This document shows, piece by piece, positions 1 to 64,000 of a stretch of 64,000 nt of DNA. The stretch covers positions 9,452 through 73,451 of the forward strand of contig JACPHN010000012.1 of NCBI GenBank assembly GCA_016188575.1, in the 5' to 3' direction. The translations under genes and the position numbers were made by a program. This stretch comes from Candidatus Schekmanbacteria bacterium (GTDB lineage: Bacteria > CSSED10-310 > JACPHN01). Under the pieces are notes generated by a model. That model was not told the DNA's origin and did not search any database. It saw nothing but the letters and a program-made list of their open reading frames with translations. Positions within the stretch are counted from its first letter, which is position 1. Every line of letters begins with the position of its first letter.

Positions 1-268
1 GAGCAGCACCACGGTCGCGACGTGGCGTGCCACTGGTATTTCTCGGAAAGAGCCGGTATCATGGTTGACGTGGGGTGCCGCGCGGCCCGTGGTTTCGGAG
101 GGGCAGGATGCGGGTGATCGAGCACCATATCCTGGTCTTGTGCGCCGGGCAGGCCGTGGGCGCGGACGCCGCTGCCGCTATGATGGGCTCCGCGGGCGGC
201 CAGGCTCAGAGTGTCGGCTGGCCACCGCGAAACGGGGCGATCTTTCAGTTCTCAGCGAGAGGGAGAGC

Positions 269-1636
269 ATGTGGGGACGTAGCGCACTTGTAATTTCTAT
301 TGGTTTCCTTTTGTTCCTGTCCGCCGTTAGAAACCTGGACGCCGCTCCTCTCGACGCCCGGTTCACCTACCAGGGGTACCTCACGGACGGCGGCCTCGCC
401 GCCAACGGAGCCTACGATCTGACGTTTTCGCTGTTCGACGCGAGCGCGGACGGGAACCAGATCGCTTCCACCGTCACCGTGGCCGATGTGACCGTCACAA
501 ATGGCACCTTCTCGACGGCGCTCGATTTCGGCGCCGGCGCGTTCACGGGTGATGAGCGCTTCCTGGAAATCGCCGTCAGACAGGGCGCAAGCTCGGGAGC
601 ATACACCCCACTTTCGCCGCGCCATCGACTGGATGCCACGCCCCACGCTCAGTTTGCCATCTCGGCCAACAGTGTGCCGTGGAGCGGCGTATCCGGCGTG
701 CCAGCGGACCTGGCCGACGGTGACAATGACACGACCTACGCCGCTGGCCAGGGGTTGGCTCTGTCCGCAGGTGAGCTCAGCGCGTCGTTCGGCGGCACCG
801 GCAGCGCGACCTCCGTGGCGCGCAGTGACCACGACCACGCCGGTACCTACGCGGACTCCGGTCACGATCACGACGCGAGCTACTACACGGAGACCGAGCT
901 CAACACCAGTGGAGCTGGAGGCCAGGTGCACTGGAACAATCTCACCAGCGTGCCGTCCGGCCTTGCCGACGGCGACCAGGACACCACGTATTCGGCGGGC
1001 AACGGACTGACTTTGACCGGCACGACGTTCGCCGTCAGCTTTGCCGGCACCGGCGCCGCCACTACTGCCGCGCGCAGCGACCACGACCACAACTCCAGCT
1101 ACTATACGGAGTCCGAGTCCGATTCACGCTTTGTCAACGCGACCGGCGACACCATGACGGGTAACCTCACGGTTCCAAAGGTGGCCTATTCCACTCCCCG
1201 CACGTGCTACTTTTCCGTCAGCGGTGAGCACTTCGTCACGTGGACGAATTCCAACTACAGCAGTGGCGGTGGGAACGGCGGCGCGAACGGCCTGACGGGC
1301 CAGGATCACCTCGTCGCCGCGGCAAGCTTCCCGCAAGGTGCGGTGATAACACAGCTCAAGCTCTACTACTACGATACGAGCGCTAATAATAATTTGACTG
1401 GTCGTCTGCTGTGCCTCTATTTTACAGGAGGGTACTCAATCCCAGCCACTGCTTATAGCTCAGGCTCCACTGGCTATGGTTCAAGCAGTACTGCGGCACC
1501 TTATACTATAGATAACACTGTACAGGCATGCTCCGTCGATGTTTTTCCTACCAGCGGAAACTGGGATGATGGAGGGAGCTATTCTCTAAAAGTCATGGGC
1601 GCCGTCATTACGTATACTGTATCCGAGGCGGACTAG
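269..1636 (+). CDS. Exported fibre-like protein with HxH tail-fibre motifs
   Basis: The start was chosen at the ATG preceded by a GAGAGGGAGAG purine tract; an upstream in-frame extension has no ribosome-binding site and no signal peptide. The 455-residue product begins with a hydrophobic signal segment (about residues 5-22) ending near DAAPLDARF. Residues about 20-130 resemble the N-terminal region often found in exported bacterial fibre proteins (FTYQGYLTDGG...YDLTFSLFDA). Two copies of a module with ARSDHDH followed by a SYYTE-type motif occur at about residues 190-215 and 270-290. HxH modules of this kind occur in phage tail fibres and bind metal in trimeric stalks (family knowledge). The last 85 codons are much more AT-rich and Ser/Tyr/Asn-rich than the rest. 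Secretion to the surface or medium is inferred; the function is unknown. Confidence 0.75.
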   Translation: MWGRSALVISIGFLLFLSAVRNLDAAPLDARFTYQGYLTDGGLAANGAYDLTFSLFDASADGNQIASTVTVADVTVTNGTFSTALDFGAGAFTGDERFLEIAVRQGASSGAYTPLSPRHRLDATPHAQFAISANSVPWSGVSGVPADLADGDNDTTYAAGQGLALSAGELSASFGGTGSATSVARSDHDHAGTYADSGHDHDASYYTETELNTSGAGGQVHWNNLTSVPSGLADGDQDTTYSAGNGLTLTGTTFAVSFAGTGAATTAARSDHDHNSSYYTESESDSRFVNATGDTMTGNLTVPKVAYSTPRTCYFSVSGEHFVTWTNSNYSSGGGNGGANGLTGQDHLVAAASFPQGAVITQLKLYYYDTSANNNLTGRLLCLYFTGGYSIPATAYSSGSTGYGSSSTAAPYTIDNTVQACSVDVFPTSGNWDDGGSYSLKVMGAVITYTVSEAD

Positions 1637-1741
1637 GCAATTCTTGAAGGCATTAACGAGGACGATGGTTACGGCTGAGCCCTGCCGTGACCATCCTTTC
1701 TGAAGTCGCTTGCTGAGTAGGGCGAGTAAGGAGGCTGAGCA

Positions 1742-2275
1742 ATGAAGAGCTCACGAAATTTCCCGTCAGTGTTACTTGTGCTGAGTGTTTTTCTGGCTGT
1801 TGCCGCCGCGGCTACTGCTTTTGCATCCGACACTACGGAGATCAAGACTGATCAGGGTGCGCAGGTGCAGGTGTCGGAGGATGGAAGCGTAAATCTCAGC
1901 GCCGGTGGGAACCAGGTCAAAGTGGACGCTGGAAGCGTCGAATTGTCCGGCGATAGCGAGGCTCCGGCGACCAGCACGGGCGCGGGCGCAACTCTGGCCA
2001 TCGACGGCACGGGCAAGAAAATCGTCCATACATGTGACGCAACTCACGCTCGGGCGATCGAGCTGTCGGGCTCAGGTCAGGCCCTCGAGCTCAAAGGCGA
2101 GTGTGAGCGGCTTGAAGTTTCGGGCACCAACAACACAGTGACCGCGGAGGCGCTGGGCGCGATCGAAGTGTCCGGAGTCGCCAACAAGGTCGCCTACAAG
2201 AAGGGCCTGGCGGAAAAGCTGCCGAAGATCGAGCAGTCCGGCTTGAATAACTCAGTGACGCAAATCACGGAGTAG
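1742..2275 (+). CDS. Exported DUF3060 protein
   Basis: The 177-residue product has a clear Sec signal peptide (hydrophobic core LLVLSVFLAVAAAATAFA, residues about 11-28). The mature part matches the DUF3060 pattern: repeated short strands of the SGxxNxV type (ELSGSGQALELKG, EVSGTNNTVTAEA, EVSGVANKVAYKKG, QSGLNNSVTQI), which should stack as a small beta-solenoid. One Cys pair (HTCDATHA and KGECERL) could form a disulfide. A GGAGG-like tract precedes the ATG. It lies 105 bp downstream of the fibre-like gene in the same direction, so both may encode envelope components, but co-transcription is not shown. The function of DUF3060 is not known. Confidence 0.8.
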   Translation: MKSSRNFPSVLLVLSVFLAVAAAATAFASDTTEIKTDQGAQVQVSEDGSVNLSAGGNQVKVDAGSVELSGDSEAPATSTGAGATLAIDGTGKKIVHTCDATHARAIELSGSGQALELKGECERLEVSGTNNTVTAEALGAIEVSGVANKVAYKKGLAEKLPKIEQSGLNNSVTQITE

Positions 2276-2369
2276 CGCCGCCGGCGGCACTGCGACCTGC
2301 GCACGGTCGCGAGGACGCTGGCAAGCAGAGGTGGAGACGGCGAGTCGTCCCGGCGCAGCAGGCGCGGGA

Positions 2370-3542
2370 TCACTCGTCGAATTCGTGGCCGTCCACTTCC
2401 ACTCCCGTGGCCAGCCATCGCTTGGCCGCCTCGCGGCCTGCTTCATACATGGCTGTCATCGCCTCTCGCTCGAAGTAGAGATACGATCCGGCGTCGAATA
2501 GATAACCGGGTCGCGGGCGAATCTCGCGGAAAAGATTAACGCGATCGAGGCTTAGCTCGGGAACCAGCGCCGCCAGTGCGTTTCGGTCCAGCAATAGCTT
2601 CCGATCGATATTGTACGCGTTTTCCAGAAACGCATCCGCCAGGCGCTCAATGGCCCCGCCGAAGGTTGCCAGCGAGTCGCCGTTCTTGTGCTCGCGAACT
2701 GTGACCAGTACGGGGACGATACGCCGGGCGCCGAGCGATACCGCCGGGGCCAGCGGGGTATTCACCAGGAGGCCGCCATCCCAAAGCTCCCGCCGGCCAA
2801 TCCTTACGGGATTGAAGAGAACCGGAATCGAGGCACTTGCAATGATCATGTCGAGCGAGATCGTTGGGCTGTAGAGGTAGTGCCGGGCAGCGGCCGCATC
2901 GCGTTTCTTGGGCGGGTAGTTGACGATGCGGACGACGCCGCCGTCTTTGGCGTCCACCGTGTTGATGGCCAGTCGTGTCGTCGTTTGCTTCAGCTCAGGA
3001 GCGCCAATGGCGCGCTGCAACCGAATCCGCAGCTCATCCGTATTGAACAGGTACGAAGCGCGGATGTGCTCGAGAATGAAGCTGATCGTGTCGAAGCGCG
3101 CCGTCATGAGATATTGGAGCAGCAGCGCGCAACACTCGCTCGGCAAGTACCATCGGTGCTTCGCGAACAGCCGGCGCAGAATCGATATCTCGCGGGCACG
3201 CTTGCTGAGCGGGCGCGTGGGTTCGATGAGCAAGACCTCCTTCAGCGCTTGGAGGAGGGTGGCGAAGAAGGAGTGATTGGCGATCACCGGCGGGTCGTCG
3301 GCCAGCTCAAGCCAGAAGCTCAGCATCTGGTCCGGATCAAGGCCGGCGGCGATAAGCGCGCCGTTCAGGGCTCCGGCCGAGGTCCCACTCACCACTTCAG
3401 GCGCCCTCTCCAGACCCCGGGGATCGCGGCGCAAGACTTCGTACACGCCGACCTGAAACGCCCCCCGTGCGCCACCACCGGACAAGACCAGACCGATCGG
3501 CTGGTCTTCGTTTGCTCGCAAGTCCACATCCGCCTGGCGCAT
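2370..3542 (-). CDS. Patatin-like phospholipase (RssA-type)
   Basis: Predicted lipid acyl hydrolase with a Ser-Asp dyad. The sequence shows the oxyanion loop GGGARGAF (about residue 24), the nucleophile elbow GTSAG (about residue 54) and the DGG motif carrying the catalytic Asp (about residue 240), in the order expected for patatins. There is no signal peptide, so it is probably cytoplasmic or membrane-associated. The start used is the ATG with a perfect GGAGGAGG eight bases upstream, giving 390 residues; a 24-residue longer form is possible but has no such site. Substrate is unknown. It is transcribed opposite to the upstream DUF3060 gene, and the two genes converge within 95 bp. Confidence 0.88.
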   Translation of the reverse strand: MRQADVDLRANEDQPIGLVLSGGGARGAFQVGVYEVLRRDPRGLERAPEVVSGTSAGALNGALIAAGLDPDQMLSFWLELADDPPVIANHSFFATLLQALKEVLLIEPTRPLSKRAREISILRRLFAKHRWYLPSECCALLLQYLMTARFDTISFILEHIRASYLFNTDELRIRLQRAIGAPELKQTTTRLAINTVDAKDGGVVRIVNYPPKKRDAAAARHYLYSPTISLDMIIASASIPVLFNPVRIGRRELWDGGLLVNTPLAPAVSLGARRIVPVLVTVREHKNGDSLATFGGAIERLADAFLENAYNIDRKLLLDRNALAALVPELSLDRVNLFREIRPRPGYLFDAGSYLYFEREAMTAMYEAGREAAKRWLATGVEVDGHEFDE

Positions 3543-3719
3543 CCGTTGTGCCTCCTCCGCTTCTCTGCCCAACCGTGGGAACGCCACCTCAGCCGCACTG
3601 TATATACCGCGCACCTCGGACCCAGCCGTCTACGATACATCGCCGCGCCGCTCCCGGCAAGGAGGCTTGGCGGCGATCATGGTCGCGCCAAGCAGCGCGG
3701 TTGTCGCAAAGCCGTGGAG

Positions 3720-3980
3720 TCAGGCCACCGTCAAGACCGGCCGCGCATTGCGCCAGTACCCGCAGACGACGCGGTCGCAATATGCCACGTGGGTCTCTCC
3801 GCTCGCGTCGCGCGCGACGGCCAGAATGCTTACCCCGCACGCGGGGCACCGCTCGGTGGATGCGAGGCCGCTCGCGCCGGTGCGCGCGGCGTGCTCGAGC
3901 GATAGCCTCCAGAAGTACTGAATCCGCAGGCGGTTCAGCGTCCTCGCTTCGAATAGGCTTCGTTGTGAGTATCGCACCAT
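3720..3980 (-). CDS. Small zinc-ribbon-like protein
   Basis: This 86-residue frame ends with two Cys pairs, CPACG at about residues 45-49 and YCDRVVCGYW at about 67-76, spaced as in a one-zinc ribbon. The N-terminal part is basic and aromatic (RYSQRSLFEARTLNRLRIQYFW). It sits between two other minus-strand genes. The frame is open further upstream, but that extension is low-complexity and overlaps the EF-hand gene, so I start at the ATG before RYSQRS. The ribosome-binding site is weak. It is a plausible real small gene of unknown function; the evidence is the paired cysteines and lack of a better frame. Confidence 0.45.
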   Translation of the reverse strand: MVRYSQRSLFEARTLNRLRIQYFWRLSLEHAARTGASGLASTERCPACGVSILAVARDASGETHVAYCDRVVCGYWRNARPVLTVA

Positions 3981-4080
3981 CGTTTTCGAACCGGACTTGC
4001 TGCAGAGGCCGGCAAAAGCGTAGCATTGCTGGGCACACGAAATCCAGCCGGCCACGCGACCGTCACCGGCTGGCAGCAGC

Positions 4081-5070
4081 CTAGATGGAGGAGGGGGCAT
4101 GCAGACTCCGCCGCTTTGCAATCTGTGTGACCGCGGCGTACCATTCTGACCACGAGAGCGTGCGATTCGCGACACTCGCGCCGCGCTGATCGGTGTCAAC
4201 GGCATCCAGGGCAAGCCGCGCCGCCAATTGGGCCACGAGCTCTCGATGAGCGACCTTGGTGGGAAGCTGTCGATGGGCACTGTCGCGAAGCTCCTTGAAC
4301 GAGAGGCGGCCGTCTCGATTCGCCGCATCGATCCGGTCGAACTGGCGCCGCGCCGCCGCACGCACCTGCTCAACGGAGGATGTCTTCCCAACTCCGGGCG
4401 CCAGCGTTTGCAGGATGCGTAGCTCAAACGTTTGAAATTCGTTCCAGGTGACCCGGCCGTCGCCGTTCTTGTCCAGCTCTTTCAGCAGCGCCGCCGCCGC
4501 GCCATCCAACTTCTTCCCGCGAAACCATTCTCCCTCAGCGAAGCGAAGATCTCGATCGAGATACCGGCGCAGCTCGGCAAGGCCAAAGGTCTGATTTGCG
4601 GTTTTCGCTCCGCGCGAGCCGGCCCCAAGAATCCTGTTGAAAACTCGTCCTACTGGACCATTGACGGACTGTCCGGGATTGGTCGTGGCACAGTTTCCAC
4701 TCACCGATTGAGGCTCCCCAGCGCTTTCGGGTGCTCTGGCGGGCTCGCCGCTGGCTGGTGTCGAGCCGGAGCTTTCCTTCTCGAGCCGCGACCCGGCCAC
4801 CGGCGTGGGGCGTGAGGACCGGGCTGCCAGGGCGCTGACATCGACAGCATGCCGCTGGGCGGCTGCGTTCGCAGCGGCCCCGTGCGGCCTGCCAACAGCA
4901 GTGAGCAGCCCAAGCTGCTCTCGCTGCTGAGGGAGCGCAGCGTCCTCCCTGATCAGCTCCACGCCGGCGGCGGTGAGTGGCGCGATGCCCCTGATGGGCT
5001 CCGGCGACACGGGTTCCTCGCCAATACGATGATAGTAGTGTCCTGCGGCAGTGATGGCACGAGTGATCAT
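4081..5070 (-). CDS. EF-hand calcium-binding protein
   Basis: The C-terminal half carries EF-hand loops. LDKNGDGRVTWNEF (about residue 210) is a canonical 12-residue calcium loop, IDAANRDGRLSFKEL (about 258) is a near-canonical second one, and VDTDQRGASVANRTLSWSEW is a stretched, possibly degenerate third one. The N-terminal half (about residues 1-140) is Ala/Pro/Ser-rich and probably disordered. No convincing signal peptide is seen with this start. The start is uncertain: I use the ATG with GGAG seven bases upstream; a GTG 75 bases earlier lacks a ribosome-binding site. The role is unknown; calcium sensing or buffering is inferred from the loops only. Confidence 0.7.
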   Translation of the reverse strand: MITRAITAAGHYYHRIGEEPVSPEPIRGIAPLTAAGVELIREDAALPQQREQLGLLTAVGRPHGAAANAAAQRHAVDVSALAARSSRPTPVAGSRLEKESSGSTPASGEPARAPESAGEPQSVSGNCATTNPGQSVNGPVGRVFNRILGAGSRGAKTANQTFGLAELRRYLDRDLRFAEGEWFRGKKLDGAAAALLKELDKNGDGRVTWNEFQTFELRILQTLAPGVGKTSSVEQVRAAARRQFDRIDAANRDGRLSFKELRDSAHRQLPTKVAHRELVAQLAARLALDAVDTDQRGASVANRTLSWSEWYAAVTQIAKRRSLHAPSSI

Positions 5071-5298
5071 CTTCATGCTCCGTGGTGATGACAGTTTGCT
5101 CGCGGTTTCTGGGGGGATTACGACAGAGGTCGGTGGCGTATTCACAGGGTCGCGTCTTGGTCAGCGACACTCAGGGCCGAGGCAATGGACAGACGCTTGA
5201 CTTCGGCCGCAGGCAAGCCATACGAATGGCCAGCAAGGTGACGCGACCTCGTGTCTGCCCCCCTTTTTTCCGGAAGTGCAATGGTTCGCGGTGGTTTC

Positions 5299-5877
5299 AT
5301 GGAAACGCAGTGGAAATGTGGACGTGTACATATCCTGGCGGCCATAGCAGCGGCACTTGCCGCCGCGGCGCTCATGACCCCGGAACCGGAGCAGAGCGCG
5401 CTGACGGCGTGGTTTTTCCCGGGTGCCCCCGGCGCCAGCGCATCTCCTTCCGCTCGGCGCGTTTCCGGCTCCGCTGGCTACCGGGAGCTGCGCGGCGCGC
5501 TACTGGCGCAACTTGATCGGCTACCGGTCAAGGAGCAGGACGGTAGCGAGCGACCTGTCGTGCTGAGCCCGACCGCGATCGCCGGCGATTACGTCGGCGT
5601 TGTCGCGCCGCCGCTGAGCGGCCAGACTGCGCAGCAGCAGCTCGAGGCACTGGATGAGATGACCGCTGCACCGATCGAGAAGCTCATTTCGCTGTTTCCG
5701 GATCTGCGCGAGTCGGGTGACGGCACCGCGGCCGACCGCGAAGTGATGGCGCGAGCGCGGGTAGCGGCTCTCGTAGCGTTGCTCGAGCTTGACGGCCACC
5801 GCACCCGGGCGGCGCGGGCAAGTGGCTTCGAGCCGCGCGAAGCCGTAGCCGGCACCGGCAACTCCCCGCCGCAATAA
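5299..5877 (+). CDS. Hypothetical exported or membrane-anchored protein
   Basis: A 192-residue protein with one N-terminal hydrophobic segment (HILAAIAAALAAAALM, about residues 11-26), which may be an uncleaved signal anchor. The rest is soluble and mostly helical (QQQLEALDEMTAAPIEKLI), with no cysteines after the N-terminus and no domain I recognise. The start used is the second in-frame ATG, directly before the hydrophobic segment; neither start has a strong ribosome-binding site. It is divergent from the EF-hand gene (229 bp between starts) and is followed by a small GC hairpin and repeat copy A. Function unknown. Confidence 0.6.
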   Translation: METQWKCGRVHILAAIAAALAAAALMTPEPEQSALTAWFFPGAPGASASPSARRVSGSAGYRELRGALLAQLDRLPVKEQDGSERPVVLSPTAIAGDYVGVVAPPLSGQTAQQQLEALDEMTAAPIEKLISLFPDLRESGDGTAADREVMARARVAALVALLELDGHRTRAARASGFEPREAVAGTGNSPPQ

Positions 5878-5919
5878 GGCCAATGGCGCCAGCGCGCCGC
5901 CTTGGCGGGCGATCGGAAG

Positions 5920-6053
5920 GCTCCCGGATTCGTCACCTGCAGGCTGTGCGAAAAGCACATCACGAAGACGCCGCACCTCACCTCCCCCCGCACGCGGAGG
6001 GAGGGTGGGGGGCGCTGAGGCGCAGATGCGGACCGGCGGTGGATCCAGGGAGC
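5920..6053 (+). repeat. Dispersed palindromic repeat, copy A
   Basis: About 134 bp bounded by imperfect inverted ends, GCTCCCGGATTCGTCACC on the left and GGCGGTGGATCCAGGGAGC on the right. The middle contains CATCACGAAGAC followed by a strong G/C hairpin (CTCACCTCCCCCCGC pairing with GGAGGGAGGGTGGGG). Copies B and C have the same order of elements and nearly the same length. It is intergenic and has no coding capacity. It resembles small non-autonomous palindromic elements found between genes in many high-GC genomes. Confidence 0.75.
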
Positions 6054-6064
6054 TTCGGGTCTCC

Positions 6065-6093
6065 TTGACACCAGCCTCATCCGGTGGTATAAT
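6065..6093 (+). promoter_or_regulatory. Consensus sigma-70 promoter
   Basis: A perfect TTGACA is followed after 17 bp by a perfect TATAAT. This is the best housekeeping promoter visible in the window. Transcription should start near 6100, giving a leader of about 230 nt before rsgA that contains a 7-bp hairpin (GCGTAGC with GCTACGC) and a 19-codon ORF. Confidence 0.85.
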
Positions 6094-6099
6094 CGAGTT

Positions 6100-6290
6100 T
6101 ATTCTCGCGTAGCTTTCATCTGCTACGCCCCGCATGACCTCATACCTCGGGAAAGGAGGCTGTTTATGGTGCGCAGAGAATATGCAGGATTCGCCCCCAG
6201 CCTCGTATCGAGGTCGGTGCGCTAACCGGGGTCTTGCGCCCACTGATGCGGTGGGAATACACATTCCGGTTCGCGGCTCCGGCTTTCGCC
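6100..6290 (+). ncRNA. Candidate structured RNA or leader upstream of rsgA
   Basis: The stretch from the consensus promoter to the rsgA start is not explained by a conserved protein. It can form several local helices: GCGTAGC/GCTACGC, CCTCG/CGAGG and CCCAC/GTGGG. It contains a ribosome-binding-like AAAGGAGG. Fragments such as GTCTTGCGCCCAC remind me of 6S RNA, and the length is about right for 6S. I could not build the long closed duplex that defines 6S, so the identity is only a hypothesis. Alternatives are a simple 5' leader or a regulatory uORF. Confidence 0.3.
6166..6225 (+). CDS. 19-codon small ORF with strong ribosome-binding site
   Basis: An ATG preceded by GGAAAGGAGG with seven-base spacing opens a 19-codon frame (MVRREYAGFAPSLVSRSVR) ending in TAA. 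It lies about 65 nt downstream of the predicted start of the consensus promoter and about 100 nt before rsgA. The peptide is basic and has no recognisable domain. It could be a leader peptide or a chance frame inside a structured RNA. Confidence 0.25.
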   Translation: MVRREYAGFAPSLVSRSVR

Positions 6291-6327
6291 ATTCATGACA
6301 TGTTCGCTGAACCGGAGTGTACTCGAA

Positions 6328-7409
6328 TTGGATCTCACCAATCTGGGCTGGTGCCCGCAGTTTTGCTCGCAGTTCGACACCTTTCGCGCTGAAGGATTCC
6401 TCCCGGCGCGGATTGGGTGTGAGTATCAGCACATCTACACCATTTTCAGTGACGCCGGCATCCTCTCCGCGCGCGTCTCGGGCCGCTTCCGTCATCGCGC
6501 CGATGATCGCTCGGATTTTCCCGTAGTCGGCGATTGGGTTGCGGTCGAGCTCTCGAGCCTCCGCGATCAAGCAACCATCCATGCGACTCTACCGCGGCGA
6601 ACTTCCGTTTGCCGAAAAGTCGCGCCGGCAACGTGACCGATCGCCAGGTCATCGTCGCCAACATCGACGTGCTTTTCATCGTCTGCGCACTCGACTTCGA
6701 CTTCAACATCAGAAGGATCGAGCGATATCTCGCCGTTGCCCGCGAAAGTGGCGCCGAGCCTGTCGTCGTCCTCAACAAGGCCGACCTCGTCGCCGACCCG
6801 GCCGCATTCGTGCAAAAGGTCTCGCAGACCGCTCCCGAAGCGCCGGTTCTCGTCATGTCCGCCCTGGAGGGAGCGGGAATCGACCAGCTTGGTCACTACT
6901 TGAGCCGTGGCAAGACCGGTGCTCTGCTCGGATCGTCGGGCGTTGGAAAATCGACCATCCTCAACAGCATGATGGGGCTGGAGCTTCAGGAAACCAACTC
7001 CGTGCGGAGCTCGGATGGGCGCGGCCGCCACACCACCACGTCGCGCGCCCTCGTGCCCTTGCAAAACGGCGGTGCCATCATCGACAACCCGGGCATGCGG
7101 GAAGTTCAAGTGTGGTGCGAAGACGAGAGCATAGACGCCGTCTTCGACGACATCGAGGCGCTCTCCGAGGACTGTCGATTCAGCGATTGCTCGCATACTG
7201 TCGAACCGGGGTGCGCGATTCTCGCCGCCGTGGGCGCCGGAGCAATCGATGGGGAACGCCTCGGGAACTATCGGAAACTCCAGCGCGAAGCGGCGTTCCT
7301 GGCACGCCGCCAGGACCAGCGCGCAAGGCTGGACGAAAAAAGGCGTGTCAAGCAGATCACCAAGCGGTTCGAGCGCCGAGCTCGATCGGCCAACCGGGGC
7401 GGCGCGTAA
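6328..7409 (+). CDS. rsgA: RsgA ribosome-assembly GTPase, broken by a -1 frameshift
   Basis: RsgA is a circularly permuted GTPase that acts in late 30S subunit maturation. The N-terminal OB part (LGWCPQF...PVVGDWVAV...LPRRTSVCRK) is in one frame to about 6618. The rest continues in the -1 frame: NKADLV (G4), GSSGVGKST (G1), GRHTTT (G2), DNPGMRE (G3), and a zinc knuckle CRFSDCSHTVEPGC. Adding one A to the AAAA run at 6617-6620 restores a single protein of about 360 residues. As written, the first frame stops at 6636. The lesion may be a sequencing error, a true mutation, or slippage of tRNA-Lys on A-AAA. The start is taken as the TTG with GGAG ten bases upstream, since family members begin close to the LGW motif; an ATG at 6295 is the alternative. 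Confidence 0.8.
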
Positions 7410-7616
7410 GCACCGCCGGCCGCTAGCCCGCCGGTGGACGCCCCGCGCCGCCGGCGGCCCCGGCGGCTGCCGATCGCCGGTCACATACGGGGCCGGCTTC
7501 CCCAAGCGATGCAGCACGGACAACAGTTGCGCCTTGGCACCCGATAACTGTTCCGAAAATACCCCGCTCGTAAACGCGAGAGAAAAGCCACGCCAGGCGA
7601 GGAAAGGAATCTACCG

Positions 7617-8822
7617 ATGACCATGCGCGTCACGGAGACCGGGCACTCATACGATTTTCCACCAACGACCCAAGCCCCGATCCACATTGTCCGGCGCGGC
7701 GAAACCCTGTCGGGCATCGCACGCGAGCACGGCACCACCTGGCAGGAGCTCGCGCGGTTCAACAACTTCCCCGATCCCAATCATATCGTCGCGGGTCAGG
7801 CCATCCGCATTCCGGAGACGGTCCGCGGCTCGACCCAGCTCGACGACGCGCCGGCTCTGGCGCGCCGCCCAACCACGGACGGTTACGAGACCGCCGCCTC
7901 CGACCGCTACGGCATTGCGGCTGCCGCTGCCGCAGAGGGCGGTGATGCCGGCGCCGTCCAGCACACCACGCTCAGACACGGGAGCCACTCAGCAGAAGTC
8001 ACGCAAATGCAACTACGGCTCGCGGAGCTCGGCTTCCCTCCAGGGCCGGCGGATGGCGTTTTCGGACCGGAGACTCGCGCGGCCGTGCGTAGATTTCAGA
8101 AGGCGAATCTGCTTGCGGCCGACGGCGTCGTGGGACCGCTGACCTGGTCGGCTCTCGATGCGGGTCGCGCGGCCGCGCCGCCCGAGGCTTCGCCGACAGG
8201 GCCGACGGTACCAGCTCCGGCGCTTCCCATGGGCGGCTTTGACGGCTCGCACCCGGCGCGCGCGGTTAGCGGCGTGCGGCCGTGGCTTCCCGTCGACGCC
8301 CCACTCATCAATGGCGAGGGAGACCGTTCTGCGGCCAGCTACGATCAGGTCATCAATCAGTTCGGCGTCGGCAGAAACCGGCGCTACGAAGTCAATCAGC
8401 AAGGGCGCGACGACACGTACTGCAACATCTTCTCCTGGGATGTGACCCGCGCCATGGGCGCCGAGATTCCGCACTACGTGGATCGAGACGGTAACCCCAT
8501 GACGCGCGAAGCGGCGCTGCGAACGCCCGGCTATCGCGAGCTGAGCGGCAATCGCACGGCGCGATGGCTCCGCGACCATGGCGAGGATCACGGCTGGCGA
8601 ATCGTGACGGCAGAGGAGGCACAACGGCGCGCCAATCTCGGACACCCAACCGTGGCAACCCGCGAGAACCCCTCGGGCGCCGGGCACATCGCCGTTGTCC
8701 GCCCCGGTGAGCTAACAGCAGACGGCCCTGCCATCGCACAGGCCGGCGGTCGCAACTTCAATCGGGGCCACGTCCGTGACGGCTTTCACGGCCGAGCTCC
8801 TGTCTACTATTCCCACGACTGA
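7617..8822 (+). CDS. LysM / peptidoglycan-binding / cysteine amidase-like protein
   Basis: The 401-residue product has three parts. A LysM domain (about 22-65: HIVRRGETLSGIAREHGTTW...IRIPE) is followed by a PG_binding_1 domain (about 118-182: LRHGSHSAEVTQMQLRLAELG...GVVGPLTWSALD). The C-terminal domain (about 225-401) contains Cys269 in DDTYCNIFSWD and His357 in GAGHIAVVRPG. This pattern fits an NlpC/CHAP-like cysteine amidase that cuts peptidoglycan stem peptides (inferred). No signal peptide is visible at the N-terminus, which is unusual for a wall enzyme and suggests export by another route or release by lysis. A good AGGAAAGG precedes the ATG. The final domain could instead be a related cysteine protease. 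Confidence 0.78.
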   Translation: MTMRVTETGHSYDFPPTTQAPIHIVRRGETLSGIAREHGTTWQELARFNNFPDPNHIVAGQAIRIPETVRGSTQLDDAPALARRPTTDGYETAASDRYGIAAAAAAEGGDAGAVQHTTLRHGSHSAEVTQMQLRLAELGFPPGPADGVFGPETRAAVRRFQKANLLAADGVVGPLTWSALDAGRAAAPPEASPTGPTVPAPALPMGGFDGSHPARAVSGVRPWLPVDAPLINGEGDRSAASYDQVINQFGVGRNRRYEVNQQGRDDTYCNIFSWDVTRAMGAEIPHYVDRDGNPMTREAALRTPGYRELSGNRTARWLRDHGEDHGWRIVTAEEAQRRANLGHPTVATRENPSGAGHIAVVRPGELTADGPAIAQAGGRNFNRGHVRDGFHGRAPVYYSHD

Positions 8823-8870
8823 CGCACCACCGGCGACATCGCCGCTACCTCAGCGCCCCTGACTCCGCTC

Positions 8871-9359
8871 ATGCAAGGCAAACTTCGTGATCATTCCGGC
8901 TTCTATTACTTGCGGCCGCAAGGAATCGGCGCAGGATACACGGAGTACTTTGCTCTGTTTCGCGATGGCACCTGGCTTCAGAGCACCGAGCATCCGTGCC
9001 ACGAGCACAATGAGCCGATTGACGAGCTCGTGCTGGCGCGCCGTGGCCAGTGGAGTGTCACCGAGAACCGACTCGCGATGATCGAAACCGAGCGCGACGT
9101 GTACAGGGGGGGCCGCTTCGACTGCCAGGGATTCTGGTGCGAACCGGCTGAAGGTCAGCTCCTCACTCTTCGAGACGATCTCGTGGTGGCTGTCGAGGAG
9201 GACCGGCTCAGCATCAGCATTGGCTCGGCCGCCACCGCCGGCGCTCGCGTGGCAACGCTCTGGATCGAAGGCACGCTGTACTTCAACCTGGGTGCTGCAG
9301 AGGACTTCGTTGACCCACCGGCGCCCTGCGGGCTTGACATCCGTAGGCCGTTGGCCTGA
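8871..9359 (+). CDS. Hypothetical protein
   Basis: A 162-residue acidic protein rich in aromatic residues and predicted beta-strands (FYYLRPQGIGAGYTEYFALF, RLSISIGSAATAG, RVATLWIEGTLYFNLG). There is no signal peptide or membrane segment, and I recognise no family. The ribosome-binding site is weak. It follows the LysM protein by 48 bp in the same direction, so it could be an accessory or immunity-like partner of that enzyme, but nothing in the sequence proves this. Confidence 0.6.
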   Translation: MQGKLRDHSGFYYLRPQGIGAGYTEYFALFRDGTWLQSTEHPCHEHNEPIDELVLARRGQWSVTENRLAMIETERDVYRGGRFDCQGFWCEPAEGQLLTLRDDLVVAVEEDRLSISIGSAATAGARVATLWIEGTLYFNLGAAEDFVDPPAPCGLDIRRPLA

Positions 9360-9472
9360 ATCTGAGCGCGATTTCGGGGCGAAATGTCGGCCTACGACAG
9401 GCTGGCCGAGCGGACCCACTTTTCGGACTGCCCCCGCCAACTGGCGGTCTTCCATTGTTGGAGCCACTATCG

Positions 9473-9952
9473 ATGAACGAAGCAGCCAAGAAAAAGGCCT
9501 TGCTCATGGTGCCCTACGGACTTCAGGTCCTCGGCGCCAAGAGCGGCGAGGCCATGAGCCTCTCCACGGTCAACTGGTGCACGCAATGCTCCTTCAAGCC
9601 GCCGCTCGTTGCGGTGGCGTTGAAAGTCGCGTCGCATACTCACGCTCTTGTCAAAGAGGGCGGCGCATTCTCGCTGAGCTTTCTCGGCACCGGGCAAAAA
9701 GATGTCGCATTTTCCTTCTTCAAGCATAGCCTGCCCGAAGGCAACACCATGGCCGGACACGCTTTCACCCTTTCTCCGGTGACGGCCTCGCCGGTTCTGC
9801 AAAGCGCGCCCGCCTGGGTTGAATGCCGAGTCGTTGGCTTCTACGAGCACGGCGATCATTCGCTCGTCGTGGGCGAGGTCGTGGAGGCGAGCGCCAACTT
9901 CGAGAGTGAGCCGCTTACCCTGAAAGAGGTTGGAGCAAAGTACGGCGGATGA
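9473..9952 (+). CDS. Flavin reductase-like FMN-binding protein
   Basis: The 159-residue protein fits the flavin_reduct (split-barrel FMN-binding) family. Typical segments are LMVPYGLQVLGAKSG near the N-terminus, NWCTQCSFKPPLVAVALK, a central FSLSFLGTGQKDVAF, and WVECRVVGFYEHGDHSLVVGEV near the end. Such proteins bind FMN and either reduce free flavin or transfer electrons. The ATG used has GGAG nine bases upstream. Its stop codon overlaps the start of the molybdopterin oxidoreductase (ATGA), which implies translational coupling and a shared redox role, possibly as electron donor or acceptor (inference). Confidence 0.82.
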   Translation: MNEAAKKKALLMVPYGLQVLGAKSGEAMSLSTVNWCTQCSFKPPLVAVALKVASHTHALVKEGGAFSLSFLGTGQKDVAFSFFKHSLPEGNTMAGHAFTLSPVTASPVLQSAPAWVECRVVGFYEHGDHSLVVGEVVEASANFESEPLTLKEVGAKYGG

Positions 9953-11883
9953 GCACTGAAATTCGCACGACGACCTGCAACCGGGATTGCCCGGACGCAT
10001 GCCACATCGAAGTCACGGTCGAGCATGGCCGCGCGGTGAAACTCGCGGGGAGCAAGCGACACCCCGTGACCAGCGGCTTCCTGTGTCTTCGCACCAACCG
10101 GTTCCTGGAGCGGCACGCATCCCCCGACCGGCTCACCGCGCCACTGCTGCGGAGGAACGGAGAGCTAGCTCCCGTGAGCTGGCAAGAGGCGCTCGACCAT
10201 GCCGCAACAGAGCTTCTCCGGATCCGCGGAGAATCGGGTCCAGCAGCGATTTTCCATTACCGCAGCGGCGGTTCGCTAGGCCTGTTGAAACATCTGTGCG
10301 ACTATTTCTTCGAGCGCTTCGGGCCGGTAACGACCAAGTCAGGCGACATCTGCAGCGGTGCTGCCGAGGCCGCTCAGGAGCTTGATTTCGGGGTCAGCGA
10401 CAGCAGTGACATTTTTCAACTGCTGCGCGCACGTCAAGTCATCCTGTGGGGGAAGAACATTGTCACCTCGAGCCCCCACCTGGTACCAATCCTGCGTGAG
10501 GCACGGGGGCGCGGAGCGGAAGCCGTGCTCATCGACCCCGTGTGGAACAAGACCGCGCAGCTTTGCGACCGCTTCTTGCAAGTCCGTCCGGGTGGAGATC
10601 TCCCGCTCGCGATGGCGGTTGCCCACATCCTCTTCGATTCGGGCTGGGTTGACCCCGCAGCCGCGTCGTATTGTGGCAATTTGGAGCAATTTCGCGAGCT
10701 CGCGACCTCCAGAAGCGTGGGCTCCTGGTGCGCAAGCGCCGATCTCCCTGTGACGGACGCCGCCGACCTTGCCCGCCGTCTGGGCTGCGCGGGTCCCGCA
10801 ACCATCCTCGTAGGCTGGGGCATGGGCCGCCGGGCAGACGGGGGCAGCACCGTCCGGGCTCTGGATGCGCTCGCCGCGGTTTCGGGCAATCTCGGCATTC
10901 CCGGCGGCGGCGTGTCCTTCTATTACCGGCGCCGTGCCGCATTTGACCTGTCTTTTCTCGGCGGTGCCGCACGCGCTCCACGAACGGTTTTCGAGCCGCA
11001 GCTCGGGGCCCAGCTAGAGGCTCTTGACGACCCACCGATCCGCGCCGTTTGGGTGACCGCCGGCAATCCCGTGGCGATGCTCCCAGACTCGGCTCGCACC
11101 GACCGGGCGCTGCGCCAGCGGGAGCTTGTTGTTGTCGTCGACAGCTTTCTCACCGACACCGGCCGCGCCGCAACCCTGGTCCTTCCGACGACAACGATGC
11201 TCGAAGACGATGACATCGTTGGCGCCTATGGACACCATTGGCTCGGCGAGGTACGCCCCGCCTGCGACCGTCTGCAGGGAGTCCGCACCGACCTGGAAAT
11301 CATGCAGGAGCTGGCGGCGCGCGTGGGGTTGGGAGCCGTGCTGGCGGGTTCAGCACGTGACTGGAAGCAGCGGCTCCTCGCCGTGGAGGGTGGGCAGCAA
11401 CCCGTCTCTCTGGATCAGGTGTCGGCAGGGCCGATTCGCAACCCCCTGGCGCCCGACGTGCTCTTCGCGGATCGGCGCTTTCCGACGCCGAGTGGGCGAG
11501 TAAACCTCATGGCGGAGCTCCCGCCGCTTCCGGAGGTGCCGGCGCCCAGCACAGCCTTCCCGCTGCTGCTGTTGTCCATCTCCACCCCGCGTTCCCAGAG
11601 CTCGCAGCAGACTGATGCGTTGGCTGTGCCCGCGCCGGCCACCGTGCATCCGGATAGCGCTTGCGGCTTGGGCGCCGGTTCGGTCTGCCGTCTCGTCTCC
11701 CCCATCGGCACCATGGAGGTAACCTTGGTCCTCGACCACCGCCAACGCAAAGATGTCGTCCTGCTGCCCAAAGGAGGACACTTCCATTCCGGGCACTGCG
11801 CCAACGCCCTGATCGGCGGGCGGCCAACCGATCTCGGTGGAGGTGGTGCCATTCACAGCGAGTATGTTCACATCGAGGCGTGA
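9949..11883 (+). CDS. Molybdopterin-dependent oxidoreductase (DMSO reductase family)
   Basis: The 644-residue catalytic subunit begins with a [4Fe-4S] motif, CNRDCPDAC with a fourth Cys in GFLCLRTNRF (about residues 10-46). The bis-MGD binding domains follow (GKNIVTSSPHLVP, VLIDPVWNKTAQLCDRFLQVRPGGDLPLAMAVAH, VTAGNPVAMLPDSART). The C-terminal dinucleotide-binding beta-barrel runs from about 530. A Cys in KSGDICSGAA (about 141) lies where the family places the Mo ligand, so Cys ligation is likely. No Tat signal is present, so it should be cytoplasmic. No small FeS or membrane subunit is encoded nearby; the coupled flavin protein may replace them. Substrate is not predictable from this sequence. 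Confidence 0.9.
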   Translation: MSTEIRTTTCNRDCPDACHIEVTVEHGRAVKLAGSKRHPVTSGFLCLRTNRFLERHASPDRLTAPLLRRNGELAPVSWQEALDHAATELLRIRGESGPAAIFHYRSGGSLGLLKHLCDYFFERFGPVTTKSGDICSGAAEAAQELDFGVSDSSDIFQLLRARQVILWGKNIVTSSPHLVPILREARGRGAEAVLIDPVWNKTAQLCDRFLQVRPGGDLPLAMAVAHILFDSGWVDPAAASYCGNLEQFRELATSRSVGSWCASADLPVTDAADLARRLGCAGPATILVGWGMGRRADGGSTVRALDALAAVSGNLGIPGGGVSFYYRRRAAFDLSFLGGAARAPRTVFEPQLGAQLEALDDPPIRAVWVTAGNPVAMLPDSARTDRALRQRELVVVVDSFLTDTGRAATLVLPTTTMLEDDDIVGAYGHHWLGEVRPACDRLQGVRTDLEIMQELAARVGLGAVLAGSARDWKQRLLAVEGGQQPVSLDQVSAGPIRNPLAPDVLFADRRFPTPSGRVNLMAELPPLPEVPAPSTAFPLLLLSISTPRSQSSQQTDALAVPAPATVHPDSACGLGAGSVCRLVSPIGTMEVTLVLDHRQRKDVVLLPKGGHFHSGHCANALIGGRPTDLGGGGAIHSEYVHIEA

Positions 11884-11940
11884 CCGACAGGTCGAAGCAT
11901 TTCGTTCAGCCTGGCGGGGCTCTGATTCGGATGAGGAAGG

Positions 11941-13113
11941 ATGAGCGCCTGGATTCCGTTTCACAAACCGGATATCGGCGAAGAGGAAATAGGCGCTGTT
12001 GTCGATTGCCTGCGCAGTGGATGGCTGACGACGGGACCGAGAACGGCGGCGTTCGAAAACGACTTCGCGAGCTACCTCGGAGTACGCCGTGCCGTGGCGG
12101 TCAGCTCCTGCACGGCGGCGCTCCACCTTGGGCTGCTCGCGGCTGGCATCGGTCCGGGTGACGAGGTGGTAACGACGCCGTTCACTTTTCCAGCGACTGT
12201 CAATGTCATTCTCCATGCCGGCGCCAAACCGGTCTTTGCGGACATCGACCGTGAGACGCTGAATATCTCCGTTGCCGCCGCTGAGCAGTGCATCAGCCGC
12301 CGCACCAAGGCGCTAGTGCCAGTCCATTACGCGGGACGTGCATGCCCCATCCGAGAGCTCCGAGCGCTCGCTGAGCACCACGGCCTGTATCTGCTACAGG
12401 ATGCAGCCCATGCCATAGAGACCGCGGTGGAGGGACGATCCGTGGCGGGCTACGGACACGCCGCAGCCTACAGCTTCTACGCCACCAAGAACATCTCGAC
12501 AGCCGAGGGCGGCATGTTGGCCAGCGACGACGAGGAGATCGCGAATCGCGTGCGATTGCTGCGCCTGCACGGCATCTCGCGCGACGCCTGGAAGCGATAT
12601 CGAGAGCCCGGCCACGGTTTGTTCACCTGCGAGGCCGTGGGGTTCAAGTGCAATCTCACGGACGTTCAGTCCGCGCTCGGGCTCGCGCAATTGAAGCGCA
12701 TCGACGAGCTATGGGAAAAACGCCGGCGACGGTCACAGGAATACGACCGCCTGCTGGGCAGCGCCTTGCCCGATGTCGCATGCGTTTGCCGTGTCGCCGA
12801 AGACTCGCGAGTCAGCCGCCACGCGCACCACCTGTACGTCGTCCTGTTGCCGCTCGAACAGCTCTTCGCCGACCGCGACACCATCATGCGCGCGATGGAA
12901 GAAGAGGGCATCGGCGTCAGCTTGCATTTCCAGCCGCTGCATGAAATGCCACTCTACGCAAAGCTCCTTGGAACGTGCGCCGATGACTGTCCGGCCGCGA
13001 GCTGGGCGGGGCAGCGCTGCCTCTCATTGCCACTGTACCCGGGCCTCGAGAGCAGCGACCAGAGCCGCATCGTTGATTCGCTCGTCCGAGTACTTGACCG
13101 ATTCCGGAGATAG
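11941..13113 (+). CDS. DegT/DnrJ/EryC1/StrS-type PLP aminotransferase
   Basis: This 390-residue protein has the fold-type I aminotransferase features of the sugar aminotransferase group. They are PDIGEEEI and GPRTAAFENDFASYLG near the start, SSCTAALHLGLLAAGIGPGDEVVTTPFTF (split here from a longer run), Asp154 in LLQDAAHAIET contacting the pyridine nitrogen, and Lys183 in FYATKNIST forming the Schiff base. These enzymes usually aminate nucleotide-linked keto-sugars for polysaccharide, LPS or antibiotic sugars. No nucleotide-sugar epimerase, dehydratase or glycosyltransferase is adjacent, so the pathway is unclear. A GAGGAAGG tract overlaps the region just upstream of the ATG. Confidence 0.9.
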   Translation: MSAWIPFHKPDIGEEEIGAVVDCLRSGWLTTGPRTAAFENDFASYLGVRRAVAVSSCTAALHLGLLAAGIGPGDEVVTTPFTFPATVNVILHAGAKPVFADIDRETLNISVAAAEQCISRRTKALVPVHYAGRACPIRELRALAEHHGLYLLQDAAHAIETAVEGRSVAGYGHAAAYSFYATKNISTAEGGMLASDDEEIANRVRLLRLHGISRDAWKRYREPGHGLFTCEAVGFKCNLTDVQSALGLAQLKRIDELWEKRRRRSQEYDRLLGSALPDVACVCRVAEDSRVSRHAHHLYVVLLPLEQLFADRDTIMRAMEEEGIGVSLHFQPLHEMPLYAKLLGTCADDCPAASWAGQRCLSLPLYPGLESSDQSRIVDSLVRVLDRFRR

Positions 13114-13131
13114 CCCGATAGTACATCCATC

Positions 13132-13428
13132 ATGGCGAACACGTGGAATGAAATCGTCGTTGTCTGTCCGGGGCACATGGGCTTTGCCCAGATGCACGCC
13201 GCCAACGCCATTGTTTCGCACGCGCTTGGCGAAAGCGTCTCCTTGCGCTTTTCCATGACCGAGCAGGGGGTGTTCGTGGGCTCGCACGTCAGCAGCTCGC
13301 CGCTCCAGGGCATCGAGACGATTCAGGAGGCACTGGAGACGGTCGCAACAGCCGGCGGGCAACTCCCTCTCTTGCTGCTGCTCCTCCATGACGGTGCACT
13401 TCGCTACCAGTTGTCTGGAACTTTCTAA
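13132..13428 (+). CDS. Small hypothetical protein
   Basis: A 98-residue protein with no recognised domain, 18 bp after the aminotransferase and in the same direction. It reads like a compact alpha/beta protein (EIVVVCPGHMGFAQMHAANA, VSLRFSMTEQGVFVGSH, LPLLLLLLHDG). A faint likeness to HPr phosphocarrier proteins was considered, but the GLHARP-type active-site motif is missing. It converges with the histidine kinase gene, 58 bp away. Confidence 0.45.
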   Translation: MANTWNEIVVVCPGHMGFAQMHAANAIVSHALGESVSLRFSMTEQGVFVGSHVSSSPLQGIETIQEALETVATAGGQLPLLLLLLHDGALRYQLSGTF

Positions 13429-13486
13429 GGCACCGCTGGCGCCTGGCGCAGACGCCTCGTTGAAAGCGTGGCAATCGCGGAGAGCG

Positions 13487-15430
13487 CTACCTTGAAGGCG
13501 CCGTCACGCCGCCCACTGCCGGAGGAGCATCAGGTTGCGCCGGTAGGCGTACCGTAAGGACCGCCCCACCGGCTTGTCGGTTAGCCGCCCGTATCGAGCC
13601 TCGGTGGTCGGAGATGATGCGATGCGCGATCGCCAGGCCGAGGCCGGTGCCGCCTGCTTTCGTGGTGAAATACGGCGTAAAGACCTTTTCGAGCGCATCG
13701 CTCGAGATTCCGGTCCCGGTGTCCTCGACGGATACCTCGACGCCGGCGAATCCAGCGCCGTCTCCGGCCGCGTCCGGTGTTGCCTGCGGCGCAGATAGCG
13801 CCGACGTGCTGATCGTTAGCACGCCGCCATTCGGCATGGCATCCACAGCGTTGGCGATGAGATTGATGAACACCTGTGACAGCAGCTCGGGATCCGCGGC
13901 GATTGGCGCCGGCGCCGATAGACGTGACGTAATCTCGATGCTCTCGGGAAGTCCTGAGTACAGCCCCATGCTTCGCTGCACTACGTCGTCCACCGAGCAC
14001 GGCTGAAAGCTGGGAGATGGCAGCCGCGCAAACTGCGAGAACTCGTTGACGATGCGCTTCAGTCTGTCCACTTCCTCGAGAATCGTTTCCGTGCTTTCGG
14101 TAAAAATCTCGGCGAAATCCGGGTGAGAGCGCGTGTACGCCTTTTGCATGCTCTGGATGGAGAGCTGGATGGGGAACAATGGGTTCTTGATTTCGTGAGC
14201 AATGCGCTGTGCGATTTCCCGCCAGGCGGCTACCCGCTCCGCTTGCTTCAGCCGCTGCTCCGCGGACGACAGGTCGCGAGTCATGCTGTTGAAGGCGCGC
14301 ATGAGCTCGCCGATCTCGTCACGGCGTGCTGTTGGCAGGGCGAGCTCGCGATCTCCCCTCGCTACGAGCGCAGCGGCCTCGCGTAAACTCGCCAGCGGTG
14401 CCGTCAGGCGCCGGGCGAGCAGCAGAGCAGTCCCGGCGGCCATCGGTACGCCGAGTGCAGCAATGACCCAAAAGGCTCGCTGCAACTGCCCGAGCATCTG
14501 GCCGAGCTCGCTGTTGGAGAACACGACGACCAGCCCGAATCCGGGGCTCTCGGCCACCGGCACGCTGCCCGTGGTGGTGGCTTCCGGACCAGCTCTGCCC
14601 AGCGGTACTCTGCGCGCCGCGAGGCCGGGTCCCGCAAGCGAGACGCGTCCCGTGGTGACTGAGTCCGGTGTGCGCGCCTCGAAAAGGCGCTCGGAATCGC
14701 GAGCGATTGCGAGCAACGACGCGCTGGAACCGCTCTGCCCGCCGGCTTGCGCGGTCGCCGGAAGCTCCACCGCTCCGGTCGAGGCCAGCCAGACCCGCGG
14801 CCCCATGCGGATCAGGATTTGAACGTTGAAGATCTCCTCAAGGCGCTGCAGTTCCTTCTCGTCGTACCAGGCACCGCCGGCGAGGAAGAAGGCCACGCTT
14901 CCAGAGCGCACCTCGTGGACCGCCTGCAGCGTCGGGCGCTCCACGCCGCCGGGACGTCCTTCCACGCGCAGCGAAACCTTGCCGGGCTGCTTCACCTGCC
15001 GCCGGTCGTCCGCGTCCACGTACCCGAATCTGGCCGGCCAATGTGCGCTGGACAGGAGCTGCCCGTTCTCGTCGACGATGTCGAGGACCTGCAAGTCGAG
15101 TCCTTGCGCGAGCCTGCCCGCAAGTCCAAAGGCCGCGCCTGGGTCCGGGCGACCCTGCTGGGCAGCCAGCAGCAAGCGGCGCATCTCGTCGCGCTCCGCA
15201 GCCGCGGCGACGCGCCGCTCGATCAGCGCAGCCTCCTCTTCGAAGGTGCGGCGAATCAGGCGCACCGTACGTTCCATTCGCAAGAGCGCAACATCGTCGA
15301 ACTGGCGGGAGACCAGGTGGGCCCCGAGCAAGGCGAAGCCCAGGATCGCAACCACGACCACCACCGCAAACGCCATGCCCATCTTGGCGCCGAGCGAGCC
15401 GATCAAGATCCGGGCGAGGGACGCTCTCAC
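13487..15430 (-). CDS. NtrY-like membrane sensor histidine kinase
   Basis: The 647-residue kinase has two membrane segments (about 17-40 and 290-312) flanking a large extracytoplasmic sensor region. A HAMP domain (about 313-365) and a coil lead to the H-box RIAHEIKNPLFPIQLS with His412. The ATPase domain has NLIANAVDAM (N), DTGTGIS (G1), FTPYFTTK (F) and GGTGLGLAIAHRI (G2). The WREIAQRIAHEIKNP pattern is typical of NtrY-type kinases that usually pair with sigma-54 activators. I chose the GTG at 15430 because its GTGA overlaps the stop of the upstream gene and a GGAG/GAGG tract precedes it; the longer frame upstream reads through that gene and is not credible. No response regulator is adjacent. 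Confidence 0.9.
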   Translation of the reverse strand: MRASLARILIGSLGAKMGMAFAVVVVVAILGFALLGAHLVSRQFDDVALLRMERTVRLIRRTFEEEAALIERRVAAAAERDEMRRLLLAAQQGRPDPGAAFGLAGRLAQGLDLQVLDIVDENGQLLSSAHWPARFGYVDADDRRQVKQPGKVSLRVEGRPGGVERPTLQAVHEVRSGSVAFFLAGGAWYDEKELQRLEEIFNVQILIRMGPRVWLASTGAVELPATAQAGGQSGSSASLLAIARDSERLFEARTPDSVTTGRVSLAGPGLAARRVPLGRAGPEATTTGSVPVAESPGFGLVVVFSNSELGQMLGQLQRAFWVIAALGVPMAAGTALLLARRLTAPLASLREAAALVARGDRELALPTARRDEIGELMRAFNSMTRDLSSAEQRLKQAERVAAWREIAQRIAHEIKNPLFPIQLSIQSMQKAYTRSHPDFAEIFTESTETILEEVDRLKRIVNEFSQFARLPSPSFQPCSVDDVVQRSMGLYSGLPESIEITSRLSAPAPIAADPELLSQVFINLIANAVDAMPNGGVLTISTSALSAPQATPDAAGDGAGFAGVEVSVEDTGTGISSDALEKVFTPYFTTKAGGTGLGLAIAHRIISDHRGSIRAANRQAGGAVLTVRLPAQPDAPPAVGGVTAPSR

Positions 15431-17031
15431 GGACCTCGACGCTCCTTTCGCACGGGTTCCCGTTGGAGCCAGGCATTTTCGAGCAGCGGCACCTGTTCCA
15501 CCGGGTCGAGCGCAACACCGATAAGCTCTTTGGCCATTGCATAGGCTGTGACAGGATGGTACAGCGGGACCAACAGTGCCTCGTCTTGGAGCTGCACGTC
15601 CAGGCGCAGGATCGCCAACGCGGCCCCAGCCTGGTCTGTCGCGTGCGGCCAGTCTGCCCACGCAGGCGGGCGCCCAGCGGCCGCACCCCGACTCCTGTAA
15701 TCGCCTGCCATCTTCAATGCCAACAGCGCTAGCTCGGGCTCCAGGGTAGGAGGAACCCACTCTTCGATTGCCAGTCCTGGAGGCGGCGACTGCTCGTCAG
15801 CGCCGCCCCGCGCCCGCCCCAGGCTGGGTATTCCGGCCTGCAAGAGGTTCACCGCGACGCGATCCACAACCGACTGTGGGACGGAAAAATCGGGCGAAAA
15901 GAAGATCGACAACGGAGGCATGCGGGCGGCAGTGCGCGGAAGTGGGGTTTTCTCGCCGGGGTTGGCGGAGTCGTGCGGCGGCTCCGGAAGGGGCAGGATG
16001 GACGGCGGCAGCAGCGTCGATGCCACCACGCCCTGCCCCCCGAGCAGCACATCTACCAAGGACCTACGGTCCAGGATTCCCCGTAGCTCCACGGCGCGGC
16101 CTGCGTCGATCGGCGCCCCGGAGCCCGGTCGCAATGCCAGGACAACGGTTGTTGCGGCCGTGCTCGTTAGCACCCCCAGCCGGGCCGCGGCGCTCTCCGC
16201 TGCAAGCTGCACGGGATCTGCGCGGGCAACATCCAGATCGCCGAGACCGACCCGAAGTACGTGGTCTCGCGCCGCCGTGATCACATATTCGACGCCATCC
16301 AAATACGGTCGCCCGCGCGCGTGGCGCACGAAGGGTATGAGCGTGGTGCCGTCAGCGCCGAGCACAAACGGCCCGGAGGTCGCGATGACCGGTGCAGGCC
16401 CACTGTCACGTCCGCCGCGCCGAACAATCGCCATCCAGGGCAGCGCCAGTCGCCAGATGAACGACGGATCGTCGCGGTCGAGCGTCACGGAAATCCCCGG
16501 AGCGCTCGTTACCGCGATGCCGGCCAGATGGGGCGAAGACCCAGAAGCGAATTCTGCGAAACCGGCGACCGGATCGAGCGTCCACGCGTAACTCGGGTGG
16601 CGCGCCACCGCTTCAAGGCTGGCGCGCACGTCATCCGGCAAAAGCGGCGACCCATCGGAGAAGCGAAGGCGCGCATCGAGCACCAAGTCAATGCGGCGAC
16701 CTGACACTTTCACATCCGATGCCAGATCCGGTTCAACTCGCCCATCTCGAATGCGCACGAGATGCCCGTGGATTTGCCGAGCAACCACGCGCTCGTCGGC
16801 GGCGAATGGCCAGCCCAGCGGCTCCAGCACCGCCTGGCTCGGTCGCTCGCTGACCGCGACCCTGATAATGCCTCCATAGGCGGCACCCACACGAGCGGTT
16901 GCCTCCTGGGCGAATTCGCCCAGGAGCAACGCCCCGCCCAGCAGCACCCGCAGCGCGACTCCGCTTGGTTTGGCGACGCCCCTCAGGCGCACGCGGTACC
17001 GTTCCGGCATGGCAGTGCGCCCGTTCGACAT
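15427..17031 (-). CDS. ABC-type solute-binding protein, family 5 (peptide/nickel type)
   Basis: The 534-residue protein has an N-terminal hydrophobic signal (VALRVLLGGALLLGEFAQEA). The SBP_bac_5 pattern follows: ADERVVARQIHGHLVRIRDG, then DLASDVKVSGRRIDLVLDA, then LRFSDGSPLLPDDVRASLEAV, with the closing region near YHPVTAYAMAKEL. Family members deliver peptides or similar ligands to ABC importers in the periplasm. No permease or ATPase gene is nearby. It overlaps the histidine kinase by four bases, so the more likely role is ligand presentation to that sensor (inference). It starts nine bases after the S41 protease stop. The exact ATG is uncertain; one 21 bases later is also possible. Confidence 0.82.
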   Translation of the reverse strand: MSNGRTAMPERYRVRLRGVAKPSGVALRVLLGGALLLGEFAQEATARVGAAYGGIIRVAVSERPSQAVLEPLGWPFAADERVVARQIHGHLVRIRDGRVEPDLASDVKVSGRRIDLVLDARLRFSDGSPLLPDDVRASLEAVARHPSYAWTLDPVAGFAEFASGSSPHLAGIAVTSAPGISVTLDRDDPSFIWRLALPWMAIVRRGGRDSGPAPVIATSGPFVLGADGTTLIPFVRHARGRPYLDGVEYVITAARDHVLRVGLGDLDVARADPVQLAAESAAARLGVLTSTAATTVVLALRPGSGAPIDAGRAVELRGILDRRSLVDVLLGGQGVVASTLLPPSILPLPEPPHDSANPGEKTPLPRTAARMPPLSIFFSPDFSVPQSVVDRVAVNLLQAGIPSLGRARGGADEQSPPPGLAIEEWVPPTLEPELALLALKMAGDYRSRGAAAGRPPAWADWPHATDQAGAALAILRLDVQLQDEALLVPLYHPVTAYAMAKELIGVALDPVEQVPLLENAWLQREPVRKERRGP

Positions 17032-17039
17032 GTCGATCG

Positions 17040-18605
17040 TCAGGATTTCGCCTTGGCGCGAATCGTGCCCTTGCTCAATTCGAGCAGGGCTTGCGCCTCG
17101 GGAAAAGCTGCCAAGGCCCGTACTACCTGGTTCTGCGACTCGACCTGCACTTTGAAGCCGGCCTCGGGACCCCAGAGAACCGTCGCGATCTCGCGCTTCA
17201 GCGCGCGGCGAATCCCGTCCTTGTCCTTTTCCGACAGCACCGCGGGTAGCGCGCTACCCGCCGACCTCATGTGCTCGGCAAACCCCTGGAATATCTGCTC
17301 GGTGACCGCGAAATCCTCCTTCAGCTTCGAGCGATCTTCCGCGGACGTCCACTGCACCGCGAACTTGAAGAACACCTGATCAGCCTCGAGTTTCTCGGTC
17401 ACAGGAGTGAGCGTGCTTTCGAATTCGACCTCGATGTCCGGGTGAATGCCCCCACCGCCCTTGACTTGGCGGCCGGCGTTTGAATAGAAAATCTCCTCCG
17501 CCGGTGTCGCCTCGCCCGCGGCCGCCTGCCGATAGCGCGCGTGGTACGGCCTCTGGATCGACCTCCCGGAGGGCGTGTAATATTGTGCCGTTGTCACCTG
17601 GAGCGCTCCTTCGCGAACCGGGTAGAGACGCTGCACGAGTCCCTTGCCAAAGGTGTCGGTGCCAACGACGAGGCCGCGATCCCAGTCCTGGACTGCGCCA
17701 GCCACGATTTCCGACGCCGAGGCGGTGCCGCCATTGGTCAAAATCACCAGCGGGACATCGGTGCGCAAGCGGGACTCTGATGCTTTGGACGCCTTGAACT
17801 CCAAGTCGCTTCCCGGGATCCTGCCCCGGGTGTACACGATGAGTCGCCCTTCGGGAAGTAGCAGATCCGAGACCTCTACTGCGGCGTTGAGCAAGCCCCC
17901 GGGATTGCCGCGAAAGTCCAGCAGCAGATGCTTCATGCCCTTCTTGGCCAGCGCCTCCACTGCTTCGCGGAGCTCTTTTGCCGTGGTCGAGGAAAAATTC
18001 GTGACGCGCACGTAGCCAGTGCCGCTGCGGATCATGAACGCATACGGGACGCTCTTCAGGGGAATGGTGTCGCGCACCAGCGTGATGTCTTTGGCTTCAG
18101 CCCAGCCGATCCGCAGGATGGAGATGGTAACAGAAGTGCCTTCTTGGCCGCGAAGCTTGTTGATGACGTCCGACGAGCTCATCCCGTCGGTCGGAGCACC
18201 GTTGATCTTGACGATGCGATCCCCCGAGCGAATCCCGGCGGCATGCGCAGGCGTCCCTTCGATCGGCGAGATGACGGTGGGATAGCCGTCGCGAATGTCG
18301 AAGGAGACGCCGATTCCGCCGAAGGCGCCGGTCTGCTCCGCGGTCATACGTGAATAGGTGTCGGCATCGAGGTAGTGCGTGTGAGGGTCGAGCATCCGCA
18401 GCATCCCGTAGATCGACCCCTCGACGAGGTCCTTTCGAGACTTGTCGTGAAACGCTTGCCGCTCGACGATGGCGAAGACTTCGGAAAACGCTCTCACGTT
18501 CGGTGACGCGGCCTGAGATCCATAGACCCGATGAGCCAGGCTCGTCACGAACAGCGAGGCAAGACCGAGAGCGAGAAGGGTTACGGCGATTGCTGATTTT
18601 CTCAT
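17040..18605 (-). CDS. C-terminal processing protease, S41 family (CtpA-like)
   Basis: The 521-residue product has an N-terminal membrane or signal segment (IAVTLLALGLASLFVTSLA, about 5-23). A PDZ domain (about 95-180: TGAFGGIGVSFDIRDGYPTV, AGIRSGDRIVKINGAPTDGM) precedes the S41 catalytic core. The core has LLLDFRGNPGG, the nucleophile Ser in GGTASASEIVAG and the general-base Lys in TFGKGLVQ. These proteases trim C-termini of periplasmic proteins. The start is the ATG directly before the hydrophobic segment; the longer frame upstream overlaps the TPR gene and lacks a ribosome-binding site. It lies in the Tad-associated minus-strand cluster and may process or regulate envelope components. Confidence 0.9.
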   Translation of the reverse strand: MRKSAIAVTLLALGLASLFVTSLAHRVYGSQAASPNVRAFSEVFAIVERQAFHDKSRKDLVEGSIYGMLRMLDPHTHYLDADTYSRMTAEQTGAFGGIGVSFDIRDGYPTVISPIEGTPAHAAGIRSGDRIVKINGAPTDGMSSSDVINKLRGQEGTSVTISILRIGWAEAKDITLVRDTIPLKSVPYAFMIRSGTGYVRVTNFSSTTAKELREAVEALAKKGMKHLLLDFRGNPGGLLNAAVEVSDLLLPEGRLIVYTRGRIPGSDLEFKASKASESRLRTDVPLVILTNGGTASASEIVAGAVQDWDRGLVVGTDTFGKGLVQRLYPVREGALQVTTAQYYTPSGRSIQRPYHARYRQAAAGEATPAEEIFYSNAGRQVKGGGGIHPDIEVEFESTLTPVTEKLEADQVFFKFAVQWTSAEDRSKLKEDFAVTEQIFQGFAEHMRSAGSALPAVLSEKDKDGIRRALKREIATVLWGPEAGFKVQVESQNQVVRALAAFPEAQALLELSKGTIRAKAKS

Positions 18606-18736
18606 GGGATGCGGCCGATCTGGGTTGCGAGCCGGCGAACCGCGGCGGCTCGCGCGATGCCTGTCATCTTCAACAATACCACGCCTGCGTGCCGCTGACA
18701 AGCATGACCCGTGCATGTCGTCGGCCATCGCCGGCT

Positions 18737-19384
18737 TCACTGCGGGGATACCTTTGGAGCCGCAGACAGGCGCATCGGCGGAGCATCAGGAGGGCGCAGC
18801 TCTTCCCGCTTTTGCTGCTCCTCCCGCTGGTCCACCAAGCGCTGTTCAATAACGGCGATCCACTGTTCGATTTGCGCCTTGTCCGGCGCGTCCGGTTCCA
18901 GCTCGAGGTACCGCGTCAGATAGTACCGAGCGTAGCGGAAGTGATACAGATTGTTCGCATAAATCACGCCAAGGTTTCTGGCGGCCTGGGGGACACCCGA
19001 ATTGTAGAACAGAATGCGCAAATTCTCCTGCACTGCCTGTTGGTGCAGACCTTGCTTCCGGTAGAGCTCGGCGAGGTCGAGGCGTGCCGCGACGTCGCGA
19101 GAGTCGATCTCCAGTGCTCTCTGTAAGTAGCTCACGGCGACGGCCGGCTTGTTGAGGTAGATGTAGGTCAAACCAAGGGCATGGTGAGCCGGCGCCAGGT
19201 CGGGTTCCTGATGAATTGCCAGCTCGAGCTCGTCAACGGCTTTCTGCAGCTCCCCGCGGTCGAAGTAGTCGCGCCCCGTCTGGTAGTGCTGCACGGCCTT
19301 CTTGAGCCGGCGCCCGCAACCCAGCGCCAAGAAGCAACAACAGACGGCAACCGACACACGAATCCAGTACGGGAGCTTTTTCAC
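18737..19384 (-). CDS. TPR lipoprotein
   Basis: The 215-residue product begins with a lipoprotein signal whose lipobox is LALGC (Cys at about 23). At least three TPR units follow: HYQTGRDYFDRGELQKAVDE, then APAHHALGLTYIYLNKPAVA, then VAARLDLAELYRKQGLHQQA. The Pro-rich charged tail (about 185-215) looks disordered. The start is a GTG with GGAAC upstream. By position among Tad genes it resembles TadD, the TPR lipoprotein that supports the outer-membrane secretin in Tad systems, and that role is likely here. It is 25 bp downstream of the DUF192 gene. Confidence 0.82.
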   Translation of the reverse strand: MKKLPYWIRVSVAVCCCFLALGCGRRLKKAVQHYQTGRDYFDRGELQKAVDELELAIHQEPDLAPAHHALGLTYIYLNKPAVAVSYLQRALEIDSRDVAARLDLAELYRKQGLHQQAVQENLRILFYNSGVPQAARNLGVIYANNLYHFRYARYYLTRYLELEPDAPDKAQIEQWIAVIEQRLVDQREEQQKREELRPPDAPPMRLSAAPKVSPQ

Positions 19385-19409
19385 GTTTCGTTCCGTTCGC
19401 GCTTGGATA

Positions 19410-19784
19410 CTATGGCAGCTCTTCCATGGCCAGCTCGTCGCCTACGGCCAGCGCGTGTCGTGCCGCAGCTCCGGCCGGGAGCTCGATTACGCTCCTGGCT
19501 CCTTTTCCACCGCCAACGTGCCATCGGCCCGGGGCCAGGCCCGGGCACACGCGCGTCACTCTGAACGCCGAATCGAGAAACACGGCGTCTATTTCAAAGC
19601 GCATTCTCACGGTGTGTATGCTCGGGCACGGGATAATCCACATGCCATCTCCCTCCGCCAGTGAGGATCTGCCGAGCAGCCCTCGCATCCGCGAGAAAAC
19701 CGTGGCGGCTTTCTCGGCTCGCGGCACAATGATCGCACCGGACGCCGCGTGGCGGATTCGGACCACGGGCAGGCTCTTCCCCAT
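19410..19784 (-). CDS. DUF192 protein
   Basis: A 124-residue DUF192 protein with the family landmarks RMRGLLGRSSLAEGDGMWI, CPSIHTVRMRFEIDAVFLD and the closing GGGKGARSVIELPAGAA. DUF192 genes commonly occur inside Tad pilus loci of deltaproteobacteria-like genomes (general knowledge), but their function is not established. The ATG before GKSLPVVRI has GAGAGGG upstream. With this start there is no signal peptide, though some relatives are exported. It is 31 bp from the FHA-TPR gene. Confidence 0.88.
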   Translation of the reverse strand: MGKSLPVVRIRHAASGAIIVPRAEKAATVFSRMRGLLGRSSLAEGDGMWIIPCPSIHTVRMRFEIDAVFLDSAFRVTRVCPGLAPGRWHVGGGKGARSVIELPAGAAARHALAVGDELAMEELP

Positions 19785-19815
19785 GTTTCCCTCTCTTGCC
19801 TGTCCGCCGCCCCGG

Positions 19816-21348
19816 CTAGCTGCCGCCGCCGCCGAGCTCGGCGAGCTTTGCTTTCGCCTTCCTGTGGTATTCGTCACCGGGGTCCTTGGAGATCTCGAGC
19901 ACTTTCTCCCATTGCCGGCGGGCTTCCGCGAGCTGGTTGAGCGACTGGTAGGTAACACCCAGTCCAAACGCCTCTCTGGCGGCAACCTTGATGCGTTCAA
20001 CCTCCTGCAACAGGGGCCGCGTGCGCTCCTGGATCTCTCGTTCGGCGCTCTTGACCTCGATGAGCACATTTGAGCTGTTCGGAAGACCGAGGCCCGAGAC
20101 CTCCTCGATCTTGGCGCGGGCGACGTCGTAGTGGTTCAGGGCCGTGGCCGGCAAGCCGTCGTTTGCGGCCTTGCCTCCCTTTTCGATCGCCTCGCGAATA
20201 GCGGCCAACAGAGCCGTCGCTGCCGCCTCCATTGAGGTCACGGACTGGCGCTTGGCAAGTGCCTGACGGGCGTTCGCGATGCCGGCGCTGGCCTGCGGGG
20301 ATCCTGGGGATCGCTCGAGCACGCTTTGCCAGGCGGTGATGGCGCCGCTATAGTTTCCGGCGTTGAACAGCGCCTGTGCCTTGGCGCTTAGTGCGGCAGT
20401 CTCCTTGTCCTGAGCAGCTTCCATGTCCTTGAGCTTGGCGGCGATACGCTTCTCGATCTCCACAACGCGACCGCGCCCTTTGCTAGCCTCCGCGTTCTTG
20501 GGATCCAGTTGCAGTGCTTCATCGAAGGCTTTTCGCGCATCCGCGGCGCGGGTACGCGCGTGATCGAGCTCGGAGGCCGTCCTGGCTTGCGCGAACAGCT
20601 TCTCCAGGCCTTCCAGACTTTCGCGCGCCGCCCGCGCAGATACTTCGAGTCGTTTCTGAATTCGGAGCCGCTCGGTCTGTTCGGCGAGAAGCGGTTCGCC
20701 GGCAGCCGGCGTTGCGGGTATCGCCGTAGCCGTGGCAGGCGCGATCTCGGGGGCGGCGACGGCAGCGCTGGCCACTGGTGTCGGTTGCGGATCCCGTTGT
20801 TTTCGTTTTCCCGAGGAACCCAGGACGACAACCATCAGCACCATGGCGATGGCGGCGATCAGGTAGAGTCTGCGCCGGCCACCTGTCGAGGCGGCCGGGC
20901 CCGCGCGCCGTCCCAGGCGAGCAGCGAGGCGATCGCGCCATCCGGTCTTCCTGGCGACAACCTGCACGCGCTGGCTGTCTTCGGCGCCGGGGGCCTTGCG
21001 TTTGCCCGCAATAGCGAACTTCAGGAACACGCGGCCCACCTGGATGGTGTCCTCATCCTTGAGATAGCACTTTCGCGTCAGCTCCCCGTTGACGCGAATG
21101 CCATTGGTGCTTCCCAAATCCTTCAGCAGGTAGGTGCCGCCCTCGTAGGACAGGCGGATGTGATTGCGCGACACCGACGCGTCGGGGACCACGATGTCGC
21201 ACTCTTTGGACCGGCCGATGATGACCTCGTCCTTGTCCAGCTCGAGCTCTTCCTTGTCCCCGCTCGGCAAGAACATGGTAACCCGTGTGCTCGGGCCCAT
21301 GCGCCGCTTTTCGTAGACCTGTGTCCGCTCGAGCTCAGCCTCGTTCAC
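19816..21348 (-). CDS. FHA domain - membrane segment - TPR/coiled-coil protein
   Basis: The 510-residue protein has an N-terminal FHA domain (about 25-115: VIIGRSKECDIVV, SVSRNHIRLSYEGG, KDLGSTNGIRVNG), which binds phosphothreonine peptides. One membrane helix follows (LYLIAAIAMVLMVVVLG, about 163-180). The extracytoplasmic part is helical with coiled coils and TPR-like repeats (FNAGNYSGAITAWQSVLERS; FGLGVTYQSLNQLAEARRQW). It is the most downstream of three FHA genes in a row; together they could link Ser/Thr phosphorylation in the cytoplasm to the pilus machinery. A GTG start with AGGTG upstream was used. Confidence 0.88.
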   Translation of the reverse strand: MNEAELERTQVYEKRRMGPSTRVTMFLPSGDKEELELDKDEVIIGRSKECDIVVPDASVSRNHIRLSYEGGTYLLKDLGSTNGIRVNGELTRKCYLKDEDTIQVGRVFLKFAIAGKRKAPGAEDSQRVQVVARKTGWRDRLAARLGRRAGPAASTGGRRRLYLIAAIAMVLMVVVLGSSGKRKQRDPQPTPVASAAVAAPEIAPATATAIPATPAAGEPLLAEQTERLRIQKRLEVSARAARESLEGLEKLFAQARTASELDHARTRAADARKAFDEALQLDPKNAEASKGRGRVVEIEKRIAAKLKDMEAAQDKETAALSAKAQALFNAGNYSGAITAWQSVLERSPGSPQASAGIANARQALAKRQSVTSMEAAATALLAAIREAIEKGGKAANDGLPATALNHYDVARAKIEEVSGLGLPNSSNVLIEVKSAEREIQERTRPLLQEVERIKVAAREAFGLGVTYQSLNQLAEARRQWEKVLEISKDPGDEYHRKAKAKLAELGGGGS

Positions 21349-21355
21349 TCAGCAC

Positions 21356-22288
21356 CTAACGCGCCTTCAAAAAGGCCTCGGCCTCTGCGATCCTCGCTTC
21401 GGCATCCTTGCGAGTTGGATGATCCGGGCCGGCAAGGAATTGGACGTACTTGAACGAGTTGATGGCCTCCTGGTACCGCAAAGCCTGCATTTCGACGTTG
21501 CCCTGCTGGTAGGATCTCTGAATGGCCTCTTCCAGGGCCTTTTGCGACTGTCCGAGCTTGAGCATCGCCAGCGTCCAGCCAGGTTCCCGGGCAAGCGCTT
21601 TCTCGAAAGATTCAATAGCTGTCTTGTACTCCCGCTGGTCGAACAGGATCACACCGGTGGTATACGCCTTCATGGCTTCCTGGTCGCGGCGCTTGGCCAC
21701 ATTCGGCTCGCCACTCTCCTTGACGAGGTCGTCGCGAATCCTGCCCAAGTCCAGCCCAGGGGTTGCTGTCGGACCCGCATCCGCGCCTTCCTTGGGCTTG
21801 CGCGGCTCCGAAACCGCCACCACCACGACGAGCAGAAACAGCACGGCGCCAATCCCGTAGATGGCGAGACGCATGGGGCTTCGCGCCGCGGCTCCCCCGG
21901 CTGATCGCTTTCGGCGCTGACCTCGCGGCGACGACTTCTGCCCGGCCATTTCGAAGCGAAACTGAGTATCGCCGATCTGAATGGTGTCGCCGGGCACGAG
22001 CGCCACCCGGTCGATGCGCTCGCCTCCCACGAGGACGCCGTTCTTGCTGCGCAGATCCGAGAGCACGAATTCGCCGCCGACAAACGCCACGCGGGCATGC
22101 ACCGAAGATACTTTTTCATCCTCAAGGGCGATGTCGTTTGAGCCGAGCCGACCGATGTAGAGGGTCGGCGCGAGAATCTGGAACTCCAGATTTGCGCACT
22201 TCCCCTTCACGCCGACCAGCGACGCCTTGGGAAGCGCCGCTTCGCGGTCGTGTTCTTCGCCCGTTGGTCCGATGACTACATCTTCCAC
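21356..22288 (-). CDS. FHA domain - membrane segment - TPR protein
   Basis: This 310-residue protein has an FHA domain at about 25-115 (TLYIGRLGSNDIAL, VSSVHARVAFVGGEFVLSDL, RSKNGVLVGGERI). A membrane helix (about 142-160: LAIYGIGAVLFLLVVVVAVS) and a C-terminal TPR-like region (YTTGVILFDQREYKTAIESF; ALEEAIQRSYQQGNVEMQA) follow. It has the same domain order as the neighbouring downstream gene, so the two probably arose by duplication. The FHA Ser and His of SSVHAR are kept. The GTG start has GGAG six bases upstream. It is eight bases from the next gene. Confidence 0.87.
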   Translation of the reverse strand: MEDVVIGPTGEEHDREAALPKASLVGVKGKCANLEFQILAPTLYIGRLGSNDIALEDEKVSSVHARVAFVGGEFVLSDLRSKNGVLVGGERIDRVALVPGDTIQIGDTQFRFEMAGQKSSPRGQRRKRSAGGAAARSPMRLAIYGIGAVLFLLVVVVAVSEPRKPKEGADAGPTATPGLDLGRIRDDLVKESGEPNVAKRRDQEAMKAYTTGVILFDQREYKTAIESFEKALAREPGWTLAMLKLGQSQKALEEAIQRSYQQGNVEMQALRYQEAINSFKYVQFLAGPDHPTRKDAEARIAEAEAFLKAR

Positions 22289-22325
22289 TGTTCTCTCCGG
22301 GGCACCTCAGTTTGCGCCCGTGCTC

Positions 22326-23855
22326 CTAATCGCCTCGGGGTTCGACTCGCGGTATCGCGCGAGTTTCCACCCCGACCTCCAGCGGTTCGATCAGGATCAA
22401 GTGCATTCCGCGTTTGCCGCCACCCGCGGCGATCCCGTGCACCTCTACGGCCACCGATCCGCCGGCCGTGACCTCGCGATGCCGAGCGCCGCGAACGGCT
22501 CCGGCTGACACCTTTTTCAGGCATTCTATCACGACGCTTCGCAATTCGCCTTCGCGAAAAACCTCAAGCAGGTGACGGCCCCGCGGCTCGCGACCGGCGT
22601 TTCCGATCAGGCCTCTCGCGAGCGCATTAGCGAACGCCACGCGGTTGTCGGCCGTGACCAGAAGGACGCCATTGGGCAGGTGCTCCACCAGCCGTTGCAC
22701 CGTCTCCAGCGGCAACGATTCCACTCCGAGCTCCTCGCCTCCGTGCGGTTCAGCCTGCTCGTCTACGCCCTTGTCCGCGCGCTCGAGGAAACGCTGGAGC
22801 GTCTCCGCCAACTGGTTGACTTCCCTGGCCTTGAATCGCGGCAGCGTCTGCCAGCTCCCATTCTTGATGCGAACCTCGAGCTCCTGGGTCAGATGGTCGA
22901 TCGGGCGATACGCCAGCCGCGCCAGCACCAGGCTCACTGCCGCCGCGAATGCGCCGGCAAACAGCGCCAGCACTGCGATCAGAGCAAATGGCGCCTTGCC
23001 CTGCTTGCGGACATCGGCATAGGAAAAATCGATCACTGCGGTCCCAAGGCGCTCGTTGTCGAGGCGGATGGGGTAGGAGAGGCGGTCGGTGACCTCGTTG
23101 ACCGACTGAACGAGAAGCTCCGGCGAGCGCGCCGCCTCCTGAAATGTCGCGTCGGACACCGCCGCGGCCGGCACGAGGATGTGTCCCGTACGGTCCAGAA
23201 CGTAGGCGCGCTCGACGCCCGGGTAGCGCGCAATTGTTTCACAGTCAATCAACCCAATTTTCGTCGCGGCCAGCGCCTCGCGGTTGGTAACCGCGTGGTA
23301 CTGGACGGCAAGCAGCGAGCGCGTCTTCGCTTCCGCCTCCAGGGAATCACGATACGATCCGGAGATCGGGATGCCCACCAGCATGCTCGAAAAAAGCACC
23401 AGCCCCACCACCCAAACCACCAAGCGCGCCCGCACTCCAAGCTCAGGTACCGGGATTTTCCCGCGGAGACCGGCCAGCACGCCCGTCGCGCGCGGCTTGT
23501 CGGCGGCTACCAGAGCCTCGTCGGCGCCCAGCACCGGCGCTCCCACCGGCTCCTGCGGGCGCGCAGCGACATCCTCATCGATGTACTTCAGCAGATAGCT
23601 GCCGATCTCGATTGTGTCTTCATCCTGAAGCTCCCGGATCCGGATCTCAACGTCATTGACGTACGTGCCGTTCAGGCTTCCAAGGTCGGAGAGAATCGCC
23701 TTTTGGTCGACCACCTCGATTTTCGCGTGACGCCGCGAGACGCCTCCTTCCGTAAGCTGGATCTGGTTGGAGCTGAGGCGACCGAGATAGTACTTTCCGT
23801 CCGCGAGCTCAAGCTCCCTTTCCTGGGTGCCGTCAATAATGATCAGTTTTTTCAT
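22326..23855 (-). CDS. FHA domain - transmembrane sensor - HAMP-like - PAS protein
   Basis: The 509-residue protein begins with an FHA domain (about 10-95: YYLGRLSSNQIQL, GGVSRRHAKIEVVDQKAI, LSDLGSLNGTYVNDVEI). Two membrane helices (about 143-163 and 290-312) flank an extracytoplasmic sensor of about 125 residues. A HAMP-like linker (YRPIDHLTQELEVRIKNGSW) and a C-terminal PAS-like domain (VEHLPNGVLLVTADNRVAFANAL, about 400-490) follow. No kinase, cyclase or methyl-accepting domain is present, so output must go through partner binding, perhaps the FHA or PAS domains themselves. It sits directly downstream of tadC (18 bp). Confidence 0.85.
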   Translation of the reverse strand: MKKLIIIDGTQERELELADGKYYLGRLSSNQIQLTEGGVSRRHAKIEVVDQKAILSDLGSLNGTYVNDVEIRIRELQDEDTIEIGSYLLKYIDEDVAARPQEPVGAPVLGADEALVAADKPRATGVLAGLRGKIPVPELGVRARLVVWVVGLVLFSSMLVGIPISGSYRDSLEAEAKTRSLLAVQYHAVTNREALAATKIGLIDCETIARYPGVERAYVLDRTGHILVPAAAVSDATFQEAARSPELLVQSVNEVTDRLSYPIRLDNERLGTAVIDFSYADVRKQGKAPFALIAVLALFAGAFAAAVSLVLARLAYRPIDHLTQELEVRIKNGSWQTLPRFKAREVNQLAETLQRFLERADKGVDEQAEPHGGEELGVESLPLETVQRLVEHLPNGVLLVTADNRVAFANALARGLIGNAGREPRGRHLLEVFREGELRSVVIECLKKVSAGAVRGARHREVTAGGSVAVEVHGIAAGGGKRGMHLILIEPLEVGVETRAIPRVEPRGD

Positions 23856-23873
23856 CTACGGGTGGGGCTCAGC

Positions 23874-24785
23874 CTAGAACGCGGCAGCACTGAGGCCTTC
23901 GCCGCCAAGGATTTCGCCACGGAGCTGAAAGAATGCCAGTCCGAACGAGCCGAACATGACGATGAAGATCGCAGGCAAGATGAAAAGCATGAGCGGGATC
24001 AGCACGAGGATGGAGGCTTGCGCTCCCGCCTTCTCCGCCCGCGAAAATCGCTCGGCACGCATCTTGTCGGCCTGAGCTCTGAGCACCACGCCGATCGATG
24101 CACCCATCTGGTCGGCCTGAATGAGCACCGCGGCGAAGGATGTGATGTCGGAGATGCCGATGCGATGTGCCAGTGCACGCAACGACTCCGCCCGCGTCTT
24201 GCCCATGCGGATTTCCTTCAACATAGTTTGAAACTCGTCTTTGAGCGGCCCTGGTGAGCACTTCTCGACTACGCGCTGCAGGCCGATCTGGAAGTCCAGA
24301 CCGGCTTCGACCGAGAGCGTCAACAGGTCGATGAAGTAGGGGAGCTGGCGGAGAATTTCCTTTCGGCGCTGGGTAACAAGCCCGGACAGCCAGAGGTTGG
24401 GAAACCAAAAGCCGACGACAAAGCACCCGCCGAGAATCGCCGGGTGCAACCGTTTGGTGAACGCGAAGCCGAGGCCCATCACCACGAAGCCAAAAACGAC
24501 CTTGAACGCCAGAAATTCGTCGGGGGTCACCTCGCCGTGCAGTCCTGCGTGGACGAGTTGTTGTCCGACTCTTTTCCGCCACCTCGGCAAGCGCAAGTTC
24601 GTAACCACGGGGACGAAAGCCGAAAGAAAAGGATACAGCAGCTTGAAGAATAGATGCTCGGAACGGATCTGTTTTTTCTCGTATCCGAGAGTTTCTTTGA
24701 CTTTTTGCTCTTCCTCGGACTCAAAGAACTGCCTGAAAAAGAGAGACGCGGCTATGGCAGCCAGGACAAATATGGCGAAGTGCAT
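23874..24785 (-). CDS. tadC: TadC, type II secretion F-family inner-membrane protein
   Basis: The 303-residue polytopic protein belongs to the GspF/T2SF family. Membrane segments are near the N-terminus (FAIFVLAAIAASLFF), the middle (VVFGFVVMGLGFAF and ILGGCFVVGFWFPNLWLSGL) and the C-terminus (ILVLIPLMLFILPAIFIVMFGS). The cytoplasmic T2SF part has LLTLSVEAGLDFQIGLQRVV and RALAHRIGISDITSFAAVLI. It follows TadB, and in Tad systems TadB and TadC form the inner-membrane platform driven by the TadA ATPase. AAGGAG precedes the ATG with good spacing. Confidence 0.9.
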   Translation of the reverse strand: MHFAIFVLAAIAASLFFRQFFESEEEQKVKETLGYEKKQIRSEHLFFKLLYPFLSAFVPVVTNLRLPRWRKRVGQQLVHAGLHGEVTPDEFLAFKVVFGFVVMGLGFAFTKRLHPAILGGCFVVGFWFPNLWLSGLVTQRRKEILRQLPYFIDLLTLSVEAGLDFQIGLQRVVEKCSPGPLKDEFQTMLKEIRMGKTRAESLRALAHRIGISDITSFAAVLIQADQMGASIGVVLRAQADKMRAERFSRAEKAGAQASILVLIPLMLFILPAIFIVMFGSFGLAFFQLRGEILGGEGLSAAAF

Positions 24786-24807
24786 GAGGTAACTCCTTCT
24801 CGTCCGG

Positions 24808-25656
24808 CTATACGCGAATCGTCACGAGTTTCTTGAGAACAAAGAAGCCCATAATGTCCAATGCGGCTGCTATGGCCATCATGAGCCAGCCTGCAGGCGT
24901 TGTCAGGAGCGGCATGACAATCTGTTTTTGCATTACATACATGAGTATGACAAACGCTACAGGGCTAAAGCAGGCCATTATGCCCTGAAGATATCCCTGC
25001 GCGGTCAGGGACTTTATCTTGTCCTCTACTTTCTTCCGCTCGCGAATCGTGTATACGACTGTGTCAAACGTCTCGGCCAGGTTACCGCCTGTCTCTCTCA
25101 GCGTCAGGATCGAAGTTACTACCATGTCCAGGTCCTCGGACTGCATGCGCTCATTCAGGTGCTTTAGCGCATCATCTAGCTGTGCCGACAACCGCTGCTC
25201 CTTCAGCACGAGACCCAGCTCGTCACTAATGGGTGCGTCCATTTCCGAGACGACAATGTGAAAGGATTGTAGCAGCGACAGGCCCGACCGCAGGGAGTTT
25301 GCAAGCAGTACCAGCGAGTCGACAAGCTGCCCGCCAAACGCATTACGCCGCTTCTGCGCGCGTCGCTTCACATACAGGCGCGGAATCAGCCACCCGATCG
25401 CCCCAAGCGGCAATGCGGCCAGCGGGGATGGGTAGACGAGCCATCCGAGCACGGCGCCGGCGGTACCCCCGCCGACAAACATCAGAATGCACTGCGCCTT
25501 GGTGACTTCGACGAATTGTCGGTCGAGCTCATCATGCAGCCATTCGGCGTATCCTGTCGTCCAGGCAATGACGGCCCGCTCCACGGCCTGGTAGTTCAGC
25601 CCGAGAATGGCGATACACGCGGCAGAGATGAGACCGAACAGCAGGATGTCGTGCAT
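24808..25656 (-). CDS. tadB: TadB, type II secretion F-family inner-membrane protein
   Basis: The 282-residue product is the first of the two platform proteins. It has an N-terminal membrane segment (LLFGLISAACIAILGLNY), a pair near 60-100 (MFVGGGTAGAVLGWLVYP; LAALPLGAIGWLIPRLYV) and C-terminal helices (GIMACFSPVAFVILMYVM; GWLMMAIAAALDIMGFFVL). The cytoplasmic helical domain has QLVDSLVLLANSLRSGLSLL and SEDLDMVVTSILTLRETGGN. TAGGAG lies before the ATG. It starts nine bases after the TadZ-TadA fusion stop, supporting one operon. Confidence 0.9.
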   Translation of the reverse strand: MHDILLFGLISAACIAILGLNYQAVERAVIAWTTGYAEWLHDELDRQFVEVTKAQCILMFVGGGTAGAVLGWLVYPSPLAALPLGAIGWLIPRLYVKRRAQKRRNAFGGQLVDSLVLLANSLRSGLSLLQSFHIVVSEMDAPISDELGLVLKEQRLSAQLDDALKHLNERMQSEDLDMVVTSILTLRETGGNLAETFDTVVYTIRERKKVEDKIKSLTAQGYLQGIMACFSPVAFVILMYVMQKQIVMPLLTTPAGWLMMAIAAALDIMGFFVLKKLVTIRV

Positions 25657-25664
25657 GAGCGCTC

Positions 25665-27938
<2,274 letters not shown>

Positions 27939-28123
27939 GAGGTGACTTTCCGCATGATGCGAAACCGTGAGAAGCGGTCATTATGGGGACAGGGGGCGCC
28001 ACTGCAGCATAGTTTTTCGCCCAGGGAATTGTCAACGCTCGCCGGCGATGACGGCGGCGGGCGTGCCAGGGCCACCGTAGGAAAAGCGGATGGCCCTGGG
28101 AATGCCTGCGCTCGGTCGCGCGG

Positions 28124-29683
28124 CTACTTGCCTGCGGGCGTGCGCGTGAATTTCGGTTGGCTGTCGATTTTCAACCGCATGCCGTCGAGCAGCTCACGGT
28201 CAGACTGGACGGCGCGCCCTGGATCGACGACAGTCGGAGTAACAAAAAGCACGACCTCCGACTGCTCCAGTTGCGTCTGCTTTGATCCGAACAGGTAGTT
28301 CAACACCGGTATGCGTCCGATACCGGGAAGCCGTGACCATTGCTGCCGAAGCGTATTGGCGATGACTCCGCCGATGACCAAACTGTCACCTTTCGGAATG
28401 TTTACCCGCGTGTCCACGAGCTCCTTCGAGAATAGCGGCAGCTCGAAAGCGGTAACGGTGCCGATCAGTTGCAGCATCTCGGCCTTGATCTTCAGATCCA
28501 CGTCGTCCCCGTCATTCACCATCGGTGTCGCCTCGACGACGAAGCCGAACTCCTTGTATTCGACGGTGTATCCGGAGATGCCGGATCCGGTTACGATGGG
28601 GTATTCGCCGCCAGCCACCGTTTCCTTGCCTGTATCACCCGCCTTGATGACCATGCGCGGGTTGCCGACGATCGTTCCACCGCCATCCTGGACCAGGAGG
28701 TTCACGGTCGGAATGAGGTTGGTGATGGTCCCGAAGAACCGGTAGTACAGCTCGCCCGTCTTCAAATTGCTGAAGAACTTTCCAGGAAGCTCTTCCTGAT
28801 CGGCGGACGTGTCGGCTTGTTCAAATTCGATCGAGCCGTCGTCCGGCTTTGCAGAGCCAATCTCTGACGGCCACCTTATTCCGAGTCGGCTCAAGTCTTC
28901 GTTGAAGATCTTCATGACCTTCACGTCCAGGTGCACTTGCTTGCCGGCCTCAAAGCGCGAGCCTTCCTTGACCACGTCGATGGCGGCGATTACGCGATCG
29001 GACGTGTAGGTGTTCGCGATGGAAATGGCGCGATCGCGATCGGCTTCGGAGTTGACACGTCCCTCGAGCAGAATTTTGTCCTTGATGACGCGAGTCTTGA
29101 GCTCCTGTCGGCCGATTGCGCGCTCGATCTCCTGGGCCAGGAGGCGGATCGCCTCCGGGTTGAGCTGGACCTGAAAAAGGATGAGCTCGGGGTTCCCGGA
29201 TGCATTCTTGCGGACGAACTCGTAGTCCGACTCGGCAAAGACCGCTCCTTCGACGACCACCCGGTTGCCGGCAACCTTCACGTGGACGCCTTCGACGCCG
29301 CGAAAGAGCTCGCCGAGCTCACTGGCAAGCCGATCCAGATTGGCGACGACATTGATCTGGATCGTGTCGCGCTTGGTTTGCTTGTTGTCCCACATCACCA
29401 GGTTGGTACTGCCAGTGGTCTTGGCGTTGACGAGCACCTCGCGCTGGTTTTCGGACACTTTGAAGTCCGCGACCTCCGGATCACCGATCGCGATCTGGCC
29501 GATCGTGTACGCCAGGCTCAGCGGGCGCGTGGTGCCTTTGATCATCGTGATCGTCTCGGGCAGCTTCTCTTGCGCGCCCGCGGCGCCGCCCAGCCACAGC
29601 ACGGCGCAGACCGCTACCGCAAGATTTGCGATTCCGTTGCGATACTTCGGTCGATTCGTCCCATCAGCCAGCATTACAGCCAT
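28124..29683 (-). CDS. cpaC: CpaC/RcpA Tad secretin
   Basis: The 519-residue outer-membrane secretin has an N-terminal signal (GIANLAVAVCAVLWLGGAAGA). An RcpA/CpaC-type N-domain (about 40-120: TTRPLSLAYTIGQIAIGDPE) and a BON-like region (about 130-260) precede the secretin core (about 300-490). The core has VLVQDGGGTIVGNPRMVIKA and VNIPKGDSLVIGGVIANT, with the terminal LPGIGRIPVLNYLFGSKQ signature. It forms the pore through which the pilus leaves. GGAGGAG precedes the ATG at ideal spacing. A 185-bp gap separates it from the downstream fusion ATPase. Confidence 0.93.
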   Translation of the reverse strand: MAVMLADGTNRPKYRNGIANLAVAVCAVLWLGGAAGAQEKLPETITMIKGTTRPLSLAYTIGQIAIGDPEVADFKVSENQREVLVNAKTTGSTNLVMWDNKQTKRDTIQINVVANLDRLASELGELFRGVEGVHVKVAGNRVVVEGAVFAESDYEFVRKNASGNPELILFQVQLNPEAIRLLAQEIERAIGRQELKTRVIKDKILLEGRVNSEADRDRAISIANTYTSDRVIAAIDVVKEGSRFEAGKQVHLDVKVMKIFNEDLSRLGIRWPSEIGSAKPDDGSIEFEQADTSADQEELPGKFFSNLKTGELYYRFFGTITNLIPTVNLLVQDGGGTIVGNPRMVIKAGDTGKETVAGGEYPIVTGSGISGYTVEYKEFGFVVEATPMVNDGDDVDLKIKAEMLQLIGTVTAFELPLFSKELVDTRVNIPKGDSLVIGGVIANTLRQQWSRLPGIGRIPVLNYLFGSKQTQLEQSEVVLFVTPTVVDPGRAVQSDRELLDGMRLKIDSQPKFTRTPAGK

Positions 29684-29743
29684 GACTCCTCCCTCTCGTG
29701 TCCGAAACCCAGGCTTCTCTGTATCGCGGCCGTCATCCGGCGG

Positions 29744-30607
29744 CTAGCGACCGCCGAAGCTCTGCTCGGTGCCGCGGATCTCCTGCCATTGTGGCGCGAT
29801 GCTCATCCGTGGCGCCAGCTTGCCCTTTCCGAGCAACTTGTTCGTGGTAATCTGTTCGAGCTTGTATTCTTCTTCGGTCTCGATCTGCGACCGCAGGACG
29901 ACGGTGATGACGCCGCTGTCCTGAGCAGTGATCAGGCGTCCCGCGTGCTCGGGCAGGACGGCAAGAGTCAAGTTCTGCGGATACTCTTCCTTTCCCATCC
30001 CTTTGCGGCCGCCGACTTCGCCCCGCTTCTCCTGCGCTTCACGTTCCTCCTCGATCGTCTGCAGTTGCTCAGGGGTAATGGCGGACATGCGGCGCTCGAC
30101 AGCGAGCACGAGGATGTTCTGGAGAAGCAGCTCCGTCGCGCTTACCCGGTCGTCTTCGTCCTTGATCTGAAACGTTCCGAAGATGTCTACGTAGTTTCCG
30201 GGGCGCACCAAGCCGGCGACGCCGGTCACGTCATTGACCACCAGGCTCAGTGCTCGATACCCCGGCGGTACTTTCAGGGCGAGGCCGGTCTCCAAGCCGA
30301 AGGAGAACAGCTTGGTCTTTAGAATCTGTTCGCCGCTGAGCATAGGGGTCGAAGTCACTTGCCCGACCGCTTCCTTTTCAGACTTCAGGGCTCCAGGCTG
30401 GATGTATGCGGCCGGAACCTTGATGATCTTCACCATAATGTCATCGACGCGCTCGTATTGGAGGATGTCACGGGTCGCGACAAGAACGTCTTGCTCCGAG
30501 CCTAGCTGCATGTATTCTTTTTCTACCTGGCCGATGTAGCGGTAGATTAGCGCCCCCACGATCAGCCCTAGCATGATAGAAATGAGCAGTCCCTGCTTGC
30601 TTTTCAT
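29744..30607 (-). CDS. cpaB: CpaB/RcpC Tad pilus assembly protein
   Basis: The 287-residue protein starts with a membrane segment (LLISIMLGLIVGALIYRYIG). A SAF domain follows (about 40-110: VLVATRDILQYERVDDIMVK, GEQILKTKLFS), then the RcpC-type C-terminal domain (YRALSLVVNDVTGVAGLVRP, GNYVDIFGTFQI). CpaB lies in the periplasm and is thought to contact peptidoglycan and the secretin. A GGGAGGTGAGG tract precedes the ATG. It is 60 bp upstream of the secretin gene, and its own upstream gap holds repeat copy B and a separate hairpin. Confidence 0.9.
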   Translation of the reverse strand: MKSKQGLLISIMLGLIVGALIYRYIGQVEKEYMQLGSEQDVLVATRDILQYERVDDIMVKIIKVPAAYIQPGALKSEKEAVGQVTSTPMLSGEQILKTKLFSFGLETGLALKVPPGYRALSLVVNDVTGVAGLVRPGNYVDIFGTFQIKDEDDRVSATELLLQNILVLAVERRMSAITPEQLQTIEEEREAQEKRGEVGGRKGMGKEEYPQNLTLAVLPEHAGRLITAQDSGVITVVLRSQIETEEEYKLEQITTNKLLGKGKLAPRMSIAPQWQEIRGTEQSFGGR

Positions 30608-30747
30608 GTCGCAGCCTCACCTCCCAGGGCCCCGCCATCGAGCTCGCGAGCAAGGATACCCGGCCGGGCCTTGCGCGGGGTGCATCGCCGTCCAATTTCA
30701 ACGGCAGTTTACCGGCGAAGGTCCGGTAGCGCAAGGGGCCGTATTCG

Positions 30748-30880
30748 CCTAAATCCGCCGCCAGATCGACTGCAAGTTGAGCGGAAAGCGCATCAAGAAG
30801 ACTCCCCGCTTCACCCGCACGTGAGGGGAGGGACGCAGGAGCACTGTCACGTGGACATCGAACTGGCGGTGGATATGGGC
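30748..30880 (-). repeat. Dispersed palindromic repeat, copy B (inside the Tad locus)
   Basis: About 133 bp with the same layout as copy A: left end CCTAAATCCGCCGCCAG, an internal CATCAAGAAGACTCCCCGC, a G/C hairpin and right end CTGGCGGTGGATATGGGC. It lies in the 367-bp gap between the TadE-like gene and cpaB, a place where operon transcription must pass through it. Strand is nominal. Confidence 0.7.
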
Positions 30881-30912
30881 TCGGGTCCTGAGCGCGGGCT
30901 GCCAACAACGCC

Positions 30913-30949
30913 AATGCCGGGTCGCGGCGATGCGCTGCTACCCGGCATT
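30913..30949 (-). terminator. Perfect 10-bp hairpin downstream of the TadE-like gene
   Basis: AATGCCGGGT and ACCCGGCATT form a perfect inverted repeat around a 17-nt loop, 26 bp past the stop of the TadE-like gene. No T-run follows in the direction of transcription, so it is a poor intrinsic terminator and more likely a processing or 3'-end stability element that could lower cpaB and downstream expression relative to the pilins. Confidence 0.45.
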
Positions 30950-30974
30950 GATAGATTCGCTATTGGGCGATGGA

Positions 30975-31340
30975 TCAACTGCAGTTTTCGACAGACGTCC
31001 TAGGCCAGGGGCGATGCGGTTGATACAACTTGACCGTGCTCGAGAATTCGGCGAGCCCTTGGGGCTTGAAAAAGATCCATTTTGCCGTCTTCAGCGTCAC
31101 GCAGGGTTGATTTTCATCGTCGTCCCAGCCCAGTTGCGGTTCCACCATTCGCTCCAGAGCGTCGTTGCGAGCTGCCGAAAACGCGTACGTCTGGTTCCAG
31201 TTTCCGATGATGTAGGTAATGAGCAACAGCACGACGGGAATGAACACCAGCATGATGACGAGCAGCACCTCGAGAATGGATTGGCCGCTCTCACCCTTCA
31301 TTCGCCGCGGGGTCCCGCTCTGCATTTTCACGTTTCGCAT
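30975..31340 (-). CDS. TadE-like pseudopilin
   Basis: A 121-residue protein with the TadE signature near its N-terminus: GESGQSILEVLLVIMLVFIP followed by VVLLLITYIIGNWNQTYAFS. The Glu in ILEV is the residue that prepilin peptidases of TadE/TadF proteins need near the cleavage site. The soluble part is short. The start is the ATG with GGAG eight bases upstream. It is the last of the four small pilin-related genes before repeat copy B. Confidence 0.75.
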   Translation of the reverse strand: MRNVKMQSGTPRRMKGESGQSILEVLLVIMLVFIPVVLLLITYIIGNWNQTYAFSAARNDALERMVEPQLGWDDDENQPCVTLKTAKWIFFKPQGLAEFSSTVKLYQPHRPWPRTSVENCS

Positions 31341-31362
31341 GTCAGGGTCTCCCACCGGTGTC

Positions 31363-32421
31363 CTAGTGCAGGTACTGATGGGCGTCCGGGATACCGTGCC
31401 CAAGCGCGTTGGCTACCCGCGGGTAGCCGATCTTGACGAGGTATTCTTCGTAGTCGTCGCGATCGAAGAAGATGCCGTAGTTCCATGTCGGTCCATAGAT
31501 GTCCGGTGGCCAGGGACTGCCAGGAGTGAAGAACATGGCGGCATGAGCTGCGACGATATTCCCCATCGGCAGAGATGCTAGCTCTCCCCATGGAACGAGA
31601 GGGTTGGGAGTGAACTGCCAGATGATTGTGCGATCTGGATCGTGCACGAGGTAGCCACCGAAGGGCTTGGCAGCCGCGACTGCCTCCATTGGGGGGATAC
31701 CGTCCGGTGCAATCAGCCTACCGGCAAAAAGCTGCTCGGGCGGAATCGGCTTGGAGCGAACGCGCACACCCATTACGGTAACCGTGCGCGTGTCCTTACC
31801 GTCGTGCCAGGTCTTGATCTTCGGCAACGAACCGTAGTTGGTGCAGGGATATTCGACGCCCAGGAAGGAGCATACATCCTGATAGTAATAGTAGAAGTCC
31901 GAATCATGCTGCTTCTTGAGGAGCGTGATCTTGTTTTCGAGGCCGTGCGGCAGGATGATGTCGGGTTCGCCGTCAACGTTGACGTAGTTCTTCTTGACGA
32001 TCATCTTGACCATGTTCTTTGCCCAAAAAGAGAACATGGCGTTGGCGCCGCCGGGGCCATCGATATCCTTCATCAGGGTATCAACCTTGGCCTGAAGCTC
32101 GCCCGCGTAGCCGATCGCGGCCGGCATCGAAACCGCGACGGGATCCTCCCAGTGGCTCGCCGACTTGTTGAGATACGTGAAGTACTGCCGCCGAATCTCC
32201 TTTTCCTTGCGGATAATCTCGTTGAATCCGAGTGCATGGACCGCGGCGCCGCTCATCGCCCCAACATCTGCGGCGTTCTGCAGGGCCTCCTTGTGGCTGA
32301 TAAGAACACCGGTGTTGTAAATCAGGCCAACGAACAGAAAGGCTCCCAGCACGAGGAAGAGAGCCATCAGGAATGCCTGTCCATGCTCGCGTCCGAGCGG
32401 TCTGTGCAAGTTCTCTGGCAT
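31363..32421 (-). CDS. TadG-like pilus assembly protein
   Basis: The 352-residue product begins with the TadG/TadE-type N-terminal membrane segment (EHGQAFLMALFLVLGAFLFV, about 12-31) followed by HKEALQNAADVGAMSGAAVH, the usual TadG continuation. The remaining 280 residues are a large extracytoplasmic domain with Cys pairs (DVCSFLGVEYPC) and many aromatic residues and no recognised fold. The start is the ATG with AGGAG seven bases upstream. It is one of the least conserved Tad components, and this example lacks a visible von Willebrand A domain. It may cap or anchor the pilus. Confidence 0.78.
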   Translation of the reverse strand: MPENLHRPLGREHGQAFLMALFLVLGAFLFVGLIYNTGVLISHKEALQNAADVGAMSGAAVHALGFNEIIRKEKEIRRQYFTYLNKSASHWEDPVAVSMPAAIGYAGELQAKVDTLMKDIDGPGGANAMFSFWAKNMVKMIVKKNYVNVDGEPDIILPHGLENKITLLKKQHDSDFYYYYQDVCSFLGVEYPCTNYGSLPKIKTWHDGKDTRTVTVMGVRVRSKPIPPEQLFAGRLIAPDGIPPMEAVAAAKPFGGYLVHDPDRTIIWQFTPNPLVPWGELASLPMGNIVAAHAAMFFTPGSPWPPDIYGPTWNYGIFFDRDDYEEYLVKIGYPRVANALGHGIPDAHQYLH

Positions 32422-32438
32422 GTGGGCGCTCCTGATTC

Positions 32439-33092
32439 TTAGTAATTGTCCGTGAACTCGAGTGGACCGCACTTGCCCCAGATTTCGCATTCTCTCGGGA
32501 TCCCCAGGCTGAACTGCCCCAGTCCGGGAAGGGCAAAAAACCCTTCCTCGGGCAGCGGAGCGTAACCGAGAATCATGGTGCGATTGTCGGTCTCGGGGTT
32601 CCACGGGACCCAGGGGAACAGCTTTCGGATCAGCCAGGGGAAGAAGTCGTCGGGGTCCATCAGGTCGAAGGGAATCGACAGCGGTTTCGGGATGAACAGA
32701 TCCATCTCCCAGTACACCACGACGCCGCCGGACACGAAGGGAATGCTGTAGTAGATCGCCTTCGCCTCGTATCTCGAGCCGCCGTACGCCTGCGCCATGA
32801 TGTTCTTGGCGACCTTGGCGTGCTCACCGCTCCAAGAAACGGGCAGGATCTCGCTGTTGGTAATCACCGTGCGCGCGGACATGAAAGCCGCGTAGTTCGC
32901 CATTTGCCAGGCATTCACGATGATCGCGATCTGCGCGATTACGATGAACGCGATGAGGATGACAAATGCCGCGATGATGAACTCGATGATCGACGAGCCG
33001 CGCTCTCGCCCGGCGCTGTCTGTCTCGCCACGCTGCCCGCGCACTACAGTGCGCATTCGCTCCCGTGCTCGCCACATGCCGCTCATCTCCAT
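32439..33092 (-). CDS. TadE-like pseudopilin
   Basis: The 217-residue product has the TadE-type segment GSSIIEFIIAAFVILIAFIV at about 32-51, preceded by a basic leader (RARERMRTVVRGQRGETDSA), and the expected Glu in IIEF. The extracytoplasmic part (about 60-217) is rich in Trp, Pro and Phe (LFPWVPWNPETDNRTMILGY) with two Cys near the end. A GAGG tract precedes the ATG. It sits directly after the Flp pilin gene (18 bp) and before TadG. It probably acts as a minor pilin. Confidence 0.8.
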   Translation of the reverse strand: MEMSGMWRARERMRTVVRGQRGETDSAGRERGSSIIEFIIAAFVILIAFIVIAQIAIIVNAWQMANYAAFMSARTVITNSEILPVSWSGEHAKVAKNIMAQAYGGSRYEAKAIYYSIPFVSGGVVVYWEMDLFIPKPLSIPFDLMDPDDFFPWLIRKLFPWVPWNPETDNRTMILGYAPLPEEGFFALPGLGQFSLGIPRECEIWGKCGPLEFTDNY

Positions 33093-33110
33093 TGGCGCCT
33101 CGCGAGGGCC

Positions 33111-33296
33111 TTAGAAGCCGATCGCGTCGGCGAAGTCGTTGATCTTTTCCTTGATCTTCTCGAAGATCTCGATCAGCGCGTCGGCGAACACCAGTGCAAT
33201 GGTGACCATGGTGACGCCGATCATGATGCTCAAAACGATCCATTCGACTGTGGTTTGCCCGCTCTCGTCCACCGCGAGCCTGCTCAGGTGTTGCAT
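33111..33296 (-). CDS. flp: Flp-type major pilin
   Basis: The 61-residue protein has the layout of a type IVb prepilin: a short leader, then DESGQTTVEWIVLSIMIGVT as the prepilin peptidase site and hydrophobic helix with the required Glu, and a short amphipathic tail rich in Ile/Lys/Phe. Mature pilin would be near 50 residues, as usual for Flp. The start used is the ATG before QHLSRLAVDE with a G-rich tract upstream; a longer frame exists but has no signal logic. It is the second gene after the sigma-54-like promoter. Confidence 0.85.
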   Translation of the reverse strand: MQHLSRLAVDESGQTTVEWIVLSIMIGVTMVTIALVFADALIEIFEKIKEKINDFADAIGF

Positions 33297-33322
33297 GGAT
33301 GTCCCCTTTCCCCGTCCCCAGG

Positions 33323-33586
33323 TTAGAGCGATTTGTTGTGATAAGAAGGTTTCTGCACGACTTTGGTGAAGTTGCCGAAAATGCTCGCGCGGCCGGACTC
33401 CGGGCATTCGACCTTGTCCGGGCAGGCGATGTCGGCACCGCCGATCAGCGTCGCGACGGTCCGCACGATCATGTATCCAATGACGATGCCGACGATGATC
33501 AGCAGCACGTAGCTTGCCGTCATCTGGCCGTCATCGTCGCGAAGAAGGTCCCGCCAGAGTCTTCTTGGGGATGTCATTCCGTTCAC
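33323..33586 (-). CDS. Pilin-like protein, first gene of the Tad locus
   Basis: An 87-residue protein with DDDGQMTASYVLLIIVGIVI (about 17-36) in the position of a type IVb prepilin helix. It differs from Flp in lacking the Glu at the usual place (TASY rather than TVEY/TVEW) and in carrying a 40-residue tail with a Cys pair (ACPDKVEC). The start is a GTG with AAGGAG eight bases upstream, just downstream of the sigma-54-type promoter. It may be a minor pilin or tip subunit; processing may be altered by the missing Glu. Confidence 0.75.
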   Translation of the reverse strand: MNGMTSPRRLWRDLLRDDDGQMTASYVLLIIVGIVIGYMIVRTVATLIGGADIACPDKVECPESGRASIFGNFTKVVQKPSYHNKSL

Positions 33587-33614
33587 GGCTGATACTCCTT
33601 TCCGGCTGGGCTTA

Positions 33615-33630
33615 TGCAATCTTCATACCA
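33615..33630 (-). promoter_or_regulatory. Sigma-54-type (-24/-12) promoter of the Tad locus
   Basis: On the minus strand TGGTATGAAGATTGCA fits the consensus TGGYAYG-N4-TTGCW at every fixed position. A start about 12 bases downstream of the GC would fall at about 33603, directly before the AAGGAG of the first pilin gene. It implies control by a sigma-54 activator. The NtrY-like kinase at the far end of the locus is the kind that pairs with such activators, but no activator is encoded between them. Confidence 0.7.
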
Positions 33631-33930
33631 GAGCAATCGTCCTCGCGGATCTGGCGCCGTCGCGCAGGAATAGCGCCGCAGCGCACTTTCCTCTCCTGGC
33701 AGGGGGCCGCACTGAAGGGGTTCGCTGGCCGACTGTGGAAGCAGGTTCACACTCCTCGCCCCGAGGGTGCGCGGCGATGCCCATGAGGCGCAGTCTGCCG
33801 TTGGGAACACTTCTTCACAGCAGATGCAGCAGCGTGCATAGCGTCGGGCCTCGGTCCGCACTGCCGCTGCCCTCGCGCCGCAAACGAGACCGGCAGAACT
33901 GCGGCGATACGCATGGCCCATTGACAAAAG
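33631..33930. other. Gap between the Tad promoter and the tRNA gene
   Basis: About 300 bases with only short, unconvincing frames. It should hold the upstream activator site for the sigma-54-type promoter and the 3' end of the dnaA-tRNA transcript. I see no clear terminator T-run and no clear paired activator sites. Confidence 0.5.
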
Positions 33931-34313
33931 TACCCCCGGCGCGACTCGAACGTGCAACCTGCGGATTAGCATACCCCACCCGGTTTCCCGAGCCACCGCT
34001 CGCCGCGGTGTTGGAGTCTGGACTATATCTTCGCCATTCCAGGCGCGGCGCGTATAGTCTCTGAGGGTCCTTGGTAGTGCCTCTACAGGCCTCGCCCGCG
34101 GTTCCCTGCGGATTGCCCATTGTCGCATCCCGAGGTCTTTTTTCACCGTCACGTACGCTCGCCACGCGGGCCGCGTTGTGGTGCCTCGGGCTTTAGGGGT
34201 TCCCCGCATACTGCGCCGTCCACTTCCACGGTTGGGCCTCGCCACAGCGATGCTGGTTCCCGCGGAAGGCTCCTTGTTGAAGTCCGCTGCTCTATCCTTT
34301 GAGCTACGGGGGC
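33931..34313 (-). tRNA. tRNA-Arg(UCU) interrupted by a group I intron
   Basis: On the minus strand exon 1 (34313-34280) reads as acceptor GCCCCCG, TA, D-arm GCTC-AAAGGATA-GAGC, A, then anticodon stem GCGGA and loop start CTT. Exon 2 (33969-33931) gives CTAA, TCCGC, AGGTT, the T-arm with TTCGAGT, and acceptor CGGGGGT plus A73. Joined, the loop is CTTCTAA, anticodon UCU (Arg), 73 nt in total. The acceptor has six Watson-Crick pairs and one G-U. The T-stem has one A-C mismatch. CCA is not encoded. The gene starts 12 bp after the dnaA stop and may be co-transcribed. Confidence 0.9.
33970..34279 (-). other. 310-nt group I intron in the tRNA-Arg anticodon
   Basis: The insert splits the tRNA between U34 and C35. 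Core elements read on the minus strand are Q AATCCGCAGG (34105-34114), R CTCAGAGACTATACG (34051-34065) and S AAGATATAGTCC (34020-34031); GACTAT of R pairs with ATAGTC of S as P7. The exon end CUU can pair with GAG eight bases into the intron, giving the U-G wobble expected at the 5' splice site. The intron ends in G, as the mechanism requires. No homing endonuclease ORF is present. It is probably self-splicing. Confidence 0.9.
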
Positions 34314-34325
34314 AGTTCTGTTCTC

Positions 34326-35795
34326 CTATCCTCCGGCCGAGCTTCCCTTGCCAAGCTCGGTCCGCAAGCGACGAAGCGTCTTCGCGATCACCTCATCCTG
34401 CTTGTCCAGATCCTCGATTTTCTTGCACGCGAAGATGACGGTGCTATGATCTCTCCCACCGAACTTGCTGCCGATTTCCGTGGTCGAGTCATTGGTAAGC
34501 TCGCGCGCCAGATACATGGCAATCTGTCTGGCTTCGGCAACCGGCTTGGTGCGCCCCCTGGCTCGGAGGTCGCGCGACTTGAGGCTAAAATACTCCGCCA
34601 CGCGATCGATCACAAGCTCTGTTGTCACCCGCGCCTCCGGTTCGTTGAGGATGTCGCGCAGCACTTCGCGGACAAAGGGGACGGTGATGCGATTCCCGCG
34701 GAAAGCGGCCTGAGCCGCAACGCGGTTGAGACACCCTTCGAGCTCGCGAACGCTGGACGTCACGCGCTCGGCAATGAAGAGCGCCGCATCGTCGGGCACC
34801 TTCACCTTCAGTGACGCCGCTTTCTTGCGGATGATGGCCACCTTGGTTTCGAGGTCTGGCGGCTGGATGTCGACAATCAGGCCGCACTCGAACCGCGATC
34901 GCAGCCGGTGCTCGAGGGTCTTGATGTCCTTGGGCAGGCGGTCGCTGGTCAATACGATCTGCTTATGGGCGTCATATAGCGTATTGAAGGTATGAAAAAA
35001 CTCTTCTTGCGTGCGCTCTTTTCCCGCCAGGCCATGGACGTCGTCGATCATGAGCAGGTCGACCTTGCGGTACCGTTCCCGGAAGCCGGTGACCTGCTGG
35101 TTGGTGATCGATTCGATCATTTCTTCCATGAAGCGCTGCGACGGCACGTAGCACAGCCTCACTTCGCCGCCGCCGACAGCGGCGCGACTTGCCACCACGT
35201 GGCCGATCGCGTGCAACAGATGCGTCTTGCCCAAACCACTGCCGCCGTAGATGAAGAGCGGGTTATAGCGCCCCGCGGGATGCTCGGCAACGGACAGCGA
35301 CGCCGCGTGCGCAAATTGGTTTCCCGCCCCCACGACGAAATTGTCAAACGTGTAGCGGGTACTGAGCGGCATGCCCGTATATTCGCAACTGCCCTGTCGG
35401 CCCGCGACGGCGCCTTCCTCGACCAGCGCGGCAAAGAGGGTTTCTACTCCCGGGTTTTCCGGGCCACCCTTGGGATCGGCTGCAGCAAGGCGCCGCGTCG
35501 TTGGCCGCCGACCTGGCGCAGCGCTCCGGAACGCCGCCTGAGCGGGAACCGGCTCGGGATGCGCGAAGACGACCGACACCTCCTGCCCGTCATCGCAAAC
35601 CTCGCGAATGGTCTCCTGGATCAGGTGCGCGTAGAACGTTTTTAGATATCGGCCGTGATCAGCATTGGGAACGGACAACACAACGTTGTCACCCATGTGA
35701 CGTTCCAGGCTAACCGGCGCGAACCATCGCTCGTAACATCTTGAGGTCACCTTTGCTCGTAGGCCTTCCTGAACGCGCGGCCATAGGTTATCCAT
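34326..35795 (-). CDS. dnaA: Chromosomal replication initiator DnaA
   Basis: The 489-residue protein has all four DnaA domains. Domain I begins LWPRVQEGLRAKVTSRCYER. A variable linker (about 85-150) follows, then the AAA+ domain from TRYTFDNFVVGAGNQFAHAA with Walker A GGSGLGKTH and Walker B LLMIDDVHGL, and the domain IV helix-turn-helix signature GRDHSTVIFACKKIE near the C-terminus. The start chosen is the ATG before DNLWPR with GAGGTGG upstream. Its neighbours are a tRNA and a PepF-type peptidase; dnaN, recF, gyrB and rpmH are not here, so the usual origin gene order is absent. Confidence 0.97.
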   Translation of the reverse strand: MDNLWPRVQEGLRAKVTSRCYERWFAPVSLERHMGDNVVLSVPNADHGRYLKTFYAHLIQETIREVCDDGQEVSVVFAHPEPVPAQAAFRSAAPGRRPTTRRLAAADPKGGPENPGVETLFAALVEEGAVAGRQGSCEYTGMPLSTRYTFDNFVVGAGNQFAHAASLSVAEHPAGRYNPLFIYGGSGLGKTHLLHAIGHVVASRAAVGGGEVRLCYVPSQRFMEEMIESITNQQVTGFRERYRKVDLLMIDDVHGLAGKERTQEEFFHTFNTLYDAHKQIVLTSDRLPKDIKTLEHRLRSRFECGLIVDIQPPDLETKVAIIRKKAASLKVKVPDDAALFIAERVTSSVRELEGCLNRVAAQAAFRGNRITVPFVREVLRDILNEPEARVTTELVIDRVAEYFSLKSRDLRARGRTKPVAEARQIAMYLARELTNDSTTEIGSKFGGRDHSTVIFACKKIEDLDKQDEVIAKTLRRLRTELGKGSSAGG

Positions 35796-36086
35796 CTGGT
35801 AGCCCACCTCAAATGTACACAGCAGCCCGCGGGCACAAACCACCTATCAGGACCGGGAGACTGGTAGGAGAACTATCACGAGGTCCTTGAGAAGCGCTCT
35901 ATGGGCGACCCCCAATCGCCATCTTTCTCCTACGGACCTCTTGATCTGTTGTGTAGCGGACCATAGCTGCTCTCGAAGTATCCCCAACAACCGACAACAG
36001 GAAAGTACCAGGGCACCGTCCGGGTGTCAAGTCGTGAGCCATCGACAGCTAGATTTCGGCACCCGCCGCTGCCGGCCGTCGGCGGC
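35796..36086. other. Gap upstream of dnaA
   Basis: About 290 bases between dnaA and the pepF stop. It has a somewhat lower GC content than its surroundings in 35880-35990. I looked for DnaA boxes (TTATCCACA and close variants) and AT-rich unwinding repeats and found none that convince. It presumably contains the dnaA promoter. Confidence 0.4.
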
Positions 36087-37820
36087 TCAACGCGGCGCCG
36101 GGGTCAGGTGGGAGTGAATCAGGCGGAGCAGCGGCAGCATCACATTTCCGCTGAAGTCAAGGGTCGCTCCCGCGGCCGCAAAGAGCTCCGGGAGCGGCCG
36201 GCTTCCACCCAGGCCAAGCGCTTTTCGATAGGCGTTCACCGCCCCCAGTGGATCCGCCAATGACCGCTGCCATACTTGCAGCGCTCCGAGCTGCGCGATC
36301 ACGTACTCCACGTAGTAGAAGGGCGTCTCGAAAAGATGGCTTTGCTGCAGCCACTCCACCTGTTGCAGCTCCTCCAAGCCATGGTGGTCCACCAGGCCCG
36401 CGTAGCGCGCGCGCAGATGCGCCCAGGTGTTGCGCCTGGCCGCTTTCGAGCGCTCCGTCGCGGTATAGATCGCGTGCTGAAAGGCGTCGATGGTCGCGGC
36501 CCACGCAAAGAAGGGGATGATGCCGCGAAGCTGGCGCCGCCGCGCTCGCTCCGCGTCATGCTGGCTGTAGAAAACCTCCAGATGACGAGCCCCCAGCAGC
36601 TCCATGGCCATGGAAGCGACCTCCGCAATCTCGGTAGGGACGTCGCGATACACGAGTAGGGGCTCGTGCCGAGTCAGGCAGCAGTGAAAGGCGTGCCCGC
36701 CCTCATGCAGCAAGGCCACGACGTCTTCATGCCCCCCCGCGGAGCTCATGAAGATAAACGGCAGCCGGCGGCGGGCGAGCGTGATCTGATAAGCGCCGGG
36801 AGCTTTCCCCACGCGACTGGCAAGATCCAGCAACCCGTACCGGGAAAGCTCGCAGAACTGCTCGCCGAAGGCCGAAAACACGCGCTCGAAGATCGTTTGG
36901 CAGCCCTCTCGAAGGGCCTCCGTGCTGGTGAAGGGGGACAGCGGTGACTCGCCATCCGGATCGGCGAGCAGGTCCCACGGGCGAAGCACAGAGACCCCGA
37001 GCTGGTCCGCAAGCTGTTGCTGAACCATGCGCACCGATGGCATCGCGAAGCGCTCGGTGGTCGCGTGAAGTTGCTCGCAATCCCGCGGCCCGTAGTCGAA
37101 TCTCCGCAAGCGGCGAAACATGTAATCCCGGTAGCTTGCGAACCCGCAGTTGGACGCCATCTGGCCGCGAAGCAAGACGAGCTCGTGGAAAACGTCCTCG
37201 AGCTCGTCTTTGTCCTGGAATCGCCGCTGCTCCACGGCTTGCCACGCCGCCTTCCGCCGCGAGCGGTCGAGCTCTTCCAGGTATGGCCGCATTTCGGGAA
37301 GCGTGCGTTGCTGGCCGTCGAAATCGACGGTCATGTTGCCCATGAGGCGTTGATATCGCCGCGAATGGCGCGCCTCAGCAGTTTCCAGTGCCAGGTTGTC
37401 CGCCACGAAAAGCGCCGCCTCGTTCTCGATGATTCTGTCGAGGACCGCGTAGCGACGCGGCTCGAGGTCGCCGCGCCCCGTGCTGGCCAGGTATCGCAGG
37501 TGAAGGCGATGCCACCGTTCCTTCGCAGGTTCGGTCACGGTTTCAATGTAGTCGAGATACGCCTGGTCAAGGGCGTCGGAGGCAGTGTCCCGCGTTGAGG
37601 CGATGTAGCGCAGCGAGAGCTCCTCGTCGATCGCCGCTTGCAGCTCGCTGCAGAAAACCAGCCAGGCCTGTAGCTTGGTGGCGCTCTCCAGCGAGTGCCG
37701 CTCGAGCTGATCGAATAGGGGTTCGACGCGGCTCCAGGAATCGACGCTGGTGCGGGCGTCCAGGAAGGTGCCAGCGGACGGCGGCGGCACCGCGGCGAGA
37801 AAGGTCAACGGGGTGCTCAT
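36087..37820 (-). CDS. M3-family oligoendopeptidase (PepF-like)
   Basis: The 577-residue zinc metallopeptidase has the M3 motif LLHEGGHAFHCCL: His372 and His376 bind zinc with Glu373 as catalyst, and the downstream Glu of TEIAEVASMAMELL is the third ligand. There is no signal peptide, so it acts in the cytoplasm on oligopeptides. The length and the N-terminal helical region (WSRVEPLFDQLERHSLESAT) fit the PepF-type subfamily. It is followed 266 bp later by the dnaA gene on the same strand, and it lies 46 bp after the zinc-finger protein, so the three genes upstream may be one operon. Confidence 0.92.
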   Translation of the reverse strand: MSTPLTFLAAVPPPSAGTFLDARTSVDSWSRVEPLFDQLERHSLESATKLQAWLVFCSELQAAIDEELSLRYIASTRDTASDALDQAYLDYIETVTEPAKERWHRLHLRYLASTGRGDLEPRRYAVLDRIIENEAALFVADNLALETAEARHSRRYQRLMGNMTVDFDGQQRTLPEMRPYLEELDRSRRKAAWQAVEQRRFQDKDELEDVFHELVLLRGQMASNCGFASYRDYMFRRLRRFDYGPRDCEQLHATTERFAMPSVRMVQQQLADQLGVSVLRPWDLLADPDGESPLSPFTSTEALREGCQTIFERVFSAFGEQFCELSRYGLLDLASRVGKAPGAYQITLARRRLPFIFMSSAGGHEDVVALLHEGGHAFHCCLTRHEPLLVYRDVPTEIAEVASMAMELLGARHLEVFYSQHDAERARRRQLRGIIPFFAWAATIDAFQHAIYTATERSKAARRNTWAHLRARYAGLVDHHGLEELQQVEWLQQSHLFETPFYYVEYVIAQLGALQVWQRSLADPLGAVNAYRKALGLGGSRPLPELFAAAGATLDFSGNVMLPLLRLIHSHLTPAPR

Positions 37821-37866
37821 GGGGAGAGCTCTCGGAAAGCGTCCAGCAACAGGCGAAACAACAGCA

Positions 37867-38727
37867 TCAGCGGGCCTGGCGAACCTCCAGCTTGCGAACC
37901 ACTAACTGGGTCGGATCGACGTCTTCAGAGACTCCTTCAAACTTGCAGAGCGCGCGCCCATCGATGATGTGCGTATCGGAGCTCTGCCGCAATCCGCCGT
38001 CCCCGGGAAAAGCGACGGTCAGACGCAGTCGCGCGCCATCGAGATTGCGGTCCGGGGTCTGCAGGGCGACTACGTAGTTATCGCCGATACGGAAAACTTC
38101 GGCAATCGTGAAGGCGCTCATGGTTCGACGACGGGCGGGTTGATGCAGAGCCAGAGCGGGGCCGGCTTCGGGCGGCGCGGGCGGGCCAACCTCCAGGGGC
38201 TCGGGCGCCGGTTCCTCGGCGGCTTCGGGTGGCGCCGACGGCTCGCTGGCCTCGCGTACGCCCGATCTGGTCTTGCGCTCCGCGCGCAGCAGTAATTCGC
38301 GCTCCGCCCGCAGCGAAGCCAGCTCCTTGCTGCACCGGGCGCACCGCAAGAGATGCTCCCCGCCCTCGAGTGAAGACGCGCGGCCGAGCGCTTCTTCGAC
38401 CAGCGCCCACCAAGGTAGACATTCGGAGGAGCGATCGCGCAGCAGCCGCTCGTCCTGAATACCGAGCGCGAGCAGCAGCTCGCGCTCGCGCGCCTCGCAC
38501 TGATCGCGGCAGTGTTGGCACCGCCGCATGTGGTCGGCGAGCAAGGCCGCTTCGGAGTCAGAAAGCGCATCGAGGCAGTACAGAGTGATCTTCTCATTCA
38601 CCAGGTCGTGCACCTGGACGAGCTCAAGACCGAGGTCCGCGTTACCCGGGTCGAGGGCAAGCAGTCTGAGCAACTCTTCTTTGCGCAGGAGCAGATAATT
38701 GATGGGGAAGTTCGCGGGATCGATCAT
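37867..38727 (-). CDS. Protein with two anti-sigma-type zinc-finger motifs
   Basis: The 286-residue protein contains two HxxxCxxC motifs, HMRRCQHC (about 66-73) and HLLRCARC (about 126-133), each like the zf-HC2 finger of anti-sigma factors. A Glu/Pro/Ala-rich linker (about 160-200) separates them from a C-terminal beta-rich domain (FTIAEVFRIGDNYVVALQTP; LRLTVAFPGDGG). There is no membrane segment, so it would be soluble, unlike most anti-sigma factors, and no sigma factor gene is adjacent. Its ATG overlaps the stop of the upstream unknown gene (ATGA), so the two are translationally coupled and may work together. Confidence 0.65.
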   Translation of the reverse strand: MIDPANFPINYLLLRKEELLRLLALDPGNADLGLELVQVHDLVNEKITLYCLDALSDSEAALLADHMRRCQHCRDQCEARERELLLALGIQDERLLRDRSSECLPWWALVEEALGRASSLEGGEHLLRCARCSKELASLRAERELLLRAERKTRSGVREASEPSAPPEAAEEPAPEPLEVGPPAPPEAGPALALHQPARRRTMSAFTIAEVFRIGDNYVVALQTPDRNLDGARLRLTVAFPGDGGLRQSSDTHIIDGRALCKFEGVSEDVDPTQLVVRKLEVRQAR

Positions 38728-40445
38728 CGCTCGGCGCCGGGGTTTGGACCGCTCTGACTATAGGCCGCGATCAGCTCGGGGACGCGTCGCAGTGCCTCGC
38801 TGCCGCCCACGGGCCGGTCATATAGACGCATTACCATGAGCATGGCACCCATCCACTCCAGGCCCCGATGGACCAGGCGCGCTTCGGGAAGATTCGTCAG
38901 GAACTCGTCGCGAGTTGAGAAGCGCTCGATGACAATCCCGGACCACCCGAGCCGGACAGAGTCCAGGTGGGCTCCCGACCCGGCGGTGAGGGAGTGTCTC
39001 GCCGTGTGTGGTTCGGCCAGGCGCGCAGCGGAGGCGGCAGGTCCGTCAGCGCCGGCCTTCAGATTCCAGGCCTCCAGCACCACGGCGCCGGGGCCAACCT
39101 GTCGTGTCAAGCCTGCCAGCACGGTTCCTGATCTGTCCCCCTTCAGGAGCCATGAATCCCCGGATGGACCATCCGGGATCAGAACGATGCCGTTCTGACA
39201 GCTCACCTCGTAGGCAAACTGGTCGGCGGGGATGCCGTCGACGACATCGGAAACGAAGAGACCGGCCAGGCGCGGAAACGACGCATGCTCCTCGCCCCGC
39301 GGGACGGTGACGCGGACGCCGTGGATCAGGCTCAAGCCGTCGGTCGCGGCTACCGCCTCGGCGTCGGTGACGAGTTGGCCGAAGCCGCTTCGTTGAAAGA
39401 GGCCATGGGGGCGCTCGTAGGGGACGAGAATGGCGGCGCCGTCGAGGCCGCGGCGAGCGAGCCGAACGCGCCATTGCGGCAATCTTCCGATGCGCTCACG
39501 GCAAAACGGCAGCACGTGCATGTCGAGATACCGTCGTTCCGCGAGCTCCTCGCGAATGACCTGCCGGGCGTCTGCAATCTGCCTGAGGTTGAGGCGAAAA
39601 GGTTCGTCCTCGGATCCACCGGTCAGACCGACTTCCTCACAAAGCAGGGTGCGGCGAAGAAAGGAGACGAGCAAAGGGGAAAGATCGGTGGTTTGCAGAC
39701 AATGAAGGAATTTCTCCTTGAGGATCCCGAGGCCGATCTCGCGAACCGATTCGCGGTAAAGCTGTCTGAAGTAGGCGGTGCCGGCGTCGCGGAGATCGCC
39801 CGCCGGGCGTTTTCGATGGACCACATAGTCCCAGAGATCGCGCCGGGCGTCGCGGTCGAGACCGACGAGTGCGCGGAGGGGGAGTGGCGTCGCCGTGTCA
39901 TAGTGTTCAGGAACGGCTGCGGCCCGCACCCACCAGGGGCGGGCGAGCCCGAGCAACAAGATATCGAGTAGCGAATGCCGCTGCTCTCGATCCAAACCGC
40001 GAAAGAACGGATGGTCGGGCACTTTGAAGCGCGCCTCGAAGAGGCTGGTGCCGATCCGCGGGGAGAAGGTTTCCTGCCACCGCACGGCGTGGCACTCGCG
40101 GGCAAACAGGCGGATCATCTCATCGGCCGGATCGAGTCGATCCGCGGAGAGGAAAAGGCGCAGGCGCCAATCCGACACGATTTGGCGGCGTTCAAATGGC
40201 GACAGATCGATGGAGGGGTCAACACGCCGGCGCGACGCCGCCAGCGTCCGCACCCATACGCCAACCTGTGGGCTCAAGATATGGTGCAAGTAGTCGACAG
40301 GCACAGCTCGCAAACGATGCGATGACCCCCGCCCCGCGGCCGGGTCACCTGGGTGGATGACTGCTTGTTCTTGCCAGGCCAAGCGGCAGAAACTCGCCGG
40401 CAGGGCCGCCGTCAACCGCTCGGTGAGCAGCCCGCCGAGGCCCAT
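38724..40445 (-). CDS. Unrecognised 573-residue soluble protein
   Basis: I do not recognise this family. The protein is rich in Arg, Leu and Trp. The first half is mainly helical (WRLRLFLSADRLDPADEMIR, HSLLDILLLGLARPWWVRAA), and the second half (from about 400) is beta-rich (LSLIHGVRVTVPRGEEHASF; GIVLIPDGPSGDSWLLKG). There is no signal peptide and no membrane segment. The start is uncertain; the ATG before GLGGLLTERL was used because the 21 residues before it look non-coding. Coupling to the double zinc-finger protein downstream suggests a shared process. Copy C of the repeat lies just upstream. Confidence 0.65.
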   Translation of the reverse strand: MGLGGLLTERLTAALPASFCRLAWQEQAVIHPGDPAAGRGSSHRLRAVPVDYLHHILSPQVGVWVRTLAASRRRVDPSIDLSPFERRQIVSDWRLRLFLSADRLDPADEMIRLFARECHAVRWQETFSPRIGTSLFEARFKVPDHPFFRGLDREQRHSLLDILLLGLARPWWVRAAAVPEHYDTATPLPLRALVGLDRDARRDLWDYVVHRKRPAGDLRDAGTAYFRQLYRESVREIGLGILKEKFLHCLQTTDLSPLLVSFLRRTLLCEEVGLTGGSEDEPFRLNLRQIADARQVIREELAERRYLDMHVLPFCRERIGRLPQWRVRLARRGLDGAAILVPYERPHGLFQRSGFGQLVTDAEAVAATDGLSLIHGVRVTVPRGEEHASFPRLAGLFVSDVVDGIPADQFAYEVSCQNGIVLIPDGPSGDSWLLKGDRSGTVLAGLTRQVGPGAVVLEAWNLKAGADGPAASAARLAEPHTARHSLTAGSGAHLDSVRLGWSGIVIERFSTRDEFLTNLPEARLVHRGLEWMGAMLMVMRLYDRPVGGSEALRRVPELIAAYSQSGPNPGAER

Positions 40446-40532
40446 CGCGTAGCTCGTCACCACGCCGCGCTGAGATTGGCACAAGCCGATGATAAGTCCA
40501 GCCCACACCTGGAGTCAACCGCGCCCCCAGGG

Positions 40533-40670
40533 CCTGAATCCGCCGCCGGTTCGCCTGCAAGGCACGCGGAAAGTCCATCACGAAGACTCCCCATCTCACC
40601 TCCTACCGCAAGCGCGGGGAGGGACGGGGGGGCGCTGCCGCGTCGACTTCGAGCAGGCGGTGGATTCAGG
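40533..40670 (+). repeat. Dispersed palindromic repeat, copy C
   Basis: About 138 bp with the cleanest terminal inverted repeats of the family: CCTGAATCCGCCGCCGG on the left and CAGGCGGTGGATTCAGG on the right. The interior has CATCACGAAGACTCCCC and a G/C hairpin. It occupies the divergent gap between the 573-residue protein gene and the PA14/SGNH gene. The remaining sequence of that gap (40446-40532 and 40671-40846) shows no gene. Confidence 0.78.
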
Positions 40671-40846
40671 AGGGCACGCCGGCCGGCAGGGCTTGACGTC
40701 TGATGATTCGGCAGCAACAATTTCGCGGGCCGTTCCGGATGCCAACAATCGCTCATGGCCGCCCTGTGCCGTGGCGGGATGAAGGCCTCCGGTCATGACC
40801 ACATCTGGTATCAGCACCCGCCCGTCGGGCAAAGTGGACCTGGCAA

Positions 40847-43498
40847 ATGCGCCGTGCCCTGGTAGTGAGCCTCGGGATTGCCGCAGCGGCGGCCGCCCTG
40901 CTTTCGCTCCCGCGTCCGAAAGACGCTCTGGACGTCGGGGTATCGATGCAGTGGCGGCAGCCGACCTGCGCCACGGGTGGGGATCGCGCCGCGGAGCTCG
41001 AGCAGGGCCGGGTGAGCGTGATCATGCTGCCACCGGCGCTGGCGCCCCCGCTGTCGAGCGCCCTGACGACGCCGGCCTGCGCCGGCAACGTCAACGGTCA
41101 GGCGATGTGGCAGACCTATTTGTGGAGCCCGTACCCCGGTCGCTATCGACTTGTCCTGTCGACGAAGCGGCATGCTCGACTCTATGTCGGCAAGCGGGAG
41201 GTCCTCGATGTCGTGGGTGAAAAGCCGCACGTCCACACGGAGGCAGCGGCGACCGAGATCGAGCTTGCCCGACAACCGCTGCTGCTTGTAGTCACGGCGA
41301 CGGGACTGAGCGCTGAGGACTTCCGCCCCACCGGCGCGAGCTACGGCCAGGAGGAGTCAGCGCTCACACTGTCGCTGACGATTTCCGGGACGCCTGAGCA
41401 GAGCGGCGCGCCAATTTTTCAGCTCGCCGCGGAGCCCAAGCCCTGGCAAACGCGCATTGCGCGGCTCCTCATCGCCTTGCCGCCGGCAACCTGTGCGCTG
41501 CTCTTCGCGGGCTTCGCCGCAGCCGGCGTCACCATCGCCACGGCGGAGCGCTGGCGGCGCGCGCGGCTCGGGTTCGACGCCGCCGACCGCACGCGGCTCG
41601 GATTGCTCGGAGCCTGCACCGCCTTCGTTGTGGCCGGCGCTCTGCTGATCCATGGCACGGTGGAACAGCGCGGAGCACACGCCACGTATTATCGCGGAGC
41701 GGCCGCGGGTTCTCCCACTTTCCTGCGTCAACGGGAAGCCGCCATCGACTTGAGAACACCTTGGGTTCATCCGAATTTCCCGACCCAGGATTTTTCGGCG
41801 GACTGGGAAGGCTATTTCACCGCCGTGGCCGCGGGACCGTACCAATTCGCGGCGCGCTACGGCGGCTTTGTGAGCGTTGAGGTCGATGGTCACTCCGTGA
41901 TCAAGGCAGCCAGCACCACGCCGAAGGTGATCGCGGGCGTGGTCTCCTTGCCACAGGGAGAGCGGTCGATTCGCGTCAGATACGTGCACGGGCGCGGCGT
42001 CGCCGCACTCGAGCTCTTCGTCCTGACACCGGGCGGGCAGGGCTGGGAACTACTCGGTAGCGGAGACCTCAGGCCATACAGTATCGGCGCGTCCGCGCAG
42101 GCTGTGGAGCTGCTCGTGCTCGGGCTGGCACCCGCGGTGGCGCTGGCCTTCGCGTTGCGCCTCCTGCGCCTCGCGGTGGCCGCTCTCGCGCGGGCCAGAG
42201 CCGCGCCGGAGAAGCTCAGGCGAAGCCTGTCAACCTATGCGCGCTACGCGGTGTACACGGCGCTGGCGTGGGCGATCGTTTTCGGATTCCTCGAGACGGC
42301 GTGTCGACTGCTCGGGCTCCCGGTGCGGCGCGGCGCGGCCCCGGTCACCGCCACTGTCGAGCAGTGGGTGCGATCACATGACGAGGCCGTGCCGAAAGTC
42401 GATGGCGCGTATCAGATTTTTTGCTTCGGGAGCAGCTCGATGGCCGGCAATCCCCACCCGCAGAGCTCGGCTCCGCGGTGGCTCGAGGCGATCCTGAAAG
42501 ATCGCGTGCCTGGAAGAACGGCGCGCGTGGTCAACTTCGGCCGCCCGGGCGCGCCCAGCCACTTCGTCCGCGAGGCAGTCCCGACAGCCATGAGTCTGGA
42601 CCCGGATCTCCTGATTGTGTATTCAGGCCATAACGAGTTTCACGAGCGCAACCGCTATCTGGCGAGCCAGACGCGGCGGCAACTCGGCGTCCTGCATCGC
42701 AGTCGACTCTACCTGACGTTTGTCGACATCCTGGCAACCTGCTGTGGTGACGTGCTTTGGTCAGGGCAGACCGAGGTCGCGCGCAAGCTCGGCCGTGACG
42801 AAGAGGATCGCTTCATGACGTTCTACGAGCAAAACATCCGCGCCGCGCTGGAAAGCGCGCGCACCCATGGCAAGCGAGTGCTCCTCGGAACACTCACTTC
42901 CAACCTGGAGTATCCGCCACTCGGGTCAATCCAGTCGGGCGCGCTCGGGCCGGAGCAGCGCCGGGTGTGGCTTGAGGCCACGGCGGAGGCGCGGGTGGCG
43001 ACCGCCGAGGGACGCCTCGCTGAGGCCGTCGCGAAGTTGCGGGAAGCTCAGCGGGCCAACCCCGAGCACGCGCGCACCGTGTATGACCTGGCGGCCGCTC
43101 TCGCTGCCGGCGGCGAAACCGCGGAGGCGAAGCACTATTACGAGCTGGCGCGCGACAACGACCGCACGCCGCTCCGCGCGCCGACGCGCATCAACCAGAT
43201 TGTGCGGCGCCTGGCAGCGGAGTTTCCAAACGTCATCCTGGTCGACATCGAGAAGCTGTTCGTCGAACACGCCCCAAATGGCATCCCCGGGTGGACGCTG
43301 TTCGAGGACTATTGCCACCCAAAGAAAGAGAGCTACCGGCTCATGGCCAGAGCATTTGCGGAGGCGATGCGAACGGCCGGCCTCATGGCGGCGGCGGAGT
43401 CGTGGACCGAGAGCGAGGGGGAAGCGGCCCGTGAGCTCGCGGTGGCCGTGGGCATCGACGGGCCAGCGGCGGCGAGACTGCGAGATCCTGTGAACTAG
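40847..43498 (+). CDS. Membrane protein with PA14-like, SGNH hydrolase and TPR parts
   Basis: The 883-residue protein has several parts. Membrane segments occur at about 5-22, 205-228, 250-268, 420-445 and 470-490. A PA14-like beta domain lies at about 275-400 (YYRGAAAGSPTFLRQREAA, DWEGYFTAVAAGPYQFAARY, VEVDGHSVI). An SGNH/GDSL-type hydrolase follows from about 520: FCFGSSSMAGN (block I Ser), RPGAPSH, VYSGHNEFHE (block III) and DYCHPKKES near 825 (Asp-x-x-His dyad). A short TPR-like helix pair (VATAEGRLAEAVAKLREAQR) is inserted before block V. It may act on acyl groups of extracellular glycans or lipids; substrate is unknown. Confidence 0.8.
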   Translation: MRRALVVSLGIAAAAAALLSLPRPKDALDVGVSMQWRQPTCATGGDRAAELEQGRVSVIMLPPALAPPLSSALTTPACAGNVNGQAMWQTYLWSPYPGRYRLVLSTKRHARLYVGKREVLDVVGEKPHVHTEAAATEIELARQPLLLVVTATGLSAEDFRPTGASYGQEESALTLSLTISGTPEQSGAPIFQLAAEPKPWQTRIARLLIALPPATCALLFAGFAAAGVTIATAERWRRARLGFDAADRTRLGLLGACTAFVVAGALLIHGTVEQRGAHATYYRGAAAGSPTFLRQREAAIDLRTPWVHPNFPTQDFSADWEGYFTAVAAGPYQFAARYGGFVSVEVDGHSVIKAASTTPKVIAGVVSLPQGERSIRVRYVHGRGVAALELFVLTPGGQGWELLGSGDLRPYSIGASAQAVELLVLGLAPAVALAFALRLLRLAVAALARARAAPEKLRRSLSTYARYAVYTALAWAIVFGFLETACRLLGLPVRRGAAPVTATVEQWVRSHDEAVPKVDGAYQIFCFGSSSMAGNPHPQSSAPRWLEAILKDRVPGRTARVVNFGRPGAPSHFVREAVPTAMSLDPDLLIVYSGHNEFHERNRYLASQTRRQLGVLHRSRLYLTFVDILATCCGDVLWSGQTEVARKLGRDEEDRFMTFYEQNIRAALESARTHGKRVLLGTLTSNLEYPPLGSIQSGALGPEQRRVWLEATAEARVATAEGRLAEAVAKLREAQRANPEHARTVYDLAAALAAGGETAEAKHYYELARDNDRTPLRAPTRINQIVRRLAAEFPNVILVDIEKLFVEHAPNGIPGWTLFEDYCHPKKESYRLMARAFAEAMRTAGLMAAAESWTESEGEAARELAVAVGIDGPAAARLRDPVN

Positions 43499-43573
43499 AG
43501 CCGTCACCAACCACGGGCGCCGCTGCGGCCAGCGCGCCGGCTGGAGTCGCCGAGCACACCCAGGAGCAGCGTC

Positions 43574-44203
43574 TCAGCTCTGCGCGCTCTCGCGATCCAG
43601 CTTGTCGAGCATGCCGTCGAGGACCCAGTGCAGGTGGCTCCTGCGGGCGGCGAGCTCGGCCTCCGCCAGCGGGTCCGTGCCCCACATCGCCGAAAGGACA
43701 GGCGCGTACGTAAAGTAGTTGATGACCATGCCCGAGAACGTCACGAAAAACTGGCGGGCCGACGTTTCGGGGCGCTGCACGGCAAGGTCCTCGAGCGGCA
43801 CGCGAATAGACTCGAACAACATGGCGAGATTGCGCTGGATCGATTCCAGGTGTGGCCCATTGCTCGATACCTGTTGCTGAATCAGACGCGGGTATCGCCA
43901 ATTGGTGGCCATGAAACGGAAGTAGGCATCGAGCATGTCGTGAAGGCGCTGGCGCACGGACATCGGACGCCGCGCCACCGCGGCGAGAACGGCCGCGTGA
44001 GCAGCGTAGTACCGCTCGATGACCTGTTCGAAAAGCTCCGCCTTGCTGCTGTAGTAGTAGAAGACCAGCGCCTTGTTGACTTGCGCCTTGCGGGCAACAT
44101 CGCTGATGCTGACGGCATCGTAACCAAGCTCGCCGAACAGCTCGTCGGCGGCGTTCAGGATTCGTGACGCCGAATCCTTGGGCCGGGACATCTTTTTTTC
44201 CAT
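43574..44203 (-). CDS. TetR-family transcriptional regulator
   Basis: The 209-residue protein has an N-terminal TetR helix-turn-helix (about 10-60: SRILNAADELFGELGYDAVS, ISDVARKAQVNKALVFYYYS). A C-terminal ligand domain contains MVINYFTYAPVLSAMWG. GGAGG precedes the first ATG. No copy of the palindrome found upstream of the ThDP gene occurs next to this gene, so self-regulation through that site is not supported. It may regulate either neighbour or the ThDP/SDR unit 6 kb away (inference). Confidence 0.92.
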   Translation of the reverse strand: MEKKMSRPKDSASRILNAADELFGELGYDAVSISDVARKAQVNKALVFYYYSSKAELFEQVIERYYAAHAAVLAAVARRPMSVRQRLHDMLDAYFRFMATNWRYPRLIQQQVSSNGPHLESIQRNLAMLFESIRVPLEDLAVQRPETSARQFFVTFSGMVINYFTYAPVLSAMWGTDPLAEAELAARRSHLHWVLDGMLDKLDRESAQS

Positions 44204-44301
44204 GAGACCTCCGCGGAGCCTGCCGGCCGATTCCGAACGACGGCTTTGCCCGCAAGGTAGCTCAGGCCCGGGAAAATCACAAGTCTATCGGCGGCGTGCC
44301 T

Positions 44302-46233
44302 CTAGTTTCCCGCGAAAACGTGCAGCAGGTCGATTGGCGGAAGCGTGTCGGCGCTCCCCACGGCCGGCGGCACATAGGTTCCCAGCGCCCTGTCCGCCCA
44401 GGCCATGAGCAAGAGCGACGGGTCGTCGAGCGGCGCGGCAAACTGAAAATCGGCGACCGCGGCACGGCCATCGCTGGTCACTTCCCGAACGGTTATCACG
44501 AGATCCGAGAGCGTGATCGTCTCCTGCGGGTGAAACGGGAAACCAAGGCCGCGCACCATGCGCTCGCCCTCGGTGCTGTAGAACCCGTCTCTCGGCCGCA
44601 CGCGCAGGGTGCGCTCGTCGAGTCGCTGCACTTCCACGGGTGCCAGGCCGGTCGCCAGCAGCCGGAGCTTTCGGAATGTCGGCTTGCCCGCGGCCTGACG
44701 CTGACTTTGGAGGTAGGCGACAAATCCGTCCGCGGGGGCATTGACGACGACCAGAGTCCGGTCGCGGATGTCCTCTCCGGCAAATACCGCGGCGTCAATG
44801 CGCCCGAAGGCGTCCGCGAGCGCGTTCACCGACACGGCGCGAAACGGCAGCAGCGTGGGAGCGAGCGCCAGGTGAGCCGCGATCAGGCAGGGCACCGCGA
44901 CCCGCACGGCGGCGCGGCGACAGGCACCGGAGGTGAGCCCGGGCGCCGTCGTAGCGGCAAGGAACGTGGCAATCAACCCCATGCCGCCGATGCCCGTAAA
45001 GACGAGCAGCCGATCGGAGGTGAACGTGGCACACACGGGAACCGCGGCCAACAGCGCGCCGAGCGCCCAGAACCGCGCCGCGGCCTGCGCGCGAAGGACC
45101 GGCCAGGCCAGCCACAGGACGCTGCCGATCGCCGCCAGCGCCAGGCCGTATACCGCGACCCGCAGTTGCGCGGGGTAAAGGAGCCACAGGTCCGACCAGG
45201 GCCCGCCAAGCTGCGCGAGGAGAAGCACGGGAAGCCGCTCGAGCAGCGCGCCCACGAACCGGATCGGCTCCTGCAGGGGGTGCACGTATATCCCGCCGCC
45301 CCTGGTCCCATACCCAAGCGCGGCGTACAGCCCACTCCACGCGACGGTAATGACCGCGAACGGGGTCAAGCGCAACAGGCGGAAACGCAGGGCACCGGAG
45401 TCCAGGAACAGGGCGTAGGAAAACAGGTAGGCGGTAATCGCCAGCGCTGATTCGCCGGCCAGCAAGGCGAGCCCGAAAAGGAGGGGGCCGAGCCAACAGC
45501 CCTTTTGCCAGCCGCTGCGCCGCCAGGCGTCGTGCGCCACGAGCGCCGCCACGGCCAGAGTCGCCGCGATCAGAGCGTTGCGGTTTGCCACGAAGCTCAG
45601 GACCATCCCGCGAGCATCGTCTACGGCGTACAGAAGCAGGGCGAGACCGGCAATCCAGGGCTCGTGGATCCGCCGATACAGGAGGTGAACGACAAGCAGC
45701 AATGCTCCAAACCAGAGCAAGGAGTGGGCGTGCATCCACACCGAGGAGGTGGGAAAAAGCCAGTGATCAAGCACGTGAGTGCATGCGGACAGCGGTCGCC
45801 AAAAAGAAAGTTGAAAGCCGTCACTCGTCCACCAGGCGAAGCCGCCTGACTCCATCATGGCCGCGCGTTGCGCGGGCTCGCCTGAGGCGAAGACAAACAA
45901 GTCGAGCGGAGCGTACGGGAAACCGGGGGAAGGATTGTCCGGCGAGAGGCGAAGCTGATGGATATAGTCATCGGCGAGTCGCTTTGCCGCCAGACAGGGT
46001 GCGGCGAGCGTCACCGCCGCCAGAATGATGACTAGCGGAGCGCGGCGGTGTTGCAGACGGGCCCGCACCCGCTCTAACCAGCTCGTGCGAGCCCGCGACC
46101 CGGGGAGCGCGGAGGTTTCGCCGCCCCCACCGGAGCCCGCGGCACTGGCGGCAAAAGCGCTCAGGTCGCGGTCATTGGCCGTAGTCTCGAATACTCGCGG
46201 GGACGGTCTCTCGTTTGGCATACGTTTGCCCAT
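44302..46233 (-). CDS. Polytopic membrane protein, GT-C glycosyltransferase-like
   Basis: The 643-residue protein has about 11 membrane segments between residues 65 and 460 (APLVIILAAVTLAAPCLAAK; HSLLWFGALLLVVHLLYRRI; VANRNALIAATLAVAALVAH; LRLTPFAVITVAWSGLYAAL). A soluble C-terminal domain of about 170 residues follows. An early luminal/periplasmic loop has acidic residues (LADDYIHQLRLS), as in GT-C enzymes that use polyprenyl-phosphate sugars, but the DXD-like motif is not clear enough for a firm call. The N-terminal 55 residues are Ser/Gly-rich and cytoplasmic. Function is unproved. Confidence 0.7.
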   Translation of the reverse strand: MGKRMPNERPSPRVFETTANDRDLSAFAASAAGSGGGGETSALPGSRARTSWLERVRARLQHRRAPLVIILAAVTLAAPCLAAKRLADDYIHQLRLSPDNPSPGFPYAPLDLFVFASGEPAQRAAMMESGGFAWWTSDGFQLSFWRPLSACTHVLDHWLFPTSSVWMHAHSLLWFGALLLVVHLLYRRIHEPWIAGLALLLYAVDDARGMVLSFVANRNALIAATLAVAALVAHDAWRRSGWQKGCWLGPLLFGLALLAGESALAITAYLFSYALFLDSGALRFRLLRLTPFAVITVAWSGLYAALGYGTRGGGIYVHPLQEPIRFVGALLERLPVLLLAQLGGPWSDLWLLYPAQLRVAVYGLALAAIGSVLWLAWPVLRAQAAARFWALGALLAAVPVCATFTSDRLLVFTGIGGMGLIATFLAATTAPGLTSGACRRAAVRVAVPCLIAAHLALAPTLLPFRAVSVNALADAFGRIDAAVFAGEDIRDRTLVVVNAPADGFVAYLQSQRQAAGKPTFRKLRLLATGLAPVEVQRLDERTLRVRPRDGFYSTEGERMVRGLGFPFHPQETITLSDLVITVREVTSDGRAAVADFQFAAPLDDPSLLLMAWADRALGTYVPPAVGSADTLPPIDLLHVFAGN

Positions 46234-46355
46234 CGATAGCAGGAGCTCACGCCGCCACCGGTCGGTCGCCGCGGCAAGAGCGATACTTGCCCCGGGAACG
46301 CCGCGCTGTCAAGCGCGCCGGCGCGTCGAGATCGGGCACGTGCGGACCTACGGCC

Positions 46356-48152
46356 TCATGCTCCGAAAAACTCGCTCCCCACTCCGCGCCGCATGCAACG
46401 CGCGTACGCCGCGGGCCAAACCCTGTTGAGCCAATACGAGGCTTTCCCCATGCGGGAGAGGACGAGCCGGTCCCGGCGCCGCGCCGCCTGCTGTACGATC
46501 GCGACCGCGACGTCTTGCGGCCGCGCCATCGCGCCGATGATCACCCGGGGCCGAGCTACCGGATTGCCGTCGCCGCCGAGAGCCGCGGTGTCGATCGGCG
46601 TATCCGTAAAGCCCGGACAGACGAGATGCACGCCGATGCCGGATCCGCAGAGCTCCGCCCGCAGGCTGTCAAAGAAACCGTGAAGCGCGTGCTTGCTGGC
46701 CGCATAGCCGGCGCGGCCTACCAGCGGGGCGAAGCCCGCGATGCTGGAAATCACTACAATCCGACCGCGCGCCTGGCGAAGAAACGGCAAGGCCGCCTGC
46801 GTGCAGTACACAGCGCCGAAGAAGTTTACCTCCATGACCTTGCGGATCACCTCCGCCCGCGTCTGCTCAACGAGGCTGCGGTGCGAAATGCCGGCGTTGT
46901 TGACGAGCACGTCGACGCCGCCGAAGTCCGTCGCGATCTCCGCGAACGTCCGCCGAACGCGCTCGGCATCGGTAACATCACAAGTGTACGGCCGGGCGCG
47001 CACCTGTCGCGCCGCCAGGTCCATGGCCAGGGCCTCGACCCCGGGTCCGTCGCGGTCGATTATCGCGATCTGGCCGCCGGCCTCGGCGAACTCCTGGGCC
47101 AGGGCGCGGCCGAGCCCCCCGGCAGCGCCGGTAATCACCACGGTGCGGCCGGAAAAGGCGCCCCGCCCGCGGCGGTACACGCCAAACGCCGCGCGCGAGG
47201 TGCAGCGCGGGGTGAAGCCGAGCTCGCGCTTGAGCCGATCATTGGACATCACCGGTCGGTACTGCAGGAATTTGAGCTGTTCGGGGCCAACCTGGCTCAG
47301 TCGGAGTCGCCTGAGCACCGCGAGGACGCGCGCCAGCAGACGCGGCGGCACGGACAGATACGGCTTCCCCATACACCTGGCGATCTCTCTAAGCGTCATC
47401 ACCCCGTCACCGACAAGATTGTAGATTCCGGTCCGCGCCGAGAAGACTCCCAGCAACACCGCGGCGACGACGTCCTCATCCCAGGTGAAGGTGAAGGGTG
47501 CGGCACTGCCCTTGACGCCGAGAACGAACGGCCTCTCGAACAGCCTGGTGATCAGGTTAGCGGTCGTGCTGCCGAGTATCGTGCCAGCGCGCAGCACCAG
47601 TTGGGCAAGCTCAGGGTGGTCGGCGCGGTAGCGCGCAAGCGCTTCTTCGACCAGTCGCTTGCTCCGCGCATAGGGGAAATCATCGTTGCCCCGCAACGGA
47701 TCCCGCTCGTCCAGGCAAGGGGAGCTATCGGGATGATAACCGTAGGCCGCGCCACTGCTCAGGACGATCACCTTGCGAACCTTCGCTGCGACGCTGGCGG
47801 CGAGCAGATTTTGCATGCCCGCCACGTCCGCGTCGAGCTGGCCGCCTTGAGTGCCTTGCGGAGCGGGATTGAGGGTCGCCGCCAGATGAACCACAGTGTC
47901 GATCCGGTGTTCGCGCAAGACCGCGACAAGCTTCTCGCTTTGGACGTCCAGGAGCGCGTGCACGACCCCTGGCAGGCGCGAGGTCACCGGCAGCTCACGG
48001 ATATCCGCGGCCACGATCGTCGCGACCGACCGGCGCTCGCGAGCAAGAGCCGCGGTAAGCAGACGCCCCACGTAGCCCGCAGCACCGGTAATGAGGACAG
48101 CACGGGCACTCTCGGGTGACGACTCGGTGCTTTGCTCTGTTTCGGGTGGCAT
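46356..48152 (-). CDS. Fusion of an extended SDR (epimerase-like) and a classical SDR
   Basis: The 598-residue protein contains two Rossmann enzymes. Residues about 15-320 are an extended SDR: VLITGAAGYVGRLLTAAL (NAD-binding) and LSSGAAYGYHP, with Tyr-x-x-x-Lys in YARSKRLVEEAL. Residues about 335-598 are a classical SDR: VITGAAGGLGRALAQEFA, NNAGIS, VISSIAGF and the active site YAASKHALHGFFDSL. Both halves keep cofactor and catalytic motifs, so both should be active on different substrates. I start at the ATG with GGAG nine bases upstream; a GTG 21 bases earlier is possible. It lies 24 bp after the ThDP enzyme gene, in the same operon. Confidence 0.88.
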   Translation of the reverse strand: MPPETEQSTESSPESARAVLITGAAGYVGRLLTAALARERRSVATIVAADIRELPVTSRLPGVVHALLDVQSEKLVAVLREHRIDTVVHLAATLNPAPQGTQGGQLDADVAGMQNLLAASVAAKVRKVIVLSSGAAYGYHPDSSPCLDERDPLRGNDDFPYARSKRLVEEALARYRADHPELAQLVLRAGTILGSTTANLITRLFERPFVLGVKGSAAPFTFTWDEDVVAAVLLGVFSARTGIYNLVGDGVMTLREIARCMGKPYLSVPPRLLARVLAVLRRLRLSQVGPEQLKFLQYRPVMSNDRLKRELGFTPRCTSRAAFGVYRRGRGAFSGRTVVITGAAGGLGRALAQEFAEAGGQIAIIDRDGPGVEALAMDLAARQVRARPYTCDVTDAERVRRTFAEIATDFGGVDVLVNNAGISHRSLVEQTRAEVIRKVMEVNFFGAVYCTQAALPFLRQARGRIVVISSIAGFAPLVGRAGYAASKHALHGFFDSLRAELCGSGIGVHLVCPGFTDTPIDTAALGGDGNPVARPRVIIGAMARPQDVAVAIVQQAARRRDRLVLSRMGKASYWLNRVWPAAYARCMRRGVGSEFFGA

Positions 48153-48176
48153 TTGTCGACTCTCCGTGCCCACGGG

Positions 48177-49952
48177 CTAGCGCCCCGGTTCCTCGTGCAT
48201 CGCTTTGAAATCCCGCAGGTTTGGCGCCCATAGATGCTTCACCGGGTCGACATCGACGTGCACCACCGCACACCGCCCCGCCCGGAGGCAACGCGCGAGC
48301 GCCCCACGCAGCGCCTGCGGGTCGCCGACACGCTCCGCGTATGCTCCCAGGGCGCGGCCCAGCTTGTCGAATTCGATCTCGCGGAAGTCGGTGTTGATGG
48401 TCTCATCCGGTCCCAACGATCGCAGCAGCAGCGTCTTGAGAGGTCGCAACGCAAACTGCTGGTTCATCTTGACCATTCCCCACTGCTTGTCGCACAGCAC
48501 CAAAAAGATGACGTCGAGCCCATCGCGCACCGCGGTTTCGATCTCCTGGCAGTGCATGGCCATCGCCCCGTCACCGATGATGCAATAGACCGTGCGCGCG
48601 GGGTGAGCAACCTTGGCGCCCAGGGCCTGGCCGATCCCGGCACCGAGCATGCCCATCTTGAACGTCGTCAGCACCGAGCGCGGCGCGCGGACCTCGTGGT
48701 AAAACTGCGCCCAGATCGACGTATTGCCGCCGTCCACGACGAGGATAGCGTCATCACCGAACACCTCCTGGCAGATGCCGGCGACGTGCGCGGAGCACAT
48801 GGGCACGGAGGTGTCGGACAGTGCGCTGTCGAGCTTCTGGCGGCGCGCCCGGCAGGCGGCGCCAAGCCGCTCGACGAAGGCGCGGCGCTCCGGCATCGCC
48901 GCCGGCGGATTCAGCGCCTGCAGGCGCTCGAGGAGCGCGACGAGGAAAGATCTGGCGTCGGCCTGAATCGCGAGGTCGGCGGGTCTGTTAGCGCCGAGCG
49001 GATCGGGCTCGAGGTCAACGTGGATCAGACGTTGCTGCCGTGGATCACCCCAGTAGGGCGGCTTTCCCCACCAGTCGGTCTCCCCCATCCGCGTGCCGAC
49101 AGCCAGCACGACGTCCGCACCGCGGCGCGCCTCGTTGACCGCCTCGACATAGATCATGGGGACAGCGTGGCGAGCACGCTCGTCAACCGCCGACCGCCCC
49201 CCCCAGCTTGTCGTGATGGGCGCTTCCAGGAGCGCCGCCAGCGCCGCGAGCTCGCGACCCGCATCCCCATGCAGCACACCCGAGCCCGCATGAAGGAGCG
49301 GGCGACGCGCCTCGGCGAGCATCGCCGCGGCGGCGGCAACCGCAGCCGGGGACGGGTGCGGAAGCTCGGCGCGATAGGTCTCGGGCGCACGGAACCAGGC
49401 GTCGTCAGAGTCGAACGTGCCGTTCATGATGTTCTCCGGAACGTCGACGTGCACCACTCCAGGGCGCCCCATGAAGCAGGTCCGCAGCGCGCGCCTGAGA
49501 ATCTCCGCGAGCCGGTCCGCCGCGGGAACCACGCAGCTCCACTTCGCCATCGACTTGATGACCTCGACGTGCGGGAAGTATTGAAAAGTGCCGCCCCGAT
49601 CGGGATACGAAATCCCCGTTCGGCGGCAGCTCGTGATCAGCAAGACGCGGTTTCCCTCCGCGTTTTCCACGGCGATCCCGGGCAAGATGTTGGCGACACC
49701 GGGTCCGTTGCTGGCGATGCAGACGCCGAGCTTTCCGGTAGACCGCGCGTACGCCCCGGCCATGTGCGCGGCGCAGGTTTCGTGGCGCGGGGATACGAGT
49801 CGGATGCCGTTTTCCGCCAGCTTCGAGTAGAACCCGAAGTAGGTTCCGTCGATGATGCCGAAGACGTGCTCGACGTGCTCGGCGGCGAGCATCCTGGCCG
49901 CGATTTCGCCGCCCTTGACGTGCTGCCGACTCGTGCTCGCGATGAGCGCCAT
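48177..49952 (-). CDS. Thiamine diphosphate enzyme, acetolactate synthase-like
   Basis: The 591-residue protein has the three-domain plan of the ThDP family. The N-terminal Pyr domain has the catalytic Glu58 in SPRHETCAAHMAGAYARSTG. The central domain is at about 190-330. The PP domain carries the diphosphate-binding motif IIGDGAMAMHCQEIE with a downstream LCDKQW (about 445-490). Relatives include acetolactate synthase, benzoylformate decarboxylase and 2-hydroxyacyl-CoA lyase; I cannot choose among them. No regulatory subunit gene follows. The ATG before ALIASTSRQ has GGGAGGAT at good spacing; a longer frame upstream runs through the operator and repeat copy D and is rejected. Confidence 0.9.
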   Translation of the reverse strand: MALIASTSRQHVKGGEIAARMLAAEHVEHVFGIIDGTYFGFYSKLAENGIRLVSPRHETCAAHMAGAYARSTGKLGVCIASNGPGVANILPGIAVENAEGNRVLLITSCRRTGISYPDRGGTFQYFPHVEVIKSMAKWSCVVPAADRLAEILRRALRTCFMGRPGVVHVDVPENIMNGTFDSDDAWFRAPETYRAELPHPSPAAVAAAAAMLAEARRPLLHAGSGVLHGDAGRELAALAALLEAPITTSWGGRSAVDERARHAVPMIYVEAVNEARRGADVVLAVGTRMGETDWWGKPPYWGDPRQQRLIHVDLEPDPLGANRPADLAIQADARSFLVALLERLQALNPPAAMPERRAFVERLGAACRARRQKLDSALSDTSVPMCSAHVAGICQEVFGDDAILVVDGGNTSIWAQFYHEVRAPRSVLTTFKMGMLGAGIGQALGAKVAHPARTVYCIIGDGAMAMHCQEIETAVRDGLDVIFLVLCDKQWGMVKMNQQFALRPLKTLLLRSLGPDETINTDFREIEFDKLGRALGAYAERVGDPQALRGALARCLRAGRCAVVHVDVDPVKHLWAPNLRDFKAMHEEPGR

Positions 49953-50002
49953 GTGAGATCCTCCCGAAGTTGGAGCAATGCCGGGGCCGGGCCGGCGCGA
50001 TG

Positions 50003-50018
50003 TTAACCGATCGGTTAA
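50003..50018. promoter_or_regulatory. Perfect 16-bp palindrome, probable TetR operator
   Basis: TTAACCGATCGGTTAA is a perfect palindrome 50 bp upstream of the ThDP enzyme start, in the expected promoter region of the ThDP-SDR unit. Its core ACCGATCGGT is of the kind bound by TetR-family repressors. The TetR gene at 43574-44203 is the only such regulator in the window, so it is the first candidate. Confidence 0.7.
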
Positions 50019-50071
50019 ATAATAAGCATGCCAGGGCAATCGGTCAAGTGACAAGAGCGCAGAGCTCGCTC

Positions 50072-50131
50072 TATCCACCGCCGGTTCGCCGTCGCTGTGA
50101 CAGTGACCCCCTCCCTCGCCCTGCAAGCGGC
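50072..50131 (-). repeat. Dispersed palindromic repeat, partial copy D
   Basis: CTATCCACCGCCGGTTCGCC followed by GTGACAGTGACCCCCTCCCTCG and CTGCAAGCGG matches the reverse complement of the right end and G/C core of copies A-C. The other half, including the CTTCGTGATG motif, is missing, so this copy is truncated. Confidence 0.55.
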
Positions 50132-50373
50132 ATAAGCGCCCGGATAAGGAATGGCAGCGCGTAATAGCCATCCTCCGCTCACTGGAGGGAGGCCAGGAGA
50201 GGGGAACAACGGCGAGAAATTCCTCGGGCCCGAGGCAACCTCGGCCCCCCGACGGTCGCGGGGACGATCTCTGACCGGTTTGTGCAGCCTGACCTGCCGA
50301 CATGCGTCGGGCAGGCTCGGCCAGGACTCGCCCGCGAGATCCCGCCTGGCGAGGCGCACAGGTCCCGACCCGA
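50132..50373. other. Gap downstream of the large subtilase gene
   Basis: About 240 bases without a gene. Two inverted repeats are visible: the palindrome CCTCGGGCCCGAGG near 50232 and a longer imperfect hairpin around 50293-50316 (CCTGCCGA with TCGGGCAGG). The latter could help end transcription of the protease gene, though no T-run follows it. Confidence 0.4.
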
Positions 50374-53300
50374 TCACTTCTCTGGATCTGGCCCGCGACG
50401 ATCTTCCCGTCGCGCAACGGGACGAGCGGTCGAGCGACGCCGAGCATGAGCGGGTCGCGGGACGCAAGGCAATCCGGCGGCGAGGAGCAACAGGCACAGA
50501 ACCTTGGGGTCGAGCAACGGCACCCCGTCCGCGGCCGGGGCGGTTTCGCAGACCGTGTTGGAAAGCTGGCCGTCCTGGCCTCCCTTCGTCGCCTTCACGG
50601 CGAAGCAGTAGGTGTCTCCTGGCGAGAACAGGTTCGGAAAGGTAAGCGACGTTTGTCTGGAAACCTGGATCTGGCCCGAGAGCTGATCCGCGGATACCCC
50701 CCAATAGACAATGTAGTCGGTTGCTCGCGCGGCAGGCTGCCAGCTAAGGGTAGCGCTGTAGGCGCCCGCTCGCGGCAAGCGGCCCGCCAGAGCAGTGGTC
50801 GTCGCATCGGGCGCCGTCGCCGAGGGAGCTCCGAACATGATGCCCAGCGCCACCCCGCGCGCGATTCCGACCGGAGCGTCCACCACGAACGATGCTACGG
50901 GGCCGTCGGGAAGCGCATTGCCATCGGAGTCAGCGACGCGAATAAGCTGAAAGGTGTAGGACCCATCGGGCGCCAGCTCCCCGACTTCGTAGCTCGCAGT
51001 CGCATTCGTCGTTGAGCGCCACTCGAGGTCCACGTTCGCCACCTGAACGTCATCCTGAAGCACCAGGACGCGCCCTTGGTCCGTGCTCATCGGCCGGCTG
51101 AGCGCGATCGTCAGCCCGACAGTCTCGCTTCCCGCGATGGGTGGCGACGCCATCGCGCTCACGACGAAGGCGGGCGCGTCGGCTATGGGAACGGCCGAGG
51201 GGTTGTCCCAGAAGACCGAACCCCTCGCATAACTGTCCGCATGGTCGTAAATGCGCCGGGCGATCTCGAAGCCGTCGGTGGTCCCCCAGTAGCTCCCCTC
51301 CGCGTGAGCTCCCGGCCCCGGCCACGGCGGAGCCACGACATCGAACAGCCCGGAACCGCCCGTGTTGTTCGCCGTGATGTTATTGGACTGGATCGAGGCG
51401 TACCCGTCGAGAAGCATACCGCCCCGATTGCCCGTAATCGTGTTGTTGGTGACGACCGCTTCGGCGGAGCGGATGCGCAGCGGATGCTCCGCGAGCCCCC
51501 CCGTGACGGACGACCCGTAGAGGATGGAGTCGCCGCCGAGATCGATCCTGCCGATGCCGTCAAAGGAGCTATTCCGGACCGCCGCGGGAGCAAGCACGAC
51601 CTCGTCGGCCACTCCGGCCATGCGACAATCCTGGATGAGGGGCCCCCCGGCAATTTCACCGCCGATGTACACCGCGCTGAGCCCTTCTGCAAGCTCGCAG
51701 TGCTCGAGAATCGATCCGCCGATGTAGCTCCCTTCGGCGTCGACGACTCCGGGTTGCCCATCCGCGCCGAAGATGATCGTCACCCTGCAATAGGTGGAGC
51801 CGGCCTCACAGCTTTCCTTGTCGATCGGCGCAATCGTGATGGGTAGTCCTCCATCCGCGCCGCGGGCGATTAGGGTGCCGTCCACGAGCAGAAGCGCCAG
51901 GTGGTCGAAAAGGAGCTCCGCCCCCCCCACGATCTCCAGGCTCGCGCCAGACTTGACGTGCGTCGTGCCGACGAAGCGATAGCGTCCACCCGCGGGGAGA
52001 CGGAGGATGCCGTCGACATCGCCGGTGATCTCCTGCGCGACCGGCAAGGTCACCGTCGACTGACGGTGAGGCTCCTGTGCGATGAGAATCGTCAAGTCCA
52101 TCGACACGTCCCACGCGGAAACCTCCGAGCCGACCGTGACGAGAAAGGGAGCCCCGACATTGCTCAACTCGTCCCCCGACGGGGCTCGCGCAAAGGTCAC
52201 CGCGGCGCTGCCGACCGTGACGCCCCGCTCGGTCGTTTCCAGCGTGGCCGTAACTCCCTCGGCGGAGAAGGTGGCATCGCTCAGGTGCACAATCAACCCA
52301 ACCGTCTCGCCGTGCTCGGCGGCACCGTCGCCATCGCAAGATGGACAGCCGGGCGTTGGGGAGTCGTCGACGTCGACATCGGTGACTTGTAGATTCAGGG
52401 GCGGGGTCGCAGTCAGCGCCGCGTGGGCGTCCACCAATCTGACTCTGACTGCGGACTCTTCCCGGTAAGGCGCGGTGTGCACGACTTGCAGAGCGGCTCG
52501 GCGAATGTCCCAGTCGGGATGAAGCGACACGACCAGCGCGATCACGCCCGCGACGTGTGGTGCGGCCATGCTGGTCCCTTCCCATGAGGAATAGGTCTGG
52601 CCGGTCATGGTCGACCAGATTCCCGTGCCGGGGGCGTAGACATCCACCCAATCCCCGTAGTTGGAAAAGGGCGCGCGCCCGCCCGACGTGTCGGTTGCGC
52701 CGACACCGATCACGTGGTCGTAGGCGGCGGGGTATGTAGGCGCTTCCCAGCCGTCGTTGCCGGCAGCTCCGACGCAGACCATCCCGGCGGTCTCCGCGGC
52801 CGCGTCGACCGCCTCGCGGACCGCCTCGGAGCTCGTATGGAAACCGAGCGCCAGAACGGCCACCTTGGCGTCGCCTTCGGCCGCCTTCAGGATCCCCTCG
52901 GCAACCAGGGACACGGTACTGGCTCCTCCCATTCCGAGCACCTTGATCGGCAAGATTCGACAGCCCCAGCACACTCCGGCGATTCCCCTGCTGTTGTTTC
53001 CGTCCGCTGCCGCTATTCCCGCCACGTGCGTGCCGTGCCCGGAATCGTCATACAAAGGGCGCGCCGAGCTGGGAGAACCGTTGACCAGATCCCACCCGGG
53101 AATGGTGAGCAGGCGATCGGCCGAGAAGTCGGGGTGGTCGGCGGCGAGGCCGCTGTCAATCACGGCGATGGTCACCGACGAGTCGCCGGTCGTGACCTCC
53201 CAGGCCTCGGGTGCGTTGATGTCGACGTTCACGTGGGAATCCGGGGTCGTAGGGGAGTCCAGGCCCCACTGGGAGCTAAACTTGGGGTCGTCGGGTACGA

Positions 53301-53799
53301 GGCCGGCTGCGGTGACCACCGCATCGAGCTCTGCCCATTCGACATCCGCGTTTTGGGCCAGGTCTCGCTGCGCCGCGGCCGCCTCCCCGGAATCGTCGAA
53401 GCTCAGGATGAGCGTGCGCAGCAGCCCCCCGATGGCTTCCGCTCCGGCTACGGCTCGCTCGTCTCGGCGGTTGAGAGATTTCATGCGCAGCGCGAGAAGA
53501 GCCGCGCGCGAGCGGTACAATGGCCGGACCGCCGTGGCACCGAATGCGAACCGATCGACCTCAGCCGGCACGCCCGCAGCCTGCAGCCGCTGGCCGAGGC
53601 TCGATCCCGCGCTCAGCTTGACGATTACCTGTGCCGGTACCGGCTCCTTTCCGCCGGCGCGCCCGGCGGGCAGCGTCAGGGTCATCGCCGCGAGAACGAC
53701 GAAGGCCAGACGGGCCACCGCTGCGGCCCGGAAGAGACCCTGGCGCCCGAGGACGCGACCACGACTCCAAGGATCTCGACAACTATTCGCACTGCTCAC
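50374..53799 (-). CDS. Secreted subtilisin-like protease with beta-helix and FN3-like parts
   Basis: The 1141-residue S8 protease starts at a GTG with GGAGGAG six bases upstream and has a signal segment (VARLAFVVLAAMTLTLPAG, about 28-46). An inhibitor-like propeptide leads to the catalytic domain: Asp215 in AVIDSGL, His255 in SGHGTHVAGIA and Ser410 in EGTSMAAPHVAG. Residues about 470-600 are beta-rich. A right-handed beta-helix-like region with NNTITGN and SNNITANNTGG is at about 690-850. An FN3-like domain (about 1000-1090) follows. The tail has a hydrophobic stretch and many Arg, suggestive of a C-terminal sorting signal. It is the first of three extracellular hydrolase genes in this area. 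Confidence 0.9.
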   Translation of the reverse strand: MSSANSCRDPWSRGRVLGRQGLFRAAAVARLAFVVLAAMTLTLPAGRAGGKEPVPAQVIVKLSAGSSLGQRLQAAGVPAEVDRFAFGATAVRPLYRSRAALLALRMKSLNRRDERAVAGAEAIGGLLRTLILSFDDSGEAAAAQRDLAQNADVEWAELDAVVTAAGLVPDDPKFSSQWGLDSPTTPDSHVNVDINAPEAWEVTTGDSSVTIAVIDSGLAADHPDFSADRLLTIPGWDLVNGSPSSARPLYDDSGHGTHVAGIAAADGNNSRGIAGVCWGCRILPIKVLGMGGASTVSLVAEGILKAAEGDAKVAVLALGFHTSSEAVREAVDAAAETAGMVCVGAAGNDGWEAPTYPAAYDHVIGVGATDTSGGRAPFSNYGDWVDVYAPGTGIWSTMTGQTYSSWEGTSMAAPHVAGVIALVVSLHPDWDIRRAALQVVHTAPYREESAVRVRLVDAHAALTATPPLNLQVTDVDVDDSPTPGCPSCDGDGAAEHGETVGLIVHLSDATFSAEGVTATLETTERGVTVGSAAVTFARAPSGDELSNVGAPFLVTVGSEVSAWDVSMDLTILIAQEPHRQSTVTLPVAQEITGDVDGILRLPAGGRYRFVGTTHVKSGASLEIVGGAELLFDHLALLLVDGTLIARGADGGLPITIAPIDKESCEAGSTYCRVTIIFGADGQPGVVDAEGSYIGGSILEHCELAEGLSAVYIGGEIAGGPLIQDCRMAGVADEVVLAPAAVRNSSFDGIGRIDLGGDSILYGSSVTGGLAEHPLRIRSAEAVVTNNTITGNRGGMLLDGYASIQSNNITANNTGGSGLFDVVAPPWPGPGAHAEGSYWGTTDGFEIARRIYDHADSYARGSVFWDNPSAVPIADAPAFVVSAMASPPIAGSETVGLTIALSRPMSTDQGRVLVLQDDVQVANVDLEWRSTTNATASYEVGELAPDGSYTFQLIRVADSDGNALPDGPVASFVVDAPVGIARGVALGIMFGAPSATAPDATTTALAGRLPRAGAYSATLSWQPAARATDYIVYWGVSADQLSGQIQVSRQTSLTFPNLFSPGDTYCFAVKATKGGQDGQLSNTVCETAPAADGVPLLDPKVLCLLLLAAGLPCVPRPAHARRRSTARPVARREDRRGPDPEK

Positions 53800-54020
53800 C
53801 TCTGGCTCCTCCGTATGCGAACGAAAAGGCCCCCGGGGGAGGGTTCACCCCAGGGAATCGACGCCTACCCGGCGTGCTGCCCTCGATTATCATTGTGGTC
53901 CGTCGCAGGAAATTCGGCCAGCCACCGGCCCGCCCACGGGAGTGGCCAGGCCGGGAAAGGAAACGCCGCGCTGCTTGCCCACCGGGTGGCCCGGCCCGGG
54001 TTGATAGTTTCCGGGTAAAT

Positions 54021-54059
54021 GTTCACCCCCTCCCCCCCAGGCGGAGGGAGGGGGTGAAC
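54021..54059. repeat. Solo 14-bp perfect hairpin related to the repeat core
   Basis: GTTCACCCCCTCCC and GGGAGGGGGTGAAC pair perfectly around an 11-nt loop, 20 bp past the stop of the FG-GAP protease. The loop and stem sequence resemble the G/C core of repeat copy A without the outer ends. It may act as a transcription barrier between the two proteases, though no T-run follows. The rest of the 279-bp gap shows no gene. Confidence 0.7.
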
Positions 54060-54078
54060 AGATACGTTTCCCGCCGTT

Positions 54079-56754
54079 TCAGTCGAGGTCGACGAGCTCC
54101 GAGCCGGCATTGCAAATCCCGGCGTAACACCCGCTCATCACGTGAGCGACCCCGGCATCATCCCACTTGAAATCCTCTCCCGGCACCCCGATAACCAGCT
54201 CCTCCCGCCAATCCGAATCGAGGTCGCCGGCCAGGAGCGCCGCTCCAAAGCGGTCCCCTGATTCCGCAACTCCCGCCGAAGCGATCGTGTCCTGATGCCA
54301 CAACTGGTCCTCGGCGGCATGCAGGCCGCTCGGCTTGCCCCGAATGATGATGACCCCACCAGCGTTCTGGATGGAGCCGACAGCTTCTCCAGGGATGCCG
54401 ATGGCCAGATCCGCGCTACCATCTCCGATAAGGTCACCGGCGGCGAGGCTGGCGCCAAGCAGGTCACCAGCTTCCGAAACGCCGGCAATTCCCGGGCTGT
54501 TCTGTGTCCACCGCTGATTGCCCGCGCTCGACAGACCGCAAGCCTGTCCGTAAAGGACGGCCACTGCTCCCGCGTCCTCGGCGCCGTCTACGAGCTGCCC
54601 GGGAATGCCGACCGCCAGATCGTCGAACCCATCCCCGTCGAAGTCAGCGGCAGCCACGGACCTTCCGTAGAAGTCTCCGAGCTCCGCGGCGCCTTCGAGG
54701 CCAGCCAAGCCCTCGTACCACTGCTGGCTTTCGGCGCTGCCGGCACCCATGCTCGGACTCCCGTACAGCACGTGTATCGCCCCGGCATTCCGCTGCGTGG
54801 CGACCGCTTCGCCGGGGGCGCCGACGACCAGGTCCGCGAGCTGATCGCCGTTGAAGTCTCCCGACGTCAGGCTGGCGCCAAAAAGATCGCCGGCCTCCGC
54901 CACGCCGGCGATCCCGGTGCTGTTCTGGCTCCACAGTTGGCCAGCAACCAGGCCTCGACCGGTCCCGAAAAGGACATTGACGGCCCCGGCGAAGTCCTTC
55001 CCGTCCACGTTCTCGCCGGGGACGCCAATGGCCAGATCGTCGTGGCCGTTGCCGTCGAAGTCGCCGCTGGTGAGCGCGGCGCCAAACCGGTCTCCGGTCT
55101 CTGCCACGCCTGGAACCTGATCGCTGTCCTGGTGCCAGCGCTGGCTGGCCTTGTACGTGAGGCCGGCTGGCGCGCCGTAGAGCACCACGACGGCGCCGGC
55201 GGCCGCCTTCCCGTTGAGCGATTCACCCGGAGCTCCAATGGCGAGGTCGTCACATGTGTCCCCGTTGAAATCCGCCGCTGACAGCGCGGCGCCAAAGCCA
55301 TCGCCGGCCTCGCTTTTGCCTTTCACACCCGGCGTATCCTGGGTAATCGTCTCATCGGGCTCGCTGGCAAAGGGCCTGGGGCCCCAGTAGACGACCACCC
55401 CGCCCGAGCCTACTTTTCCGTCTCGATCTCGGTCCGGCTCACCAAGCGCCAGATCCTGGTTGCCATCGCAGTTGAAGTCGCCGATCGCCATGCTGGAGCC
55501 GAGCTCCGCTCCGTGTCGGGCGAAGAGCAGGCGATTCGGAGAACCGGCGCCGATGTTGGAGAGCGCGCCCGTCGTCGCGGTGCCGAGGATCCAGGCGGCG
55601 ACCTCGTCCGGATGAGCCGCGGGATGCTCGCCCAGGTACTGCGCCGCTACTCCAGCGACGTGGGGCGCGGCCATCGAGGTCCCTCTCATCGTTTTCGTTG
55701 CAGTCGAACTGGCGAGGCCGGCTGACTTGATGCCGGCACCCGGAGCAAAGATGTCCACGCATGCCCCGAAGTTCGACCCCTTCGCATCGCCTTCGTCCGT
55801 CTTCCCCCAGTCGTCCACGTCGGGACGCCGGTCCGTCTCATCCACCGCTCCGACCGTCAGCAGCCGAGCGACGCGGGCAGGCGACCGGTTGCAAGCATCC
55901 GCATCCTGATTTCCGGCGGCGACGACCACCGTGATGCCGACGTTCCACAAGCTCAGCACGCTCTCGTCGACGGCCTCGTTCGCATTGAAGCTGAGGCTCA
56001 TGTTGGCGACTGCCGGGGCGATGTGGTGCTCGATCGTCCACTCCACACCGGAAATCAGGTGCTCACTGTTGGCCTTGACAACTTTCGCGCAGTCGAAAAT
56101 GCGCACTGGATGCACGATCGCCTGCCGCGCGACCCCTAGGGTCTCACCCAATGCAATTGCCGCCACGTGGGTGCCATGCCCTTTTTCGCAGTCGGCCGTA
56201 CCGTTTCCGTCCTGGATGAGGTCCTTCCCATTTCCGACGCGGCCGGCAAATTCGGTGTGTGCCGCATACAGCCCGCTGTCGAAGACGTAAACGTGAACGC
56301 CCGTTCCAGCGCTGCCGTACGTGTAGCCGGAATCCAGAGGCAGGTGTCGCTGGTCGATGCGATCGAGCCCCCAGGCCCCGTTCACCACGGCCTCCTCGAC
56401 TTCGCCCACGACCACCGGGGAAATGTACCGAACGGCAGCATCTTTCCGGAGCTCTTCGAGGGCGGCCTCGTCGAGCTGGGCAGAGAATCCCTCGAGCGCG
56501 AGCGCGAACGCGCGGCGGGTGGAAACGCCGCGAGCCTTCGCGAAGTCACGCACGCGCTGCCTTCTGGTTTCCGGATCCGAGATTTCATTCCGGTCTCCGG
56601 CCGTCCCGCTCTCCAGCGCCACTATGTAGAGACCCGGGATTTCCCGAGCGGGCGCCGGAGGGGCCGGAAACTGGCCGACCTCCGCTCTGGCGAAGACGGA
56701 GGTGAGGACGAAGAGTGCGCTGATTTTGCAGCCGAGCTTTTTTGATCCAGTCAT
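54079..56754 (-). CDS. Secreted subtilase (proteinase K-like) with seven FG-GAP repeats
   Basis: The 891-residue protein has a signal peptide (LGCKISALFVLTSVFARA) and an I9 propeptide (about 40-115: GLYIVALESG...VRYISPV). The catalytic domain has Asp159 in YVFDSGLY, His193 in KGHGTHVAAIA and Ser360 in RGTSMAAPHVAG, with an oxyanion Asn in AAGNQDADAC. From about 425 there are seven repeats of the DFNGDxxDDLAIGAPGE type ending in VVVLYG. FG-GAP repeats of this kind make a seven-bladed propeller that binds calcium. The propeller could bind ligands or the cell surface. The start is the ATG with GAGAAAG upstream. Confidence 0.93.
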   Translation of the reverse strand: MTGSKKLGCKISALFVLTSVFARAEVGQFPAPPAPAREIPGLYIVALESGTAGDRNEISDPETRRQRVRDFAKARGVSTRRAFALALEGFSAQLDEAALEELRKDAAVRYISPVVVGEVEEAVVNGAWGLDRIDQRHLPLDSGYTYGSAGTGVHVYVFDSGLYAAHTEFAGRVGNGKDLIQDGNGTADCEKGHGTHVAAIALGETLGVARQAIVHPVRIFDCAKVVKANSEHLISGVEWTIEHHIAPAVANMSLSFNANEAVDESVLSLWNVGITVVVAAGNQDADACNRSPARVARLLTVGAVDETDRRPDVDDWGKTDEGDAKGSNFGACVDIFAPGAGIKSAGLASSTATKTMRGTSMAAPHVAGVAAQYLGEHPAAHPDEVAAWILGTATTGALSNIGAGSPNRLLFARHGAELGSSMAIGDFNCDGNQDLALGEPDRDRDGKVGSGGVVVYWGPRPFASEPDETITQDTPGVKGKSEAGDGFGAALSAADFNGDTCDDLAIGAPGESLNGKAAAGAVVVLYGAPAGLTYKASQRWHQDSDQVPGVAETGDRFGAALTSGDFDGNGHDDLAIGVPGENVDGKDFAGAVNVLFGTGRGLVAGQLWSQNSTGIAGVAEAGDLFGASLTSGDFNGDQLADLVVGAPGEAVATQRNAGAIHVLYGSPSMGAGSAESQQWYEGLAGLEGAAELGDFYGRSVAAADFDGDGFDDLAVGIPGQLVDGAEDAGAVAVLYGQACGLSSAGNQRWTQNSPGIAGVSEAGDLLGASLAAGDLIGDGSADLAIGIPGEAVGSIQNAGGVIIIRGKPSGLHAAEDQLWHQDTIASAGVAESGDRFGAALLAGDLDSDWREELVIGVPGEDFKWDDAGVAHVMSGCYAGICNAGSELVDLD

Positions 56755-56849
56755 GGGATGTCTTTCTCGCAAGGTGATTTGAGGCGGAGCTTTCAGGGTG
56801 GCTGACAGGGGGACCCGGGCGGGTCCCCCGAACGACGCCCTACCCAGAC

Positions 56850-58052
56850 CTACCAGGCCGAGCTCTCCAGGCAGTTGTGGTAGACCAGCGCCGCCGTATC
56901 GATTTTCTCACCGCCATTTCCGTAGAGGCCGTGATAGTAGAAGTCCCAGACGTTGGTGCCTTTCGTGCTGTCGCTCTTGTTCTCTCCGTCTTGTCGGTTG
57001 TTCGTCCCCTTGGGGAAAAAGTTGAGCTTGTCGAAGAACCACCACAGTGGCTGCGAAGCGGAAGCATCATGCGTGCTGTCATACACATCCCAAAAGTATC
57101 TTGCTACGTTCGATTCCGTTTTCTCCGCATCGCCGGTGCACGTTTCGCCCTCGATGTCGTATCCGTAACTGGTCGGTTTCTTCGCTGACGGGTAGAAGAA
57201 GGTTGCCGCCGCGACAAAGTTGGCCCATCCCTCTCCGAAGGCGCAGGATTCAGTTTCCGCCGAATTCCAGCTATGCCCGCCGATACAGCTATAGTCGAGG
57301 CTGTCGCGCTCCCACGCCAGCATGTTGACGACGTGACCGAGCTCGTGGGCCATGGTGCTGTTGTTGAACGCGTAGCCACTGTCGGGCATCCCAATCTTCG
57401 TGCGGCTGTAGGTAGCCCCGGTCTTTGCAGAGGGATACGGAAAGTGGATGTTTACACCCGCCATATACTCCCAGAGGTAGGCGGACGCGGTCCCGACGTT
57501 GGTCAGGAAGTTCGCGGCGGTCGCGAACATGTTGGACAGCTTGTGCGGGTTCGCCTTGGTACCGAGGTACCGATTACCAATGTCGACCGTCTGTCCGCTC
57601 TTTCCCGTCTTGTATCCGGAGTACAGGGCACTGACCCATTTGCCCCCTTCTGTGGTGACGAATCGAAAGCGCGGGGTGCCGTTCTTTTCGTGACCGGATT
57701 CGTATCGAAACTCGGCGTGCAGGCTCGGGCTCGAAGAGGAAGACGTCCAGCTCACGTTGAAGCTACCGGTGCCGTCAGTCTTTGCTGTGCCTACGACGTT
57801 GCCGTTCTTGTCAAGCAGGTAGATTTTCGCGTGGGGAACGCCGCGCCACGTATACTTGTCCGCGGTGAGGTAGACCGCCCCGTCTCCGGGTTGAGCAGCA
57901 TAGTACCTGTACTCGTAGTAAAGAATGCGGCCCTTCATTGCCCCGGTGTATGAGGCCGCCAGAGCTGGCGTTGCTGGAGCGAGCAGGGCGATGGTGCACG
58001 TGGCCGCGGAAAGGAAGGCGAGGAGGCAGCGAAGCATGTTTCTTTTGCTCAT
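56850..58052 (-). CDS. Secreted zinc metallopeptidase with HELGH motif
   Basis: The 400-residue product has a signal peptide (LAFLSAATCTIALLAPATPALA). A beta-rich N-terminal region (about 35-150: AKIYLLDKNGNVVGTAKTDG) looks like a small carboxypeptidase-regulatory or transthyretin-like domain. The catalytic part has MAHELGHVVNML, with two zinc His and the catalytic Glu, and further on FGEGWANFVAA, a plausible third-ligand Glu as in gluzincins. Cys pairs (SCIGGH/SCAFGE) could form disulfides. I do not recognise an exact family. It lies in the secreted hydrolase block next to the FG-GAP subtilase (95 bp). Confidence 0.8.
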   Translation of the reverse strand: MSKRNMLRCLLAFLSAATCTIALLAPATPALAASYTGAMKGRILYYEYRYYAAQPGDGAVYLTADKYTWRGVPHAKIYLLDKNGNVVGTAKTDGTGSFNVSWTSSSSSPSLHAEFRYESGHEKNGTPRFRFVTTEGGKWVSALYSGYKTGKSGQTVDIGNRYLGTKANPHKLSNMFATAANFLTNVGTASAYLWEYMAGVNIHFPYPSAKTGATYSRTKIGMPDSGYAFNNSTMAHELGHVVNMLAWERDSLDYSCIGGHSWNSAETESCAFGEGWANFVAAATFFYPSAKKPTSYGYDIEGETCTGDAEKTESNVARYFWDVYDSTHDASASQPLWWFFDKLNFFPKGTNNRQDGENKSDSTKGTNVWDFYYHGLYGNGGEKIDTAALVYHNCLESSAW

Positions 58053-58120
58053 GGTAAGACCTTTCATGGGTGTTTTTTGGGTTCAGGGGAGTTGATGGAA
58101 GGATGCGGTGCGCGGGATTC

Positions 58121-58663
58121 TCATTCGACCTCCGAGTCGTCGGCGAAACCCCGAGCGGTGCCCGCGAAGTGCTCGCCCCTGGCGAGCTGCCGCGTGGGAG
58201 CATCATCTTCGGCCTGGCGGATCTCCTCCAGGGAGGCGGTTCGGTATCCGCCGGCCGCTGAATCCCGCAGAAAGGAGGCCGAAAGGGGGTACTCGGCGAT
58301 CATCTCGCCGCGTTCGTCCTCGAGCCGGACGCGGAAGTTGAAGTGGCGAACGGGCCGATCTCGCCTCTCGATCTCGGCGTGGATGGTTACGGCGCCCATC
58401 GAGTCGACGCGCTCGGTAAGGATGGGCGTTGCGGATTCTTCCGCCCGATCGCCTCTGGGCAGTAGCACGACTTGCACGATCCTGTCGGACGAGGAGGTCA
58501 GAACAAGCTCGAGAGCAGTAGAGCCTCCTACATCTTCGATGCTTGAAAGCGTGACGTCTACCTCCGGCCGAGGCGAGCTTGCGGAGGCAGTGGTGAAGGT
58601 CAATAGAGCGGTGGCGGCCACGACCGAGAGCATGAGCGTGTAGGTGCGAGCAAATACGGACAT
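58121..58663 (-). CDS. Small exported hypothetical protein
   Basis: A 180-residue protein with a signal peptide (MLSVVAATALLTFTTASASS). The mature part has beta-strands in an order typical of small secreted beta-sandwiches (VDVTLSSIEDVGGSTALELV; VTIHAEIERRDRPVRHFNFR), and the C-terminal 45 residues are acidic and probably disordered. GGAGG precedes the ATG nicely. It lies 68 bp upstream of the metallopeptidase gene and could be its partner or inhibitor, which is only a positional guess. Confidence 0.7.
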   Translation of the reverse strand: MSVFARTYTLMLSVVAATALLTFTTASASSPRPEVDVTLSSIEDVGGSTALELVLTSSSDRIVQVVLLPRGDRAEESATPILTERVDSMGAVTIHAEIERRDRPVRHFNFRVRLEDERGEMIAEYPLSASFLRDSAAGGYRTASLEEIRQAEDDAPTRQLARGEHFAGTARGFADDSEVE

Positions 58664-59087
58664 TTCGAAACCTCCGATGCGTGTAAACGCAGTTTGCATA
58701 GTTGCCCCATGCTGGAGCAATCGACGTGCCAAAGGCGGTGGCCAGGGTCGGGAGTGCCCGTGCCCGCGGCTCCGGCTCGTATTTTTCCGCACCGGTACGC
58801 GATCGGATCTCGACATGATCGTGGCTCACTTCGGACCGCGGTGCTCGACCTGCGCTCGTGCGAGGTTTGCGGCAAGCCCACGCTTTCGCGGCCAACACCG
58901 GGTTTTGGCTGCGAAAGCATGTCGGCAACACCACGCCCTGTTCGGGCCACCGATTCATCCGCCCCGTGGCGCGGCGACCGCCGAGCCGCCACGTTGCCAC
59001 GCCGGGCCGGCTCGCGGTACAGTTCGAGCCGTGCGAGCTCTCGCTCGACCTCGTTTTCTACCCACAGCTTGCTGAGCCCCGGATCCC
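58664..59087. other. Divergent gap between protease block and kinase gene
   Basis: About 420 bases containing only short overlapping frames with atypical composition on both strands. It should hold divergent promoters for the small exported protein and the kinase. I see no convincing -35/-10 pair, operator or RNA structure beyond a short GCGTGTAAACGC inverted repeat near 58679. Confidence 0.45.
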
Positions 59088-62000
59088 ATGATTGACGACC
59101 GCGAATGGCTCGACGATGCACCAGAGCAGTTGGGGGCATATCGCCTGGCCGAAGTGGTGGGGGAAGGCGGAATGGGGCGGGTGTACCGGGCCTTTCGGGT
59201 TGGCGACGCGAGCCCGGCCGCCATCAAGATGCTGCGTGCCCCCAACAAGGCCATCGAGGCGACGATCCGGCGCGAAATTCACGCGCTGCAGCGGCTGGCG
59301 CATCCCGGCATTGTCCGGATCTTCGATTCGGGCAGCTATCGCGGTGCGCCGTGGTTTGCCATGGACCTGATCGAAGGCGAAAACCTTCGAGACTGGGTAC
59401 AAGCGCGCTGGGACCCGAGACACGCGAATCTTTCGGATGAGCTGACGGCAACGGCGCCGGCGGTGACACGGAGCGCCCGCGAGGTGGAGACCGGCGTCGC
59501 CGAAGGCTTCATCCCCCAGGCGAGGTCGCGGCTCCGCCCTCGGGCCTCGCTTACGGCGCTCCGCGACGTCTTGACGCTGTTTGCCGGACTCTGCGAGTCA
59601 CTGGCCTATCTTCATGGGGAGGGCGTAGTCCACCGTGACCTGAAACCGGGGAACGTCCTCGTGTCGCCCCATGGCCGCCCGATAATCGTCGATTTCGGTA
59701 TCTCGATGGGCTTTGGCGGGGCCGACAACCGCGAGGAGCTCACCGTCGACCTGCAGCCGCGTGGCACGATCGCCTATATGGCTCCCGAGCAGATTCGAGG
59801 CGAGCTTCTCGACGCGCGCGCGGATCTCTATGCGCTCGGCTGTATGCTGTACGAAGCCGCGACGGGATCTCTCCCTTTCCGCGGCAACTTTCCGGCGCTC
59901 CTGGCGGCTCACCTGCGCAAGGAACCCCTGCTGCCGTCCGCGATCGTGCCCGCGCTGCCGGCGGAGCTCGACGGGCTGATTGGAAACCTCCTCGCCAAGG
60001 ACCCTCGCCAGCGGTTGGGATACGCGCGGGACGTCGCCCGGGTGTTGGAAGCGCTCGGCGCCCGATGGAGGCCTTCCGCGAATGCCCCCCGCGCGCGGTC
60101 ATACCTTTACCGGGCCAGGTTTCACGGCCGCGAAGCGGAGCTCGAGGAGCTCCTGCGGAGCGCTCGTCGAGTTGCCGAGCGAGACGGGGCAGGACAGGTC
60201 GTGCTCCTGCGGGGCGAGAGTGGGATCGGGAAAACCCGTCTGCTTCAGGAGCTCGTTCGAAAGGTGAGCCCGCGCATGATTGTGCTCGGCGACCGGACTC
60301 GAGCACCACATGCTGGTATGGCGTCCGCCGAGGAGCCAGGGGGGCTCCCCCTGCAACCGCTTGAACACCTCTTCGAGCACGTTGCCCAGCTTTGCGAGCA
60401 ACTGGGATCGGAGGGCACCGCGCGTCTGTTGCAGGACAGTGGCCCGCTGCTCTCGGCATACGCTCCCCCCCTCAGGCTGTTACCGGGAATCGATCCGCTG
60501 GCGCCGATCGTCCCGCTGCCGCCGGAGGCGTCGCGATTGCGCCTTTTCTTCGCGCTGCGCCAGCTTCTTGGTGCCGTGGCGCGTGAGGGGCCGATCGTCC
60601 TGATCCTCGATGACGCCCAATGGCTCGACGAGCTGACGGCCGGTTTCCTGGTTTTTCTGGCGGACTCTTCCGGTGGGGATTATCCGGCAACGATGGTCCT
60701 GGCGGCTTACCGTAGCGAGGAAGAAACCGCCCATTTGCGGCGGGTGCGCCAGACCTCCGGTCTACGAGCTATTTCTCTCCGAGGTCTCTCCGTGCGGGAA
60801 TTCGGCCTCGTGGCAATCGACATGCTCGCTCTGGATGAGGAGCCGGAGAAGTTTGTGCGATTTCTCGAGGAAGTGGCCGAGGGCAACCCTTTTTTCGCGG
60901 CCGAGTACCTGCGGGCGGCCGTCGATGAAGGCGTGCTGTATCGCGATGCGTTGGGCCGCTGGAGGCTGGCGGCTGGCCCCGGTACCGCGGCGGACCCGAC
61001 CTACGCGTCGCTTCGGCTCCCGCATGGACTGAAGGATCTGCTGCAGCGCCGAATCGCTCGCTTCTCCGCTGCGGTGCGCGCGGTCCTGGAGATGGCGGCC
61101 GTCGTCGGCCCGACCGTGGAGCTCTCGCTGCTGTCCGCGCTGGCTGGCGCGGAACACGCGGACCTCTACGGCGCGCTCGATTCGCTGATCACCGGGGCGG
61201 TGCTCGAGGAAACGGCGATCGCGGGGACACTGAGCTTCGTTCACGACAAGCTGCGGGAGGCGGCCTGTGTGGAGATCCCGGATGAGCGAAGACGAGTGCT
61301 TCATCTCCGCGTCGCCGTGCAGCTGCGAGACCGCGGCGACGGCGAGACCGTGGACTGGGGACAACTGGCGCGGCACTGGGATCAAGGGGAAGCACGAGCA
61401 GAAGCCGTGGCGGCGTACCAGAAGGCGGCAGAACGCGCGCGAGACGCGGCGGCGGTCAAGGAGGCGACCCAGTATTGCACGCGGGCACTGGCGCTGTGCA
61501 GCGACGAGGATCGGTCTGCAGAGGCGCGGATTCTCCAGCTCCGGGGCACCATTCTCGATTTTGCCGGAGATTCGGCGGCGGCGGTTACCGATCTCGACGC
61601 CGCGGCGCGGCTGTTCGCCGTGACGCGCGACACCCCGGCCCGCTCGGCGTGTCTTCTCTTGATGGCGGCCGCGCAGTTGCGGCAGGGTGCCTTTCAGGAC
61701 GTTCTGGAAACACTGAGGGGGGATGGACCAGATGGGGTCGGCCCCACAGTCCCGGCCTCCGAGGTCGAGGCATCGCACATCGTTCTGATCGGGGCCGCTC
61801 AATGGCGCCTGGGCAACGTGATCGCGGCCGAGAACAATCTCAGGCGCGCCATTGATTCCGCGCGGCGGTCCGGCGCCGAAAAAGCGCTCGCGAATGGGTT
61901 GCAGTACCTCGTTCTGATGCTGCATGAGCAGGGACGCATGGAGGAGGGGAGAGCGCCGTCCGAGGAGCTCCTGGCGCTCGTTGCACGGCTAGGGGAGCCG

Positions 62001-63050
62001 CGAGAATGCGCCCGCGCTCTTTCGAACGCCGCCGTGCTTCACATTCGGCTCGGGAGATTCGACACGGCCCGAGCCCTGCTCGAGCGATCGCTGGACATTC
62101 TTCGATCCATCGGAGACCGGCCGGGCGTTGCCATGACGCTCGGAAATCTCGGTGGGCTGCATCTCGAAACGGGCGACTTGGAGAAGGCGCTGCAGGCGCT
62201 CGAGCAGGCGGCGGAAGCGAGCCGAACCATTGGCGATCGCCCTGGCATGCTGCGGCATCTGCTGAACAAGTGCAACATCCTGCGCGACCTCGGGAAGCTC
62301 GGCGAGGCGCTCGAAGGCGTCCGGCGCGTGGTGCAGGAGCACCTCGACACGCGCAATGAACGAGATTTGCCGCTGTCTCTATACCTTCGCGGCGCCGTTC
62401 TCGCGGATTGCGGCGCGTTCCTGGAGGCGCGCCGAGACCTCCAGGAGGCGGCCGCCGCCTATGCGGGCTTCGATGCCAGATACGGGGAGGCGGAATGTGC
62501 AGAAAAGCTCGGCGAGATTGCCCACTTCCGGGGAGACGCCGAGGAAGCGCGGCGGCTGTGGAAACAGGCGCTGGACCTGGCGCGGCGAACTGGATATCGC
62601 TCGGTGGAGCTGGTCGCTCGCGGACGACTTTGTGCCGGCCGAGCCGCCTCCGGCGAGGCGTGCGAGCCCGAGATGGTGGCGCTCGACGCCGCGGCCAGAA
62701 GCGAGGACGAAGACACTATCCTCGAGGTCTGCATCGTCTTGGGCGAGGCCGCTCTCGCGGCGGTGACGCCCCCTGGCGCGATGGCGAGACAGGCGTTGAA
62801 ATTCGGGGACGCGGCGCTCGAGCTTTGCATACATCGCCACAATTCCCGATACCTTTACCGTGTGGAGTGGCTTCGGTGTTCGGCGCTTCATCTCCTCGGG
62901 CAACCGCTGGCGGCGATGCAGGCAGCCAGGGCGGCGGCCGGGCACCTGGCGGCGCTCGAGCACGGGGTGCCGGAGGAGCTGCGCGACTCCTTCCGCCAGC
63001 ACCCGCGCGTTGCTCCGATCCTGGAATCGATCGCGCGCCTCAGACTTTGA
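59088..63050 (+). CDS. Ser/Thr protein kinase - STAND-type ATPase - TPR protein
   Basis: The 1320-residue protein begins with a Hanks-type kinase: GEGGMGRVYRAF (glycine loop), AAIKML (Lys), HRDLKPGNVLVSP (catalytic loop) and DFGISMGFGG. An insert of about 50 residues (about 105-160) separates the lobes. Residues about 350-700 are an AAA/STAND ATPase: LLRGESGIGKTRLLQEL (Walker A) and PIVLILDDAQWLDEL (Walker B). From about 770 to the end are TPR repeats (LGNLGGLHLETGDLEKALQA; RHLLNKCNILRDLGKLGEAL). In related kinases a GAF and sigma-54 activator part often follows; here a GAF protein is encoded separately just downstream. No signal or membrane segment. Confidence 0.93.
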   Translation: MIDDREWLDDAPEQLGAYRLAEVVGEGGMGRVYRAFRVGDASPAAIKMLRAPNKAIEATIRREIHALQRLAHPGIVRIFDSGSYRGAPWFAMDLIEGENLRDWVQARWDPRHANLSDELTATAPAVTRSAREVETGVAEGFIPQARSRLRPRASLTALRDVLTLFAGLCESLAYLHGEGVVHRDLKPGNVLVSPHGRPIIVDFGISMGFGGADNREELTVDLQPRGTIAYMAPEQIRGELLDARADLYALGCMLYEAATGSLPFRGNFPALLAAHLRKEPLLPSAIVPALPAELDGLIGNLLAKDPRQRLGYARDVARVLEALGARWRPSANAPRARSYLYRARFHGREAELEELLRSARRVAERDGAGQVVLLRGESGIGKTRLLQELVRKVSPRMIVLGDRTRAPHAGMASAEEPGGLPLQPLEHLFEHVAQLCEQLGSEGTARLLQDSGPLLSAYAPPLRLLPGIDPLAPIVPLPPEASRLRLFFALRQLLGAVAREGPIVLILDDAQWLDELTAGFLVFLADSSGGDYPATMVLAAYRSEEETAHLRRVRQTSGLRAISLRGLSVREFGLVAIDMLALDEEPEKFVRFLEEVAEGNPFFAAEYLRAAVDEGVLYRDALGRWRLAAGPGTAADPTYASLRLPHGLKDLLQRRIARFSAAVRAVLEMAAVVGPTVELSLLSALAGAEHADLYGALDSLITGAVLEETAIAGTLSFVHDKLREAACVEIPDERRRVLHLRVAVQLRDRGDGETVDWGQLARHWDQGEARAEAVAAYQKAAERARDAAAVKEATQYCTRALALCSDEDRSAEARILQLRGTILDFAGDSAAAVTDLDAAARLFAVTRDTPARSACLLLMAAAQLRQGAFQDVLETLRGDGPDGVGPTVPASEVEASHIVLIGAAQWRLGNVIAAENNLRRAIDSARRSGAEKALANGLQYLVLMLHEQGRMEEGRAPSEELLALVARLGEPRECARALSNAAVLHIRLGRFDTARALLERSLDILRSIGDRPGVAMTLGNLGGLHLETGDLEKALQALEQAAEASRTIGDRPGMLRHLLNKCNILRDLGKLGEALEGVRRVVQEHLDTRNERDLPLSLYLRGAVLADCGAFLEARRDLQEAAAAYAGFDARYGEAECAEKLGEIAHFRGDAEEARRLWKQALDLARRTGYRSVELVARGRLCAGRAASGEACEPEMVALDAAARSEDEDTILEVCIVLGEAALAAVTPPGAMARQALKFGDAALELCIHRHNSRYLYRVEWLRCSALHLLGQPLAAMQAARAAAGHLAALEHGVPEELRDSFRQHPRVAPILESIARLRL

Positions 63051-63194
63051 ACCACCCACGATGCCTGACACGGGCGCCCCCCACGGCTCTTCGCGCGGCA
63101 GGCAGGTCTCAGACGTTCCCTGTTTACCTTGAGCGACCCGCACCCGCGGTGCTAGAAACTCGTAGGCCGGCCGGCAACCGCCGCGACGGCCGTA

Positions 63195-63908
63195 GTGAAT
63201 GCCATGGACAACACGGACCCTCGACACCTCGATCCCTGCGTGGCCGCGGAGCACCTGCTCGCGATCCGACGCCTGCTGCGCAAAGACTACCTGACGCACA
63301 TCAACTGGGAGCCCTCGCTGTGCGAGCTCGCGAAAATGGCGGTGGAGGTCCTGGCCGCCGCTGAGTGTTTGGTGGCGTTGTATGACGGCGAGGCGTCGTC
63401 GTGGCGAGCGTGGTTTCCCGATGGCACCAACGGTGGCAGGGCAACAATCGCCCGGGTCGCGTCGCTGTCCGTTCTCGAGCAGGTCCGACGGACGGCCCGG
63501 CCTCTTCTGACAACCGCCTCGTCACCGCTCGAGCTGAGCTCGGACAGCCTGTCCCTCAATCAGATCGGCAGCGTCCTCGCCGTACCGATCTCGTGGTGGG
63601 ACGTCAGCGATGCGCAGCCGGTGCGCGCCTTCGCCGGCTGCCTTTACGCGCACCGCCGCGCTCAAGATGTGCCGTTTTCGGATGCCGATGTGGAGCTCAT
63701 CCTGGACCTGACCGAGCTTGCCCAGCGCAATCTCAACCTCATGCGCTATCTGGGGCGGTTGCGCCAGGACCTGGCTACCCGCATCGAGGAGGTGGAGGTC
63801 TTTCGGCGCGAGGCAGCGGTACGATACTGCCTCGGCGCCTACGAGTCACAGGACCCATGGTTCTTCAACGCTGGCGAAAAACGACCGGGGTGTGCCGGCG
63901 AAAAGTAG
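63195..63908 (+). CDS. GAF-domain protein, probably truncated
   Basis: The 237-residue frame starts at a GTG, with an ATG three codons later. Residues about 45-190 form a GAF sensor domain (LCELAKMAVEVLAAAECLVA; LLTTASSPLELSSDSLSLNQ, IGSVLAVPISWW; GCLYAHRRAQDVPFSDADVE). A coil at about 190-225 (LGRLRQDLATRIEEVEVFRR) would normally lead to an output domain such as a sigma-54 AAA module. Instead the frame ends in AGEKRPGCAGEK, where sequence like an insertion-sequence end begins. It probably lost its C-terminal domain. The kinase-ATPase gene 144 bp upstream is the likely partner. Confidence 0.75.
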   Translation: MNAMDNTDPRHLDPCVAAEHLLAIRRLLRKDYLTHINWEPSLCELAKMAVEVLAAAECLVALYDGEASSWRAWFPDGTNGGRATIARVASLSVLEQVRRTARPLLTTASSPLELSSDSLSLNQIGSVLAVPISWWDVSDAQPVRAFAGCLYAHRRAQDVPFSDADVELILDLTELAQRNLNLMRYLGRLRQDLATRIEEVEVFRREAAVRYCLGAYESQDPWFFNAGEKRPGCAGEK

Positions 63909-64000
63909 GCCAGACGGGGCGTGGCAGTAGGGTGGGTATGGCCGGGAACAAGTAGGCCTATGGTGGCTTGATCCGTGAACCGACGGCCGGGGATATCGGT
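63891..64000 (+). mobile_element. Possible left end of an IS21-like insertion sequence
   Basis: From 63891 the sequence begins TGTGCCGGCGAAAAGTAGGC, and a second unit with AAGTAGGCC occurs near 63945 (GGAACAAGTAGGCCTATGGT). IS21-family ends start with TG and carry several such internal repeats before istA. No transposase reading frame is reached before the window ends, so the call rests on the repeats and on the abrupt end of the GAF gene. Confidence 0.4.

Follow-up and report, generated by a model that had tools for sequence, protein, structure and literature searches.

A Group I Intron in the Anticodon of a tRNA-Arg(UCU) Gene Behind dnaA in a Candidatus Schekmanbacteria Genome

The Split tRNA-Arg(UCU) Gene

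The DNA analysed here, called the window, is a stretch of 64,000 nucleotides from an assembly of Candidatus Schekmanbacteria bacterium (GCA_016188575.1, contig JACPHN010000012.1). Its minus strand carries, at 34313-33931, a tRNA-Arg(UCU) gene which is interrupted by a group I intron between U34 and C35, that is, within the anticodon. The 5' exon (34280..34313, minus strand) supplies nucleotides 1-34 and ends in CUU at the splice site, as delimited by the cloverleaf of the spliced form; the intron (33970..34279, minus strand, 310 nt) reads CAACAAGGAG...GGGGTATG; and the 3' exon (33931..33969, minus strand) supplies nucleotides 35-73 from CUAA to A73, the CCA end being unencoded. The upstream neighbour is dnaA (34326..35843, minus strand), identified by Pfam (Bac_DnaA, 4.5e-67), and the tRNA gene begins 12 nt past its stop codon on the same strand, directly behind dnaA as an earlier reading of the letters alone (the sequence-only reading) had placed it.

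Removal of the 310 nt, which that reading had considered necessary for a normal cloverleaf, joins 34313-34280 to 33969-33931 and gives a 73-nt product called tRNA-Arg(UCU) by ARAGORN. In addition, the junction was located by an unbiased scan, in which all combinations of an upstream U and a downstream G on either side of the intron core were joined and each product was scored. The top product, with a score of 120.2, was tRNA-Arg(UCU) exactly at the proposed junction, so the scan arrives at the same split between U34 and C35.

Intron Architecture

All of the intron elements lie on the minus strand. P1 (34270..34282) is formed by CUU^C (34282-34279) and GGAG (34273-34270) with a U-G wobble at the 5' splice site, and the P2 region (34223..34268) by CTTCC (34268-34264) and GGAAG (34227-34223). 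The 5' strand of P3, CGGCGC (34213..34218), pairs with GCGCCG (34051-34046), as assigned from covariation and position, and that of P4, TGCGGG (34203..34208), with TCCGCA (34112-34107), as assigned from the RF00028 match, covariation and position. P5 and a peripheral extension, the latter found also in Chloroflexota relatives, occupy 34116..34199. In P7, GACTAT (R element, 34054..34059) pairs with ATAGTC (S element, 34026-34021), again by covariation and position, while P8 (34032..34045), consisting of CGCC (34045-34042) and GGCG (34035-34032), is placed by sequence, covariation and the covariance model; the P9 region (33979..34010) contains the hairpins CACCGC/GCGGTG and CTCGG/CCGGG. Pairing is complete in P1, P2, P3, P4, P5, P7 and the P9 hairpins. 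The sequence-only reading had listed Q, R and S elements with the GACTAT/ATAGTC pairing of P7, the pairing of exon CUU with intron GAG including the wobble, and a terminal G in the intron (TATG^CTAA), and every one of these was found in place.

A core alignment naming P3, P4, P5, P6, P7 and P8 was made from 31 other tRNA-Arg(UCU) introns, the window intron being excluded. Core pairs are formed in 96.3% of its 801 cells, with 142 two-sided changes, compared with 31-38% pairing and 9-29 two-sided changes for slid partners used as a control, and covariation is strong in P3, P4 and P8. The covariance model built from the same 31 introns (R1) matched the window intron with 103.6 bits (E=3.3e-25), a significant covariance score of the kind whose absence would have spoken against a group I intron, and gave no second match in the rest of the 64-kb window and the 9.2-Mb genome. 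All positions of the P3-P7 pseudoknot with P4, P5, P6 and P8 were matched. Pfam gave no matches for reading frames overlapping the intron, and a promoter and terminator scan gave matches at chance level only.

Detection by Standard Tools

Default ARAGORN reported zero tRNAs in the 64-kb window and Rfam at its gathering thresholds no matches; with its intron option, ARAGORN shifted the junction by one base and misnamed the gene tRNA-Ser(GCU), so the expectation that default tRNA finders would miss or misplace it was borne out. The authors of tRNAscan-SE 2.0 themselves state that the program was not designed for detecting bacterial tRNA group I introns (PMC8450103). The check with RF00028, the Rfam group I intron model proposed in the sequence-only reading, gave at permissive settings on 461 bases a weak match (21.2 bits, E=0.0031), which falls short of the gathering cut-off of 50 bits, a curators' threshold and not a biological feature. 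Since other clear members of the tRNA-Arg(UCU) intron group score 38-42 bits and are likewise under the cut-off, the shortfall reflects the cut-off and not membership. At the default threshold, RF00028 did not pick up the window intron in a search of the whole genome and the phylum, and a DNA search of 60 genomes gave, outside the window, matches to the tRNA exons only. Sub-cut-off RF00028 scores may be why this intron group has been little noticed.

Relatives of the Window Intron

Relatives were collected with a pattern consisting of the intron S element joined to a 3' tRNA half starting with CTAA. The window contains a single match to this pattern, and none of 100 shuffled versions of the window contains any. 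Among genomes, taken one per species, at least 118 loci in at least six phyla were found, and 17 more in viral contigs; the rarity implied by the sequence-only reading, to which such an intron was unfamiliar, is not borne out by these numbers. Among the matches listed, a proper 5' half was located for 113 genome and 15 viral loci, and the junction is CTT^CTAA in all 129 resolved genes, window included, the CTAA being required by the search pattern and the 5' half being free. The hosts include members of the Bacillota (Exiguobacterium, Neobacillus and Melghirimyces), Bacteroidota, Acidobacteriota (Pyrinomonadaceae), Chloroflexota (Anaerolineae), Omnitrophota and Gammaproteobacteria (Vibrio, Photobacterium, Aeromonas and Enterovibrio).

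Among the relatives, introns in the range of about 600-675 nt carry endonuclease reading frames, which belong to three families, namely PD-(D/E)XK (PF11645, 1.7e-33), HNH (3.6e-12) and, by a weak match, LAGLIDADG (1.4e-4). The window intron has no endonuclease recognisable by Pfam and is a small ORF-less member of this widespread bacterial tRNA-Arg(UCU) intron lineage; because the endonuclease is lacking, this copy was probably inherited or moved with the tRNA by recombination.

At loci L190-L206, in particular L192, L194, L200-L202 and L205, tRNA-Arg(UCU) genes of phages or prophages carry group I introns, and several of the intron-bearing genes in viral contigs have HNH endonucleases; some of these contigs may be prophages with a host tRNA. 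According to a review of 2014, all phage introns then known were in protein genes (PMC3984707). A Microcoleus phage (L219, OR578706.1) has an annotated tRNA-Arg of 286 bp whose 3' exon does not begin with CUAA, an annotation indicating that some annotators do record such split tRNAs.

Comparison with Known Introns

The tRNA-Leu(UAA) intron splits the anticodon after U34, behind a 5' exon ending in CUU. It resembles the window intron in its group I core and in being small and often ORF-less, and differs in its host, which in the window is tRNA-Arg(UCU), and in its guide, since AGGAG of the window intron reads CUUCU and not CUUAA. The tRNA-Leu(UAA) gene of the genome itself is intact. The endonuclease I-Ssp6803I of the Synechocystis tRNA-fMet intron belongs to the PD-(D/E)XK superfamily, and several tRNA-Arg(UCU) relatives likewise encode PF11645 PD-(D/E)XK endonucleases; the fMet intron has a different host gene, and the window copy is without endonuclease. 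Also close are the tRNA-Arg(UCU) introns of Exiguobacterium, Neobacillus, Vibrio, Pyrinomonadaceae, Anaerolineae and others, which have the tRNA, the CTT^CTAA junction, the core and the guide in common with the window copy and differ from it in sequence and host phyla and, in some, by endonuclease genes.

Group I introns in bacterial tRNA-Leu(UAA), where the UAA anticodon is the site (PMC5733544), and in tRNA-fMet have long been known, and those in tRNA-Ile(CAU) and tRNA-Arg(CCU) are mentioned as well (PMC5733544, PMC8450103; reviewed in PMC3984707); the four hosts named in the sequence-only reading all appear in these papers. No description of a group I intron in bacterial tRNA-Arg(UCU) was found in the open-access literature, which is weak evidence because subscription papers mostly lay outside the search. 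Sequences of 22-49 nt that PMC5733544 reports as "group I introns" from further cyanobacterial tRNAs, tRNA-Arg(ACG) among them, were considered as comparables and set aside as too short.

Other introns came to light beside this lineage. In five genomes (L209, L210, L214, L216 and L217) and a viral contig (L204:10223-10354), tRNA-Asn(GUU) genes are split as CUGU^UAA by group I introns that are not known to have been described. Furthermore, the flanking sequence suggests that R1 matches at L213, L215 and L218 sit inside 23S rRNA genes belonging to other genomes, and the 3' end of a tmRNA gene (L177:345-1422) is overlapped by another group I intron match.

Guide Sequence and Proposed Splicing

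Among the matches listed, 120 of the 129 introns have GGAG, and 98 have AGGAG, within their first 45 nt, the respective shares of control windows being 11.5% and 4.5%. AGGAG complements spliced CUUCU, with a single U-G wobble where the 5' exon ends, and P1 and P10 are predicted from this complementarity to cover positions 32-36 together, and with them all three bases of the anticodon UCU. A guide that spans the anticodon would confine the lineage to tRNA-Arg(UCU).

In the proposed reaction, by which the 310-nt intron is predicted to remove itself from the tRNA-Arg(UCU) precursor, exogenous guanosine at P7 would attack after U34, held as the U-G wobble in P1, and the freed CUU 3' end would then attack after the terminal G of the intron. 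C35 and U36 would pair with AG of the guide (P10) during exon ligation, and the product would be an uninterrupted tRNA decoding AGA. A broader and more tentative proposal, which we put at somewhat below even odds, is that these introns form a widespread, so far undescribed mobile lineage whose guide reads the tRNA-Arg(UCU) anticodon, which crosses phyla and phages with the help of homing endonucleases of three kinds and at times takes the entire tRNA gene along, and which leaves many genomes apparently without an AGA tRNA in standard annotation.

Origin of the Gene and Its Intron

Among seven further genomes of the phylum, six have an uninterrupted GGACTTCTAATCC gene. These intact genes belong to a conserved cluster whose complete order is Pro-Arg(UCU)-His-Arg(TCG)-Leu (no Pro is reported for the L224 stretch). 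The gene of the window is located outside this cluster and adjoins dnaA instead. For its tRNA body, identity is 90% and 89% to two genes from Chloroflexota and 76-81% within the phylum. In a tree of intron cores the window intron groups with tRNA-Arg introns of Chloroflexota and Acidobacteriota (clade support 1.0), the nearest core being 76% identical, and its P5 extension is common to some of them. Because tRNA and intron together resemble Chloroflexota genes more than those of the phylum itself, the gene and its intron were most likely acquired together horizontally, with the ancestral intronless gene replaced or lost. This part is less certain than the rest, as direction and source of the transfer are read from 73 tRNA bases and about 130 intron core positions.

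With regard to origin only, the intron could have jumped within the phylum from the tRNA-Leu(UAA) intron of a relative (L071), which stands behind the same 5' exon end, GGACUU, at the equivalent position and falls in the same clade; this is rather unlikely, since core identity is 0.73-0.76 to Chloroflexota tRNA-Arg introns compared with 0.64 to L071, and the tRNA body too is closer to Chloroflexota, so that both the tree and the tRNA identities weaken such a local jump. The likeness to Chloroflexota, together with an estimated contamination of 3.7%, would also fit a contig that is an assembly contaminant carrying the intron of another organism, which would affect the host only; contamination is unlikely, because the genome's single DnaA match lies on this contig and is 43-54% identical to DnaA of the phylum, the sole comparison set.

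Taken as a whole, the locus is best explained as a self-splicing, ORF-less member of the tRNA-Arg(UCU) lineage, to which we would give a probability of about 95% as judged from sequence, its acquisition together with the tRNA gene being the less certain part.

Decoding of AGA

The genome assembly gave 39 tRNA matches, with Arg(CCG), Arg(GCG), Arg(TCG) and Arg(CCT) read by ARAGORN. Neither ARAGORN nor an intact-gene pattern found a second tRNA-Arg(UCU) in this assembly, which is 93.8% complete, so that a further intact copy may have escaped it; a supply of AGA tRNA solely by another gene, which would have counted against the sequence-only reading, was thus not seen. AGA codons are in use, with three in dnaA and others in two of the four other window genes counted. 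The Arg(GCG) gene (L006, G000:C16:1089-1161) is read by ARAGORN with the anticodon GCG where most bacteria have ACG. Elsewhere in the assembly, a 126-nt tRNA-like gene (L065, G000:C245:26100-26225, minus strand) has its anticodon loop extended by a structured segment of about 53 nt, a length that falls far short of a group I intron, and ARAGORN calls no tRNA there.

That the locus is a dead remnant, a pseudogene whose intron is no longer spliced while another tRNA reads AGA, is very unlikely: in its favour are an A51-C63 mismatch and a G1-U72 pair in the mature tRNA and the incompleteness of the assembly, but the core helices are all intact, the splice determinants are all present, AGA is used and no other tRNA-Arg(UCU) was detected.

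With this gene as the sole detected source of an AGA-decoding tRNA, translation of AGA codons in the organism would depend on the ribozyme. Moreover, the defaults of ARAGORN and RF00028 miss the gene, so many bacterial tRNA inventories may wrongly omit tRNA-Arg(UCU). The introns collected here also offer a test bed for how an anticodon-spanning guide may fix an intron to one tRNA.
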